NCBI GenBank assembly: GCA_018715935.1
Contig: DVKR01000037.1
Location: 1 to 54,751, forward strand
Reading direction: 5' to 3'
DNA: 54,751 nucleotides
Origin: Candidatus Aphodovivens excrementavium
GTDB lineage: Bacteria > Actinomycetota > Coriobacteriia > Coriobacteriales > Eggerthellaceae
In this document: one piece after another, positions 1 to 54,751 of the stretch
How positions within the stretch are numbered: position 1 is the stretch's first letter
Layout: each line of letters opens with the position of its first letter
Position numbers and translations under genes: made by a program
Notes under the pieces: generated by a model
What the model saw: only the letters and a program-made list of their open reading frames with translations
What the model was told of the DNA's origin: nothing
The model's database searches: none

Positions 1-579
1 CATCAGATGTGGGCGGCTCAGTATATCGACAGGGAACGCCCGAGGACCTTCATCACCTCCGGCGGGCTGGGCACCATGGGCTTTGGCTTTCCCGCCGCGC
101 TGGGAGCCGCCATAGCATGTCCCGAAAAGCAGGTCGTGTGCGTTGCAGGCGACGGGTCGTTCCAAATGAACATTCAGGAAATGGCGACTGCCGCCGTTCA
201 CCGCATTCCCGTGAAAGTGGTTTTGATGGACAACCGCTGCCTGGGGATGGTTCATCAGTGGCAAAAGCTGTTTTGCGATCAGCGCTATGCGGCAACGCTG
301 CTAGACCCAGTGCCTGATTTCGTGGCCGTGGCAAAAGCCTACGGCTGGCAGGCGCGGCGCATCGAGCGCTCCTGCGATGTGTCGGATGCGTTGGCGGAGA
401 TGCTTGCGAGCCCCGGCCCCTACCTGCTTGACGTTGCTATCTCGCGCGACCAGGACGTATACCCGATGGTGGCGCCGGGCACGGGCTTGGAAGACGCAAT
501 CGGCGCCATCGACGTAGCAGTTGGCGCGGTGAGGACCGGCATGCCACAGCAGAGCGCCGGCGCCGAGAAGGAGAGCTAA
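1..579 (+). CDS. ilvB: Acetolactate synthase large subunit, 3' part
   Basis: This is the C-terminal 192 residues of a thiamine-diphosphate enzyme of the acetolactate synthase family; the 5' part lies outside the window. The enzyme condenses pyruvate with pyruvate or 2-ketobutyrate, the first common step of valine, leucine and isoleucine synthesis in the cytoplasm. The ThDP/Mg2+ motif is visible as GDGSFQMNIQE followed by the metal-ligating Asn in LMDNRCLGMVHQWQ. The glycine-rich GGLGTMGFGFPAALGAA stretch before it is typical of the family. The stop codon TAA directly abuts the ATG of ilvN, so the two are translationally coupled. The ilvN partner makes an anabolic AHAS much more likely than another ThDP decarboxylase. 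Confidence 0.95.
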   Translation, partial: HQMWAAQYIDRERPRTFITSGGLGTMGFGFPAALGAAIACPEKQVVCVAGDGSFQMNIQEMATAAVHRIPVKVVLMDNRCLGMVHQWQKLFCDQRYAATLLDPVPDFVAVAKAYGWQARRIERSCDVSDALAEMLASPGPYLLDVAISRDQDVYPMVAPGTGLEDAIGAIDVAVGAVRTGMPQQSAGAEKES

Positions 580-1068
580 ATGAGGCATGTTCTTTCCGTA
601 TTGGTAGATAACAAATCGGGCGTACTTTCGCGTGTGACCGGTCTTATCTCGCGGCGTGGATTCAACATCGAATCGCTTTCCGTCGGCACGACGGAAAGCC
701 CCGCCTCGTCACGCATCACTGCAATTGTGGTGGCAGACGACGATGTCGCCTACGAACAAATCACCAAGCAGCTCTACAAACTCGTTAACGTCCAGAAGAT
801 AACCGACCTCACCAACGACAACGCCATCGAGCGCGAGCTCGTTTTGATAAAGGTTGAGGCCACGCCCGAGCGCCGCAACGAGATAATCGAAGTCGCCAAT
901 ATCTTCCGTGCGAAAATCGTTGACGTGGGGCGCAGCTGCCTCACTATCGAGGCAACCGGCGACGAGGCGAAGCTTCGAGGCCTCGAGGACCTGCTGCGCG
1001 CTTATGGCATCAAAGAGATAACGCGCACCGGAAAGATTGCGATGTCGCGGAGCAGCAAAGAAGCCTAA
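580..1068 (+). CDS. ilvN: Acetolactate synthase small (regulatory) subunit
   Basis: 162 residues, the normal size for the regulatory subunit. The N-terminal ACT domain begins immediately (MRHVLSVLVDNKSGVLSRV, then RRGFNIESLSVG) and a second ACT-like half follows from about residue 80 (ERELVLIKVEATPERRNEI, IVDVGRSCLTIEATG). This subunit binds valine and confers feedback inhibition on the catalytic subunit. The start ATG follows the ilvB stop with no gap and the Shine-Dalgarno sequence (GAAGGAGA) lies inside the ilvB end. A hairpin terminator follows the gene, so ilvN is last in its operon. Confidence 0.96.
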   Translation: MRHVLSVLVDNKSGVLSRVTGLISRRGFNIESLSVGTTESPASSRITAIVVADDDVAYEQITKQLYKLVNVQKITDLTNDNAIERELVLIKVEATPERRNEIIEVANIFRAKIVDVGRSCLTIEATGDEAKLRGLEDLLRAYGIKEITRTGKIAMSRSSKEA

Positions 1069-1073
1069 ACGCA

Positions 1074-1105
1074 AAGCGCCGAACGCGTGTGGGCATTCGG
1101 CGCTT
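1074..1105. terminator. Bidirectional hairpin between ilvN and argF
   Basis: A perfect 10-bp inverted repeat (AAGCGCCGAA at 1074-1083 with TTCGGCGCTT at 1096-1105, 12-nt loop) sits between the convergent ilvN and argF ends. It has A/T pairs at its base but only short T tracts. Position and symmetry suit a shared terminator. Confidence 0.7.
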
Positions 1106-1179
1106 CATGCACTGGTTTGGGGCTCGGCGTAGTTTGCGGAGGGTTTGTCGGAACCTCTTCGTAGGGCTTTCGACGAGTG

Positions 1180-2175
1180 CTATTTCAACGTGGCGTAGAT
1201 GATGGCCTTGATGGAGTGCATCCTGTTTTCTGCCTCGTCGAACACAACCGAGCGCGCGCTTTCGAAGGTTTCGTCGGTCACTTCCAACTCCGTCAGGCCG
1301 AACTTTTCGGCAACGCGCTTGCCAACCGTTGTTTTCGTGTCGTGGAAGGCGGGGAGGCAGTGCATGAAAATCGCCGAATCGGCAGCAACCGCGAACAGCT
1401 CCTCGCGTACCTGGAAAGGCTTCAACAGCTCGATGCGCTCGGCCCACAGCTCGTCGGGCTCTCCCATAGAAACCCACACGTCGGTATAAATTACCTGCGC
1501 GTCTTTGCAGGCGGTTAGCGGGTCGTTCGAAAGCTCGATCGACCCGCCCGTTTGCGCGGCGATTTCCCTGCAGGTTTCCACGAGATCGGGCGAGGGCATT
1601 TGCTTCTTTGGCCCGCAGGCAACGAAATGCATGCCCAGCTTGGCGCACACAACCATCAGGGAGTTGGCAACGTTGTTTTGGGCGTCGCCCATGAACACGA
1701 GCTTGAGCCCGGAAAGTCCGGTGGGGAATTTCTCTTCGATGGTCATCATGTCGGCGATCATCTGGGTGGGATGGAATTCGGTGGTGAGCCCGTTCCATAC
1801 CGGTACGCCGGCGTTGGCGGCAAGTTCTTCCACGATGTCTTGCCCGAACCCGCGGTATTCGATTCCGTCATACATGCGGCCGAGCACGCGTGCCGTATCG
1901 GCGATAGATTCCTTCGAGCCCATCTGGGATCCGGCTGGGTCAAGGTAGGTGACCCCCATGCCGAGATCCATGGCTGCGACCTCGAAAGAGCAGCGGGTGC
2001 GAGTGGAGGTCTTTTCGAACAGCAGCACGATGTTTTTACCCTCTAGGTAGCGATGAGGGGTGCCAGCCATCTTCATGCGCTTGAACTCGTGGCCTAAAGA
2101 GATGAGATAGCGGATTTCGTCGGGGGTGAAGTCGAGGATCTTAAGAAAGCTGCGTCCGCTGAGGCTTACGGGCAT
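1180..2175 (-). CDS. argF: Ornithine carbamoyltransferase
   Basis: 331 residues, the usual size. It transfers the carbamoyl group from carbamoyl phosphate to ornithine to give citrulline. The carbamoyl-phosphate motif STRTRCSFEVA (STRT loop) lies near residue 55. The HPTQMIADMMT motif is near residue 135, and the ornithine-binding FMHCLPAFHDTKT (HCLP motif) is near the C-terminus. The ATG at 2175 is preferred to upstream in-frame codons because AAAGGACG lies just before it and the protein then begins at the family's normal N-terminus. No ArgR box was recognised. An anabolic role is likely, but no other arg genes are adjacent, and a catabolic (arcB-like) role cannot be excluded. Confidence 0.93.
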   Translation of the reverse strand: MPVSLSGRSFLKILDFTPDEIRYLISLGHEFKRMKMAGTPHRYLEGKNIVLLFEKTSTRTRCSFEVAAMDLGMGVTYLDPAGSQMGSKESIADTARVLGRMYDGIEYRGFGQDIVEELAANAGVPVWNGLTTEFHPTQMIADMMTIEEKFPTGLSGLKLVFMGDAQNNVANSLMVVCAKLGMHFVACGPKKQMPSPDLVETCREIAAQTGGSIELSNDPLTACKDAQVIYTDVWVSMGEPDELWAERIELLKPFQVREELFAVAADSAIFMHCLPAFHDTKTTVGKRVAEKFGLTELEVTDETFESARSVVFDEAENRMHSIKAIIYATLK

Positions 2176-2261
2176 GGTTCGTCCTTTCGACGTGCGTTGC
2201 GAGGGGAGCCCGCGGCAGAGCCGCGCCCCTCGCAAAAGAGGTCTCGTTGCCTTCAAAACCA

Positions 2262-2359
2262 ATATAGCGCTTGGCGCGCCCAGTAGGACTCGAACCTACA
2301 ACCTACAGATTAGAAGTCTGTTGCTCTATCCATTGAGCCATGGGCGCCAAGCGCTATAT
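2262..2359. repeat. 16-bp inverted repeat flanking tRNA-Arg
   Basis: ATATAGCGCTTGGCGC at 2262-2277 is the exact reverse complement of 2344-2359. The arms lie outside and partly inside the acceptor stem of the tRNA-Arg gene, so the pre-tRNA could form a helix extending the acceptor stem, offset by a 2-nt bulge relative to the mature cloverleaf. Confidence 0.85.
2272..2347 (-). tRNA. tRNA-Arg (anticodon TCT)
   Basis: Read on the minus strand, the gene folds as a cloverleaf. The acceptor GCGCCCA pairs with TGGGCGC, the D-arm is GCTC..GAGC, and the anticodon stem CAGA/TCTG encloses CTTCTAA, giving anticodon TCT (decodes AGA). The T-loop is GGTTCGAGTCC. The discriminator is G and CCA is encoded (2272-2274). 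A perfect TATAAT lies upstream on the minus strand (2377-2382). The gene sits between argF and an unrelated gene. Confidence 0.96.
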
Positions 2360-2376
2360 CGTTGAACAGCAGACGT

Positions 2377-2382
2377 ATTATA
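2377..2382 (-). promoter_or_regulatory. -10 box for tRNA-Arg
   Basis: A consensus TATAAT on the minus strand lies 30 nt upstream of the mature tRNA-Arg 5' end. No good -35 hexamer was seen at 16-18 nt spacing. The 297 bp from 2383 to 2679 hold no gene I can support; a plausible -10 (TATACT) for the next gene lies near 2577. Confidence 0.55.
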
Positions 2383-2679
2383 GCGCAGTGCCGCAAAATC
2401 GGCGCACCTTTACCCAATGAGCGCATGTTAGGCGCCGCAGCGGGTACAGGCGGTGCGCTCTTTCGCGCAAGAATTTGCCAATCCCGCACGTATTCTCCTT
2501 GCGGCATGCCGGCTGCTCTTTGGTTCGCATTAGGGCGGTTTTGCCTGTTCTTTGCGATTTCGAGAAGGGTAAGGCGTATACTTTCATGTAGGGAATTCGC
2601 CGATACGTGCGCTTTGGGTATGGCGCAGAAGGGCGTATCGCACGCGTCTGTGCGTGCGCGATGTACGAAAGGGGTTGTC

Positions 2680-3090
2680 ATGGCAGTTTTGTCGGACGAG
2701 GTCAAAAAGGTCTTCGAAGAGGTTCCTACCCTCGTGTTTTGTACCGCGACGCTGGAGGGTCAGCCTAACGGTGCTCCGGTGGGCATGAAAAAAATCATCG
2801 ACGACGAGACGGTCTATGTGTCGGATCAGTTCTTTAAAAAGACGCTCGCCAACGTAAAGGCCAACAGCAAGGTATCGCTGGTGTTCTGGGGAGACAGCGG
2901 CGCCTACCAGATCCATGGAACGGCGCGCTACGTTGATGAGGGCGAGCAGTTCGCCGAGCAGAAGAAATGGGTTGACGCCGCGTTTGCCGCCATGGGTGCG
3001 CCCATCGTAGCAAAGGGCGGCTGCTTTGTGCACGTAGACGCCGTCTACACGTCTCAGCCAGGGCCCACTGCGGGCGACCGCATCGCCTAG
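2680..3090 (+). CDS. Pyridoxamine 5'-phosphate oxidase-fold family protein
   Basis: 136 residues with the split beta-barrel flavin-binding fold of the small PNPOx-like family. Recognisable segments are VPTLVFCTATLEGQPNGAPVG at the first strand pair, then a KVSLVFWGDSGAYQIHGTARYVDEG core, ending in VDAVYTSQPGPTAG. Members bind FMN, F420 or haem, or act as general stress proteins; the substrate cannot be told from sequence. The ATG at 2680 follows ACGAAAGGGG with good spacing. The gene stands alone, with tRNA-Arg upstream on the other strand and an SPFH gene 38 bp downstream. Confidence 0.8.
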   Translation: MAVLSDEVKKVFEEVPTLVFCTATLEGQPNGAPVGMKKIIDDETVYVSDQFFKKTLANVKANSKVSLVFWGDSGAYQIHGTARYVDEGEQFAEQKKWVDAAFAAMGAPIVAKGGCFVHVDAVYTSQPGPTAGDRIA

Positions 3091-3128
3091 GGTAAGCGGC
3101 GTTTGCCGAAAAACGAAGGGAGACCCCA

Positions 3129-4100
3129 ATGCATGGTATGAATCTTTTGGGCGGCATCGCGAGTTTCCTTGGAACGCTTGCGGTGATAATCATCATCCTT
3201 GTTGTGCTGATCGTGGTCTTTAAGGTCATATTCATCGTTCAGCAGCAAACCGAATACATCATCGAGCGCTTCGGCCGTTTCAATCGTACGGCGGGGGCGG
3301 GCATCCGGTTCAAGATCCCTCTTGTGGAGCGGATTGCTGCCAAGGTGGATCTGCGCACGCGTCAGTCGCAGTTCCAGATCGACGGCAAGACGAAAGACAA
3401 CGTTACCATCACCATGCAAGTGGCGGCTCAATTCCATGTGAGCTACGACCGCGGGCAGTCGCCTGAGCAGTCGGGCGTGTACCGCAGCTACTACATGCTT
3501 TCCAACCCGGAAGAGCAGATGCGCGCCTATATTGCCGACGCGCTTCGCTCTGCCATTCCAAACTACACGCTTGACGAGGTGTTTGACAACAAAGACCTCA
3601 TTGCGGGAGACGTCAACACCAACGTGGCGGCGCGCATGGTGGCCTACGGCTACGACCTGGTTTCCACCCTTATCACTGCCATTGGGCTTCCCGCTGACGT
3701 TGAGGCTTCCATGAACAAGATCAACTCTGCTCAGCGAGAGAAGGAAGCCGCCCAAGCGTTGGCGGACGCCGACCGTATCAAAGTGGTTGTGGAGGCGCAG
3801 GCTCAGGCGCAGGCGATGGAGGAGTCGGGCAGGGGTATCGCTGCCCAGCGAAAGGCCATTGCGGAGGGAATCGCAGAATCGCTTGACGTCATCAAGGAAT
3901 CGGGCGTCACGACAAGCGAGGCGAACGAGCTGTTCCTGTTCACCCAGTGGACTGAGATGATGAACGAGTTCGCCAAGAACGGGCGCTCTTCCACCGTGGT
4001 GCTGCCGTCGAGGTTCCAGGAGACAGCGTCGATGTTCGACCAGATGCTGTCGGTGAAAGCGGCAGAGAAGGATGATGAGCCGCCTGCGCGACTTTCCTGA
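3129..4100 (+). CDS. SPFH/Band 7 membrane protein (stomatin/HflK-like)
   Basis: 323 residues. An N-terminal transmembrane helix (about 12-35, rich in I/V) is followed by the SPFH domain (QQQTEYIIERFGRFNRTAGAG, then IPLVERIAAKVDLR). A long Ala/Glu/Gln-rich helix (about 190-240) precedes a C-terminal region ending in acidic residues. SPFH proteins oligomerise at the inner membrane and organise protein complexes or proteases. The usual bacterial partner NfeD is not next to it, so specific function is open. The start is supported by AAGGGAG. It is transcribed in the same direction as the argS gene 102 bp downstream, which has its own promoter-like elements. Confidence 0.88.
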   Translation: MHGMNLLGGIASFLGTLAVIIIILVVLIVVFKVIFIVQQQTEYIIERFGRFNRTAGAGIRFKIPLVERIAAKVDLRTRQSQFQIDGKTKDNVTITMQVAAQFHVSYDRGQSPEQSGVYRSYYMLSNPEEQMRAYIADALRSAIPNYTLDEVFDNKDLIAGDVNTNVAARMVAYGYDLVSTLITAIGLPADVEASMNKINSAQREKEAAQALADADRIKVVVEAQAQAQAMEESGRGIAAQRKAIAEGIAESLDVIKESGVTTSEANELFLFTQWTEMMNEFAKNGRSSTVVLPSRFQETASMFDQMLSVKAAEKDDEPPARLS

Positions 4101-4104
4101 TAGC

Positions 4105-4135
4105 TTGCGCGATTCGTGCGCAAAGATGGTAGAAT
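4105..4135 (+). promoter_or_regulatory. Putative argS promoter with internal dyad
   Basis: TTGCGC (4105-4110) and TAGAAT (4130-4135) form a promoter-like pair with a long 19-nt spacer. The -35 element is also the left arm of a perfect dyad, TTGCGC-N7-GCGCAA (4105-4123), which could be an operator. The assignment rests on motif match only. Confidence 0.45.
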
Positions 4136-4150
4136 CGCACAGTTAGAGCC

Positions 4151-4177
4151 AAGAGGCCGCGCGTGACGCGGCCTCTT
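4151..4177 (+). promoter_or_regulatory. argS leader hairpin
   Basis: A perfect 11-bp stem (AAGAGGCCGCG/CGCGGCCTCTT) with a 5-nt loop CGTGA lies in the 5' leader, 25 nt before the argS ATG. No T tract follows, so it is not a standard terminator, and no T-box consensus (AGGGTGGNACCGCG) is present. It could be a leftover terminator of the SPFH gene or a leader structure affecting argS expression. Confidence 0.5.
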
Positions 4178-4202
4178 CCATCGAAGAAGAGAGATACGCA
4201 TC

Positions 4203-5927
4203 ATGCAGATTCGTGAACAACTCGAACAGGTTTTCAATACCGCACTGGTTGCGGCGTGCGCCGACGGCTCGCTTGCGCTTGAGGACATCCCCTCTGCGGC
4301 ATTGGAGCGACCGCGCGACGAGGCGAACGGCGACTGGGCTTCAACGGTTGCCATGCGCTGCGCCAAACAGGCTAAGCGCAATCCGCGCGAGATAGCGCAG
4401 ATTCTCGTAGACCATTTGCCCAGCAACAGCATGATCGATTCAGTAGAGGTGGCTGGCCCGGGATTCATCAACATCCGTCTTACCCCGGCAACGCTTCAGG
4501 CGGTAGTTCGCCAGGTGCGCGTCGAGAAAGACTCGTTTGGCAAGGGCCAGCCTAAAACTGAGGCAGGACGCATCAATTTGGAGTACGTCTCGGCAAACCC
4601 CACAGGCCCCATGCACGTTGGTCATGGCAGGTGGGCCGCGCTCGGCGACGCCATGGCTCGCGTGATGCGCCATGCCGGTTACGATGTATCGGAAGAGTTC
4701 TACATCAACGACCATGGTGTGCAGATGGACGTGTTCGGCAACTCGGTGTCGGTTCGCTATCAGCAACTGCTGGGCCGTTCGGTCGAGATGCCTGAAAAGT
4801 GCTACGGAGGCTCTTACGTCGCCGACATTGCGCAAAGCATAATTGACGCCGACGGGGATACGTGGCTTCAGGTTTCCGACGAAGAGCGCGTGGCGGCCTT
4901 CCGCGAGCTTGCCTATATCAAGATGCTCGCGCTTATGCAGGATACGCTTGCAGGGTTTGGCGTGAAGTTCGACCGGTGGTTTTCTGAGCGCACGCTCTAC
5001 GTTGAGGACGCCGAGGGAGAGACGGCTGTTTCGCGCGCCTACAAAGCCATGGATGAGAAGGGTTATCTGTACCAAAAGGACGGCGCCACGTGGTTCCGCT
5101 CGACCGAGTTCGGCGACGACAAAGACCGTGTGCTTATCAAAGAGAACGGCGAATACACCTATTTCATGAGCGACATGGCCTATCACCACGACAAGCTCAT
5201 GCGCGGCTTCACCCATCTTATCGATATCTGGGGAGCCGATCACCACGGATACGTGAAGCGCTGCGAGGCCATGCTTGAAGCATGGGGCAACCCCGGCGCG
5301 CTTGAGGTAGTGCTGGGCCAGCTCGTCAACTTGTATCGCGATGGCGAGGCCGTGCGCATGTCGAAGCGCACCGGTGAGATGGTGACGTTTGAAGAGCTCA
5401 TCGACGAGGTGGGCGTAGACGCCACGCGTTTTCTGATGCTGTCGCGCTCTTCCGATCAGCCCATCGATTTCGACATCGAAGTTGCGAAGAAAAAAGACGC
5501 CAGCAATCCGGTGTACTACGTTCAGTACGCCCATGCGCGCATCTGCTCGCTGTTGCGCAAGGCGGCTTCCGAACTCGATGACGGCATTGACGCGGAGTCA
5601 AAGCCTCTCTCTGAGCTCGCTGACCTGCTTGTTCCAACCGATGCGCCTCTCGAGCCGCTTTGCGCCGATGCCGAGCTGGCGCTTATGCGCAAGATGGCAG
5701 ATTTTGAAGAGTTCATCGACTTGGCCGCACGCGACCGCGCCCCGTTCCGCCTGACGCACTACGCCCAGGATCTGGCGGCTCTGTTCCATCAGTTCTATAC
5801 GGAGTGCCGCGTGATCGGCGTCGAGCCCGAGGTGCAGCGCGCCCGTTTGGCGCTTGCCGATGCCGTGCGTACGCTGCTTGCGCTGACGCTGTCTCTGCTG
5901 GGAGTGAGCGCGCCCGAAAAGATGTAA
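4203..5927 (+). CDS. argS: Arginyl-tRNA synthetase
   Basis: 574 residues, a class I synthetase charging tRNA-Arg in the cytoplasm. The N-terminal Add1 domain (about 1-110) is followed by the HIGH-type signature EYVSANPTGPMHVGHGR near residue 125-140. The VRMSKRTGEMVTF segment stands in for KMSKS, and the DALR anticodon-binding domain ends the protein. NPVYYVQYAHARICS is a typical ArgRS signature. The ATG at 4203 follows AGAAGAGAG. The gene is monocistronic by appearance: it follows a leader hairpin and ends at a strong inverted repeat shared with the convergent antiporter gene. Confidence 0.97.
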   Translation: MQIREQLEQVFNTALVAACADGSLALEDIPSAALERPRDEANGDWASTVAMRCAKQAKRNPREIAQILVDHLPSNSMIDSVEVAGPGFINIRLTPATLQAVVRQVRVEKDSFGKGQPKTEAGRINLEYVSANPTGPMHVGHGRWAALGDAMARVMRHAGYDVSEEFYINDHGVQMDVFGNSVSVRYQQLLGRSVEMPEKCYGGSYVADIAQSIIDADGDTWLQVSDEERVAAFRELAYIKMLALMQDTLAGFGVKFDRWFSERTLYVEDAEGETAVSRAYKAMDEKGYLYQKDGATWFRSTEFGDDKDRVLIKENGEYTYFMSDMAYHHDKLMRGFTHLIDIWGADHHGYVKRCEAMLEAWGNPGALEVVLGQLVNLYRDGEAVRMSKRTGEMVTFEELIDEVGVDATRFLMLSRSSDQPIDFDIEVAKKKDASNPVYYVQYAHARICSLLRKAASELDDGIDAESKPLSELADLLVPTDAPLEPLCADAELALMRKMADFEEFIDLAARDRAPFRLTHYAQDLAALFHQFYTECRVIGVEPEVQRARLALADAVRTLLALTLSLLGVSAPEKM

Positions 5928-5933
5928 ACGAAA

Positions 5934-5965
5934 CCGCAAGCCATGCGCTCACGCGCGGCTTGCGG
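5934..5965. terminator. Bidirectional terminator between argS and antiporter gene
   Basis: CCGCAAGCC (5934-5942) pairs with GGCTTGCGG (5957-5965), and an inner GCGC/GCGC stem caps a TCAC loop. It lies between two convergent genes. Confidence 0.7.
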
Positions 5966-5976
5966 ATCAGGACCAT

Positions 5977-8004
5977 TTAAATGGTGTCGCCAATATCCAA
6001 TTGCATAAGATTGACGTTTTCGCGCATGCGGCGCGCAAAGGTACGGCTGATGATGCCGTCCTCGTAGAACTTCTGGATCTGCTCGAGTTCAAGCTGAAGG
6101 GCAAAACGCTCGATGTCCGTTGACTTCGCCGCAAGGTTGGTAAGCATGGTGATGGACGGGCTGTCGCTCGTAAGCGAGCGGGCGGCGCGCTGATACTCCA
6201 CAAGCAGCGTGCCGGCGACCTCTGCGGGTACGTCGATCTCTGGGGAAGCCAGCATCTTTTGGAGCTTGGAGATAACGTATTGCGCACATGCCAGCTGCAG
6301 GTTTCGGCGCTCCAGAAGACGGTCGGCAACGAGCGCGTCGGGGAGGCTTTGGATAAGGGCGCCAATTCCTTTGCGCGCAACCGAGCGGATGCGCACGAGC
6401 AGACCGCTGAACGTCCTATTGCCTGCACGGTGGCACAGAAGCGATTCGACGCTGTCGAGGCGAACCAGATTACGGTAGCCGACGGCGGGAGAGAAGTCTC
6501 CTGCGTCAACGAGCTGCTTGGTGCGTTCGCGCTCCCATTCGAGGCACTTCAGGTGAAGCTTGTTCTCTGCTTCGTCCTGAATGGAGCCGCTGCTTTTAAT
6601 GCGGGAGATACGATCGTTGTATGAGGTGATAACGAGCTGGGTGGCGTAGCGCGTTTCGGGCGTCTGATGGGCAGCCAGCTCCTCTATCACGCCGCGCAGA
6701 ATGTCAATTGCCGCTTCCTGCTCTTTTTTCTGCGCGTCTGCGCTTTTCTTGGGTGTTTTCGACGGCGCAATGACGGGGACGATGAACGTGGCAATGAGCA
6801 GGGTGACCACGATAACGCCACACGCAAGAAAGATAAGCAGCTCGCGCTGGGGAAACATATTCGGAAGGTTGAACATCACCGCAAGGGAGATGGTGCCTTT
6901 TGCGCCCGAAAGGGTCATGACAAGAGACTCGTATAAGTCGTCGCGCAAGGACGGGCATCCGGAAGCGCCCTGCTTGGTTTTGCGGTGCGCTTTAAGGCGC
7001 GAGGTGATGAGAATCCACAGAAAGCGGACTACCAGCAAAACGGCGGTGAGCGCAAGGATGACCAGGAGCAAGTACCCGTTATTGATGGTGACGTCTTCCC
7101 ACGTGTGGGCCATCGCCTGAGGAAGCTGCGTGCCAAGCAGCACGAACACCACGCCGTTTAGGCCAAACGATATCACGCGCCATACGCTGGTGGAGACGAT
7201 GTTCATGCGCGAGACCGACGGGTTGCTCTCGCGCGGCGAGATGACGTTCACCAGGCCGCCAGCCACCACCGCGATAATGCCGCTGACGTGGAAAAACTCC
7301 GCAACAAGATAGATGATGAACGGAACAAGCACTTCGAACAGCACGTGGAACGTGGTGTTCTCGAGGCCGGTCCTGCGCACCAGGCGCACGAGCAGGTTGC
7401 CAAGGTAGCCCATCAGCGCGCCCAAAACAAGCCCGCCGATGAAGCTGAACACGAAATCCTGCGTTGCGTCGGCCAGGGAAAAGGCTCCGGTCATGCCAAG
7501 CGCTACGGCGAACTGGAACGACACGATGCCCGATGCGTCGTTGAGAAGCGATTCCGCCTTGAGGATGCTGCTTGAGCGCTTGGGGATTTCAGCAGTTTCG
7601 GAAAGCGAGGCAACGGCGATTGGGTCGGTGGGCGAAAGCGCGGCGCCCAGCGCAAAGGCGCATGCGAGCGGAATAAGGGGCAGGGCAACATGCACTGCGT
7701 ATCCCATGGCAAGCACGGTGAGCACCACAAGCCCGATTGCCAACCCGAGAACAGGGCCGCGGTAGCGCCAAAGCGCAGCTTTGTCTGCGTTTTTCGCTTC
7801 GTCGTAGAGGAGCGGAGCCACAAACAGCACCATGAAAAGCTCGGGGTCGAGCGTTATGTCTATCTGCTGCGGAGCGAGCAGGGCCAATGCGATGCCGAGA
7901 ACGATTTGGACAAGGGGCGCAGAGACCTTAGGCACAAGCTGGGTGATGACCGACGACACTAAAACGACCGCCAGCAGAACCAAAGCGAGCTCTAAAGCCT
8001 CCAA
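5977..8004 (-). CDS. CPA1-family Na+/H+ antiporter (NhaP/YjcE type)
   Basis: 675 residues. The first ~400 residues hold 11-12 hydrophobic helices with the family's key motifs: ALSPTDPIAVASL and ESLLNDASGIVSFQFAV (the ND pair that carries the proton/cation). About 250 hydrophilic residues follow as a cytoplasmic C-terminal domain, typical of long CPA1 members. It exchanges cytoplasmic Na+ or K+ for H+. The start is a TTG at 8004, preceded by GAAAGGAG; no ATG gives a better N-terminus. Confidence in the ion specificity is low. Confidence 0.9.
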   Translation of the reverse strand: MEALELALVLLAVVLVSSVITQLVPKVSAPLVQIVLGIALALLAPQQIDITLDPELFMVLFVAPLLYDEAKNADKAALWRYRGPVLGLAIGLVVLTVLAMGYAVHVALPLIPLACAFALGAALSPTDPIAVASLSETAEIPKRSSSILKAESLLNDASGIVSFQFAVALGMTGAFSLADATQDFVFSFIGGLVLGALMGYLGNLLVRLVRRTGLENTTFHVLFEVLVPFIIYLVAEFFHVSGIIAVVAGGLVNVISPRESNPSVSRMNIVSTSVWRVISFGLNGVVFVLLGTQLPQAMAHTWEDVTINNGYLLLVILALTAVLLVVRFLWILITSRLKAHRKTKQGASGCPSLRDDLYESLVMTLSGAKGTISLAVMFNLPNMFPQRELLIFLACGVIVVTLLIATFIVPVIAPSKTPKKSADAQKKEQEAAIDILRGVIEELAAHQTPETRYATQLVITSYNDRISRIKSSGSIQDEAENKLHLKCLEWERERTKQLVDAGDFSPAVGYRNLVRLDSVESLLCHRAGNRTFSGLLVRIRSVARKGIGALIQSLPDALVADRLLERRNLQLACAQYVISKLQKMLASPEIDVPAEVAGTLLVEYQRAARSLTSDSPSITMLTNLAAKSTDIERFALQLELEQIQKFYEDGIISRTFARRMRENVNLMQLDIGDTI

Positions 8005-8182
8005 GACCTTGCGACTCCTTTCGGGGGAGAGGTATCGTTTCGTCTATTTTATCCGAGATGTCGCCTCTCAATCGTCTGTTCTACAGAAGTCACAGCTTCT
8101 ACGATTCTGGCGCTTAGCGCCGAAAGGACGCGCTCGTCTCGTTACGTGCCGCGCAACCATTCTCTTTGGTTGTGCAGCACGC

Positions 8183-8282
8183 GCCTCTTTGGCTGTGAGC
8201 TACGCGCGCGGCAAGACGGAAGCGAGCGGCGCAGGCGTGCCGACCGGGGCCTCTTTGGCTGTGAGCTACGCGCGCGGCAAGA
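8183..8282. repeat. 66-bp-period direct repeat spanning the kinase 3' end
   Basis: A 34-bp sequence at 8183-8216 recurs without change at 8249-8282. The second copy covers the last codons and stop of the histidine kinase gene (stop at 8266-8268). A degraded third relative is visible around 8160-8184. The first copy therefore contains an extra copy of the codons for the kinase C-terminus (LPRA, stop) outside the gene. Confidence 0.9.
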
Positions 8283-9906
8283 TGATGGCTCCGGAAAACC
8301 CGCAGGGCTTTTTTCTCACTTCGAAGATGCCTCCGTGGGCGCGTGCGATGCGGTCGACCAACACGAGCCCCAGCCCGTGTCCGGAATCGTCGGGCAGGGC
8401 ATCGTCGGGCGCGATGCGGGCTTGGGCTAGGCGCGCCTCCAGCTTGGCGCCCTGCTCGTCGGAGATGCCGACGCCGTCGTCTGAAACGCAAAGCTCAACG
8501 CCGGGGTCGTGCTGCAACGTGCACGCAGACAGCGTAAGCTCGACCGAGCATCCTTCCATGTTGTGCAGACGCGCATTGGCAAGGAGGTTTTCAACCATGC
8601 GAGTGAGCATGCGCACATCGCCGATAACCACCGCGTCTGCGCAGTCTTCGTCGAGCGTGAAGGAAAGCGGGTGGGTTTCGTCGAACCCGCTATTGATGTA
8701 GGAAGCGGCTATGTCGCGTAAAAGCTTGGGAAGAAAAACTCGTTCGAGCGTGAGGGGGTCGCTTTGAAACGAGAGCTGGGAGGCGGTGTTGAGATCGGCA
8801 ACGAGATCCTTGATCTTCATCCCTTGCGCGCGAATTGCCCGAGCCTCGACTCGCGTCGATTCGGAGACGCTGTGCGACGACACGATGCCGTCGGCTTTGC
8901 CGATAATCATGGAAAGCGGTGTGCGAATGTCGTGAGACACCCCGCGAATCCATTGTTCGCGAGCGCGATCCTTGTGTTCGAGGACGTCGGATGTCTCGTT
9001 GATCTGATCGGCGATGGGCTGCAGATCTCCTTTGAGGTCGAGTTGGGCACGTCCGCCGCGCGAAAGCGCCTCGAGCGCCTCGTTGATGGGCTCCACGGCT
9101 TTCTGGGTGCGGCGGCGGTAGATAACGTACGCTGCGAACAAGATAAGCAGGTCGAACAGGATGATGCCGAAAACATAGAGCGGTATGGTTCTCCATGTTT
9201 CTTCAGGCCAGGTGATGCTCATGGTTTCATAGGAGCCTTGTGGAAAGCCCACCAGCAGTATGCCGTCGGAGCGATCCCAGATAAATGCCGGGTATCCGTT
9301 GACAGTATGGAAATGCGCAACGAGAACGAGCTGGTTGGTGGTGTAGGTAGAAGGAACGGCGCCCCAGCCAGGCTCGCTTGGTTCGCGCGCCACCACTCCT
9401 GTTGGCTCCTCGCTGGCTTCCGGAACGTTGCAAGACCACAAGACGGTACCGTCCGGGCTTACGAGCTGCGCCCACGCACCTTGTTCTTCAAGTTGGGTTT
9501 GCGCCTCTGACCCAAGGGAATAGACGCCGGTTGAATCGGCTGTAAGCTGGTCGCTCACCGTTCGGGTGACGGTGGCGGGGGTGCCGTACAGGTAGTTTCT
9601 GTCCATCTCCTGCGTCGCGATAAAGACGTAGAGCATCACGTCGATCATCAGCAGCGCGGTAACCAGGGCAAGGAACCAGACTACCTGCTTTGTGAAGAAG
9701 CGGGCAAGCGAGCCTGCTCCCTTGGACCGTTTGAGACGTCGGCGACGCTGGTTTTTTCGCAGCTTGTCGGGAGGCGTCGGAGGTTCGTTGCGCCAGCTCG
9801 CTGTTGGCTTCCAGGAGCCGGGGGAATCGGTTGGGTTCGCGGATTGGCGGGACGGCTGGCACGCGCCGGCGTCAGGGGTGTCGGGGCGTTTGCTCGACGC
9901 GCTCAT
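8266..9906 (-). CDS. Sensor histidine kinase
   Basis: 546 residues. A basic, disordered cytoplasmic N-terminus (about 70 residues, with KNQRRRRLKRSK) precedes TM1 (about 77-97). An extracytoplasmic domain of about 145 residues ends at TM2 (about 241-263). The linker, HisKA with VSHDIRTPLSMI (phospho-acceptor His325) and the HATPase domain (N box ENLLANARLHN, G1 DDGVGI, G2 GHGLGLVL) follow. The gene overlaps the response regulator stop by 4 bp (ATGA). The divergent neighbour is a BceAB-like ABC transporter, which suggests sensing of a cell-envelope-active peptide or envelope stress. Classical BceS kinases lack the large external domain, so the sensing mode probably differs. Confidence 0.9.
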   Translation of the reverse strand: MSASSKRPDTPDAGACQPSRQSANPTDSPGSWKPTASWRNEPPTPPDKLRKNQRRRRLKRSKGAGSLARFFTKQVVWFLALVTALLMIDVMLYVFIATQEMDRNYLYGTPATVTRTVSDQLTADSTGVYSLGSEAQTQLEEQGAWAQLVSPDGTVLWSCNVPEASEEPTGVVAREPSEPGWGAVPSTYTTNQLVLVAHFHTVNGYPAFIWDRSDGILLVGFPQGSYETMSITWPEETWRTIPLYVFGIILFDLLILFAAYVIYRRRTQKAVEPINEALEALSRGGRAQLDLKGDLQPIADQINETSDVLEHKDRAREQWIRGVSHDIRTPLSMIIGKADGIVSSHSVSESTRVEARAIRAQGMKIKDLVADLNTASQLSFQSDPLTLERVFLPKLLRDIAASYINSGFDETHPLSFTLDEDCADAVVIGDVRMLTRMVENLLANARLHNMEGCSVELTLSACTLQHDPGVELCVSDDGVGISDEQGAKLEARLAQARIAPDDALPDDSGHGLGLVLVDRIARAHGGIFEVRKKPCGFSGAIILPRA

Positions 9907-10700
9907 TGTCCGCTCACCAGCTTGTAGCCCAGTCCTTTGACGGTTACCAGCGATTGCGGCTTGGAGGGGTTCGCCTCGATTTTCTCGCGCAGGCGCCTAA
10001 TGTGCGCCATGAGGGAGTTCTCGTATCCGAAAGACGTCCCCCAGCACGCCTCGCACAGCGCGTCGATGGTGACGATGCGTCCGGCGTTGCGGGTGAGCAC
10101 TGTGAGGATTTCGTGCTCCTTGGCGGTAAGGGCGACCGTGTCTCCGTCGGCGCGCGTGACCTCGGCGGTGTCGAAATCGACCGTGCAGAACGAGAGGTGC
10201 AAAACGGGGTTCTCGTCGGCGTAGCAGCGCCGCAGGATCGCAGAAATGCGCAGAATGAGCTCCTGGGGTAAAAAGGGTTTTACCACATAGTCGTCGGCGC
10301 CGAGTGAAAGCCCGTTTACCCGGTCGAACGGCTCGTCTTTGGCGGTGAGGAAAAGTGCGGGAACATTAGCGGTTGCGGGGGCGTTTCGCAGAAGAGACAG
10401 CAACTGAAACCCGTCCACGCCCTCCATCATAACGTCGAGCACGAATAGATCGACGCGCGGAAGTGTCGGGGCGGTTTGCGGGGTGGCGTGCGCGGATCCG
10501 CCTCCTCGAGGGTCTTTTGCGGAAATACCGCAGTAGGAAAGGGCGTCTTGCGCGCTGTGCGTAACCTGCACGTGGGAAAACCCTGCCGCGTTCAGGATCC
10601 CGCGAACCATATCGGCCAGTTCGACCTCGTCGTCCACGATGAGGATGCGTTTGTCGAGCAAATGCGATTCAAGTTGGCTAAAGGCGCTTTGATACGGCAT
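9903..10700 (-). CDS. OmpR/PhoB-family response regulator
   Basis: 265 residues from the ATG at 10700, chosen because GGAGAAAGAG precedes it; an in-frame ATG at 10730 has a poorer ribosome site. The receiver domain has the acidic pair IVDDE (residues 21-25), phospho-acceptor Asp89 in FVLDVMM, Thr in LFLTAKDE and Lys in YVVKPF. The C-terminal winged helix (about 165-265) ends in VTVKGLGYKLV. An insertion of roughly 20 residues rich in G, P, A and T (about 59-81) separates helix 2 from the phospho-Asp strand; this is unusual. It is co-transcribed with the kinase and divergent from its likely target, the ABC transporter. Confidence 0.93.
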   Translation of the reverse strand: MPYQSAFSQLESHLLDKRILIVDDEVELADMVRGILNAAGFSHVQVTHSAQDALSYCGISAKDPRGGGSAHATPQTAPTLPRVDLFVLDVMMEGVDGFQLLSLLRNAPATANVPALFLTAKDEPFDRVNGLSLGADDYVVKPFLPQELILRISAILRRCYADENPVLHLSFCTVDFDTAEVTRADGDTVALTAKEHEILTVLTRNAGRIVTIDALCEACWGTSFGYENSLMAHIRRLREKIEANPSKPQSLVTVKGLGYKLVSGQ

Positions 10701-10810
10701 GGCAATCTCTTTCTCCGTTTGGGCGCTCATCTGTCAGTTCGTTTGTATGGTAACTCATTTGCGCAGATAAACCGCAACATTCCTGTTTTGTTACGGCGCC
10801 GATACGAGGC

Positions 10811-10849
10811 GTAAGGCAAATGTAAGGACGCCACCAGCCTTGCGTAAGG
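10811..10849 (+). promoter_or_regulatory. Helically phased GTAAGG repeats (response-regulator site?)
   Basis: GTAAGG occurs at 10811, 10822 and 10844, giving spacings of 11 and 22 bp, so all three lie on the same DNA face. This pattern of tandem direct repeats is what OmpR/PhoB-family dimers usually bind. They lie between the divergent regulator/kinase and transporter genes; the last repeat overlaps a TTGCGT that could be a -35. Confidence 0.6.
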
Positions 10850-10899
10850 AAGCCTTTCTATCGTAGAGGGCGGCTTCACAACGCAGGGAAGGAGTTGCA

Positions 10900-11715
10900 A
10901 TGATGAACGAAGGCATGCCGGGGCAGATTCGGCGTCGAACTATGGTGGAAGTGCGTCATGTGAGTAAAACCTACGGGCAGGGGAGGTCGCAGCGGCGCGC
11001 TGCTGCGACGAACCAAGCGCTGAGAGGCGTGAGCTTTACGGTGGCCGAAGGGGAGTTCGTGGGCATCATGGGTCCTTCGGGCTCGGGGAAATCGACGCTG
11101 CTCAATTGCCTGGCAACGCTTGACACGCCAAGCGAGGGGACGGTGCGCATCGGCGGCGTGGACGTTGCCAAGCTGGCGGGAAAGCAGCTATCCCGCTTTC
11201 GTCGCGACGACCTCGGGTTCGTTTTCCAAGATTCCAATCTGCTGGATACCCTCACCGCATTCGAGAATATCGCGCTGGCGCTCACCATTTCGAAGACGCC
11301 CGCGCGCGAAATAGAGGCGCGAGTGAACGCATTGGCTCATCAGCTAGGGATATTCGAGGTTTTAGGGAAATATCCCTACGAGCTGTCAGGCGGGCAGAGG
11401 CAGCGGGTTGCCGCCGCGCGCGCTACTATCACGCACCCCAAACTCGTTTTGGCGGACGAGCCTACCGGCGCCCTTGACTCCAAATCGGCACGGGCGCTGC
11501 TTGAGTCGTTCACGGTGCTAAACCAGGCGGGCGCAACCATCGTCATGGTGACGCATGACTCGGTTTCGGCGAGCTACTGCGAACGCATCTTGCTGCTCAG
11601 CGACGGCGCTCTGTCGGGCGAGTTGTGTCGCGGAAGACAGGATCGTTCTGAGTTTTATCGGCGGATCGTCGATACGGCTGGCGAGCTTGGGGAGGCGATG
11701 GCCGATGCTTGCTAG
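10900..11715 (+). CDS. ABC transporter ATP-binding protein (BceA/MacB type)
   Basis: 271 residues. It shows Walker A GPSGSGKST (58-66), Q-loop VFQDSNLLDTLT, signature LSGGQRQRVAAARA, Walker B LVLADEPTGALD and the H-loop VMVTHD. The ALD after Walker B and the overall sequence are typical of the family working with FtsX-like permeases in antimicrobial peptide detoxification, lipoprotein release or cell division. The permease gene overlaps its end by 11 bp. The start at 10900 follows GGAAGGAG. Expression is probably controlled by the divergent two-component system through the GTAAGG repeats. Confidence 0.93.
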   Translation: MMNEGMPGQIRRRTMVEVRHVSKTYGQGRSQRRAAATNQALRGVSFTVAEGEFVGIMGPSGSGKSTLLNCLATLDTPSEGTVRIGGVDVAKLAGKQLSRFRRDDLGFVFQDSNLLDTLTAFENIALALTISKTPAREIEARVNALAHQLGIFEVLGKYPYELSGGQRQRVAAARATITHPKLVLADEPTGALDSKSARALLESFTVLNQAGATIVMVTHDSVSASYCERILLLSDGALSGELCRGRQDRSEFYRRIVDTAGELGEAMADAC

Positions 11716-13810
11716 GCTGGCACTGGGAAACATTCGGAAATCCGTGCGCGATTTTGCGGTGTACTTTCTCACCGTCGTTCTCGGGGTGGCGGTTTTCTAT
11801 GCCTTCAACTCTATGTCCCAGCAACGAAACGTGCTGGCGATGAGCGAGGCGCAAGAGGGCATTTTCGAACTGCTGGGCACGGTGATCGGGGGCGTTTCGG
11901 TATTCATAGCATTCGTGCTGGTGTTTTTGGTGGTGTACGCCAATCGGTTCCTCATAAAGCGGCGCAAGCGCGAGTTCGGCATCTATGCCGTTTTGGGCAT
12001 GCCCACCAGCAGCGTGATCGCTATCGTTGTGATTGAGTCGCTTGTGGTAGGCGCGGCTTCTTTGGCCGTGGGCTTGGTGCTGGGCATCGCGCTTTCCCAG
12101 GGGCTGCTCTATGTTACCTCGGCGATGTTTTCGGCAGACATTGCCTCGGAAAGCGGTTTTGCGTTCCTCTTCTCATGGGACGCGTTTGCCTACACCCTTG
12201 TTGTCTTTGCTGTGGTGTTTGTGCTTGCCGCCCTGGTGAACGCTCGCGAGGTCTCTAAGGCGCGACCGATAGACCTGCTCTATGCCGCCCGCCACAACCA
12301 GCAGATCAAACTCAAGAGCCTGCCTCTTTCCTTGGTGGTGTTTCTTGCGTCGCTGGTGCTTATCGGCGTTTCGTACAAGCTGCTGTTAGACAACGGGCTT
12401 TTGAACCTGTCTCCGCAGTTCGGGATGGCTACGCTTTTGGTGTGCGTGGGCACGGTGCTGTTTTTCTGGGGGCTGTCGGGGTTTTTGCTGCGTTTGGCGC
12501 AGTTGTGCAAGCCGCTGTATCTGCGCGGGCTGAATATGTTTGCGCTCAGACAGCTTAACGCTAAAGTGAACACCACGTTCGCGACGTTGTCGGTAGTGTG
12601 CCTCACGCTGTTTTTGGCGCTTACCAGCGTGTGCGGAGGCATCGGCATCCGCAATACGGTCGAAGACAATCTCGAACAGAGCACCTCGTATTCTGCAACA
12701 GTGAGCACGCGGTATTACTTGAGCATCTCGGACGGCTACGAGCAAGCAGAGCTTGGAGTGTACGGCGGTTATGCACGCCAGCTTGGGTACGACATGGCGG
12801 AAGGGCTTGCGCAAAGCGCTCGCGCCATTGGCGAGCAGGACGTCTCCGCTCTTGTCGATGCGGGCGTTCAAGTTGACTATCTCATTGACAGCGAAGACGA
12901 CCCGCTTACCCTTGGGAAGATTGAGCAGGCGTCGGACGTGAGCTTCTCGGAGTTTTCGGGCAACAGCGCCATTAACCCCGAGTACGTGGTGACGCCGGTG
13001 CCCATAGTTCGCCTTTCCCAGGTGAACGCAGCGCTTGAGCTGGCGGGCAGGGATCCGGTCGACTTGGGCGAAGGCGAATGCGCCTTGCTTGTGGATTCAG
13101 ACGTCACGAAGGCGTATTTCGAAGAAGTCGCGCGCAGGCAGCCCGTTTGCGATATAGGGGGCGCGCAGCTGACAATCGCGCAATGCATCGACCAATGCCT
13201 GGAAACAACTTCGTTTCCAACCAATACCGGCGCGCTTATCGTCCCCGATAGCGCGGTGCCGGATCGGGCGCTGATAATGGCGTCGATATACGACGTGCAG
13301 TGCTCGTCGGTTGAAGACGAAAAAGCTTTTGTGGATGTGTGCGATGCGATAGAGAATGCGGAGGAAGGCTCAACCTGGCCTATCACCATGACGCAAGGGA
13401 GGAGCAGCGTAATCGAGCAATCGATAAGCCTGTCCACGATAATCGCCTACCTCGCCATCTACCTTGGGTTTGTTCTGACGGTAGCCTGTGCGGCGATATT
13501 GGCGATCCAGCAGGTGTCGGAGGCCTCTGACAACGCGGCTCGCTATCGGCTTTTGTGCAAGCTCGGTGCGCCGTCGGCGATGGTTACGAAGGCGTTGTTG
13601 GCGCAGGTTGCCATCTATTTCGTATTCCCCCTCGTGCTCGCAGTCGCCCACTCCGTCTGCGCAATGCAAGTGGTAACCGATGTAGTGGCGGTATTCGGCG
13701 CGCTTGATATTGGACTGATGGTGGCAATGTGCGCCGGGGCATTCGTCGCGGTGTATGGGGTGTACTTCCTGGTTACGTTTTTTGCCGCGCGGCGAATGAT
13801 TGAAGAGTAG
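11705..13810 (+). CDS. FtsX-like ABC permease (BceB-like)
   Basis: 701 residues from ATG 11705, which overlaps the ATPase gene. The N-terminus MLARLALGNIRKSVRDFAVYF is typical of the family. About ten hydrophobic helices are visible, and a large extracytoplasmic domain (roughly residues 320-570) lies between the seventh and eighth, as in BceB. FtsX-type permease regions are near 60-230 and 580-700. It works with the upstream ATPase, most likely moving a hydrophobic or peptide substrate from or within the membrane. The substrate cannot be assigned. Confidence 0.9.
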   Translation: MLARLALGNIRKSVRDFAVYFLTVVLGVAVFYAFNSMSQQRNVLAMSEAQEGIFELLGTVIGGVSVFIAFVLVFLVVYANRFLIKRRKREFGIYAVLGMPTSSVIAIVVIESLVVGAASLAVGLVLGIALSQGLLYVTSAMFSADIASESGFAFLFSWDAFAYTLVVFAVVFVLAALVNAREVSKARPIDLLYAARHNQQIKLKSLPLSLVVFLASLVLIGVSYKLLLDNGLLNLSPQFGMATLLVCVGTVLFFWGLSGFLLRLAQLCKPLYLRGLNMFALRQLNAKVNTTFATLSVVCLTLFLALTSVCGGIGIRNTVEDNLEQSTSYSATVSTRYYLSISDGYEQAELGVYGGYARQLGYDMAEGLAQSARAIGEQDVSALVDAGVQVDYLIDSEDDPLTLGKIEQASDVSFSEFSGNSAINPEYVVTPVPIVRLSQVNAALELAGRDPVDLGEGECALLVDSDVTKAYFEEVARRQPVCDIGGAQLTIAQCIDQCLETTSFPTNTGALIVPDSAVPDRALIMASIYDVQCSSVEDEKAFVDVCDAIENAEEGSTWPITMTQGRSSVIEQSISLSTIIAYLAIYLGFVLTVACAAILAIQQVSEASDNAARYRLLCKLGAPSAMVTKALLAQVAIYFVFPLVLAVAHSVCAMQVVTDVVAVFGALDIGLMVAMCAGAFVAVYGVYFLVTFFAARRMIEE

Positions 13811-13818
13811 GTTTGAAA

Positions 13819-13903
13819 GGCGATACGGCAAAGGGAAGGCGGTAAGGCAAGGGGCAGGCGGTAAGGCAAGGAGCAAATGTCCTGTTTGGTTTTGCCCCTT
13901 GCC
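13819..13903. repeat. Three 19-bp tandem repeats plus inverted repeat
   Basis: Three consecutive 19-bp units start at 13819, 13838 and 13857, sharing the core GGCGGTAAGGCAAGG (first unit diverged). GGCAAGGGGCA of unit 2 (13846-13856) is the exact reverse complement of 13893-13903, so an 11-bp stem with a 36-nt loop can form between the convergent permease and flavodoxin genes. It may act as a terminator. Confidence 0.85.
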
Positions 13904-13963
13904 GCCCGTGCCGGCTTTCCTGGTTCCGTAACGCCTCGAACTCCGGTGCGGGATGTGAGGCGT

Positions 13964-14485
13964 TTAGGCGAGCAGCAGTCCCTGCGCCCAAGTGCGTACG
14001 TCGGAATCGGATACGCTGGAGTGGAAGCGCATGCCCTCTTGCCAGTCTCCCGAGCCTGCCATGTCGGCAAGCAGCGAGCCGCTTTGACCCAGGGGAGAGG
14101 ATGCCGACGTGCAGAACGGGATGACCGTCTTTCCGTCAAAGCTGTTGCCCGACACGAAGTCGTCGACGACCCAGGCGGCCTCGCCCCACCAGATGGGGTA
14201 GCCGATCAGCACGGTGTCGTAGCCGTCGAAGCCCTCGGGAGTGATAGTTTCCAGCTCGACGTGGCGGCCGTCGGGGTTGCTGTGCTCGGTGCTCACGCGG
14301 CTGGAATCGTTGTTGTAGTTGAGGTCTTCGTCGCTGTAGGGCTGTACGGGCGTGATAACGAACAGATCGGCGCCGAGCTCGTCGGCGACCGCTTCAGCCA
14401 CGGCTTGCGTGTGTCCCTGTGCGGAGTAGTACGCCACCAGCACCGAGCCGCCCGCTGCCGCAGCGCTGCCCTGCGATGTGCTCAT
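13964..14485 (-). CDS. Flavodoxin family protein
   Basis: 173 residues. The FMN phosphate loop is VLVAYYSAQGHTQAVAEAVA near residue 15-35; the aromatic FMN contact region IGYPIWWGEAAWVVDDF is near residue 100. This is the one-domain flavodoxin type found next to aldo/keto reductases in gut bacteria, a likely electron carrier or NAD(P)H-linked reductase. Residues 1-13 (MSTSQGSAAAAGG) look like the end of a low-complexity linker. The reading frame upstream (14482-14560) encodes a similar Ser/Gly/Asn-rich linker in a different frame. The original gene may therefore have been longer, perhaps an exported lipoprotein, and broken by a frameshift. Confidence 0.85.
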   Translation of the reverse strand: MSTSQGSAAAAGGSVLVAYYSAQGHTQAVAEAVADELGADLFVITPVQPYSDEDLNYNNDSSRVSTEHSNPDGRHVELETITPEGFDGYDTVLIGYPIWWGEAAWVVDDFVSGNSFDGKTVIPFCTSASSPLGQSGSLLADMAGSGDWQEGMRFHSSVSDSDVRTWAQGLLLA

Positions 14486-14629
14486 AGAGAGTTGGAAGAG
14501 CCGTTGTCGGTGTTTTCGTCGTTCGCGCTGCCTGACGAGGCGTCGATGCCGTCCGCGCGTCTTGCGGGTATGCCGACGCCAGGTCGGCGGGTGCTGTGTT
14601 TTTTCGGCAGGGGCGTAGCCCGCTGGTCT
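14482..14629 (-). pseudogene. Remnant of an upstream linker/leader of the flavodoxin gene
   Basis: A minus-strand frame ending at 14482 encodes a Ser/Gly/Asn/Asp-rich stretch (GSANDENTDNGSSNSL). It overlaps the flavodoxin ATG by 4 bp (ATGA) but in a different frame. Such linkers usually follow a lipoprotein signal peptide in exported flavodoxins of this group, but no signal peptide is seen here. I read it as decayed sequence; a real short ORF cannot be excluded. Confidence 0.35.
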
Positions 14630-14836
14630 TTAGACGTTGTGCACCAGGCATGTGATACTTTCGACGACTGCCGGGTCGCGGTGGTCGAAGAAGCAGCTTT
14701 CGTGGGTGTCAAGTGATTCGACGCGCGCCACCTCCTGGAGAGAGAGCTCGAAGCCGAACGCGTCGAAGTTCTCCTCCATGCGCGAGCGATGCGTGCTCTT
14801 GGGAATGCACACGATGCCGCGCTTTTCCAGGTACGC
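14630..14836 (-). pseudogene. 3' fragment of an aldo/keto reductase gene
   Basis: The minus strand encodes about 68 residues that match only the C-terminal end of an aldo/keto reductase: AYLEKRGIVCIPKST, then RMEENFDAFGFELSLQEVA, ending in DTHESCFFDHRDPAVV. IPKS and FDHRDP are hallmark C-terminal motifs. Upstream of the Ala-Tyr codons (about 14836) the similarity ends abruptly and the catalytic barrel with Asp, Tyr, Lys and His is missing. The fragment abuts a second, plus-strand fragment of another reductase. Confidence 0.8.
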
Positions 14837-15018
14837 TTGCCTGGATGCTGGGCAAAAAGCCCTGGATTATTCCCATTCCCGGCAGCCGCAAGCCCGAGCG
14901 CCTGCGCGAGAACCTTGGCGCGGCGGACGTGACACTGTCGCCCGAGGAGATTGCCCGGGTCGACGAGCTTACCGACCGGCTCGACCTCATGGTGTTCGGC
15001 GGCAATGCGATCCGCTAA
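14836..15018 (+). pseudogene. 3' fragment of a second aldo/keto reductase gene
   Basis: The plus strand encodes LAWMLGKKPWIIPIPGSRK, then RENLGAADVTLSPEEIARVDEL and a normal C-terminal end with stop at 15018. This is the last fifth of an aldo/keto reductase of a different subgroup from the minus-strand fragment. No start codon context or catalytic tetrad remains. Both fragments are broken at the same point in the fold (strand 7 to 8 region), pointing to one deletion that removed the two 5' halves of a divergent gene pair. Confidence 0.8.
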
Positions 15019-15145
15019 GCGTTGCGGCGGGGTTCAGCTTTCTTTGTGCCTTCGGGTTTCAACCCTGTTTCTTGTTTGAGGCAATTCGCGTGCGTGACGA
15101 GTCGCTATCATGAAGGCGTATGATGTATGCAAGGAGGAGCCAAGT

Positions 15146-15952
15146 ATGATTTTTTACTTTACGGGAACGGGAAACTGCCTGCATGTTGCCCGAGAGCTTG
15201 CTGCAGGAGAGCACGCCGGCGCGCAGCCCCTCAGCATTCCGCAGGAGATGCGCCGCGAAGGGGATCTGACGTATGCCGATGAAGCCATTGGCATCGTGTA
15301 TCCGCTGTACGGACACCTTATGCCCGCCATGGTGCGCGAGTTCATCCATCGTGCCACCTTCGACACGCCCTACTTCTTCTTGGTGGCCACCTACGGCCGT
15401 CGTCACGCTAACGGCGTGGAGCTTGCGCAGGAGGAGGCGCGCTCGGCCGGCATCGAGCCCGTTTACATCTCAACGCTGCTGATGGTGGACAACTGGCTGC
15501 CTAACTTCGACATGGACGAAGAGAGCGCCCTCATCCCAGAAAAGCGCATCGATGAGAATCTTGCGCGCATCAAGAATGACGTTAGCGCCCGCAAGCGCTG
15601 GATCGAGCCTGTCACCGATGCCGATCGAGCGGCGCACGAGGAGTATCTCTCGTTCGGGCTGAAATTCGAGGCGTCCGACCTGGGCGGCTTTCTCGCTATC
15701 AACGAGGATGCCTGCACGGGGTGCGGCACCTGCGCGCGTGTGTGTCCGGCGGGGTGCATCGCCATGGAAGAAGGCGCCGCTCGTCGCGACGCGATGGCGG
15801 GCATGGGCTGCAATGCGTGCCTTGCCTGCATACACGTCTGCCCAGCGAGCGCAATCAGCTTGCCCATGGGCGAGAAGAACCCTGCCGCGCGCTTCCGCAA
15901 CGAGCACGTACGGCTTGCCGACATCGTGCAGGCGAACAACCAGCTGGGCTAG
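15146..15952 (+). CDS. EFR1-family ferredoxin (flavodoxin + 2[4Fe-4S])
   Basis: 268 residues from ATG 15146, which follows AAGGAGGAG. The N-terminal flavodoxin-like domain begins at once (MIFYFTGTGNCLHVAREL) with an IVYPLYGHLMPAMVREF segment near 50-65. The C-terminal part carries two four-cysteine clusters, C190-C193-C196-C200 (CTGCGTCARVCP) and C222-C225-C228-C232 (CNACLACIHVCP), for two [4Fe-4S] centres. Such proteins pass electrons from flavin to iron-sulfur clusters in anaerobes; the partner is unknown. Neighbouring nitroreductase and reductase genes fit a redox context. Confidence 0.9.
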   Translation: MIFYFTGTGNCLHVARELAAGEHAGAQPLSIPQEMRREGDLTYADEAIGIVYPLYGHLMPAMVREFIHRATFDTPYFFLVATYGRRHANGVELAQEEARSAGIEPVYISTLLMVDNWLPNFDMDEESALIPEKRIDENLARIKNDVSARKRWIEPVTDADRAAHEEYLSFGLKFEASDLGGFLAINEDACTGCGTCARVCPAGCIAMEEGAARRDAMAGMGCNACLACIHVCPASAISLPMGEKNPAARFRNEHVRLADIVQANNQLG

Positions 15953-16087
15953 TGCGGCGGGCGCGCCGACGGTTCCTCGATGATATTAAGTCTGCAGAAG
16001 CGCTTAGAGCTCTCGAAACCGACGAAGATCTGCGACGCGCTGCATCTGATGTATCGGGCTCGGTAGCATCCTTGGGGCAGGCGCTTC

Positions 16088-16864
16088 CTACACGTAGCGC
16101 CAATCCCTCGACACCGTGTTTGCGCCCAGCTCGAAGTGGAGCTTGGCGATGCCGAGGTCGATCTTGCCGCACGAGAGCGCGGGGAGCGCGATGGCGCGTA
16201 CCGAGGGCGTGTGATCTGCCGGTGTCTCCAGCTCGAAGCGGAAGCGCTGCTGGTTCATGGCGGTGGGCGCCAGCTGCGCGGCATCCATTCCCGCTGCGAA
16301 CCAAGAGGGAATTTCCCCTGAATCCGAACGCAAGGGTTTCGACACGCGGCACAGCTGCTCGACGGGTTTGACCTTGTGCGCCCGTCCTTGGTCGGTGCCG
16401 TATCCGACGGCGATGCACAGCGCGAACTTCTCGTGTTCGCCCACCTGTGCCGCACTGCCGCCTTTGCGGAACGTAAGCGCTACCCAGCAGGTGTTCAGCC
16501 CGAGAGAGTGCGAAAGCAGCACAAGACGCTCTCCGTAGTAGCCGCAGTGTTCGTCGAGGCTGGCGCCTTTGAGCCCTACCAGCGCAAAGTGGTTGCGCAC
16601 GTTGCGGAAGCTGCCGTATTTCGCCAGGGCTCCGTCAAACGCTTCGGGGTTGTCGCGAACAAGCTGGATGGAAAGTCCGGCCTGGGCGTTGCACCAGTCG
16701 ATCTCGTGTTCGAGCTCGGCGAGCGTCTCGCCCTCGATCGGGCGATCGTCGAAGCTGCGCACCGAATGGCGCGATTTCATCAGACCCACCAGCTCTTGGT
16801 AGCCGAGCGATGCCACGCACGCTTCGAACGGCGATGCTGCCGCGTTGTCGGGAATCCTGGTCAT
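16088..16864 (-). CDS. Nitroreductase family protein
   Basis: 258 residues from ATG 16864, supported by GAAGGAGAG. The family opening LMKSRHSVRSFDDRPIEGE is near residue 28-46, the FMN-binding mid-region includes GYYGERLVLLSHSLGLNTCW, and a second half carries AAQLAPTAMNQQRFRFE. It is longer than minimal NfsB-type enzymes and resembles the two-lobed anaerobe nitroreductases. It probably uses FMN and NAD(P)H or ferredoxin. It diverges from the LysR gene at 17194, which is its likely regulator. Substrate unknown. Confidence 0.88.
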   Translation of the reverse strand: MTRIPDNAAASPFEACVASLGYQELVGLMKSRHSVRSFDDRPIEGETLAELEHEIDWCNAQAGLSIQLVRDNPEAFDGALAKYGSFRNVRNHFALVGLKGASLDEHCGYYGERLVLLSHSLGLNTCWVALTFRKGGSAAQVGEHEKFALCIAVGYGTDQGRAHKVKPVEQLCRVSKPLRSDSGEIPSWFAAGMDAAQLAPTAMNQQRFRFELETPADHTPSVRAIALPALSCGKIDLGIAKLHFELGANTVSRDWRYV

Positions 16865-17079
16865 GTGCTCTCCTTCTCGCGGTTGGTTCGACGTGCCGAC
16901 GGGCTTGGCGGCTTCCCATCCGGGTGTCGTGCTAACAGGCGTGCGGTCAACTCGTTTGCCGCATCCCGCTTCGTCCAAAATAACGAACGGAAGCAGTATC
17001 TCCCACCGGTGCTTCTGTGTCAGCATCGGGAAAGGAAATTAAGACGGATGCTTGCCGCAATCGTCTATCCTGCCGATCA

Positions 17080-17108
17080 GTTATAACTCAAAGGTATAGG
17101 CTAATACC
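17080..17108. promoter_or_regulatory. Candidate LysR operator between nitroreductase and LysR genes
   Basis: Two dyads lie in the 329-bp divergent intergenic region: the palindrome GTTATAAC (17080-17087) and GGTAT-N6-ATACC (17093-17108). LysR-type regulators typically bind A/T-rich interrupted dyads of this kind near divergent promoters. The rest of 16865-17193 shows no gene. Confidence 0.5.
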
Positions 17109-17193
17109 ATCCAGAACCGTCTGTTCTTTGGCTTGCGGGCTGTCAGGCCGTGTGCGCCCGCTCTCCGATGTCGGGGCGAGAAAGGGGCTTTTC

Positions 17194-18084
17194 ATGTACA
17201 ATCCCCAGCTCGATACTTTTATCCGCGTTGCCGAGGCAGGGAGCTTTTCGAAAGCGGCATCTGCTCTGTTAATCACGCCGACGGCGGTCATTAAGCAGAT
17301 GAACCTGCTGGAATCGCGTCTGGTGCTCACCCTGTTTCACCGCTCGCACCAGGGGCTGTCGCTCACCAAGGCGGGTGAGTCGCTTCTGCGCGATGCTCGC
17401 CATATCGTCCAGTACTCCCAGGAGTCAGTTGCGCGCGCCCATATGGCCGAGCGCGCCGAAAAGCGCATCGTGTGTGTGGGCGTGTCGCTGATGACGCCGT
17501 CTTCGCCGTTTTCCCTCATGTGGCCGCGCGTGAAAGAGCTGTGTCCGGGTATGAGCATGCAGGTGGTCACCTTTGAGAACATGCCCGAGGCGGCGCGCGG
17601 CCTGGACAATCTGGGTCAGGACATGGATGTGGTGCTTGGCGTGTTTGACGACGCCTTCCTCAAAGAGCATGGGCGTGCTGGCCTTGAGCTTGCGCGCGAA
17701 CCGCTGCATTGCGCCGTTCCGGCGGGCAGCAGCTTGGCTGAGCGGAGCATCATCACGCTCGGCGATCTGCATGGTCATTCGCTGATGCTCATTCGGCGTG
17801 GCTGGAACGTGGAAATCGACCGTCTTCGCGACGAAGTGTTGGGGCGCCACCCCCAGATCGACGTCGTTGATTTTCCCCAATACCGCATCGAGGTGTTCAA
17901 CCGCTGCGCCAACGAGGATCTCGCACTTGCGACGCTTGCCATATGGGAGGACGTTCACCCTCTGCTGAAGACCGTCCCGACCGATTGGGAGTGCAAGGTG
18001 TCCTATGGCGTTCTGCACGCGCCCGAGCCTGCCGAGCACGTGCGCGAGTTCCTTGACGCGCTGGCAGAGATAATCGGGCGCTAG
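17194..18084 (+). CDS. LysR-family transcriptional regulator
   Basis: 296 residues. The winged helix-turn-helix is at about 1-60 (LDTFIRVAEAGSFSKAASAL, then PTAVIKQMNLLESRL, LTKAGESLL). The periplasmic-binding-protein-like effector domain follows from about 90. The ATG at 17194 follows GAGAAAGGGG. It is divergent from the nitroreductase gene with A/T-rich dyads between, so it probably controls that gene and itself. The effector cannot be inferred. Confidence 0.92.
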   Translation: MYNPQLDTFIRVAEAGSFSKAASALLITPTAVIKQMNLLESRLVLTLFHRSHQGLSLTKAGESLLRDARHIVQYSQESVARAHMAERAEKRIVCVGVSLMTPSSPFSLMWPRVKELCPGMSMQVVTFENMPEAARGLDNLGQDMDVVLGVFDDAFLKEHGRAGLELAREPLHCAVPAGSSLAERSIITLGDLHGHSLMLIRRGWNVEIDRLRDEVLGRHPQIDVVDFPQYRIEVFNRCANEDLALATLAIWEDVHPLLKTVPTDWECKVSYGVLHAPEPAEHVREFLDALAEIIGR

Positions 18085-18146
18085 CGCAAGGAACGCTTGC
18101 GACGCGACTCCGCGCCATGGTGACGCGCTCTACCCGTACGCCCTTG

Positions 18147-19142
18147 CTAGGTCTCGAGCGGCGCAGGATTATCCGAAAAAAGTTCTGAGCGAACCGCCAG
18201 ATGCGTATGCGTGAATTTGGGATCACTGTAGCGCAGACGTTTCCCCATGTAACCGGCGACTTGGTGGGCGAGACGATTGAAGGCGCCTGAATCAAGCAGT
18301 TGACGTGGGGAAACGGTAATCACAGTGTAGCCAAGCGTAGCGAGGATATTTCTTCTTCGCGCGTCGCTTTCCTGCTGTACGGGGTCAAGATGATAGCGCG
18401 CGCTGTCGTACTCGAGGCACAGCTTGTGTTCCGGCCAGCACAAATCGCATACGCATGAAGCACGATCTGCTCGGTTTCGCTTGCTCGGCGGTACGTCGAC
18501 TTTAAAATTCAGCTGCGGTGAGGGTATGCCGTATCCTCCCATTGCGTAGGGGAGTGTTAAAAGCATTGCCAGAAGAGTTTCCATAGGTGAAGCAGACCCG
18601 TCGATTACGTAATGTGCGGCGCGTTGGGCCTTTTTGTGTCCGGGGATATTTGTAAATTTCTGAAGGTAGGCCGATAGCTTTGCTGCAGACGTGAGTGGCT
18701 CGTCGCGGTTGAGTGCTGGCGCGCCTGGCCGAAGCGCGTAGGTGCCGCAAAGCTCGAAGCCTAGCTGAACCAGTTGCCCGACGGTAAGTGACGGGGAAAA
18801 CTGTGCGAAGCACAGTTCGGGCGACGCAATGAGGAAATCGCCTCCGGCTTCGACGAAAGATGAAGGCATCTTGTTGGCGTATCCGCCGCCTTCGCATGTA
18901 TGAGAGACGATCGATCTGGTTCGCGTACGGGCCGCGTTCGATCCCACCATCACATGGAGGGGTAGTTGACAACCGGCGGGTCGTCGGTTTCCACCTGCAA
19001 GTTTGGGTTTTGCAGCAGACGAAAGGATCCGTTGCGCCTTGAGGGTTGCATTGCGTCGCTGGCGAGGCGTTCCCAAAAAGCGAGGCCCGACGCATCGCCA
19101 GTATTCAAGAGCACTGTTATGTCCAACCACGACGGAATTCAT
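18147..19142 (-). CDS. Hypothetical protein with DUF559/Vsr-like nuclease domain
   Basis: 331 residues. The C-terminal third looks like a restriction-endonuclease-fold domain of the DUF559/Vsr type. CDLCWPEHKLCLEYDS supplies the acidic core with Glu in LEYDS, and DARRRNILATLGYTVITVSP matches the usual ending of such domains. The N-terminus (MNSVVVGHNSALEYWR) resembles the opening of AbiEi-like antitoxin or regulator proteins; the middle is unassigned. A consensus TATAAT ends 6 nt before the ATG, so the mRNA is probably leaderless. Families like this recur in Coriobacteriia, but their role, defence, toxin-antitoxin or repair, is not known to me. No partner toxin gene is adjacent. Confidence 0.65.
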   Translation of the reverse strand: MNSVVVGHNSALEYWRCVGPRFLGTPRQRRNATLKAQRILSSAAKPKLAGGNRRPAGCQLPLHVMVGSNAARTRTRSIVSHTCEGGGYANKMPSSFVEAGGDFLIASPELCFAQFSPSLTVGQLVQLGFELCGTYALRPGAPALNRDEPLTSAAKLSAYLQKFTNIPGHKKAQRAAHYVIDGSASPMETLLAMLLTLPYAMGGYGIPSPQLNFKVDVPPSKRNRADRASCVCDLCWPEHKLCLEYDSARYHLDPVQQESDARRRNILATLGYTVITVSPRQLLDSGAFNRLAHQVAGYMGKRLRYSDPKFTHTHLAVRSELFSDNPAPLET

Positions 19143-19148
19143 GCATCC

Positions 19149-19154
19149 ATTATA
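19149..19154 (-). promoter_or_regulatory. -10 box implying a leaderless mRNA
   Basis: TATAAT on the minus strand ends 6 nt before the ATG at 19142. Transcription would start at or next to the A of the start codon. There is no Shine-Dalgarno sequence, which agrees. Confidence 0.6.
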
Positions 19155-19844
19155 AGAAAAGATGGCACAAATTTACAGTTCGGGCAATTTCTCTGGAGTA
19201 GTAAAAATGCTGTTACGGCATCGGGCGCTAAAGTGCGAAACAAAAGAATCGCAATCGCAAGGCGCAATAAGATAGCCTTGTACGTGTTGCGCCTGATGAA
19301 AGCCTCGTTTAGAGCACTCATGGAAATAGTAAGATCAAAAAATGGGATAAGCTTTGGGGTGCATACCGTGGTCTAGATTGCGCTTGAGAATAGATTCGAA
19401 GCGTTATACACGAAAAAAAATGACCAAACCGAAAATTTCTGCCAAATATTGCCGTGACGCATCTTGTTTCATGAACAATTCAGGACTTGACGTCCTGCTG
19501 TGTTCTGCGATCTATGCATATCGTCATGCATCTATGTATGTCGTCAGGTAGGAAAGACGCATTCGTCTTTGAGGTCGTGTAGCGGCGGCTGACGGCAATG
19601 TTAGTCCGTTTCGCGTGGAAGTCTATCCGCCGGCAAGTAAGCCCGCTTCGCGTGGGTGCTGATCCGCCAGAGCTTGTCGCGACATCCCTTTTCGCCTGGT
19701 CTCTTGCGAAGCGCATCTCGACGATCGTAGTGTGTCGCTACGCAAGGGGATGTACAATAGATTTGAGCGATTATGCTATGCGTCGGTTGCATGCTGGCCC
19801 GAAGGCGGGATGCGCGGCTGACGGTGAGTGAAGGGGAGGCGTCC
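19155..19844. other. AT-rich gene-free stretch with small repeats
   Basis: About 690 bp without a convincing gene. The first half is clearly more A/T-rich than its neighbours, a possible sign of transferred or decayed DNA. It holds two adjacent 20-bp units (19511-19530 and 19531-19550, 16 of 20 identical), a hairpin AAGACG-CATT-CGTCTT (19554-19569) and a TACAAT -10-like box (about 19754-19759) that may serve the downstream LysR gene. Confidence 0.5.
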
Positions 19845-20771
19845 GTGGAATTCGAGCAGCTGCGTCAGCTTGATGCCATCGCCCGCGAGGGCACGTTTTC
19901 GGCTGCGGCCGAAGCGCTTCATACCTCTCAGCCCTCCATCAGCCGCTCGATGCGCGCGCTTGAGCGCGAGCTGGGATGCGAGCTGTTCCGACGTACGCGC
20001 AACCGCGTCGAGCTCAACGACGAAGGCCGCCGCGCGCTTTCCCACGCACGGGCGATACTGGCGGAGGAGAGGCGCATGCGCGATGCGTTCGACGAGATTG
20101 CGCGCAAGAAGCGAACCATCCACGTGTTGTCGGTTGCGCCTGCACCGGTGTGGAGGCTCACCGCGCAGGTAGTGGGGCGCTTTCCGGGAACCATCCTCAC
20201 TTCCGAGCTTGTTGACGATGAACGCGAAGCAGAGCGTCGTTTGTTCGATCGTTCGGCGGACATCGTCATCATGCGCCGCCCTCTGGGGCTTCCCAATCTG
20301 ACATGCACGCCGTTTATGGTGGAAAACCTGTTTGTCTACGTGCGTGCCAACGACGAGCTTACCGCCCGAACAAGCGTGCGCGCCGCTGACCTTGACGGGC
20401 GCACGTTTCTCATGAACGCAGAGGTGGGCTTTTGGGGAGATGTGGTGCGGCGCGCCATGCCCAATGCTCGTTTCATCGAGCAGAACGATCCTACAGTGCT
20501 CGCGCAGCTTCTCCGCACGTCCGACCTGCCGGGCTTTGTTACCGACGTGTCTGAGTTCGAGCGCTCCTTCGGTGAAGATGCTGGTCGCGTGCGCATACCT
20601 ATACAGGACGCGGATGCGCACGCGACGTTCTACGCGGTAGCGTTGCTCGACGCGCCGCAGGCGGTGGCAGACATCATGTCGTCGCTGCGGCGGTGGAGCG
20701 ACGACATGTCTGATGAGCGCTCGGTTGTCTCGGATGCCGGCGCGGGAGGCTGCGAGAAGGTGGGAAGCTAG
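19845..20771 (+). CDS. LysR-family transcriptional regulator
   Basis: 308 residues from the GTG at 19845, chosen because GGGGAGG lies 5-6 nt upstream and the protein then begins VEFEQLRQLDAIAREGTF, the family's normal start. Helix-turn-helix AAAEALHTSQPSISRSMRALERELGC is at about 16-42 (typical CysB/CbbR group), and the effector domain runs from about 90. It is convergent with the aldo/keto reductase gene, 10 bp away. It may regulate that gene or the redox genes further upstream. Confidence 0.91.
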   Translation: MEFEQLRQLDAIAREGTFSAAAEALHTSQPSISRSMRALERELGCELFRRTRNRVELNDEGRRALSHARAILAEERRMRDAFDEIARKKRTIHVLSVAPAPVWRLTAQVVGRFPGTILTSELVDDEREAERRLFDRSADIVIMRRPLGLPNLTCTPFMVENLFVYVRANDELTARTSVRAADLDGRTFLMNAEVGFWGDVVRRAMPNARFIEQNDPTVLAQLLRTSDLPGFVTDVSEFERSFGEDAGRVRIPIQDADAHATFYAVALLDAPQAVADIMSSLRRWSDDMSDERSVVSDAGAGGCEKVGS

Positions 20772-20781
20772 TGTCGGGGAG

Positions 20782-21636
20782 TTAACCGATCTGCCCCCTC
20801 ACCATCTGCAGCAGCCCGCCGATGAGCTGGGTGTCGGTGTGGTCGAAGCACAGCGACCGCCCGCAATCCAGCTCGGCGATCCTAGTGCGGTCGCCATCGT
20901 CCAACGCGAAATCGAAGACGTTGAAGTTCTCGGCCATTCGCTCTGCGCGCACGGTCTTGGGTATGACGATGACGCCTTGGTCTAGCTGGTAGCGCAGAGC
21001 CACCTGCCCCACGCTCCTGCCGTGCTTTGCCGCGATTTCCGCCAATAGCGGGTTCTGGAAAAAGCCGTTTGCGCCCTCGGCGAACGGGCCCCAGCCCATG
21101 TGAGCCACGCCGAGTCGCTCCATGTTGGCGTGTGCTGCGCCCTGCTGCCAGAAAACATGCGTCTCAATCTGGTTTACCATCGGCTTGACTTGGGAAAACG
21201 TGCACAGATCAAGCAAACGCACCGGATCGAAGTTCGACACGCCGATAGCGCGCACCAGCCCGTCGGCGTAGGCGCGCTCCATGTCGCGCCAGGCGGCGTG
21301 GTAGTCGTTGTAGGCCTGATGCAACAGCATGAGGTCGATCTGCTCAAGGCCTAAGAGCTCTCGAGAGCGCTCGATAGAGGCATAGGTCCGCCCTTCGCCA
21401 TACTCCGACACCCATACCTTGCTTACGACGAAAAGGTCCTCGCGTGCCACGTTGCATGCTGCTACGGCTGCCCCGACGCCGCGCTCGTTGCCGTAAGCCT
21501 GCGCCGTGTCGATCAGGCGGTAGCCTGTTTCGATCGCGTCTGCCACGCAGCGCTGCGCCTCCGCATCGTCGATTTGAAACACGCCGTATCCCAGTTGGGG
21601 CATCGTAACGCCGTTTGCAAGTTCAACGTACTCCAT
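20782..21636 (-). CDS. Aldo/keto reductase
   Basis: 284 residues, full length. The catalytic tetrad is visible: Asp43 (LIDTAQAYGNE), Tyr48, Lys73 (VVSKVW) and His106 (LLHQAY). The NADPH-binding end includes VIVIPKTVRAERMAENFNV. It is a (beta/alpha)8 barrel reducing aldehydes or ketones. Its C-terminal sequence is like that of the minus-strand fragment at 14630-14836, so the window once held at least three reductases. The start follows AAAGGAAGGTGACGC. Substrate unknown. Confidence 0.93.
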   Translation of the reverse strand: MEYVELANGVTMPQLGYGVFQIDDAEAQRCVADAIETGYRLIDTAQAYGNERGVGAAVAACNVAREDLFVVSKVWVSEYGEGRTYASIERSRELLGLEQIDLMLLHQAYNDYHAAWRDMERAYADGLVRAIGVSNFDPVRLLDLCTFSQVKPMVNQIETHVFWQQGAAHANMERLGVAHMGWGPFAEGANGFFQNPLLAEIAAKHGRSVGQVALRYQLDQGVIVIPKTVRAERMAENFNVFDFALDDGDRTRIAELDCGRSLCFDHTDTQLIGGLLQMVRGQIG

Positions 21637-22004
21637 GCGTCACCTTCCTTTCATGCGGCTTTCTGCCGCGTGCCGTTTCGTTTGCGATGGCCTTGCGCCA
21701 TCTTGGCTTTCATTGTGCAGGCGCATCGCTGCGAAGTACAATGCCGGATGTCTATTCCAGTATGCAGTTGAAGCATGCTCGAGTGCCTCTCGTCTCCCTG
21801 TCGAGTAAAGCGGGGGAAAGCACCTCCTTCGCTTCGAGGTTGTCCTAATTTAAAAGGAATCGGGGCGTTCAGAAGGAGCTGGGGCGGGTCGTGGGTATCG
21901 AGCATGCAGTTTAAGAAATGTTTAACCTGTCGGGCGCGCTGCCTGCGTGCGGATGCGATAAGCTCAGAATCGAAAGGGGCTCCGACGCTCAGAGGGGGTG
22001 TCCT
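21637..22004. other. Gene-free stretch with small hairpins
   Basis: No gene is supported here. Two short hairpins are visible: GCGGC-TTTCT-GCCGC (21655-21669) and GATGGC-CTTGC-GCCATC (21686-21702). The first is within the likely 5' leader of the aldo/keto reductase. Confidence 0.4.
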
Positions 22005-22520
22005 GTGAAGATCGGCAGGCGGTTGGCCGTTTCAAATAATGTCATGGCTGTGGTCCCTGCAGCGATTGGGCTGATAGCTTGCGCGGTAGCCGTGGTTGCG
22101 GCGTGGGTGCTCATCGGGGACGCCTTAGGTTTGAGGGGCGCAGGCGCCGACGGGATCGACTGGGTGAAATTAATCGTCGCGCAAGAACTGGTTGAACCCG
22201 AGGGGGCTGCGGATGCCGCCACTGCGGCTGAATCTGCGCTTAAATCTGCCATCGCCATTGGCTACTACGATCCCGGGCATTATTGCTTTCTCGTGGTAGA
22301 CGGGCGGCAGAAAAATACGCGCGGGATGTTTCTCGAAGAAATGTCGAGTCTGTTCGAACAGCTGGGCTGCTGCGTTGCCTACAACCTCGACGGCGGCCAC
22401 TGCTCCTTCATGACGCTGGGAGCGCAGGTGGCAAACCATCCCTACAAAAAAGACCATGGGGTTGCTGACGGTATTTTCATCTGCGAATCCCCGGCGTCCA
22501 GTCAGGCGAAAGGGGAATAA
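22005..22520 (+). pseudogene. Shortened phosphodiester glycosidase (NAGPA family)
   Basis: 171 codons from a GTG at 22005. An N-terminal signal-anchor (about 10-45, hydrophobic) is followed after a short linker by only the last ~85 residues of the NAGPA/DUF2233 domain: IGYYDPGHYCFLVVDGRQ, then RGMFLEEMSSLFEQLGC and AYNLDGGHCSFM. The full-length family normally has about 200 more residues, including the first half of the catalytic domain. An in-frame internal deletion is the simplest explanation. It remains open, so a small protein may still be made, but enzyme activity is unlikely. In the family, these exported proteins cleave phosphodiester-linked sugars on polysaccharides. Confidence 0.65.
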
Positions 22521-22521
22521 G

Positions 22522-22740
22522 GTGGCGAAAGACGATCGGTTTGAGCGTTCAGTTCCACCGCGTATCGGGCTCCCGTTCAGGGTCATGGCGCACGTCGCTT
22601 GCGTGATGTCTCTCGCATTCGCAGCGTTTCTCGTGCGCGACTTTTTCAACCTCCGCATGGTTTTCGCACCCCACCACCCAGCGATCAGAGACAGGCGACT
22701 GCAGGTTCGCTTGCGGGGGCGTTTGTGCTGTACGGGGTAG
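22522..22740 (+). pseudogene. N-terminal fragment of an unidentified membrane protein
   Basis: A GTG 1 bp after the preceding stop, with AAAGGGG upstream, opens 72 codons. One hydrophobic segment (MAHVACVMSLAFAAFLV) is followed at about residue 50 by arginine-rich sequence that reads like out-of-frame DedA DNA. I interpret it as the start of a membrane partner of the glycosidase whose remainder was deleted and replaced by the DedA fragment. Function unknown. Confidence 0.45.
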
Positions 22741-23180
22741 GATGCCTTCTCTCGCAAGAGCGGCTTTCTCGGCTGTTCGACACGCGTCCGCTGCGACTTC
22801 TCGGCTTTAAGGGCGACGACGTGCGGCGCGTAGTGTCGTGGTTCGAGCGTCACGGGCAGATCACGGTGCTCATCTGCCGCTGCATTCCGGGCATCCGCAG
22901 CCTCATCTCCATCCCGGCGGGCACGGCGCGCATGGGGATCGCACGGTTTACCGTTTACATGCTTGTGGGATCAGCGGTGTGGAACACGCTGCTGTGCTCG
23001 CTGGGAGCCGCTGCGGGAAGCGCCTGGCAGCAGGTGTCCGATCAGGTGTCGTGGGTGTCGGACATCGTGACGTACGCGCTTGTTGCGATTATTGTTGCGG
23101 CTGCGGCGTGGTGGATCGCGCGCCGTGCCGTCCCTGCCTGGCGCGAGGGGCGGGGACGAGGCGAAAATACTTTGAGATGA
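22690..23180 (+). pseudogene. N-terminally truncated DedA family membrane protein
   Basis: From about GSLAGAFVLYGVG (22704) the sequence is a clear DedA/SNARE-associated protein. The core WFERHGQITVLICRCIPGIR, then ISIPAGTARMGIARF and GSAVWNTLLCSLGA are hallmark motifs, followed by a last transmembrane helix. The usual N-terminal helix, re-entrant loop and Glu/Pro motifs (about 45-50 residues) are absent; upstream in-frame codons are unrelated Arg/Pro-rich sequence. DedA proteins flip polyprenyl phosphates or phospholipids. This copy is probably inactive. Confidence 0.75.
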
Positions 23181-23221
23181 CGACCTGCCAGGTCTGCGTA
23201 CCCGTGGCTCCTCGACGGAGG

Positions 23222-24418
23222 TTAGCGCGCGACGTCGTTGTAGGAATCGCGGTCGGTGTACCAGGCGTAGGAGTAGGAGTTGCCGAACTCGCAGGACCCA
23301 AACGCCTCGTCGAATTCGTCTGAAGCGCCGCCGGCAAGCGGGTATCCGGCTCTGCGTCGCTCCCTCTCGCGCTCCTCGTCTCGCCTGATGCGCGCCATCG
23401 CTTCCGCGTGCCGCTTCTTTTCGGCGCGGTCACGCCTGCCGCGTTCTTCTTTCGTGTAGCGGTCGAGTCGGGCGCGCTGCGGCTTGAAGAACAGACGCCG
23501 TTCGGTTGGAGATCTGAGGATCGAGCTATAATTCGCCGTTATCTGAACAAGATCCCAGACGTCGTCGTAGCAGGCCCGGGTGAGGAGGTTCAGCTCGGCG
23601 CGCAACAGGATGAGCCGGCGCCCCCAGTCCGTGCGCATCGCATGCCGGTCGTCGGGCTTTCTCCCGTGGTAGGGGCGTACCCAGCCGCATTCTCGTCCGT
23701 AGGCGAACCGGAGATTGCGCGAGAACGTGCCGAACGCCTTCCAAAACTCTCGCTCGCAAGCCAGGATGCGATCGGCGGGCAACGCGCGGTCAAACGCCTC
23801 AACGAGGTTGGGCAGCGAGGGAAGCGCGCGGGCGGCTACGGTGGAGATGCCGGAGGGCTCCTCGCTGTGCAGGCGCCGGCGCAGATTGGCGTGCAGCGAC
23901 GTCACTCGCTTTATGTTGAACGCGGGCGGCGCGAGCTTCGCGAAGGTTTCGGCCTCGACGGCGAAGTAGCATGCCGTCTCGCGCCGGTCGAGCGGCAGCG
24001 GGTTGCCGTCCACGAGCGCTCCGTAAAGCTTCGTCGCTTCGTCCCACGAGCTGCGCAGCCCCCAGCTTTCGTTCAGCTGGGTGAACAAGCGATGTGTCCA
24101 GTCCGTGTCCGTTTTGAGAAGCGAAAGCTCTGCGAGAGCCTTGTCTGCGGCATCCTCCGGAAGGACGCAGCGCGTCTGCGGATAGGGGTTCGCCCGATCG
24201 AACGAGCTCACCACCTCAAGCGCCCATGCGTTGTGGTCTCCCTCGAAACAGGGGATCCCGTAGCGTTTGCGAGCCGAATCGAGACGCTGGAGTTCTTCGT
24301 AGCGCTTCTTCGCTTTGCCGAAGGGGAGAAGCGGCTTGGCTGCTCCCGCGCGCACGTCGTTCCAGTCGTCGCGGTTTGCGTGCATGATAAGTTTGAAATC
24401 TTCAAGGAACGATGTCAT
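23222..24418 (-). CDS. Hypothetical protein with charged C-terminal helix
   Basis: 398 residues, not recognised. No signal peptide or membrane segment. The N-terminal 300 residues are mixed helical with conserved-looking Trp and Tyr positions. Residues about 312-355 form a very basic/acidic single helix (ERGRRDRAEKKRHAEAMARI and RRDEERERERRR). The end is acidic, then Ser/Tyr-rich (GNSYSYAWYTDRDSY). The start at 24418 follows AAAGGAG, and codon use matches the neighbourhood, so it is a real gene. It is monocistronic and convergent with the DedA remnant. Confidence 0.6.
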   Translation of the reverse strand: MTSFLEDFKLIMHANRDDWNDVRAGAAKPLLPFGKAKKRYEELQRLDSARKRYGIPCFEGDHNAWALEVVSSFDRANPYPQTRCVLPEDAADKALAELSLLKTDTDWTHRLFTQLNESWGLRSSWDEATKLYGALVDGNPLPLDRRETACYFAVEAETFAKLAPPAFNIKRVTSLHANLRRRLHSEEPSGISTVAARALPSLPNLVEAFDRALPADRILACEREFWKAFGTFSRNLRFAYGRECGWVRPYHGRKPDDRHAMRTDWGRRLILLRAELNLLTRACYDDVWDLVQITANYSSILRSPTERRLFFKPQRARLDRYTKEERGRRDRAEKKRHAEAMARIRRDEERERERRRAGYPLAGGASDEFDEAFGSCEFGNSYSYAWYTDRDSYNDVAR

Positions 24419-24551
24419 CGTCGAGCTCCTTTCGGATCATGTCTACTGACGAAGCTCAACGCAATAGTACCGCATCGCGCAAGGATCATAGGTTTTCAAA
24501 TTCAGCAAGCGAATGAATGAAAAAAGCCCCGGGCTGGGGCTTTAGTTCAAG

Positions 24552-24627
24552 TGGTGGACCGTCGGGGACTCGAACCCCGGACCTTGGGATTAAGAGTCCC
24601 CTGCTCTACCAACTAAGCTAACGGTCC
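24552..24627 (-). tRNA. tRNA-Lys (anticodon CTT)
   Basis: Minus-strand cloverleaf with acceptor GGACCGT/ACGGTCC and anticodon loop CTCTTAA (anticodon CTT, decodes AAG). The T-loop is GGTTCGAGTCC, the discriminator is A and CCA is encoded. It lies 21 bp downstream of tRNA-His in the same transcription unit. Confidence 0.96.
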
Positions 24628-24648
24628 ATGAAGTGTCGTTTTGCGCGC

Positions 24649-24726
24649 TGGGGTGGGTAATCGGACTCGAACCGACGACCTCCAGAGCCACAATCTGGCG
24701 TTCTAGCCAACTGAACTATACCCACC
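24649..24726 (-). tRNA. tRNA-His (anticodon GTG)
   Basis: Minus-strand cloverleaf with GTGGGTA/TACCCAC acceptor and the extra G-1 opposite C73 that is diagnostic for tRNA-His. The anticodon loop TTGTGGC gives GTG, and CCA is encoded. It is the first gene of the His-Lys tRNA unit. Confidence 0.96.
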
Positions 24727-24741
24727 ATGGCGCGAAGAAGT

Positions 24742-24770
24742 ATTATACGTACGTTGGTTTTCATGCGCAA
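24742..24770 (-). promoter_or_regulatory. Promoter of the tRNA-His/tRNA-Lys unit
   Basis: On the minus strand, TTGCGC (24770-24765) and TATAAT (24747-24742) have an ideal 17-nt spacer. The -10 lies 15 nt before the tRNA-His 5' end. Confidence 0.85.
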
Positions 24771-24841
24771 GAGGGTTTTTTCATTTTCTAATACTCGACA
24801 ATCTGCTGATATTGCATCGTGCACGGGATGCGCCGTTCTGC

Positions 24842-24847
24842 TATGAT
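24842..24847 (+). promoter_or_regulatory. Extended -10 for tRNA-Leu
   Basis: TGC followed by TATGAT forms an extended -10 element 57 nt upstream of tRNA-Leu. A short stem, CGCCGC/GCGGCG, follows in the leader. Confidence 0.5.
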
Positions 24848-24904
24848 GTTCGCCGCTCATGATGCGGCGGCTCAGAAGGCTTTGCACGGCATCGGGGCAG
24901 TTGT

Positions 24905-24989
24905 GCGGGCGTGGCGGAATAGGCAGACGCGCCAGATTTAGGTTCTGGTGGGGCAACCCGTGAAGGTTCAAGTCCTTTCGCCCGCACCA
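24905..24989 (+). tRNA. tRNA-Leu (anticodon TAG)
   Basis: Plus-strand class II tRNA, 85 nt with encoded CCA. The acceptor is GCGGGCG/CGCCCGC and the anticodon loop TTTAGGT gives TAG (decodes CUA and related Leu codons). The long variable arm TGGGGCAACCCG is typical of Leu, and the T-loop is GGTTCAAGTCC. Confidence 0.96.
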
Positions 24990-24993
24990 TCTC

Positions 24994-25395
24994 TTAGAAG
25001 AAGTGCCCGAGTAAAAATCCCGCTATCACGCAAATGGCGCCACCGAGCACGCCGGCAACCACCAAGCGCATTTCTCGGCGGTGCGCCCGTGCACGATCTT
25101 TTTCCTGCCGGGCTTTTTCCATGAAGTATGAGTACCCGTCAGTCGTGATCACCACGATGGTTCCTCGCCGCGGGTCGGGGTGTTCTGCGAGCATGCCCTT
25201 TCCTATGAGTTCGGCCTGAAGCTCGTCATCGGGTCGATAGGGCAAAGCGCACCGATATACGAGTTCGCCTTCGACGCTGCAGGTTTTCCGCTCGAAGTCT
25301 ATGAGGCGTTTCAGTTCGCGTTCTTGAGGAATGTTTAAGAGTGCGTTCACGCGGCATCGCCTTTCTGCATACCAATACGTTATCTTATCCATCAT
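24994..25395 (-). CDS. Small tail-anchored membrane protein, unknown
   Basis: 133 residues, not recognised. A soluble, helical N-terminal domain (ALLNIPQERELKRLIDFER, GIVVIT-like strand near 75-80) is followed by a basic stretch. One C-terminal transmembrane helix (LVVAGVLGGAICVIAGFLL) ends two residues from the stop, so the protein is probably anchored with its bulk in the cytoplasm. Two starts are possible: ATG 25395 with AGG 4 nt upstream, or GTG 25350 with GAAAGG about 10 nt upstream. It ends 5 bp from tRNA-Leu, convergently. Confidence 0.65.
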   Translation of the reverse strand: MMDKITYWYAERRCRVNALLNIPQERELKRLIDFERKTCSVEGELVYRCALPYRPDDELQAELIGKGMLAEHPDPRRGTIVVITTDGYSYFMEKARQEKDRARAHRREMRLVVAGVLGGAICVIAGFLLGHFF

Positions 25396-25567
25396 ACCTG
25401 TTTAACGGTAAAAAAACAGTGCATATGGCGTGTTTTCCAACTTGTAAAGGTTGATGATTAACGCAAGCGAAATAGCTTTCGAATCGACCGAAGCCTTGCG
25501 CGCGAAATTCGCCCTCAATTCGCTCGTAGGTTTCATGAACGGGGTTTCGCTTAACTGCTCACTGTGC

Positions 25568-25573
25568 GATAAT
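25568..25573 (+). promoter_or_regulatory. Extended -10 upstream of tig
   Basis: TGC followed by GATAAT forms an extended -10, giving a leader of roughly 110 nt before the tig GTG. The 293 bp from 25396 to 25688 hold no gene. Confidence 0.45.
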
Positions 25574-25629
25574 GCCAAGTCGGCGTGTGCGGGCTTTAGG
25601 GCGCAAGTCTTATTTGTGGCTCGCATGCG

Positions 25630-25648
25630 GTGATAACTGCGTTATCAC
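25630..25648. promoter_or_regulatory. Perfect dyad in the tig leader
   Basis: GTGATAAC (25630-25637) and GTTATCAC (25641-25648) form a perfect 8-bp inverted repeat around TGC, 40 bp before the tig start. It fits a repressor operator or a leader hairpin. It matches neither CIRCE nor HAIR consensus. Confidence 0.6.
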
Positions 25649-25688
25649 ATGCCTTATGGCACAACGGTACAGTATGGAGGAAAGTTAC

Positions 25689-27089
25689 GTGGATACTAAA
25701 GTAGAGGCATTGGAAGGCAACCGCGTCAAGGTGTCGGTTACCGTCGACGCTAAGCAGGTTGATTCTCGCATCAAGCAGGCGTATCGCCAAGCTGCGCAGA
25801 AGTACAATTTCCCCGGATTCCGCAAGGGCAAAGCCCCTCGTCCGGTTATCGACAATGCCTTGGGCAAAAACTATATCGCGGCAACGGTAAGCGACGATAT
25901 CGTAAATGAGACCTATCCGGTTGCCATCGATGAAAGCAACATCTACCCGGTCGCGAATCCTCAGTTCGACGAAGAGGGCATGGATCTCGTTGAGTCCGGC
26001 AAGGATTTCTCTTTCAGTTTCGAGGTTGAGGTCAAGCCCGAGTTCGAACTTTCAAGCTATGAGCCGGTGGAGATCGAGCTTCCTGCAGAAGGCGCAACCG
26101 ACGAAGAGATTCAGCAGCAGATCGACGAGCTGCGCGAGCACTATTTCGAGCTGGTCGACGCCAGTGCGGCCACTAAGGTCAAGCCCGAGAACTGGGTGGA
26201 GCTTTCCATCAAGGCAACTGACGATGCGGGCGAAGACATTCCCTCTATCACCACGGAGTCTCGTCTGTGGGGCATGGATTCCACGCTCTTGCCGCAGGCT
26301 TTCAACGACGAGCTGATGGGTCTGAAGAAAGGCCAGTCGAAAGAGTTCGACATCGACATGCCCGCAGAGACCACCGTCATGACCGCGCCTCTTGCAGGCA
26401 AGACCACCAAGATTCATTTTGAGGTCGAAGTAAAGGTGGTTAAGAAGAAGGTTGTTCCCGAGCTCACCGACGAATGGGCGAAAGAGAAGCTCGGTTTCGA
26501 GAGCGCTGAAGACATGCGTACGCGCATTGCCGAGTCTATCAAGGCGCAAAAGGAAGACATTCTTCCGCGCATGAAAGAGCTTTCTTGTCTCGGCGAGCTT
26601 GCGAAGCGCCTTGAGGGCGACGTTCCCGAGGCAATGTGCGAGCAGGCCGAAACCCAGCTGCTGCAAGACTTCTTCCAGCAGCTTCAGCGCCAGGGCATGA
26701 CCTTTGACGCATACCTTGCAGATCAGGGAGTTTCGGCGGATCAGTTCAAAGACGACGTGAAGCAGCAAGCTGCCGACAACGTCAAGCAGGATTTGGCTTT
26801 GGACGCATGGGCGCGCCATTACGATCTGCAGGTAACCGACGAGGATCTTGCCGAAGAGTTCAAGAACAGCGGCGCTGCCAATCCGGCTGCCTTGGAAAAA
26901 GAGTGGCGCGAGGGCGGCCGCTTGCATCTGCTGCGCGAGGGCATCATGCGTTCTAACGCTGCAAAAGACGTAATGGACAAGGCGAAGGTCACTGAGATGA
27001 AGCCTCTCGGCGCCGATAAAAAGTCTGCTAAGAAGACCTCGTCTAAGAAAAGCTCTTCCAAAAAAGAGGCAGCCGCCGACGCTGAATAA
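25689..27089 (+). CDS. tig: Trigger factor
   Basis: 466 residues from a GTG at 25689 (GGAGGAAAG 6 nt upstream; VDTKVEALEGNRVKVSVTVD is the family start). The ribosome-binding domain has the signature NFPGFRKGKAPRPVI near residue 35-50. The PPIase FKBP-like domain lies at about 150-235, and a helical C-terminal chaperone domain follows. The last 25 residues are Lys/Ser/Ala-rich (KKSAKKTSSKKSSSKKEAA), an actinobacterial-style tail. It binds nascent chains at the ribosome exit. clpP and clpX follow in the conserved order tig-clpP-clpX. Confidence 0.97.
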   Translation: MDTKVEALEGNRVKVSVTVDAKQVDSRIKQAYRQAAQKYNFPGFRKGKAPRPVIDNALGKNYIAATVSDDIVNETYPVAIDESNIYPVANPQFDEEGMDLVESGKDFSFSFEVEVKPEFELSSYEPVEIELPAEGATDEEIQQQIDELREHYFELVDASAATKVKPENWVELSIKATDDAGEDIPSITTESRLWGMDSTLLPQAFNDELMGLKKGQSKEFDIDMPAETTVMTAPLAGKTTKIHFEVEVKVVKKKVVPELTDEWAKEKLGFESAEDMRTRIAESIKAQKEDILPRMKELSCLGELAKRLEGDVPEAMCEQAETQLLQDFFQQLQRQGMTFDAYLADQGVSADQFKDDVKQQAADNVKQDLALDAWARHYDLQVTDEDLAEEFKNSGAANPAALEKEWREGGRLHLLREGIMRSNAAKDVMDKAKVTEMKPLGADKKSAKKTSSKKSSSKKEAAADAE

Positions 27090-27114
27090 GTGACGGTTTG
27101 GATAAGGTTTTTTG

Positions 27115-27137
27115 CAGGCGCGCCCATGGCGCGCCTG
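27115..27137 (+). terminator. Hairpin between tig and clpP
   Basis: A perfect 10-bp GC stem, CAGGCGCGCC/GGCGCGCCTG, with a CAT loop. It is not followed by a T tract (TGTGTTATAAC follows), so it may be a weak terminator, an RNA-processing site or part of the clpP leader. Confidence 0.45.
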
Positions 27138-27202
27138 TGTGTTATAACGACTAAGGCAATTAAGTGCGCGGCGGCAAGCCGCATAAGGCTAGCGAGGTAA
27201 TT

Positions 27203-27847
27203 ATGGGTAACGATTTCATGCCGGCTCGTTCGGCGCTTATTCCGTATGTCATTGAACAATCCCCGCGCGGCGAGCGCAGCTACGACATCTATTCTCGTCT
27301 GTTGAATGATCGCATCGTCTTTTTGGGAGAGGCAATTGATGACCACGTTGCCAATTCGGTTGTGGCTCAGCTGCTTCATCTCGAGAGCGCCGATCCCGAT
27401 AAAGACATTGCGCTTTATATCAACTCTCCGGGCGGCAGCGTGTCTGCAGGCCTTGCGATCTATGACACGATGCAGTTTGTGAAATGCGACGTGTCCACCA
27501 TTTGCCTAGGCATCGCCGCCTCCATGGGGTCTGTTCTGCTCGCAGGCGGTGCGCCGGGCAAGCGCTTCATCCTGCCCAACGCTCAGGTGCTCATCCATCA
27601 GCCGATGGGCGGTACGGGCGACGGCCACACCCAGCAAACCGACATTCAAATTATGGCAGAGGAGATAAAAAAGACGCGCGATCGTCTGGAGGGCATTTTG
27701 GCCAAGCACTGCGGCAAGACGCCCGAGCAGCTGCATGCCGATTGCGAGCGCGATAAGTGGATGACCGCCGAGGAAGCAGTGGCGTACGGCCTGGTGGATC
27801 GCATCACCACCTCTCGCGCCGCCTCCTCCGAAGAGAAGAGCGAATAG
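27203..27847 (+). CDS. clpP: ATP-dependent Clp protease proteolytic subunit
   Basis: 214 residues. The catalytic triad is Ser107 ([11 protein letters not shown]), His132 (LIHQPMGG) and Asp184 ([12 protein letters not shown]). The start ATG 27203 follows GCGAGG. ClpP forms a double heptameric chamber that degrades proteins fed by ClpX or ClpC. Only one clpP is present here; many actinobacteria have a clpP1-clpP2 pair in this position, so a second copy may lie elsewhere. clpX begins 7 bp downstream. Confidence 0.97.
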
Positions 27848-27853
27848 CACCCC

Positions 27854-29266
27854 ATGGCAAAAGACAGAAACGACGGCTTTGCGGCCGATGACGACATCGT
27901 TTGCGCGTTTTGCGGGAAGCGTCCTGGCCAGGTTGCGGCTATGATCTCCGGGCCAAACGGCATCTATATCTGCGACGAGTGCATTTCGGTTTGCGCCGAT
28001 GCGATGATGCGCGATCTCGGTTTGTCGGTCGCAGCGATGAAGCCCGACCAAGACGAAGAGGTCGCCCCGCGTCACGCGCGTCATAGCGCTGAGGCGGTAG
28101 CTTCCGCCACGCCGTCTCCTGCCGAGATTCTAGGCGCCCTGCCGACGCCGCACGAGCTCTACGATAGGCTTTCCGAACATGTTGTGGGTCAAGAGCAGGC
28201 GAAGCGTGCACTTTCCGTGGCGGTGTACAACCACTACAAGCGTATCAGCCTGGGCGCCGATGCTCAAGAAGGCGACGTGGAGCTTGCGAAAAGCAACATC
28301 ATGCTTTTGGGTCCCACCGGCTCAGGCAAGACGCTGCTGGCGCAAACGCTGGCGCGCACGCTCAAGGTGCCGTTCGCAATTGCGGATGCCACCACGCTCA
28401 CTGAAGCGGGCTATGTGGGCGAGGACGTTGAGAACATCCTTCTGAAGCTCATCACTGCTGCCGATTTCGATATCGAGCGCGCGCAGATAGGCATCATCTA
28501 CGTGGACGAGATAGATAAGATCGCCCGCAAGGCGGAAAACCTCTCGATTACGCGAGACGTGTCGGGCGAAGGCGTTCAGCAGGCGTTGCTTAAGATCGTC
28601 GAGGGGACCGAGGCAAGCGTTCCTCCGCAAGGCGGACGCAAGCACCCCCAGCAGGAGCTCATCCACATCGATACCACCAACATCCTTTTCATCTTGGGTG
28701 GAGCTTTTGTCGGTCTGGCTGACATTATTGCTGCGCGCGTTGGCAAAAGCGGACTCGGCTTCAATGCGGAGCTGCCGGAAAGCAAAAAACATGCAGAAGC
28801 GGAGCTTTTGGCTCAGGTCTTACCCGAGGATCTGAACAAATACGGGATGATTCCCGAGTTCGTGGGTCGTATTCCGGTCATCACTTCGCTCAACGAGCTG
28901 TCCGAAGACGATCTCGTTCGCATTCTCACCGAACCTAAAAACGCTTTGGTCAAGCAATACAGGAAGATGTTCGAATTCGAGAACTCCACACTTGAGTTCA
29001 CGCAGGAAGCCTTGCGCGCTATCGCTCGCGAGGCGGTCGAACACGGCACGGGAGCGCGCGGTTTGCGCTCCATTTGCGAGCGAGTGCTGCAAGACGTGAT
29101 GTACGATCTGCCTGAACACAAGGAGCAAACGATGGTGGTGATTCGCGAAAGCGACATCGTGGGCGAAACGGCACCCGCCATCGAGCCGCTTAAGGCCGTG
29201 CCGGCGGCGAGCGCTTCGATTAAAGAAACTCCGACTGCCGAAGGCGCCGTCGAGCAAAGCGCGTAA
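27854..29266 (+). CDS. clpX: ATP-dependent Clp protease ATP-binding subunit ClpX
   Basis: 470 residues. The N-terminal zinc-binding domain has Cys17, Cys20, Cys40 and Cys43 ([16 protein letters not shown]). Walker [16 protein letters not shown] is near 150-165, Walker [13 protein letters not shown] follows, and the RKA-type pore region and sensor [12 protein letters not shown] are present. It unfolds substrates and passes them to ClpP. The linker (75-100) and C-terminus (about 445-470) are Ala/Pro/Glu-rich and longer than in E. coli. The gene ends at a strong terminator. Confidence 0.97.
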
Positions 29267-29285
29267 GCGTAGTATGATTCATGCA

Positions 29286-29319
29286 CGCGGCCCCTCATGC
29301 CGGGGCCGCGCCTGTTTTT
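29286..29319 (+). terminator. Terminator after clpX
   Basis: A 9-bp GC stem, CGCGGCCCC/GGGGCCGCG, with a 7-nt loop is followed by CCTGTTTTT. It ends the tig-clpPX unit. Confidence 0.85.
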
Positions 29320-29367
29320 ATCTTTGGAACAATGTGGGTTATGCACCGGGAAAGGGGCACGACAACC

Positions 29368-32046
29368 ATGGAGAACATGCCTAAGACCTACGATGCGGCC
29401 GCTGAGGAGCAGCGCATTTTAGACAAGTGGATGGCGGGGGAGTACTATCGTCGAAATCCCGGCGTCGGCGATTGCACCGTTACCATACCCCCACCCAACG
29501 TAACGGGCGTGTTGCACATGGGTCATGCGCTTGACGACACCATCCAGGATACGTTTATACGCATGAATCGCATGCGTGGTGTTTCTACGCGTTGGATCCT
29601 CGGCACCGACCATGCCGGCATCGCAACGCAGACCAAGGTCGATAAAAAGCTTGCGAGCGAGGGCATCTCGCGTAGGGAGATCGGGCGCGAGAAGTTTCTC
29701 GAGGCGTGCTGGGATTGGACGCGCGAGTATGGCGGACATATCGTCGAGCAGATCAAGCGCATGGGCTGCTCGATTGACTTTTCCGACCCGCACTTCACGA
29801 TGGACGCCGACTACGCAACTGCGGTTCGCAAGGTGTTTTGCGATTGGTACCACGACGGGTTGATCTATCGGGGCAAGCGTATCGTGAACTGGTGCCCCCA
29901 CTGCACCACTGCCATTGCCGACGATGAGGCCGAATACAAGGAAGAAGACGGTCATCTGTGGTATTTGCGCTACCCGCTCAAAGAGCCGGTGGACGGCAAG
30001 GACTACGTTGTTGTTGCGACAACGCGTCCGGAAACCATGCTGGGCGACACGGGCGTGGCTGTTTCTCCCAAAGATCACGACAAGGAGCCGTTTGTAGGCG
30101 CGACGGTCGTTCTTCCTATTGTTGACCGCGAGATACCAATCTTCAGCGATTTTTATGTCGATGCAGGCTTTGGAACGGGCTTTGTAAAGGTAACTCCCGC
30201 TCACGACCCCAACGACTTCGGCATGGGCGAGCGTCACGATTTGGAAAAGGTAAATATATTTGACGAGACGGCTCATGTTGTGGAAGGCTATGGCGATTTT
30301 TCTGGCATGAGTCGCGAGGAATGCCGCGAGGCGGTGGTTGCGTGGTTCGAGGAGCACGGCTTGCTCGATCATGTGAAAGACCATCACCACTCGGTTATGC
30401 ATTGCTATCGTTGCGACACCACGCTTGAGCCTTGGCTTTCCGAGCAGTGGTTCATTGCCGTGGAGAAGCTCAAAGGCCCGGCAACTGAAGTCGTTACCAG
30501 CGGGAAGGTGACATTCCATCCTGCACGCTGGACGCAAACGTATCTTACCTGGATGGAAAACCTGAAAGACTGGTGTATCAGCCGTCAGCTGTGGTGGGGT
30601 CATCGCATTCCGGTGTTCTACTGCGACCAATGCGGTTGGACCGACGCCCTTGCTGAGGACGTCGACTCCTGTCCGAAGTGCGGGGCGCACGTTCGCCAGG
30701 ACGAAGATGTTTTGGACACGTGGTTTTCCAGCCAGTTGTGGACGTTTGCGACCCAAGGGTGGCCTGAGCACCCAGAGCGTATGGAAGGGCATCATCCCAC
30801 CACGGCGTTGGTAACCGCCCGCGACATCATCGCGTTGTGGGTGGCGCGCATGATCATGGCGTCCACATACTTCTGCAAGGAAATCCCGTTCCATGACGTA
30901 GTTATCTACGCCACCATTCTCGCCAAAGACGGCACGCGCATGTCGAAGAGCAAGGGCAACGGCGTTGACCCGATGGACCTCATTGATAAATACGGCGCCG
31001 ACGCCATGCGCTTCAATCTGCTTACGCTGGTGACCAACAACCAGGACGTGCGCTTTGACGCCGACATCGACAAAAAGACCCATGAGCTTTTGGGCAGCCC
31101 CCGCACCGAGCAGGCGCGTGGTTTCGTGACTAAGATATGGAACGCAAGCCGCTTTGTTTTGGGCAATTTGGATGGCTATGTTCCCGGCGAACCCGCTGTG
31201 CGCACGCAGGCGGACGCCTGGATTCTCAGCCGTTTGGCTCGTCTGTCCAAGCAGGTGACCCAAGGCATTACCACCTACCAGTTCGGTGAGGTCGCCCGCG
31301 AGCTCAATGCGTTTTTCTGGAGCGAGTTCTGCGACTGGTACATTGAATTCTGCAAGGCCGACCTGCGCGAGGACGCCGATCCTGAGGCGCGTTTGCAAAC
31401 GCAGCGTAACTTGGTGTTCGTGCTCGATTCCGCGTTGCGTCTGCTGCATCCTGCTATGCCGTTTGTTACCGAGGCGATTTGGGAGCACCTGCCTCACGAA
31501 GAAGATGAGGCTCCTGCTCTGATGGTGGCGAAATGGCCCGAGCCCGAAACGCTCGAAAAATGGATTAATCCTGAGGCTGAGCGCGCGGTTGGCCTGTTGT
31601 GCGCTGTGGTGGGCGCCGTGCGCTCCACCCGTGCGCGTTACGGCATCGCTCCTCGCCAGGAGCTCGAGGTGGTGGTGAACGCGCAGCAGGAGGCGGCAGA
31701 GGTGCTGCGTAGCCTGGAGGCTCAAATTACTTCGCTGGCGCGCGTGTCTTCTCTCACTGTTGCGACCGACGCTCAAAAACCTGCCGAAAGTGCGGCGGTG
31801 GTAGTTGAGGGTGCTGAGGTCTACAGCGTTCTGGCGGGCCTCATTGATTTCGATGCCGAACGCAGCCGCCTCCAAAAGGAACAGAAGAAGCTATCGGCAG
31901 ATGTTGCCAAGTACGGCAAGAAACTCCAAAACCCCGGATTCTTAGCGAAGGCTGCACCGGAGATCATTGAGAAGGACAAGGCGAAGTTGGCGGAGCTGGA
32001 AGATCAGCTTTCCCGCGTGGAGCAGGAACTTTCCGAGCTGCAGTAA
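29368..32046 (+). CDS. valS: Valyl-tRNA synthetase
   Basis: 892 residues from ATG 29368 (AAAGGGGCAC upstream). The HIGH motif is in [17 protein letters not shown] near residue 40-55 and KMSKS appears as [12 protein letters not shown] near 525. The editing CP1 domain has the family [15 protein letters not shown]. The C-terminal coiled-coil arm (about 825-892) is complete, which separates ValRS from IleRS and LeuRS. It charges tRNA-Val in the cytoplasm. No T-box leader is present. The transcript probably starts between the clpX terminator and the gene or by read-through. Confidence 0.97.
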
Positions 32047-32055
32047 GCTTTTTGC

Positions 32056-32061
32056 TATAAT
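32056..32061 (+). promoter_or_regulatory. Extended -10 after valS
   Basis: TGC directly followed by TATAAT, a full extended -10 element 95 bp before the zinc-ribbon gene. No strong -35 is needed for such promoters and none is clear. Confidence 0.6.
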
Positions 32062-32149
32062 GTGGTGCCGTGCGTAGCGAAATGCGCACGGCTAAGCAAC
32101 GCGCACGCAGGGAATAGGCCGGCGGCGCCCGTAAGAGATCGAGGTTGTT

Positions 32150-32662
32150 ATGAGCGAACTGCTGTCCCAGCTTTGGACGCCCGAGCTTCAGGCGGCTTTC
32201 ACTGCTGTAGTTGTGGTGCTCGTCATTTTGTACGTGCTGTCCATCGTCTGGGTTGCGCGTGATGCGTATCAGCGCGGCACGTCGTGGGTCTGGTGCCTGA
32301 TCGCGTTAATCCCTTTTTTGGGCGTGGTCGCGTATTGCCTGCTTCGTCCGTCGCTCTTGCAGATCGATCGTGATGAGCAAGAGCTTGAGATTGCTCTCAA
32401 GCAGCGTCAGCTGATGAAGTACGGCGAGTGCGCCAACTGCGGCTATCCGGTGGAAGGCGATTTCATCCTGTGTCCGAACTGCCATACGCGCCTGAAGAAT
32501 ATGTGCCCCACCTGCCACCGAGCGCTTGATCCCTCATGGACCGTTTGCCCGTACTGCGCTACTCCGATGCAGTCCGGACAGCGCAGGCAGCGTCCGCAGC
32601 GCCGTCCTCAGCAGGCTCCTCGCGGCGAGCAGCACGCGCAAGCGCAGCAGCCGCAGCAGTAG
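32150..32662 (+). CDS. Double zinc-ribbon membrane protein
   Basis: 170 residues. Two transmembrane helices (about 17-37 and 46-64) precede a cytoplasmic region with four CxxC pairs at Cys94/97, 108/111, 119/122 and 133/136, forming two zinc ribbons (DZR type). A Gln/Arg/Pro-rich disordered tail (about 142-170) ends the protein. The N-terminal part resembles phospholipase-D-nuclease-like (PLDc_N) membrane segments. Function unknown; zinc-ribbon membrane proteins of this kind may mediate protein contacts. The gene is bounded by its own promoter and a terminator. Confidence 0.8.
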   Translation: MSELLSQLWTPELQAAFTAVVVVLVILYVLSIVWVARDAYQRGTSWVWCLIALIPFLGVVAYCLLRPSLLQIDRDEQELEIALKQRQLMKYGECANCGYPVEGDFILCPNCHTRLKNMCPTCHRALDPSWTVCPYCATPMQSGQRRQRPQRRPQQAPRGEQHAQAQQPQQ

Positions 32663-32754
32663 TTGCTGTTTGTCGCTCAGATGTCCGTTTCGGGCTAGGC
32701 GACTTGGGGCTTATGCGAGATTGCCCCTCTTTCCCTTACTGCGTCAATGACAGA

Positions 32755-32803
32755 AAGGCTGGTCGCGTAGAGGCGAGAACTCAACGCGACCAGCCTTCTC
32801 TTA
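32755..32803. terminator. Bidirectional terminator
   Basis: A 13-bp perfect stem, AAGGCTGGTCGCG (32755-32767) with CGCGACCAGCCTT (32785-32797), is followed by CTCTT. It separates the convergent zinc-ribbon and CmpB-family genes. Confidence 0.85.
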
Positions 32804-32832
32804 TGCGCTCCTAGACAAGCTTATTGTACAGG

Positions 32833-34074
32833 CTACGCTGTGGGGGTAAGCGCATCGTCGGCTCGTGCAGAATCGTCGGGCGTGATGGTCATCGACTGGA
32901 AACGGTGCTCCATGTAGGCATTGTCGAAGTTCTTTGCGTAGAACTCCTCTACCGGAGAGGTGGGGGAGTATCCCGATTCCCGCTGGTACCAGCAATCAAG
33001 CGCCTCGAGGGTCATGACGCCGTTGACGAGCATGAGCGCCGCGCAAACGGTGGTGACGCCGTAGCGCGCCTTCCATGGAATGAGATTGATAAGCTTGAGC
33101 AGCCACGGAAGGCAGACTTTGATCCACACGCACCCAAGAGCACCCCACATGCACATGAAGAGCGCACTTGTGCGTCCCTGGAACAGATCGGCGATAGGGT
33201 CGGGAAACAAGCCGAATATCGTCGAGCCGCTGTAGTCCCAAGCCACAGCGCCGAATGCCGTCTGCATGAACCAGGAAACGGCAGCTTCGAACAACCCGCC
33301 GATCACCGCGCTCACCAAAAAGATAATGAGGAAGTTGCTCTTGTAGAAACGGTTGAGCGCAACCGTCATTAGCACGGCGCCGAACCCGTAAATGGGAGAA
33401 AAGGGGCCAAAAAGCATTCCCGCACGATCCTGGTAGACGCCGGGATCGACAACCACCATGTGGTACACCGTTTCAATGATGAGCCCCAAAACGCAGCACA
33501 CCACAAACACCCAGAACAGATTGAAAAAGTCAAGCTCGATAAACCCTCTGTCGCCCTTTGCGCGTCCGAGCGTCCCGGCCTTCGCCTCGGCCTCAAGCTC
33601 TTTGTCGCGCTGCACGCGCTCTCGTTTTCGCTCTTCGCGCAGCGTGGGGTCAACCGTAACTGAGATGACGATGAGTATCGCAAGCTGAACGAACGCCGGC
33701 GTGAGATTCGTGCCAATTCCATGCAGCATGATCTCGATGATGAGGTTAACGAGATTGATGGCTATGAGCACGTAGGCGATTTGGGCGGCATAGCGTCGCC
33801 AGTTCTTTAGGAGAGAGACGCCAAAAACAACGAGCGAAACGCTTTCGATGCCCACGAGAACGAATTCGATAACGGTGAGGATGAAGGTAAGCGAGGCGTC
33901 GTTTGACCCTGCGGTAAGGTTGATGGCGCCGGTTGCCGATAGTCCTACGATGGCGGCAACTCCGATAAAGATAAGCGCACCGGACAAAAGGCAGTAGAGA
34001 CCGTAGACCTTGTAAAGCAAAGGGATCTTCTTTACGGGTTTTTCGGGTGCGGCAGGTGCGCTTTTAGTGTCCAT
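32833..34074 (-). CDS. Putative ABC-transporter type IV (CmpB/PF06541) membrane protein
   Basis: 413 residues. An N-terminal membrane part with five helices (about 20-150) and a basic cytoplasmic loop (KRERVQRDKELEAEAKAG) precede the CmpB-family domain (about 185-370). That domain is recognisable by LFWVFVVCCVLGLIIETVYH, then GPFSPIYGFGAVLM and WDYSGSTIFGLF. Despite the family name there is no ATPase or solute-binding gene next to it, and the real function of these proteins is unclear. The start ATG 34074 follows TAGGAGAAGC; a consensus TATAAT lies upstream. Confidence 0.8.
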   Translation of the reverse strand: MDTKSAPAAPEKPVKKIPLLYKVYGLYCLLSGALIFIGVAAIVGLSATGAINLTAGSNDASLTFILTVIEFVLVGIESVSLVVFGVSLLKNWRRYAAQIAYVLIAINLVNLIIEIMLHGIGTNLTPAFVQLAILIVISVTVDPTLREERKRERVQRDKELEAEAKAGTLGRAKGDRGFIELDFFNLFWVFVVCCVLGLIIETVYHMVVVDPGVYQDRAGMLFGPFSPIYGFGAVLMTVALNRFYKSNFLIIFLVSAVIGGLFEAAVSWFMQTAFGAVAWDYSGSTIFGLFPDPIADLFQGRTSALFMCMWGALGCVWIKVCLPWLLKLINLIPWKARYGVTTVCAALMLVNGVMTLEALDCWYQRESGYSPTSPVEEFYAKNFDNAYMEHRFQSMTITPDDSARADDALTPTA

Positions 34075-34156
34075 GCTTCTCCTAGGCCAGAACGGGCAAA
34101 CACGGGGTTACAGGATGGATAAACCGAGGTCGTAGGGTGGATTCCACCTTGTGGCG

Positions 34157-34162
34157 ATTATA
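34157..34162 (-). promoter_or_regulatory. -10 box for the CmpB-family gene
   Basis: TATAAT on the minus strand, 83 nt before the ATG. No convincing -35 at 17-nt spacing. Confidence 0.55.
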
Positions 34163-34302
34163 CCCGACTATCTACAAAACCGCATCTTTTCGCAGGGTAT
34201 TTCGGCATCTCCTATGAATTCCCGGTCGCAACACGCAAGGTAGTGGCATACTAAGGCAGCTGTTCGAGTGGCGTTTTATCGGACGGCAGTGTAACCCGAC
34301 AT

Positions 34303-34358
34303 GCAGATGCTTTGTGCGCATCCGGCAAGACAGCGCAGGCGCTTTGTGCGCGCCCGGC
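34303..34358 (+). promoter_or_regulatory. thrS leader: twin tRNA-Thr anticodon-arm-like hairpins
   Basis: Two hairpins of identical geometry lie 32 bp apart. Hairpin 1 is GATGC (34306-34310), loop TTTGTGC (34311-34317), GCATC (34318-34322). Hairpin 2 is GGCGC (34338-34342), loop TTTGTGC (34343-34349), GCGCC (34350-34354). A 5-bp stem with a 7-nt loop is exactly an anticodon arm, and the loop puts U at position 33 and UGU, a Thr anticodon, at 34-36. Two of the five base pairs differ between the copies, both by compensatory change, which supports the structure. Hairpin 2 ends about 9 nt before the Shine-Dalgarno AAAGGAAG. By analogy with the E. coli thrS operator, ThrRS may bind here and block translation. 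Confidence 0.65.
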
Positions 34359-34376
34359 GCGAGAAAGGAAGCAACT

Positions 34377-36290
34377 ATGAACATCATCCTTCCCGACGGT
34401 TCCGTCAAGGAGCTCCAAGAAGGGGCAACCATCGCAGATGTTGCCGCCTCGATTGGCGCAGGTTTGGCGAAAGCCGCCCTTGCGGGCAAGATCGACGGGG
34501 TGCCCGTCGATTTGAATGCGCCCGTTCATGACGGCGCTACCGTCGAGATAATCACTTCGAAATCCGTCGAGGCGCTTGGAATCATGCGCCATTCGTGCGC
34601 CCATGTGATGGCGGAGGCGGTGCAAGAGCTCTTCCCCGGCGCCCAGATTGCGTTCGGACCGTCTACCGAAGACGGCTTCTTCTACGATTTCGAGCTGTCT
34701 CGTTCGCTCACGCCCGACGATTTCTCCTCTATCGAAGAAAAGATGAGCGCTATCGTCAAAGCCGACGAGCCGTTCGTCCGCGAGGTGGTTACGCGCGAGC
34801 AGGCAAAGGAGATTTTCGCCGACCAGCGCTTCAAGCTCGAGCATATCGACGAGCTTCCCTCCGACGAGCAGATCAGCATCTATCGTCACGGCAGCTTTGT
34901 CGACCTGTGCAGCGGCCCTCATGTTCCCTCCGCCGGCAAGATCGGCGCCTTTAAGGTGATGAAGCTGGCGGGCGCGTATTGGAAGGGAGATGCCGACCGC
35001 GAGCAGCTGCAGCGCGTTTACGGCACGGCGTTTTTCAAGCAGAAAGAGCTTGACGAGCATTTGCACAATTTGGCGGAGGCAGAGAAGCGCGACCATCGCA
35101 AGCTTGGCCGCGAGCTGGGCATCTACATGATGGACGAGGACGCCGGCGTCGGCTTGCCGCTGTATCTCCCCAAGGGAGCGCGCGTGATTCGCCTGATGCA
35201 GGAATGGCTGCGCCGCGATCTCTACGAGCGCGGCTACGAAGAGGTCATCACGCCGCACATCTACAAGGCAGACGTGTGGAAGACCTCCGGTCATTACGAC
35301 TACTACAAAGAGAACATGTACTTCTTCAACATCAACGAAGGATCCGACGAAGAGCCGCGCCTGTCGGAATACGGCGTGAAGCCCATGAACTGCCCGGGCC
35401 ACGTGATGCTGTACCGCAACGAGATCCATTCCTACCGCGATCTCCCGTTGCGCTATTTCGAGTTCGGCACGGTGTATCGTCATGAGATGAGCGGTGTAGT
35501 GCATGGCTTGCTGCGCGCACGCGGATTTACCCAAGACGACGCGCATGTGTTCTGCACGCGCGAGCAGGTGGTAGGCGAGGTCGTTGCCATTCTTGACTTG
35601 GTGGACCACATCATGAAGACGTTCGGGTTCGAGTATTCTGCCGAGATCTCCACGCGTCCCGAAAAGTCCATCGGCACCGATGACATGTGGGAGCATGCCA
35701 CCAATGCCCTGAAAGAGGCGTGTGCACGCCACGATCTTGCCTACGACATCAACGAAGGAGACGGTGCCTTCTACGGCCCCAAGATCGACATCAAGGTCAA
35801 AGACGCCATCGGGCGCACCTGGCAGTGCTCGACGGTGCAGGTGGATTTCAACTTGCCTGAGCGCTTCGGGCTGACGTACCGCACCGAAGACAACACCGAA
35901 GAGCGTCCCTGGATGCTGCATCGTGCGATTTTCGGCTCCATCGAGCGCTTCTTGGGTATCTTGATCGAGCACTATGCGGGCGCGTTGCCGCTGTGGCTCG
36001 CCCCGGTACAGGTTGCCGTCCTGCCTATCGCCGACCGTCATATTGATGCGGCGCATGACCTGGAGCGCACGCTGAAGGCCGCAGGAGGTCGCGTTGAGGT
36101 CTACGAGCAGAACGAGCCCATGCGTGTGAAGATCGCAAAGGCGCAAAGCCAAAAGATTCCCTACATGGTTGTGCTTGGCGACAAGGAAGTTGAGGAGCAC
36201 ACGGTAAGCGTGCGCGACCGCCACGAGGGCGACCAAGGGTCGTGGCCGGTAGAGAAGCTGGTCGACGTTATCCGCGAAGCGGCCTTGTAG
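34377..36290 (+). CDS. thrS: Threonyl-tRNA synthetase
   Basis: 637 residues from ATG 34377 (AAAGGAAGCAACT). The TGS domain is at about 1-61 (MNIILPDGSVKELQEGATI), then the editing domain with HSCAHVMAEAV near 75-85. The class II catalytic core has MNCPGHVMLYRNEIHSYRDL with the zinc-binding Cys, motif 2 RYFEFGTVYRHEMSG, and motif 3 PLWLAPVQV leading to the anticodon-binding domain. It charges tRNA-Thr and edits Ser-tRNA-Thr. The leader carries two anticodon-arm-like hairpins, so translational autoregulation is a reasonable hypothesis. A strong terminator follows. Confidence 0.98.
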   Translation: MNIILPDGSVKELQEGATIADVAASIGAGLAKAALAGKIDGVPVDLNAPVHDGATVEIITSKSVEALGIMRHSCAHVMAEAVQELFPGAQIAFGPSTEDGFFYDFELSRSLTPDDFSSIEEKMSAIVKADEPFVREVVTREQAKEIFADQRFKLEHIDELPSDEQISIYRHGSFVDLCSGPHVPSAGKIGAFKVMKLAGAYWKGDADREQLQRVYGTAFFKQKELDEHLHNLAEAEKRDHRKLGRELGIYMMDEDAGVGLPLYLPKGARVIRLMQEWLRRDLYERGYEEVITPHIYKADVWKTSGHYDYYKENMYFFNINEGSDEEPRLSEYGVKPMNCPGHVMLYRNEIHSYRDLPLRYFEFGTVYRHEMSGVVHGLLRARGFTQDDAHVFCTREQVVGEVVAILDLVDHIMKTFGFEYSAEISTRPEKSIGTDDMWEHATNALKEACARHDLAYDINEGDGAFYGPKIDIKVKDAIGRTWQCSTVQVDFNLPERFGLTYRTEDNTEERPWMLHRAIFGSIERFLGILIEHYAGALPLWLAPVQVAVLPIADRHIDAAHDLERTLKAAGGRVEVYEQNEPMRVKIAKAQSQKIPYMVVLGDKEVEEHTVSVRDRHEGDQGSWPVEKLVDVIREAAL

Positions 36291-36316
36291 CATAGCCTCC
36301 TAAAGCGATTATTTCT

Positions 36317-36353
36317 AAGCGGCTCGGGTAAGGTTCCCGAGCCGCTTTCGTTT
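36317..36353 (+). terminator. Terminator after thrS
   Basis: A 12-bp stem, AAGCGGCTCGGG/CCCGAGCCGCTT, is followed by TCGTTT. Confidence 0.88.
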
Positions 36354-36393
36354 GCATGGGGGCCGGCGAAGGTGCATGGGGGTCGACGAAGGA
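36354..36393. repeat. Two tandem 20-bp units
   Basis: Units at 36354-36373 and 36374-36393 agree at 17 of 20 positions (core GCATGGGGG and CGAAGG). They lie in the short gap between the two terminators. Confidence 0.8.
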
Positions 36394-36394
36394 C

Positions 36395-36416
36395 GCACGC
36401 TCGCAATCGAGCGTGC
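36395..36416 (-). terminator. Terminator-like hairpin after the DUF554 gene
   Basis: GCACGCTCG/CGAGCGTGC, a 9-bp perfect stem with a 4-nt loop, lies 7 bp beyond the DUF554 stop on the minus strand. The T tract is poor. Confidence 0.55.
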
Positions 36417-36422
36417 TGCAAT

Positions 36423-37127
36423 TTAGAGCAGCCCGCCAAGCCCGTTGGTGAAATGCATGAGGGCGAACCAGAGGGGAGGCACCGCAAGCGCGGGAAGCAT
36501 GTTCATCGTTGAGATCTCTTTGATCTTGAGGATGGAAAGACCCGATGCCAGAATAAGGAACCCGCCAACAATGGATATTTCAGCCATAAGCCCATCGGTA
36601 AGCAGGGGCGCGGCGAAGCTCGCAAGCAGATAGATTCCGCCCTGCCAGCAGAACAGAACCACCGCAGCAAAGGCGATGCCGTATCCAAAGGTGGACGCAA
36701 GCACCATAGAGGTCACGAAGTCGAGCGTTGCGTTGGTGAACAAAAACGTCTCGTCGCCATAAAGGGCGCTGTTCACCGGGCCGAGAATGGAGAGCGTTCC
36801 GATGCAGAAAAGCATGATGGCGGTGGAGAGCCCGCGTGCGAGGTTCGATTCGCTTTTCGATCGGCTGTTTACGAGGTTGTTGAAGTGCCCTTCGATATCG
36901 AGAGCAGTGCCGATAACGCCGCCGATGGCCAAGCTGGCGATAAACAGCACCGGATAAGAGCTCTGCGACATGTTTTGAACCACGGCATTGATTCCCAAGC
37001 CGAACGCAGCTAAGCCCATTGCCGTATATAGTATCGACTGGTATTTCTCTTTCAAGCCGCGTCGAATAGTGCCTCCAATGAGGCTGCCCACGATGATGAG
37101 CGCGGTGTTTGCAATGGTTCCAATCAT
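36423..37127 (-). CDS. DUF554 family membrane protein
   Basis: 234 residues with about seven hydrophobic helices. It opens with MIGTIANTALIIVGSLIGG and continues GLKEKYQSILYTAMGLAAFGLGI, the recognisable start of DUF554 (YdfK/YqgA). Family members are inner-membrane proteins of unknown transport function. It is preceded by an antiporter gene on the same strand 51 bp upstream, and the two may be co-transcribed. Confidence 0.88.
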   Translation of the reverse strand: MIGTIANTALIIVGSLIGGTIRRGLKEKYQSILYTAMGLAAFGLGINAVVQNMSQSSYPVLFIASLAIGGVIGTALDIEGHFNNLVNSRSKSESNLARGLSTAIMLFCIGTLSILGPVNSALYGDETFLFTNATLDFVTSMVLASTFGYGIAFAAVVLFCWQGGIYLLASFAAPLLTDGLMAEISIVGGFLILASGLSILKIKEISTMNMLPALAVPPLWFALMHFTNGLGGLL

Positions 37128-37178
37128 GTAGGAACCGCCTTTCTAGCTTCGCATTGCCGTTCGGTATTGTATAGGACT

Positions 37179-38378
37179 TTATTGTTCGAAAGGCTCTTTA
37201 TGGGAATAATACCGATTAACAATCGAAGCGAGCAAAGGCATGAGAAACACCGTGACGGCACCTGCCGCCACGAGCGTCCCGGCTGTGTCGGACGTCATGG
37301 CACCGGCGTTTACGGCGACGGCGGTGACGGCCACTATGATAGGTAGCGCGGTGGTGCAGTACAGCGAAACGGTCAGACGTTCATGTACGTTAAGGAGCGC
37401 ACGGCTCGCCTTTCCGATGCTTTGCGCGATGAAAATAGGCAGTGCGCGAATGAGCAGCAGCAAGACAATAAACATGACAAGCAGGGTGGGCTGGGTGAAT
37501 ACTCCCATGATGTCGATGTTTGCTCCTGAAACGATAAAAAACAGCGGAATGAAGAATCCGTAGGCCATCCCTTCGAGCTTGCGCTCAAGCTCATGGTCTC
37601 CCTCGGGAACGATGTAGCGCAAAACGAATCCGGCGGCAAAAGCGCCGAGTACGATATCAAGCTCAAACACTGCAGACAACGCCACAAGCCCTACCAGTAA
37701 GGCAACCACGGCACGCACCAGCGTTTGAGAGTTGGTGTGGCGCGTCTTTTCGGCGAAGGCAAACAGCTTGCTGCCCGCTCGATGCATTTTCGAGGGGATG
37801 ACTGCGGCAAGCACCGCAACCGCGAGGAACAAAAGCAAGATAACAACCGTCTGCCACGTGCTGCGCGCCGAAAGGAGAATCGCCATGGCAAGAACGGGGC
37901 AGAGCTCGCCCCAGGTGCCGTACGACAGTATTGCGTTTCCGACCGGCGTGCCGGAAAGCCCACGCTCTTTGAGGATGGGAAGCAGCGTTCCCAGGGCTGT
38001 GGTTGTCATAGCGATGGCAACTGCGACGCCGTCAATGTGACTCGCGGAAAAGTCGGGAGAGAGCCTCACGGCGACGAAAGCCAAAACGATGGATACCGCC
38101 CAGGTTGCCAGGCCTCGCTTTCCCTGAGACCCCGTGAGGCTAGACGGGTTAATCTCATAGCCCGCAAGGAGAAACAGAAACGCCAAACCAAGTTCGGATA
38201 GCAAATCGACTGGTCCGGTAAGGTGGATCACGCCTACAAGGTGAGGCCCGAGCACCATGCCGCCTATGAGGAGGAACACGGTTTCTGGAACGAGCTTGCC
38301 GGGAACGAGCCGTGCGGCAATAGGACATGCAAGCGCCACGAGGGCGATAACGAAAAGAGAGATGAAATCCTCTGCCAT
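37179..38378 (-). CDS. CPA2-type cation:proton antiporter
   Basis: 399 residues from ATG 38378 (AAAGGCTTAC upstream). It has 12-13 hydrophobic helices with the Kef/NapA-like fold. The family segment VPETVFLLIGGMVLGPHLVG is at about 30-50, then DLLSELGLAFLFLLAGYEINP, AMTTTALGTLLPILKERGL, and FELDIVLGAFAAGFVLRY with the ELD acid. There is no C-terminal TrkA-N domain, so it is a short Na+/H+ or K+/H+ exchanger. A minus-strand TATAAT at 38453-38458 marks its likely promoter. The 200 bp from 38379 to 38578 hold no other gene. Confidence 0.9.
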   Translation of the reverse strand: MAEDFISLFVIALVALACPIAARLVPGKLVPETVFLLIGGMVLGPHLVGVIHLTGPVDLLSELGLAFLFLLAGYEINPSSLTGSQGKRGLATWAVSIVLAFVAVRLSPDFSASHIDGVAVAIAMTTTALGTLLPILKERGLSGTPVGNAILSYGTWGELCPVLAMAILLSARSTWQTVVILLLFLAVAVLAAVIPSKMHRAGSKLFAFAEKTRHTNSQTLVRAVVALLVGLVALSAVFELDIVLGAFAAGFVLRYIVPEGDHELERKLEGMAYGFFIPLFFIVSGANIDIMGVFTQPTLLVMFIVLLLLIRALPIFIAQSIGKASRALLNVHERLTVSLYCTTALPIIVAVTAVAVNAGAMTSDTAGTLVAAGAVTVFLMPLLASIVNRYYSHKEPFEQ

Positions 38379-38452
38379 GTAAGCCTTTCTCTGTTGCGCT
38401 TTTGGAGCGATTTCGTTTGCACAATACGGCAACCTTGCTTATGCGGCGTTCC

Positions 38453-38458
38453 ATTATA
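38453..38458 (-). promoter_or_regulatory. -10 box for the CPA2 antiporter gene
   Basis: TATAAT on the minus strand, 75 nt before the antiporter ATG, in otherwise GC-rich sequence. Confidence 0.5.
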
Positions 38459-38578
38459 GCGCTTGAGAATCGTGCCTGCTCGGGGAAACGGTTTGCTCAA
38501 CTGCGCGTTTGAACCCGAATCGTTTGCCTTGGGCTCGACTGCGTGCTGCGCGGCGAAGCTCGCGTCGGGCTGTTCGCG

Positions 38579-39553
38579 CTATTTCTCCAGATAGCGCATG
38601 AGGTCATTCCAGACACGAACCGCCTCTTTGCAGCCCTGTTCGTAAAGATCCATCAGCTTGCCCGGGTCTTTTTCCATGCTGGCAACTTGCACCGGCTTTT
38701 GCGGACGAATGACGAAAATCTCGCCTCGTCCCTGCGCTTTTGCCACGGCCCGATAGGTTCGATTGTATTCGACGTGGCGGTATTGCAGGCGATCGAGGTA
38801 ATAAGGGTAGTTTGAGTATACGCGGCTCAGAAGAGGTAAAAGGCGGTTGGGCGTTTTTTCGTAGGTGTCGTCTTGGGTAAGCACGACTACCCGTTTTCTT
38901 TCGCGCGGTGCGGTAAGGAGGGAGTAGAGGTAGGGCACGCTGTCGCAGGTGCCCCCGTCCAAAAGCGTCTTGCCGTCGACAACCACTTCCTTGCTAACCA
39001 AAGGCATCGACGAAGAGGCTATGACATAGGGCATGCCTTCTTCCGTAGAGGTGAGGGCATGGTAATCGGCCTCTCCGGTTTCGAGGTTGCTGGAAACCGC
39101 CACGAGCGAGAGAGGGGAGTCGTCGAACGAACGCGCATCGAAAGGCTCAAGCGTTCGGGGAATGTGGTCGAACGCGAACTCTCTTCCGTAGGCGTTTCCC
39201 GTGCGAACGAAGCTTTTAAGCGAAAGATAGCGCCAGTCGTCGCAGTACTTTACGTTCAGATAGCACGACCGACCGGTAGCGCCTGCAACGTAGTTGTACC
39301 CGCAGAGCGCCCCCGCCGATACGCCGATGGTGCGTTTGCAAAACAAGCCTCTGTCCATGAAGACGTCGAGCACGCCGGCGGTGAACTGTCCGCGCATAGC
39401 GCCGCCTTCCAAGATGAGGTCGACATCGGAAACATGCGCATCTTTCCAGGCGGGAAGCGTGCCGTCGAGCGCGCAAGGGGTAGGCGTGCGCTTGTGCGCG
39501 CTGGCTGTTTGCGGTGTGGAAGGTTTTGGCATGGACTGGTTCGACAACGACAT
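38579..39553 (-). CDS. Patatin-like phospholipase family protein
   Basis: 324 residues from ATG 39553, chosen for the strong GAGGAGGTG 5-6 nt upstream. The patatin fold is shown by the oxyanion loop LILEGGAMRGQFTAG (about 47-60), the nucleophile elbow GVSAG with Ser79, and the catalytic Asp199 in LLDGGTCDS (DGG motif). This is the Ser-Asp dyad of bacterial YjjU-like patatins. The first ~40 residues are a disordered Pro/Thr/Ser stretch with no signal peptide, so the enzyme is probably cytoplasmic. Lipid substrate unknown. Confidence 0.9.
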   Translation of the reverse strand: MSLSNQSMPKPSTPQTASAHKRTPTPCALDGTLPAWKDAHVSDVDLILEGGAMRGQFTAGVLDVFMDRGLFCKRTIGVSAGALCGYNYVAGATGRSCYLNVKYCDDWRYLSLKSFVRTGNAYGREFAFDHIPRTLEPFDARSFDDSPLSLVAVSSNLETGEADYHALTSTEEGMPYVIASSSMPLVSKEVVVDGKTLLDGGTCDSVPYLYSLLTAPRERKRVVVLTQDDTYEKTPNRLLPLLSRVYSNYPYYLDRLQYRHVEYNRTYRAVAKAQGRGEIFVIRPQKPVQVASMEKDPGKLMDLYEQGCKEAVRVWNDLMRYLEK

Positions 39554-39584
39554 CGCGCACCTCCTCATTGCGACATTTTCTTCC

Positions 39585-39590
39585 ATTATA
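39585..39590 (-). promoter_or_regulatory. -10 box for the patatin gene
   Basis: TATAAT on the minus strand 32 nt before the ATG. The divergent gap to thioredoxin (39554-39853) holds no gene. Confidence 0.55.
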
Positions 39591-39853
39591 GTGGGCTTTT
39601 GGGAACAACCGTCCGCGTGCGCAGCCGATAACAAGCCGTTACTTTTGCCTCAGGGGATTTTTGCTTGAAAGCGCGCCTGTAGCCGCTCACCTGGATTTCG
39701 CATGCCGTTTCACCTAACGAATTACTAACAATTGCAGCGGTTGGCACCTATAAGGCTACAATGGGGCAAGACAAGTTGCCAAAAGGCGAAAAAATGCGCA
39801 GACCGCGCGTGTTGCCAGCAGGAAGCCCGCTGGCGTTAAGGAGGCAGACCACC

Positions 39854-40162
39854 ATGAGTGAGATCGTTTCTTCTTCCGATTTTCAGGCCAAGGTCCTCGA
39901 CGCCCAAGGTCCGGTCTTGGTTGACTTTTTTGCCACATGGTGCGGGCCGTGCAAGATGCTGGCGCCCACGCTTGACGAAGTGGCCCAAGAGGTTGCCGGC
40001 AAGGCGCAGGTCTACAAGCTTGACATCGATCAAAGCCCCGACATCGCTCAACGCTACGGTGTCATGAGCGTTCCTACGCTTATTGCATTTGAAGGCGGAC
40101 AAGTTAAAAAGCAGGCCATCGGCGTTCAGCCCAAGCAGGTTCTTTTGGACATGCTTTCCTAG
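39854..40162 (+). CDS. trxA: Thioredoxin
   Basis: 102 residues, standard length. The active site WCGPCK contains Cys30 and Cys33; the cis-Pro is in VMSVPTLIAFEGG. The start at 39854 follows AAGGAGG. It reduces protein disulfides with electrons from thioredoxin reductase, which is not in the window. The symbol is given by family; genomes of this group often have several thioredoxins. Confidence 0.93.
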   Translation: MSEIVSSSDFQAKVLDAQGPVLVDFFATWCGPCKMLAPTLDEVAQEVAGKAQVYKLDIDQSPDIAQRYGVMSVPTLIAFEGGQVKKQAIGVQPKQVLLDMLS

Positions 40163-40182
40163 TCGAACCGTGTTTCGCAGAT

Positions 40183-40217
40183 GCCCCGGCAGGCGTTTTG
40201 TCTGTCGGGGCTTTTGT
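40183..40217 (+). terminator. Terminator after thioredoxin
   Basis: GCCCCGGCAG pairs with CTGTCGGGGC (one G-T pair) and is followed by TTTTGTCGTT. Confidence 0.85.
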
Positions 40218-40394
40218 CGTTGCGGGTGCGGAAGTTGACTCTCGCCGCTGCTATGTTGTGCATGAGTTGTGCGCAGTTGTGCGTTTGATTTGGGGAAATG
40301 CCCGAAAGATGCTATCATTTGCAAAGATATGCGCTTTTGCGCACGCGAAACGCAGTTGAAACGCAGTGGCATTTGTGTGGGAAGGATACATCCG

Positions 40395-40868
40395 ATGGAC
40401 GAAACCGGAGTTTTGGGACTGCTTGAAGAGCTCTCCATCCTCCTTGAGGATTCTAAGCCGGTATTTGGCAAGAACAACATGCGTCAGGTGGATATCAACG
40501 CCGCCTTCGAAATCATGGACGAGATTCGCGAGACGTTCCCCAGCGAGTTCGCCCAATCGCGTCAGATCGTACGCGAGCGTCAAAGCTTGCTCGACGATGC
40601 CGAGGCGGAAGCGAATCGCATGATTGAGGATGCACGCAGCCAGGCTATGACCATCGCAAGCGAGCAGGAGATCGTTCGCATTTCCCAGCAGCAGGCAGAC
40701 CAGATCTTGGCTGACGCTCGCGAGCTTGAGCGCCAGACTCGCGCTGGCGCCGAGGATTACGCTGACGAAGTCTTCGGTCATGTGGAGAACAGCCTCGACA
40801 CGCTCTTGAACAATGTCCGTCGCTGCCGCGATCGCCTCAACGCGAATTCGATGGCTGCTGGTCGTTAA
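40395..40868 (+). CDS. SepIVA/DivIVA-like coiled-coil protein
   Basis: 157 residues from ATG 40395 (GAAGGA upstream). Almost entirely helical: a short N-terminal domain (GLLEELSILLEDSKPVFGKN) and then a long coiled coil with Ala, Glu and Arg heptads (RQIVRERQSLLDDAEAEANR, MIEDARSQAMTIASEQE). It resembles V/F-type ATPase stalk subunits by composition. Gene order (this, DUF177, rpmF, rnc, smc, ftsY) matches the mycobacterial Rv2927c/SepIVA locus, a septation and elongation factor. I infer the same role in cell division or envelope growth, on synteny and structure rather than sequence match. Confidence 0.65.
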   Translation: MDETGVLGLLEELSILLEDSKPVFGKNNMRQVDINAAFEIMDEIRETFPSEFAQSRQIVRERQSLLDDAEAEANRMIEDARSQAMTIASEQEIVRISQQQADQILADARELERQTRAGAEDYADEVFGHVENSLDTLLNNVRRCRDRLNANSMAAGR

Positions 40869-40880
40869 GGTTCAGTTCAT

Positions 40881-41456
40881 ATGCAATCTTTGCGCATGGT
40901 TATGCCGCCGGAGCTTTTTGCTCCTGCGGTATTTAAACATTTCGAAGGGGATGCCGCAATTCCCCTCATCAAGGCGGGTCCCGACCTGTACGACTTTGCC
41001 GAGCCCCTTGTATGGCAGGCGGATGTCACCAATACCGGCGGAGCCCTTTTGGTGACAGGCGAGGTGCGCGGCACGGCTCGCACCTCCTGCGCGCGATGCC
41101 TTCAGGAGTTCTCCTTTCCTGTTGCAGGGGAGATAGAGGGCTACTATCTTACGGAACCGTCGAATGATGCCCCCGACGAAATGGAAGAGGACGAGTTCGA
41201 GGTTTTGCCGGACGACCGCGTGATAGACTTCGAGCCGCTCATAACTGCAGCGCTGCTGCTGGAATTCCCGCTCGTGCCCCTTTGCGACGAGGGATGCAAG
41301 GGGCTGTGCCCCAATTGCGGCGCCGATTTGAACGAAGGCCCTTGCGCGTGCGATAACCCTGCAGAGGTGAAGGCCAGCGACGACGCCGACGCGCAACCGG
41401 CTAGGGAAAACCCCTTCTCGGTTCTGAAGAATCTCGATTTCGGCTCTCAAGACTAG
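40881..41456 (+). CDS. DUF177 (YceD) family protein
   Basis: 191 residues. The DUF177 core is seen in VRGTARTSCARCLQEFSFPV and VIDFEPLITAALLLEFPLVPL, followed by the conserved zinc-like cluster CDEGCKGLCPNCGADL and a second CAC. In plants and bacteria this family is needed for 23S rRNA accumulation and it is nearly always upstream of rpmF. Here an ABC transporter gene has come between them. The gene begins 12 bp after the SepIVA-like gene. Confidence 0.88.
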   Translation: MQSLRMVMPPELFAPAVFKHFEGDAAIPLIKAGPDLYDFAEPLVWQADVTNTGGALLVTGEVRGTARTSCARCLQEFSFPVAGEIEGYYLTEPSNDAPDEMEEDEFEVLPDDRVIDFEPLITAALLLEFPLVPLCDEGCKGLCPNCGADLNEGPCACDNPAEVKASDDADAQPARENPFSVLKNLDFGSQD

Positions 41457-41463
41457 GCTTGCC

Positions 41464-43329
41464 ATGACAAACGATCGGACAGGCGCGCAGGCAGAACGCG
41501 TCAAGCGCGAGCATGCGCGCACTACCGAGCAGGCGGGCGGGGCCACGCCGTCTGGTAAGGGAGCTGGAGCTTCGGTTTCCGGTTGGGAGGTAACGAAGCG
41601 CTTCGTCGGGTATTACCGTCCGTTTAAGTTCCTGTTCTATTTCGATCTGCTCTGCGCGACGGTGCTTGCTGCAATCGACCTAGCGTTTCCCCAGTTCCTT
41701 AATTTCTTTACCAAAGACTTCTTTTTGCGGCCTGCCGACGCGGTGCTTGCCTCGCTCGGTTGGATACTTGCGATATTCGCTGCCCTCTATGCGCTGCGAA
41801 CCGCATGCCAGTATTTCATTACCGCCTGGGGTCACATTATGGGCGCGCGCATGGAGGCAAATATGCGGCGCGATTTGTACCAGCAGTACCAACGGCTGAG
41901 CTTTTCTTACTACGATCGCCATAACACGGGCGTAATGATGAGCAAGATCGTCAACGACCTGTTCGATATCTCCGAGCTTGCGCATCATGGGCCGGAGAAT
42001 CTCTTTATATGTCTTTTGAAGATTGTCGGCTCGTTCGTCTTGCTGTTTATGGTCAACGTTCCTTTAACTGCCATCATGCTGGCGGCAACGGCTCTGATGG
42101 CGGTATATTCGGCATGGCGCAACTATAAAAAGCGCATCATCTTCACCGATAACCGCCGGAAAATGGCGGACATCAATGCGCAGCTGCAGGACTCCCTCGG
42201 CGGCATTCGCGTGGTGAAGTCGTTTGGTAACGAGGACGTTGAACTGGGCAAGTTCGACGCGAGCAACCGCCGATTCGTTGCAACCAAGGAAAGTTCGTAC
42301 CGTTTCATGGGGTCTTTCCATGCGGTCAATTCCGTCTTCACGGGTGTGCTCTATACCATTACGGTGGTAGGTGGCGGTTACTTTGTGGCAACGGGAGGTC
42401 TTGCGGTAACCGACTTGGCTATCTATGCGCTCTACATTGGCATCTTCCTCTCGCCCATCGAGCAGCTCATCAATTTTGTGGAAACCTTTCAAAAGGGATA
42501 CGCCGGCTTCCGGCGATTTGCTGAGGTTTTGGCTATTAGACCCGACATTCAGGACGCTTTCGACGCGCAACCGCTGACGCAAGCGGCTCACGAAGGAGTC
42601 GTGCGCGGGCATGTGCGCTACCGCGACGTTTATTTTGGATACGATGATGTCGATGTGCTGCGTGGGCTTGATTTGGAAGTGCCTGCGGGAGCCACGGTGG
42701 CGCTGGTGGGGCCTTCCGGTGGTGGAAAGACCACGACGTGCTCGCTGTTGCCGCGATTCTACGATCCGCGAAGCGGGTCGGTGGAGATCGACGGCGTGGA
42801 TGTGCGCAAGGTGACGGTCATGTCGTTGCGCGAGGCAATCGGCATCGTGCAGCAGGATGTGTATCTGTTTGGCGGAAGCATTCGCGACAACATTGCCTAC
42901 GGAAAGCCCGATGCCACCGACGAGGAAGTGCGTGATGCCGCACGCAAGGCGAATATCTTGGAGTTCGTGGAGGATTTGCCTGACGGCTTCAATACTCAGG
43001 TGGGGGAGCGCGGCGCGCGCCTGTCCGGCGGCCAGAAGCAGCGCATTGCCATTGCGCGCGTGTTTTTGCGCGACCCGCGCATCCTTATCTTGGATGAAGC
43101 TACGAGCGCGCTCGACAACGAAAGCGAGCGTGCCGTGCAGCATTCGCTTGCCGAGCTTTCGCATGGGCGCACGACCCTCATTATCGCGCATCGTTTGTCT
43201 ACCATCCGCGGTGCCGATGCAATTGCTGTGGTTGACGAGGGCCGCGTTGTCGAGTTTGGCACCCATGACGATCTTTTGGCGCGTGGCGGTACTTACGCGA
43301 AGTACTATAAGTTGCAGTTCGGGGGATAA
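41464..43329 (+). CDS. ABC exporter, fused permease and ATPase
   Basis: 621 residues, a half-transporter that works as a dimer. A ~45-residue hydrophilic N-terminus precedes six transmembrane helices (about 55-340). The nucleotide-binding domain (about 375-621) has Walker A GPSGGGKTTT, signature RLSGGQKQRIAIARV, Walker B ILILDEATSALD and the H-loop IIAHRLS. It belongs to the MsbA/multidrug type; lipid or drug export is possible, but the substrate cannot be told. It starts 7 bp after DUF177 and separates that gene from rpmF, a break in usual synteny. The Shine-Dalgarno is weak. Confidence 0.92.
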   Translation: MTNDRTGAQAERVKREHARTTEQAGGATPSGKGAGASVSGWEVTKRFVGYYRPFKFLFYFDLLCATVLAAIDLAFPQFLNFFTKDFFLRPADAVLASLGWILAIFAALYALRTACQYFITAWGHIMGARMEANMRRDLYQQYQRLSFSYYDRHNTGVMMSKIVNDLFDISELAHHGPENLFICLLKIVGSFVLLFMVNVPLTAIMLAATALMAVYSAWRNYKKRIIFTDNRRKMADINAQLQDSLGGIRVVKSFGNEDVELGKFDASNRRFVATKESSYRFMGSFHAVNSVFTGVLYTITVVGGGYFVATGGLAVTDLAIYALYIGIFLSPIEQLINFVETFQKGYAGFRRFAEVLAIRPDIQDAFDAQPLTQAAHEGVVRGHVRYRDVYFGYDDVDVLRGLDLEVPAGATVALVGPSGGGKTTTCSLLPRFYDPRSGSVEIDGVDVRKVTVMSLREAIGIVQQDVYLFGGSIRDNIAYGKPDATDEEVRDAARKANILEFVEDLPDGFNTQVGERGARLSGGQKQRIAIARVFLRDPRILILDEATSALDNESERAVQHSLAELSHGRTTLIIAHRLSTIRGADAIAVVDEGRVVEFGTHDDLLARGGTYAKYYKLQFGG

Positions 43330-43434
43330 CGGCCCCTTTTGTGAGCGGGCGTTGCCCGAAGCGGCTCTCGGTTAGCGGATTCCCGCGATTGGCGATCTGC
43401 TGCCGTGATGGGATTATGAATTATAAAATCCATC

Positions 43435-43463
43435 TTGTATGTACTGCAGCAATTGAGTAAAAT
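43435..43463 (+). promoter_or_regulatory. Promoter of rpmF
   Basis: TTGTAT (43435-43440) and TAAAAT (43458-43463) with an ideal 17-nt spacer. The 203-bp gap from 43330 to 43533 holds no gene; a 7-bp stem CGGGCGA/TCGCCCG lies in the leader just before rpmF. Confidence 0.75.
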
Positions 43464-43533
43464 ACTTTTTCGCGTGTTTATTGAATCAGGCGGGCGAACA
43501 AGCCTCGCCCGGCTTTAACGAAGGAGCAATGTC

Positions 43534-43713
43534 ATGGCAGTACCTAAGTATAAAAAGGGTCGTGCTCGCACCCACGCTCGTCGCAGCGCACACGATCGCA
43601 TCGAAGCAGCACCTCGTTCCGTTTGCCCCAACTGCGGTGAAGTGAAGCTGCCGCACCGTGTGTGCCCCAGCTGCGGCTATTATCGCAAGCGCGAGGTTAT
43701 CGAGACCGAATAG
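43534..43713 (+). CDS. rpmF: 50S ribosomal protein L32
   Basis: 59 residues, the normal size. It begins [18 protein letters not shown] and carries two zinc-binding pairs, CPNC and CPSC, so it is the zinc (C+) form. The start at 43534 follows AAGGAG. It is part of the large ribosomal subunit. As usual, plsX follows. Confidence 0.97.
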
Positions 43714-43736
43714 ACGTCTGCGTTTATGCAGTTGCA

Positions 43737-43781
43737 AAGCCTCCCTGTTGCCGTAAAGGCGTACCGGGGGGCTTTTTGTCG
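43737..43781 (+). terminator. Partial terminator between rpmF and plsX
   Basis: AGCCTCCC pairs with GGGGGGCT (one G-T pair), with a GCC/GGC inner stem, and is followed by TTTTTG. It may attenuate transcription into plsX. Confidence 0.65.
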
Positions 43782-43805
43782 TTCTGCTGAAAAGGAGGTG
43801 CCGTG

Positions 43806-44795
43806 ATGTCCGAAAAGGTAACGATTGCGGTAGATGCGCTTGGTGGCGACAACGCCCCCGATGTTGTGCTTGATGGAGTCGCCCAGGCTCTTGCCGAGGA
43901 CGCCGAGCTGACGGTGATTCTGTGCGGCCCTGATGAAGTCGTGTCTCCTTTCGCCGCCTCCCACGAGCGATGCGTGGCTCAGGTTGCAACCGAGGCGATA
44001 GGCATGGGCGAGCATCCTGCTCAGGCGGTGCGAAAAAAGAAGGATTCCTCCATTGTGGTGGGTTGCCGCCTGGTGAAAGAAGGAGCCGCCCAGGGCTTCT
44101 TCTCGGCGGGGTCAACCGGCGCCTGCCTGGCTGCCGCTACCCTTGTAATGGGGCGCGTCAAGGGCATAGCGCGTCCTGCGCTCGCAACCGTGCTGCCGTC
44201 TCCTGTTCGCCCGGTGGTCATGTGCGATGTGGGCGCCAATGCCGACTGCAAGCCAGAGTACTTGGTGCAGTTTGCGCGTATGGGTTCGGTCTACGCCCAA
44301 AAGATGCTCGGCATCGAAAGCCCGCGTGCGGCTTTGCTCAACATCGGAGAAGAAGAGGAAAAGGGATCTCAGTTTGCGCAGGCCGCCCATAAGCTCATGC
44401 GCGAGAAACTTCCCAACTTCGCCGGCAACGCCGAAGGCGGCGATGTGCTTGCCGCCACGTTCGACGTGTATGTCTGCGACGGCTTCACGGGCAATGTGTG
44501 CCTCAAAACCATTGAAGGAACCTCAAAGGTGCTCTTCAAAACGCTCAAGGACATCATGATGAAGTCTGTTGCCACCAAGCTCGGCGCCCTTGCGCTTAAA
44601 GGCGGGCTTTCAGATCTTAAGAAGCAGGTTAGCCCCGACACGTACGGAGGAGCGCCGCTTCTCGGCGTGAATGGCGCCTGTATCGTGGGGCATGGGTCGT
44701 CTAGCGCCACGGCGGTAAAAAACGGCGTTCTTACTTCGGCAAAGCTCGTTCGGGAACGCGTTTCTGAAATAATCGCGCAGACGGCAACAGCGTAG
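43806..44795 (+). CDS. plsX: Phosphate acyltransferase PlsX
   Basis: 329 residues. It opens EKVTIAVDALGGDNAPDVV, the family signature, with GFFSAGSTGACLAAATLVMG and CDVGANADCKPEYLVQFARMG. It converts acyl-ACP to acyl-phosphate for glycerolipid synthesis at the membrane. Two starts overlap: GTG 43803 and ATG 43806; the ATG has the better spacing from AAAGGAGGTG. acpP, which often follows plsX, is absent, and rnc comes next after 91 bp. Confidence 0.95.
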   Translation: MSEKVTIAVDALGGDNAPDVVLDGVAQALAEDAELTVILCGPDEVVSPFAASHERCVAQVATEAIGMGEHPAQAVRKKKDSSIVVGCRLVKEGAAQGFFSAGSTGACLAAATLVMGRVKGIARPALATVLPSPVRPVVMCDVGANADCKPEYLVQFARMGSVYAQKMLGIESPRAALLNIGEEEEKGSQFAQAAHKLMREKLPNFAGNAEGGDVLAATFDVYVCDGFTGNVCLKTIEGTSKVLFKTLKDIMMKSVATKLGALALKGGLSDLKKQVSPDTYGGAPLLGVNGACIVGHGSSSATAVKNGVLTSAKLVRERVSEIIAQTATA

Positions 44796-44886
44796 GCTGC
44801 CTGGGATAGAATGAACCGATGCCCAGCCAACTGGCTGGTCCATTACGGCAGATAGTGATAAGCAGACAAACAGCTAGGTTGGAACA

Positions 44887-45759
44887 ATGGCATTAACAGA
44901 CGAGCAGCGAAGAAAACTCGATAGGGCTCAACAGATCCTTCGGTATGACTTCACTAACGAACATTTCTTGCTGTCAGCCATTACGCACCCTTCCGCAATC
45001 GAAGGCCGCGCGGTTAAGTATTCCTATGAGCGCCTCGAGTTTTTGGGCGATAGCATTTTGGGCGCCATCGTTGCAACCGAGGCGTTCGAGCGCTTTCACG
45101 ATCTCGACGAAGGCGGTTTGACGCGCATTAAGGTTGCGCTGGTTGCGGGTTCCACGTTGGCCGACATTGCCGGCGAGCTCGGTTTTGCCGACATAATCGT
45201 ATTCGGGTCTTCTGAGGCGGGCACGGGAAAACGCGGCTTGCACTCTGCGCTGGAAAACGTCTACGAGGCTGTGGTGGGCGCCCTTTTCCTGGACGGCGGC
45301 ATAAGCGCCGCGCGGGAGTTCGTGTCGCGAACCGTTCTGCCGCTGATGTCGCAGGACTTGGCGCTTGAGCCGGAAAACCCAAAAAGCGCCCTGCAGGAAA
45401 AACTGCAGGAGGACGGCATCACTCCAACCTACAAACTCGTTGAAACCCAAGGGCCGCCGCACGATCGCACCTTTGTGGCCCAGGTGTTTGCTGGCTCTCA
45501 GGGCTTGGCGTTAGGAACCGGTCGAACCAAGAAAGAAGCCGAGAGCCAGGCCGCCAAAAGCACGCTTGCTCGCTTGGGCGAGTTTTTCGGTCTTGGCCTT
45601 GACGGCGATGCCCGCGCGGAGAAAGCGGAGGCGGCTGCGAAAGCGAAGGCAGAAAAAGCGGAGGCTGCGGCTCGCGCAAAGGCGGCTAAAGCCGAGGAGA
45701 AGGCTCGACGCAAAAACGAGCGCGAGCGCGCGAAGCAACAGAGAAAAGCCGGCCAATAG
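44887..45759 (+). CDS. rnc: Ribonuclease III
   Basis: 290 residues. The catalytic signature ERLEFLGDSILG is near 47-58, and the second Glu/Asp pair lies in ALENVYEAVVGALFLDGG. The double-stranded-RNA-binding domain (about 160-232) follows. About 55 extra C-terminal residues are an Ala/Lys/Glu repeat (EKAEAAAKAKAEKAEAAARA) ending very basic (RRKNERERAKQQRK). It cleaves dsRNA in rRNA processing and mRNA decay. smc starts 9 bp downstream, so the two are co-transcribed. Confidence 0.96.
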   Translation: MALTDEQRRKLDRAQQILRYDFTNEHFLLSAITHPSAIEGRAVKYSYERLEFLGDSILGAIVATEAFERFHDLDEGGLTRIKVALVAGSTLADIAGELGFADIIVFGSSEAGTGKRGLHSALENVYEAVVGALFLDGGISAAREFVSRTVLPLMSQDLALEPENPKSALQEKLQEDGITPTYKLVETQGPPHDRTFVAQVFAGSQGLALGTGRTKKEAESQAAKSTLARLGEFFGLGLDGDARAEKAEAAAKAKAEKAEAAARAKAAKAEEKARRKNERERAKQQRKAGQ

Positions 45760-45768
45760 GGTTGCTTA

Positions 45769-48700
45769 ATGTATTTGAAATCGCTCATTCTCAAAGGGTT
45801 CAAGTCGTTTGCCGATAGAAGCGTCCTGTCGCTTGAGCCGGGCATAACCGCAGTTGTGGGGCCTAACGGCTCCGGCAAGTCGAACATATCTGATGCCGTG
45901 TTGTGGGTGCTTGGCGAGCGCAACGCCAAAAACCTGCGCGGCCAAGCGATGGAAGACGTCATCTTCGCGGGCTCTTCAGCACGGAAAAGCGTCGGTCTCG
46001 CCGAGGTTGATCTTGTGCTCGACAACTCGGACGGCACGTTGCCGGTGGATTATTCCGAAGTGGCCATTACGCGACGCATGTATCGCTCGGGCGAGAGCGA
46101 GTATCTTATCAACGGATCGGCAGCGCGTCGCATGGACGTTCTCGACATTCTGCACGATTCCGGTTTGGGCACGGGAACACATTCCATCATTAGCCAGGGC
46201 AACCTTGACGCTATTCTGCAATCGAAGCCGGAGGACCGCCGCTCTCTCATAGAGGAGGCGGCTGGCGTTCTCAAGCACAAACAGCGAAAGGCGAAAAGCG
46301 CACGCAAGCTTGAGCGCATGGATCAGCATCTCGCACGCGTGAAAGACGTCGCGGCTGAGGTCGAGCGACAGCTCGGCCCGCTTGCTCGCAAGGCGAAGCG
46401 CGCCAAAACATATCAGGAGCTCTCCGAACAGCTCTCTTCGATGACGGTGTCGCTTGCCGTCGACGACTTGCGTACCTTGCAAAAAACCTGGGAGGACACG
46501 CTCGCACGCGAGAAGACCCTTGACCAAGAGCTTCAGCAGCAGAAAGAAGCCGTTGAGGGCGCCGAGCGCGAAGTGGAGCGCATCCAAGAAGGCATCCGCC
46601 GGCAATCGGTTGACGCGGGAGAGCTCTCCAAGCAGTATCGCCGCGCCGCTGCCGCGCTCGAGCGCTTCGACGCCGCGACGCTTTTGCTACATGAAAAACG
46701 GCGTGCGGCGCAGGGCTATGCTGCCGATTTGCAGGTTTCGCTAGAGGCGGACAAAACTCGTCGAGCCCAGGTGGAGGCCGATCGCCGCCAAGCCGAGGAG
46801 ACGCTTGCTTCGGTGAGCGCAGAAAAAGAAAAGGCTGATGCCGAGGTGGAGGTTTTGGCCGAGCGGCACGCATCCCTTACGGCTCAGCACCGCAAAGCCG
46901 ACGCCGACATCGCCGAGCTTGAAAAGGAGCGACGCGGCGCCCAGTCGGCGCGCGAGCAGGCTCAGCGTGATTTGGAGCGCACCCGCGAGGAGCTTGCGGC
47001 GGGTGTTGCTCAGGCCAAGCTCATCGAGGCGAAACGCCAGGAGCTCGACGCTCAGCTGCAACGCGCGGGATCCGAGGCTTCCGAAAAAGAGGCGGCGTCC
47101 AAGGCGCTAGAGGCGCAGCTGGCAGAGCTGGAAGCTGCTGAGCGGCAGGCGCGCGAAAAGGCGGGAGCAGCCGTTTCCGCGCGAGAGGAGGCGCGCAAGG
47201 CGCTTGACGGGGCTCGCGATGCGGTTTCGGTTACCACGTCTCAGATAAAGGGATTAGAAGAGCGCGAACGCGCGATGGGGTCTTTAGGTCCCGCACGTTC
47301 GTGGGTGCTTGACAACGCGGGTTCTTTGGAAGGCTCTCCGAAGCCGCTTTCTCATTCCCTGCGCGTAGAAGAGGGAATGGAAGACTTGGTTGAGCGCCTG
47401 CTAGGAGACGACGTCGCGGCGCTGCTTGTCGATAAAAGCAGCGATGCTTTGCCGCTTTCCGAACGTTTGGAGTCGCTCGAAACGGCTGGCGACGTTGTAC
47501 TCATGCCGCGTGGGTCGCAGCTGGACGTTCCTGCAGCTGAAGCGGCTCGCGCATGCGGCGGACGCGCCTTGATAGATGCGCTCACCTTTGATGCTTCGGT
47601 TGCCGGAGCCGTTGAGAGGCTTCTCGGCGACGTGGTGGTGTGCCCGACGCTCGAGCGGGCGCTTTCGGCTCATGAGGGTGACTGCTACAACGTGCGCTAC
47701 GTTACGCCGAAAGGCGAGATCGTCTGGCCTACCGGCAAGGTCATGGTAGGCGTCCCCGCTGACGACAAGGGTGCGGAGGGAATGCTCGCCCGCGCGCGAA
47801 AGCTCGATGATCTGAAGGCTCTTTGCGCCGATCAGGAGGCAGTGCTTCGCAAGCACGAGCAGGCTGCAAATAAGGCAGAATCGGATCTTCACGAAGCGCA
47901 GGCGGAAAGCTTAAAGCTGTCGCAGCAGCTTGCCGCCGCTCGCGGTGCTGCCCAAGCTGCCTTCAACGAAGCCGAAGCTTCTATGCGTAGGCTCGCGACG
48001 CTTCGAGCGGAGCGGGAAGAAGTTGAGCGTCAGCATGCCAACGCCGCCAAAGCGCTAGAGGCCACGCGGCCTTCGGTCGACTCGCTTGAGAAACGCATCT
48101 CCGAGCTGGCTGACACCGTCCAACGATGCGAGCAGTCGCTATCCGCTCTTCGCGAAGGCCTGGCTCCTTTGCGAAAGCAAGCGGCGCAAACGCGCGACCA
48201 GCTCGCAGAGGCGCGCCTGTCTGCGGCAACGCTGGCAGAGCGCAAAACGTATACTGCCCGTTTGGTGGACGCGCGCATGCAGGAGCTCGGGCAGCTTGAT
48301 GCCGCCGACGCAGAGGCGCGGGAGACGCTTGTTCGCAAAGTAGTGGCGGACCGCCGCGCCGTGCCGCTGCTTGCGCTTATGGAAGAACTCGCCGAAGGCG
48401 CTCGAAGCCGTGCTCGTGCGTTAGAGGAGCGCGCGAACGCAGCGCAGGACTCATCGTCGGGCCTTCACGCGCAGGCGAACGAGGCGCGCACGTTGGCGCG
48501 CGCGGCTCATGATGCGTTTGACGAGATCAATGCCCGTATGAGCCAGGTTCGCGTTGACAAGGGCAGGCTCGAGGTCCAGGTTGACGCAGCCATTAACGCC
48601 ATCGTGCGGGATTGCGGCATTCCTTTGGAGGAGGCGCTTAAAACACCTGAGCTCGAAAACCGTGCAGAGCTTGAAAGCGAGGTGTTCAAGCTGCGCCGTC

Positions 48701-49326
48701 GCATTGCCAACATGGGCACCATAAACCCCGACGCAGCCAAAGAGTACGACGAGATTAAAACTCGTTACGACTATCTGGCGTCGCAGCTCGAAGATCTCGA
48801 GAGCGCCCGCCGCTCGCTTGCCAAAATCGTACGCGTCATCGATGCGCGCATGAAGGACGACTTCATCCGCACCTTTAACGAGGTAGACGCTAATTTCCGA
48901 GAAATCTTTTCGGTGCTGTTCCCCGGTGGTTCTGCCGAACTTTCTTTGGTGGATCCCGACAACCTGGAAACTACCGGGGTCGAGGTCACCGCCCAGCCAC
49001 GCGGAAAGCGCATCACCAAGATGATGCTGATGTCTGGCGGCGAGAAATCGCTGACGGCGCTCGCTCTCCTGTTTGCGGTATATCGCACGCGAGCTACGCC
49101 CTTTTACATCCTCGACGAGGTGGAGGCGGCGCTTGACGACACGAACCTGCGTCGGCTTACCGCATATCTCAACTCGTTGCGCGACACGACGCAGCTGATC
49201 ATGATCACCCATCAGCGCCGGACAATGGAGATGGCAGACGTCCTGTTTGGTGTTTCCATGCAATCTGACGGCGTCACAAAAGTGGTGAGCCAACGTCTTG
49301 AACATGCGCTGCAACATGCTGAGTAG
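45769..49326 (+). CDS. smc: Chromosome segregation protein SMC
   Basis: 1185 residues, full length. Walker A GPNGSGKSNI is at 31-40; two long coiled-coil arms (about 165-500 and 670-1010) flank a hinge (about 515-640, including GDVVVCPTLERALSAH). The C-terminal head has the ABC signature LMSGGEKSLTALALLFA and Walker B FYILDEVEAALDD. It acts with ScpA and ScpB in condensing and separating chromosomes. It follows rnc in the conserved actinobacterial order; fpg, common between them, is missing. Confidence 0.97.
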   Translation: MYLKSLILKGFKSFADRSVLSLEPGITAVVGPNGSGKSNISDAVLWVLGERNAKNLRGQAMEDVIFAGSSARKSVGLAEVDLVLDNSDGTLPVDYSEVAITRRMYRSGESEYLINGSAARRMDVLDILHDSGLGTGTHSIISQGNLDAILQSKPEDRRSLIEEAAGVLKHKQRKAKSARKLERMDQHLARVKDVAAEVERQLGPLARKAKRAKTYQELSEQLSSMTVSLAVDDLRTLQKTWEDTLAREKTLDQELQQQKEAVEGAEREVERIQEGIRRQSVDAGELSKQYRRAAAALERFDAATLLLHEKRRAAQGYAADLQVSLEADKTRRAQVEADRRQAEETLASVSAEKEKADAEVEVLAERHASLTAQHRKADADIAELEKERRGAQSAREQAQRDLERTREELAAGVAQAKLIEAKRQELDAQLQRAGSEASEKEAASKALEAQLAELEAAERQAREKAGAAVSAREEARKALDGARDAVSVTTSQIKGLEERERAMGSLGPARSWVLDNAGSLEGSPKPLSHSLRVEEGMEDLVERLLGDDVAALLVDKSSDALPLSERLESLETAGDVVLMPRGSQLDVPAAEAARACGGRALIDALTFDASVAGAVERLLGDVVVCPTLERALSAHEGDCYNVRYVTPKGEIVWPTGKVMVGVPADDKGAEGMLARARKLDDLKALCADQEAVLRKHEQAANKAESDLHEAQAESLKLSQQLAAARGAAQAAFNEAEASMRRLATLRAEREEVERQHANAAKALEATRPSVDSLEKRISELADTVQRCEQSLSALREGLAPLRKQAAQTRDQLAEARLSAATLAERKTYTARLVDARMQELGQLDAADAEARETLVRKVVADRRAVPLLALMEELAEGARSRARALEERANAAQDSSSGLHAQANEARTLARAAHDAFDEINARMSQVRVDKGRLEVQVDAAINAIVRDCGIPLEEALKTPELENRAELESEVFKLRRRIANMGTINPDAAKEYDEIKTRYDYLASQLEDLESARRSLAKIVRVIDARMKDDFIRTFNEVDANFREIFSVLFPGGSAELSLVDPDNLETTGVEVTAQPRGKRITKMMLMSGGEKSLTALALLFAVYRTRATPFYILDEVEAALDDTNLRRLTAYLNSLRDTTQLIMITHQRRTMEMADVLFGVSMQSDGVTKVVSQRLEHALQHAE

Positions 49327-49538
49327 GGGCTCTTCCCCTCTGCCTGCCGAGCGCCTGCGGGCTCATCTCGCGCGACGCCTCGCGACTGCGCGGGCGCTAT
49401 CCCTCAGTGCGCGGGGATTGCGGGGTGGAGCGACTTAGGCATCGGGGAAGCCTGCGCCGATTGTTTCTCAATCTGCAGTAACGTGCGTTTCTGATTTACA
49501 ATTGCCCAAAGCGGATTCTCTTACGAAAGGATTGCCTC

Positions 49539-50879
49539 ATGGGGTTTTTCGATAGGATCAGCGAAGGCCTTGCGCGGTCTCGCGATCGGTTCAAAGAGCA
49601 GATGAACGTCTTGCTGGATCGTGGCCCTAACCTCGATGAAGACTTTTGGGAAACGCTAGAGGAAACGCTCATCTTGGCCGATGTGGGAGGTATGGCGGCC
49701 AACGATATCGTTGAGCGCTTGCGCGACACCGCGCGTCGCCAGGCGCTGCCCGACGCCTATGCGGTGCTGGATCTGCTGCGCGAGCACATTGCCGACGCGT
49801 TTGCAACTGGCGGCAAGGAGATCCTTGGCGCAGACAAGTCTCTCGTGCTGTTCGTGGGCATTAACGGAACAGGCAAAACCACCACGGTTGGAAAGATTGC
49901 AAAAGAGGCAACCGACGCGGGACGCACGGTAATTCTGGGTTCGGCGGATACGTTCCGCGCTGCTGCCATCGAGCAGCTGGAGGTGTGGGCGAAAAGGGCT
50001 CAAGTGGAAATGGTCACTAGAGAGCGCGGCGCCGACCCTGCCAGCGTATGCTACGACACCATCGAGCGTGCAGAGGCAGTTGGCGCGGATCTGGTGCTCA
50101 TCGACACGGCGGGACGTTTGCACACTTCCGCCGATTTGATGCGCGAGCTTGAAAAGGTGGTGCAGGTTACCCGCAAGCGCTCGTCGCTGCCCGTGTATAC
50201 GGTGCTGGTCATCGATGCCACCACTGGTCAAAATGGCCTTCAGCAGGCGCGCGAGTTCAACAGGGCGCTTCAGCTTGACGCGCTGATTGTCACCAAGCTC
50301 GACGGTACCGCGAAAGGCGGTATCGCTCTTGCAGTGTCACACGAGTTAGGGCTCCCTATCATTAAGATTGGCGTAGGGGAGCGCATCGACGACCTCCGCG
50401 ATTTCGATGCAACCGATTTCGCCGCCGCGCTTATCGGCGACTTCGACGACCGATACGAAGACGAAGAGGGCGCTGCGGATACGGCGTCAAGCAAGATAGC
50501 TTCACGTGAAGACGACCGTCTTCAGGGGCTAAATGCCGGAGACGCCGATGAGGCAGCTGACGAGACGGCGGACGATTCTGTCGTGAATGCCGATGCGATT
50601 GACCTAGACGCACCCGCGCTCGACGATTTCGAGCCTGTCCTTGCCGCCTCTGATGAGAACGAGATTTCGTTTGGAAAAGCGGGCGACGGCGCAGCGGTCG
50701 CGGCGGCGCCGCAGGCCGATCCTTCCTCCGAGTTCCAAGCCGACGACTCTGAGTTTACCGATGAAGAGCTTGCCGAGCTTGCCATGATGGCGGCTCACGA
50801 TTCTTCAGATGCGCCCTCCGATGCGCCTTCCGAGGCAGAACCTAAGCGGAAGAAGCATTTTTGGGAAAAATGGTGGTAG
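49539..50879 (+). CDS. ftsY: Signal recognition particle receptor FtsY, with unusual C-terminal tail
   Basis: 446 residues. The N-terminus is short (MGFFDRISEGLARSRDRFK) and lacks the acidic A domain found in many FtsY proteins. The NG GTPase domain has G1 VGINGTGKTTT, the DTAGRLHTSADL motif and TKLDGTAKGG, ending near residue 305 with GERIDDLRDFDA. About 140 extra residues then form a strongly acidic, disordered tail with a basic and aromatic end, KRKKHFWEKWW. FtsY docks SRP-ribosome complexes at the membrane. A TACAAT -10 box lies at 49497-49502; the 211-bp gap before the gene holds nothing else. Confidence 0.94.
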   Translation: MGFFDRISEGLARSRDRFKEQMNVLLDRGPNLDEDFWETLEETLILADVGGMAANDIVERLRDTARRQALPDAYAVLDLLREHIADAFATGGKEILGADKSLVLFVGINGTGKTTTVGKIAKEATDAGRTVILGSADTFRAAAIEQLEVWAKRAQVEMVTRERGADPASVCYDTIERAEAVGADLVLIDTAGRLHTSADLMRELEKVVQVTRKRSSLPVYTVLVIDATTGQNGLQQAREFNRALQLDALIVTKLDGTAKGGIALAVSHELGLPIIKIGVGERIDDLRDFDATDFAAALIGDFDDRYEDEEGAADTASSKIASREDDRLQGLNAGDADEAADETADDSVVNADAIDLDAPALDDFEPVLAASDENEISFGKAGDGAAVAAAPQADPSSEFQADDSEFTDEELAELAMMAAHDSSDAPSDAPSEAEPKRKKHFWEKWW

Positions 50880-50956
50880 GCTTTTCGCCGGAGAAAACGC
50901 AGCGTAGGCTTTGCAGTCGCTCTATCCCGACATTTGACTGAAAGAAGAAATGCACG

Positions 50957-51442
50957 ATGAACGTTCGAGCTTATACCGAAGCCGACCTTTCCGCCATGCG
51001 CGCAATCTGGAACGAGGTAGTTGCCGCTGGAAATGCCTTTCCCCAGATCAAGGGGCTTGGGTCTCTTTCGGAAGCACGCGAGTTTTTTGCCGATCAGACG
51101 CGCTGCGCTGTTGCGGAAAACGAGCAGGGGGAAGTTGTTGGGCTCTATATCCTGCACCCTAACAATATTGGAAGGTGCGCCCATGTTGCGAACGCCAGTT
51201 ACGCGGTGGCATCGGATGCGCGCGGTTGCGGCATTGGGCGTGCGCTTGTGCAGGATTCTTTGGCATCGTTGCGCACGTGCGGGTTTCGCGGTTTGCAGTT
51301 CAACGCGGTAGTTGAAAGCAACGCCTCTGCCATTCACGTATACGAAACTTTGGGTTTTACGCGCATAGGTGTTATTCCCGGTGGATTTTACAACGGCAAC
51401 GGCGAATACGAGAACATGATTATCTTCTACCATTCGGCATAA
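50957..51442 (+). CDS. GNAT family N-acetyltransferase
   Basis: 161 residues. The acetyl-CoA-binding motif is VASDARGCGIGRALVQDSL (R/Q-x-x-G-x-G/A type) at about 90-108, and the C-terminal half has HVYETLGFTRIGVIPGGF, as in L-amino-acid acyltransferases of the PhnO/Bar-like group. An amino acid or small amine is the probable acceptor. It follows ftsY by 77 bp and a weak ribosome site (GAAAGAAG). Confidence 0.88.
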   Translation: MNVRAYTEADLSAMRAIWNEVVAAGNAFPQIKGLGSLSEAREFFADQTRCAVAENEQGEVVGLYILHPNNIGRCAHVANASYAVASDARGCGIGRALVQDSLASLRTCGFRGLQFNAVVESNASAIHVYETLGFTRIGVIPGGFYNGNGEYENMIIFYHSA

Positions 51443-51490
51443 TGCGCATCTGCGCGTTTGCGCGGAAGGCGCGTAGGAGGGAGGTTGGCT

Positions 51491-52114
51491 ATGACGGCGG
51501 CGGAAGAGGCACTCGAGCGCCTGATGAAGGGAAACCGCGATTTCGTTACGGTTCGCTCCCACGAGCGCGATCTGTCTTTAGAGCGGATAGAGCAGCTCTA
51601 CGAATATGGCCAAAATCCCTTCGCCGTGGTAGTGACCTGCTCCGATTCACGCACGGTTCCAGAGCATATGTTCATGATGGGGCTGGGGGATTTGTTTGTG
51701 GTGCGCGTTGCCGGCAACGTGATAGGGCCAGCCGAGCTTGCCAGCGTCGTGTATGCCTGCGAGCATCTTGAGGTGAACCTCGTGCTCGTTTTAGGCCATA
51801 CCGGCTGCGGCGCCATCCAGGCTTCTTTTGATGCGGCGGATCGACCCTCTTCTGCTGCGGATGCGCTTGAGGTGTTTTCGCGCGGTTCGGCAAAAGATAG
51901 CGCGGGTGTTATGGCGCCCCTTACGCATTCCATCTTGCGGGCGGTGGGAGACGAGCGAGATCCCTATCAGGCAAGTGTTAAAAACGTACGCGCGGGTATC
52001 GCAACCCTTCAGGCGTGTGACGAGATTAAAGCGTGCATGGAAAGAGGGCTCCTTGTTGCAGGAGGAATCTATCACACGCATTCCGGCAAAGTCGATTTTC
52101 TTGCGCGCGATTAG
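51491..52114 (+). CDS. Beta-class carbonic anhydrase
   Basis: 207 residues from ATG 51491 (GGAGGGAGG). Zinc ligands Cys50 (VVTCSDSR), His103 and Cys106 (VLGHTGCGA) and the Asp52/Arg54 dyad are all present. The protein begins with the usual helix AEEALERLMKGNRDFV. It interconverts CO2 and bicarbonate, supplying bicarbonate for carboxylation and carbamoyl phosphate synthesis. It is in the cytoplasm; no signal peptide is seen. Confidence 0.94.
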   Translation: MTAAEEALERLMKGNRDFVTVRSHERDLSLERIEQLYEYGQNPFAVVVTCSDSRTVPEHMFMMGLGDLFVVRVAGNVIGPAELASVVYACEHLEVNLVLVLGHTGCGAIQASFDAADRPSSAADALEVFSRGSAKDSAGVMAPLTHSILRAVGDERDPYQASVKNVRAGIATLQACDEIKACMERGLLVAGGIYHTHSGKVDFLARD

Positions 52115-52216
52115 CAAGTTGCCTAAAACGTCAAAATAAGGTGTAGCGCTGCCGCCCATCTCATGCGAAAATTTCTCGCTGGACTGTTTTGAGACGCTGT
52201 GTAAAAAGGGGGATGG

Positions 52217-53872
52217 ATGTCAGCAGCAGACGGGGCTTCCCAAGCTTCAAGCCACGTGTTTCGCGGAGCGATTTGCGCGCTTCTCGGCGGCGCTGCGTGG
52301 GGCTTTTCGGGCACGTGCGCTCAGCTTCTGCTTGACGGTTTCGGCATTCCCGCCCTGTGGGTCACCTGCGTTCGACTTGCAATTGCCGCAGTGGTATTCA
52401 TGCTCATAGCCGTTGTTGTTGACGGAAAGACGCTGCGAGCCTGTTTGCGCGATGTGCGCTCGGTGCTCCAGATTTTTCTGTTTGCCGTGTTCGGGGTTGT
52501 TTTCACCCAGATGAGCTACTTGCTGGCAATTGCCAACACCAACGCAGGCACGGCGACGGTTATCCAGCAAATCGGCCTTGTTATCATCATGGTGGTAACG
52601 TGCGTGCGGTTGAGGCGCGGGCCGAAAGTACGCGAGGTGGCAGGGCTACTGTTTGCCTTAGCCGGCGTTTTGATTATCGCCACTCAGGGCAACCCGAGCT
52701 CTCTCTCCATTTCTCCCGCAGGGTTGTTTTGGGGGGTCATGTGCGGCATAGGTCTGGCCTGCTACACGCTTCTGCCCGAGCGGGTGCTGGGAAAATGGGG
52801 CTCGCTTTCCGTCACCGGGCTGGCCATGCTGTTCGGCGGCGTCTCCTCAGCGCTTGTGGTGCGTCCATGGTCTTACGACATCCATGTAAGCGTGGAGGCC
52901 GTTGCCGCGCTGGCAGCTCTGGTCCTTGTCGGAACGTTTCTTGCCTACCTGCTCTATCTGCAGGGAGTTAAAGATGCCGGTCCAGTGCGTGCAAGCCTGT
53001 TGTGCTGTATCGAACCGGTTTCTGCCATGGTGATTAGCGCGCTCTGGCTTGGAACCGAGGTTTCTCTTTGGGACATCGTTGGCTGCGTCCTCATCCTGGT
53101 GATGATTTTTTTGGTGACCGGCTCGCCAAAGGAGGCGGAAGAGACCTCGCCTGCTTTGGCGTCGGGTTCTGCGTCGGAAGGAGCGTCGGCAGGCGTTCTG
53201 GAGCGCGAATCCCCTATGGCCCCGGAAGGCGAAACGCAAGCTGCTCGTGGCAAGAGTGTCAAGGCGGCAACCTTGCCGAGCGACGATCCGGTATTTCGAG
53301 GCAGGGCGTCGGTGCTGGGATATTACGAAAGCCATCCTGCCACACAAGATGACTTTGCCGCAGTGCTGCGCCTTCTTCGAAGCACGCGTGAAGAGCTTGT
53401 GCGGGCGGGGCTTGAAGACGAGGGGAAGAAGTATCCCTCGTCTCGTCGTTTGATGAATACGATAAAGAAGGGCCTGCTTCACGTCGTGAGAGATGTCGAG
53501 GGGCGCATGATTGCAGTGTTCGCGGTGACCCTTGACCTAGACAAAAACTACGAGCGGGGAATCGACGGCGGCTGGGTGTCGGAATCTTGTGACCCGGGTT
53601 CTTCTCATGAGTTCAGCACTTATGCGGTGCTTCGTTGGATGTGCGTGGAGCCCGACGCTCGACAGCGTGGCGTGGGGGCGTTCATGCTCGACAAGGCGCT
53701 GGGCATCGCGCGTCTGTCGGGCAGGGTTTCTCTGCGCTGCGACGTTCATCCGAGCAATGAGCCCATGTGCCATCTGCTTGAAAAGTACGGGTTCTCCCAT
53801 TGTGGAACGATGGAGATAAAAGACGCGCTGGGTCGCGTGAAGCGTCGCGAGGTATTTGAAAGGAAGGTGTGA
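52217..53872 (+). CDS. EamA transporter fused to a GNAT domain
   Basis: 551 residues. Residues 1-305 hold ten helices forming two EamA repeats (LGGAAWGFSGTCAQLLLDGF, and GTFLAYLLYLQGVKDAGPVR with CIEPVSAMVISALWLG), a drug/metabolite transporter. A disordered Ala/Ser/Glu linker (about 306-360) leads to a GNAT acetyltransferase domain (about 370-551) with a CoA motif WMCVEPDARQRGVGAFMLDKA and LLEKYGFSHCG. The domains could couple acetylation with export or import. The open frame is continuous with no frameshift. The adjacent downstream gene is a second EamA protein that copies its membrane part. Confidence 0.88.
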   Translation: MSAADGASQASSHVFRGAICALLGGAAWGFSGTCAQLLLDGFGIPALWVTCVRLAIAAVVFMLIAVVVDGKTLRACLRDVRSVLQIFLFAVFGVVFTQMSYLLAIANTNAGTATVIQQIGLVIIMVVTCVRLRRGPKVREVAGLLFALAGVLIIATQGNPSSLSISPAGLFWGVMCGIGLACYTLLPERVLGKWGSLSVTGLAMLFGGVSSALVVRPWSYDIHVSVEAVAALAALVLVGTFLAYLLYLQGVKDAGPVRASLLCCIEPVSAMVISALWLGTEVSLWDIVGCVLILVMIFLVTGSPKEAEETSPALASGSASEGASAGVLERESPMAPEGETQAARGKSVKAATLPSDDPVFRGRASVLGYYESHPATQDDFAAVLRLLRSTREELVRAGLEDEGKKYPSSRRLMNTIKKGLLHVVRDVEGRMIAVFAVTLDLDKNYERGIDGGWVSESCDPGSSHEFSTYAVLRWMCVEPDARQRGVGAFMLDKALGIARLSGRVSLRCDVHPSNEPMCHLLEKYGFSHCGTMEIKDALGRVKRREVFERKV

Positions 53873-53873
53873 G

Positions 53874-54751
53874 TTGGGCAAGGCCGTTCAAGACCGCATG
53901 CGTGTAACGCGCGGCATTCTGCTGGCGGCACTCGGAGGAACCTGCTGGGGCTTTTCCGGATGCTGCGCTCAGCTTCTCACGACGCAATACGGTTTAGAGC
54001 CTGGTTGGATCATCTGCGTACGTCTGCCGTGCGCCGCCGTTTTGTTCCTGCTCGTCGCGATCGCCCGCGATCGCGCCCGCTTGAAGGGGGCTCTGCACGA
54101 CAAGAAAACGATTGCGGGCATCGTCCTGTTCGCGTTTTTCGGCATTCTGTTGGTGCAGTACAGTTACCTTACCGCCATCTCTCTCACTAACGCGGGAACC
54201 GGTACGGTGATGGAAAGGCTTGGCTTGGTGCTGCTCACCGCACTGGTGTGTGTTATGGCCCGGCGTCTTCCGCGCGCGCGTGAGGTTATCGGCGTCGTTT
54301 TGGCCATTGCGGGCACGATTTTAATTGCCACGAAGGGAAGCTTGGACGGGTTGGCAATTCCCCCTGAAGCCTTGCTGTGGGGTTTTCTGCTGGCATGTGG
54401 ATTCGTGGGCTACACTCTATTGCCGGAAAAGATGCTTGAGAAGTGGGGAAGCTTCGTGGTTACCGGATTGGGCATGCTGGTGGCTGGCGTTGTCATGATT
54501 GCCGTCGAGCGCCCGTGGGAGGTGCAGGTTCAGTTTTCTGCAGGCTTACTCGCGGCGTTGTTTGCGATGGTTTTCATCGGTACGTTTCTGGCGTACCTGT
54601 TCTACTTGCAAGGCGTGAAAGAGGCGGGCGCGATGCGCGCTGGTCTTGTGGGATGCATCGAGCCGGTGGCTGCCACGGTTATCTCTGCGGTTTGGCTGCA
54701 AACAGCGGTCACCTGGGCGGATATTGTGGGTATGGTTTTAATTCTCGGAAT
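53874..54751 (+). CDS. EamA family transporter, 3' end outside window
   Basis: 292 codons are visible up to the window end. Probable start TTG 53874, one base after the previous stop and preceded by GGAAGGTG; ATG 53898 is an alternative. It is a close paralog of the preceding gene's membrane half (LGGTCWGFSGCCAQLL, then PEKMLEKWGSFVVTGLGML and GTFLAYLFYLQGVKEAG). This points to tandem duplication. Whether it also has a GNAT tail cannot be seen. Confidence 0.9.
   Translation, partial: MGKAVQDRMRVTRGILLAALGGTCWGFSGCCAQLLTTQYGLEPGWIICVRLPCAAVLFLLVAIARDRARLKGALHDKKTIAGIVLFAFFGILLVQYSYLTAISLTNAGTGTVMERLGLVLLTALVCVMARRLPRAREVIGVVLAIAGTILIATKGSLDGLAIPPEALLWGFLLACGFVGYTLLPEKMLEKWGSFVVTGLGMLVAGVVMIAVERPWEVQVQFSAGLLAALFAMVFIGTFLAYLFYLQGVKEAGAMRAGLVGCIEPVAATVISAVWLQTAVTWADIVGMVLILG

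Follow-up and report, generated by a model that had tools for sequence, protein, structure and literature searches.

Conserved GTAAGG direct repeats as a probable operator of an OmpR/PhoB-type regulator divergent from a BceAB-type transporter in Candidatus Aphodovivens excrementavium

Three GTAAGG hexamers in the gap between a response regulator gene and a divergent ABC transporter gene of Candidatus Aphodovivens excrementavium probably serve the neighboring OmpR/PhoB-type regulator as its operator. This protein would activate the transporter genes through a unit at +33 that takes the place of a -35 element, and it probably also tunes the regulator-kinase operon. We put the probability of this reading at roughly 0.87, with binding, activation as opposed to repression, and the inducing signal argued from what is known of the regulator family. 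The whole stretch of DNA that was analyzed, hereafter the window, is 54,751 nucleotides long, and its relevant features are compiled in Table 1.

Table 1. Predicted regulatory elements and neighboring genes in the window; offsets are relative to unit 1
Feature	Coordinates	Strand	Sequence or description	Basis
Predicted operator unit 1, offset 0	10811..10816	+	GTAAGG	sequence and family profile
Predicted operator unit 2, offset +11	10822..10827	+	GTAAGG (GYAAGG in relatives)	sequence and family profile
Degenerate unit, offset +22	10833..10838	+	ACCAGC in the window; weakly nnaagg in relatives	family profile
Predicted operator unit 3, offset +33	10844..10849	+	GTAAGG, near the expected -35 place; end 9 bp 5' of the -10	sequence and profile
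Predicted -10 hexamer, transporter promoter, offset +48	10859..10864	+	TATCGT	family profile
Probable regulator -10, offset -45	10766..10771	-	TTTATC	5/6 positions of family pattern; departs from strict pattern in the window
Histidine kinase	8266..9906	-	two membrane segments, ~147-aa extracellular domain; 4-base overlap with regulator gene	sequence analysis
OmpR/PhoB-family response regulator	9903..10730	-		PF00072 and PF00486
ABC transporter ATPase	10900..11715	+	BceA-like	sequence comparison
FtsX-type permease	11705..13810 (start approximate)	+	BceB-like, 701 aa, ~10 membrane segments	sequence comparison

The preliminary description had reported three GTAAGG copies at 10811, 10822 and 10844, spaced 11 and 22 bp, and these are indeed exact on the plus strand. 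The gene map also agrees with their placement between the regulator/kinase operon and the ABC transporter, since the array falls within the intergenic segment 10731-10899 that separates the two divergent genes. At about 10.5 bp per turn, offsets of 11 and 33 bp bring all three units onto the same face of the helix. The analysis adds to that description a -10 element (10859-10864), a unit that is skipped at +22 and a wider regulon. An exact GTAAGG-N5-GTAAGG pair is seen only once in the window, and the 2.08 Mb genome as a whole has two. The second of these exact pairs, at G000:C22:25763-25779 (minus strand, L001), precedes a dGTPase-like gene and was taken as a chance occurrence because the +33 unit and the -10 at +48 are both missing. 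Beyond the permease stop codon (13842-13866) there are two further GTAAGG copies, out of phase and with a spacing of 19 bp.

Judged by its recurrence, the GTAAGG array is a conserved regulatory site common to dozens of related bacteria. The pattern GYAAGG-N5-GYAAGG-N16-GYAAGG was found at 31 places in 26 of the 138 family genomes, 21 of these places being at a locus of the window's type, and the reversed pattern at none in all 138. Orthologous loci, oriented as in the window, numbered 54 and comprised four from Lachnospiraceae/Eubacterium and 50 from the family, where 53 loci exceeded 178 bits and those of G003, G004 and G107 were left out. The array profile, drawn from 44 of the 54 loci (score of at least 15; L034 and L035 dropped) and resting on 42 distinct arrays, has strong units at 0, +11 and +33, an A-rich spacer 3' of unit 1 and a weak unit at +22 (A25, G26 and G27 favored), the last of which is probably a weak binding unit. 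Arrays extend to Lachnospiraceae loci (L067-L070) with a transporter ATPase that shares only 25-27% identity with the window's, and no pair is seen under the strict pattern in L064-L066 and L068. The search beside homologous systems that the preliminary description had proposed thus finds the units at 0, +11 and +33 recurring with their phasing across the set of 54 orthologous loci, and its view of an OmpR-family regulator with tandem, phased repeats is borne out by the receiver and winged-helix domains together with the phasing kept in relatives. A single GTAAGG is not rare, and the mild over-representation in the window (17 seen, 11.3 expected) would suit hexamers that arose by chance and have no function, a reading left with negligible probability by the conservation of spacing, -10 element and locus over the 54 loci.

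The regulator combines a receiver domain (PF00072) with a Trans_reg_C winged helix (PF00486), and another ATG at 10700 is a possible alternative start. Its receiver seems to carry an extra stretch at about residues 65-90, with the best Pfam stretch beginning only at residue 92 (9903-10730). The variable place of the recognition helix covaries with the motif: each of the 11 rows with threonine there (LMTH) has at least one unit reading GTCAGG or GTTAGG, A is kept as the third motif base in 37 of the 40 rows with alanine (LMAH, LNAH), and two rows with a LAIL helix have GAAAGG. This covariation fits direct recognition of the repeat by the regulator, but it provides no statistically independent evidence because the alanine/threonine switch happened once on the tree, which leaves the sign test with one independent pair and powerless. 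The array is assigned to the regulator on the ground that in L069 and L070 it stands beside a divergent transporter of the LanFEG-type, lantibiotic-protection kind, and the GTAAGG units (0, +11 and +33) and the -10 at +48 are nonetheless present; as read from these loci, it goes with the regulator clade and not with the kind of transporter.

GTAAGG pairs also occur in a second type of site. Some relatives have TNACA-N4-CGTAAGG-N5-GTAAGG, followed by ATCGATGG and a -10, at another BceAB operon (L178-L187), where it lies between the kinase gene and the BceAB-type operon, 3' of that operon's own kinase and regulator. This site resembles the Bce-like inverted repeat described in the available part of PMC10858260, joined to a direct repeat, and a BceR-type regulator of these relatives appears to use GTAAGG-N5-GTAAGG too; such pairs are therefore not peculiar to the regulator of the window. 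It could be supposed from these BceR-type modules, with their GTAAGG-N5-GTAAGG beside a BceR-like inverted repeat, that the array of the window is bound by a different regulator, for example of BceR type, while the adjacent regulator acts elsewhere. We consider this very improbable, as the BceR-type site differs in having TNACA upstream and ATCGATGG downstream and adjoins its own regulator gene, only three GYAAGG pairs exist in the window's genome and none is of this BceR-associated TNACA/ATCGATGG type, and the array tracks the window-type regulator clade even beside other transporter kinds. The third unit and the upstream arm are the features by which, on the sequences compared, the two site types are told apart.

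The operator reading gains further support from the promoter on the transporter side. TANNNT is found at +48 in 34 of the 42 distinct arrays, all of which have an A at position +49 and a T at position +53, and the rightward -10 is at +48 in 43 of the 54 loci as against none of 1080 Markov-resampled sequences. At the position where a -35 would be expected, the best match to TTGACA in the 42 distinct arrays does not exceed 3/6. Seven of the 54 loci (L036, L050-L052 and L064-L066) have neither the rightward nor the leftward -10 at the expected offsets. A sigma-70 scan of 10650-10960 returned a sole, weak -35/-10 pair at 10875-10904, which overlaps the start codon and was judged spurious.

On the regulator side, 35 of the 54 loci have a leftward -10, matched with a slightly relaxed reverse complement of YWTAMT, at a distance of 43-46 bp ahead of unit 1; among Markov-resampled sequences (1080 draws) the rate is 0.2%. 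Three loci with long intergenic regions (L009, L019 and L022) have a regulator-near pair with a leftward -10 only and a transporter-near triple with a rightward -10 only, 298-451 bp apart, while loci with a single array (e.g., L021, L028, L069 and L070) have -10 elements on both sides of it. Since the two-array loci give one array per promoter, control of both divergent genes is supported, across the family and less firmly in the window, where the leftward -10 deviates from the pattern at one base and control of the regulator operon is for that reason less sure. The earlier suggestion that the site may control both genes therefore stands for the family, through the two fixed-distance -10 elements and the two-array loci, and is less certain for the regulator's own gene in the window. 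It would be conceivable that the operator serves the adjacent regulator at the transporter alone and that the window's regulator-kinase operon is constitutive. Such an arrangement would account for a TTTATC off the strict pattern and for the genus mate L008, where 254 bp separate the array from the regulator and a second, regulator-near pair is lacking, and according to the accessible parts of two papers on Clostridioides difficile, lantibiotic does not induce CprR expression (PMC10601699, PMC7918085). We nevertheless regard it as unlikely, given the leftward -10 at a fixed distance in those 35 loci, the separate pair devoted to it in two-array loci, and the match of 5/6 at the exact offset in the window.

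The pair with a -10 at +48 was also found outside the regulator/transporter locus. Three such sites are directly 5' of DUF1093/YxeA-family genes (G086, G087 and G089), and when the 450 bp upstream of 30 DUF1093 loci were scored, eight reached at least 18, a level that 300 shuffles never approached beyond 15; all eight genomes with a high-scoring upstream region also encode a window-type regulator. The window's own genome has no DUF1093 gene. It does contain a second array, GCAAGG-N5-GCAAGG-N9-TACAGT (G000:C21:53344-53360), which corresponds to the +22/+33/-10 part of the window's architecture and stands 73 bp upstream of a 32-aa open reading frame with one hydrophobic segment (G000:C21:53192-53287; frame and array together span 53192-53360, minus strand; L147, L223). 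The frame and its promoter are present in all three genus genomes, and in G017 yxeA follows the frame. Weaker homologues of the frame in G051 and G053 have a GTAAGG unit upstream, accompanied in G051 by GCAAAG at +33 and TATCGT at +48. The frame and operator are kept in G018 (L224), in whose assembly no window-type regulator was found. In the genome of the window, the C21 site is probably a second member of the regulon and, because this promoter mainly keeps the +22, +33 and -10 elements, it suggests that these form the core of the promoter architecture. Apart from these sites, GTAAGG followed by TCGATGG was observed 5' of several yxeA-like genes (L196, L197, L199, L201, L202, L206 and L207; GTAAGA in L198).

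The mechanism that we propose begins with the kinase: equipped with an outside domain of its own, it would sense a peptide antibiotic or envelope damage and phosphorylate the regulator. The phosphorylated regulator would then bind head to tail on the 11-bp-spaced units along a single face of the DNA, one dimer occupying the strong 0/+11 site and another the weak +22 unit together with the +33 unit. The latter, 9 bp upstream of the conserved -10, would substitute for the -35 and recruit RNA polymerase to the transporter genes. The same array is about 45 bp from the regulator's -10 in most relatives and probably also tunes the regulator-kinase operon.

The transporter that would be switched on via the array probably defends the cell against antimicrobial peptides. 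Its permease has a loop of about 250 aa between the 7th and 8th membrane segments and matches the sequence of the BceB structure 7tcg with an E-value of 1.8e-21 and that of a PsdB structure with 2.2e-16. The kinase can be aligned with a Lachnospiraceae kinase over 489 columns, outside domain included, at 31% identity, and its outside loop of 147 aa compares with 115-135 aa in most readable relatives; no kinase was recognized in 20 of the 54 loci, owing to the motif used or a short flank. Close to where the kinase gene stops and in the gap that follows (about 8114-8491), one frame contains a repeated stretch (AARVAHSQRG twice), possibly a short DNA repeat or terminator. Divergent transporter ATPase starts were found in 52 of the 54 loci, 41 of them at least 55% identical to the window's and 11 only 25-28% identical. 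A different ATPase type stands beside a window-type regulator and operator words in L067-L070, L057 and L059-L061, an apparent transporter exchange. The ATPase was lantibiotic-protection-like in the tested loci L069, L070 and L060; a LanF ATPase plus two small permeases is present in L069 and L070 (the ATPase only for L060), where the window has a single FtsX permease. In a quick tree built from the 54 regulators, the BceAB- and LanFEG-linked rows require two changes, from which no direction is inferred.

A BceB-like permease together with a kinase that has an outside domain of about 147 aa means that a transporter of Bce type adjoins a Cpr/Lan-like two-component system, and the module looks like a hybrid of CprK/LanK-like kinase and BceAB-type transporter. 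Tentatively, and at somewhat less than even odds, it may be read as a hybrid peptide-defense module in which the kinase senses peptides directly and drives the BceAB-type transporter, and in which the kinase-regulator-operator unit stays intact while the transporter type (BceAB or LanFEG) varies by lineage. A YxeA-like protein would belong to the regulon of some species, and the conserved 32-residue single-helix membrane peptide, which possibly modulates the kinase or the transporter, to that of the window's genus. We contend that motif, spacing, promoter positions and a small regulon together offer a testable regulatory code for probable antimicrobial-peptide resistance modules in the window's family and in Lachnospiraceae. 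Sensing and transport, usually tied together in Bce systems, thereby become separate questions, and an unannotated membrane peptide emerges as a candidate member of the regulon in the genome that the window comes from.

A comparison with known systems places the module between several of them. According to the available parts of PMC5786555 and PMC10858260, Bce modules have short-loop kinases (~25 aa) that leave sensing to the transporter; in Cpr modules the kinase loop measures 112-117 aa and the transporter is LanFEG-like. Like BceRS-BceAB (Bacillus subtilis BceRSAB and PsdRSAB), the window has a BceA-like ATPase, a BceB-like permease and an OmpR-family regulator, and the permease, at ~250 aa, has the long loop of BceB-like proteins (~10 segments, ~200 aa between the 7th and 8th). 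Unlike them, it lacks a short-loop, intramembrane-sensing kinase, its own having ~147 aa between the two membrane segments, and its operator consists of direct repeats and not of the TTACnAnnnnGTnAG inverted repeat. A AnnTTACnAnnnnGTnAG inverted repeat is reported for Bce-like sites in the part of PMC10858260 that was available; TTACnAnnnnGTnAG is not found in the 10 bases 5' of 10811 (GATACGAGGC), nor do such letters appear upstream of unit 1 in the family profile. The long outside loop of the window's kinase is closer to CprABCK-R/LanFEG of Clostridioides difficile (~147 aa vs about 113 aa, according to the accessible text of PMC5786555), and relatives with a window-type regulator and operator encode lantibiotic-protection ATPases. 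The window differs from these systems in its BceAB-type transporter and in its regulator and kinase genes, which lie together and divergent from the transporter. The accessible sections of PMC10601699, PMC7918085 and PMC5786555 state no DNA motif for CprR, a literature search in partly available sources found no described operator linking GTAAGG with response regulators or lantibiotics, and one of limited coverage found no paper on Eggerthella together with BceAB.

The regulon of the relatives recalls a further system from B. subtilis, as a DUF1093/YxeA-family gene joins it. The yxeA gene is linked to a Bce-type operon in yxdJK-yxdLM-yxeA, whereas it is unlinked in these relatives and absent from the window's genome. 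For the operator itself, the closest class is that of the pho box, in which an OmpR-family regulator occupies direct repeats set at intervals of about 11 bp along a single face of the DNA and the downstream unit replaces the -35 near the -10. The window shares with PhoB/OmpR tandem-repeat operators a regulator with receiver and Trans_reg_C domains, one-turn direct repeats conserved with their spacing, and a fixed-distance -10 with no -35; it differs from them in the word GTAAGG, in the 0/11/(22)/33 array and in the use of one array for two divergent promoters. By this likeness of layout, the window array is probably a variant of the PhoB/OmpR-type tandem-repeat, -35-replacing activator site.
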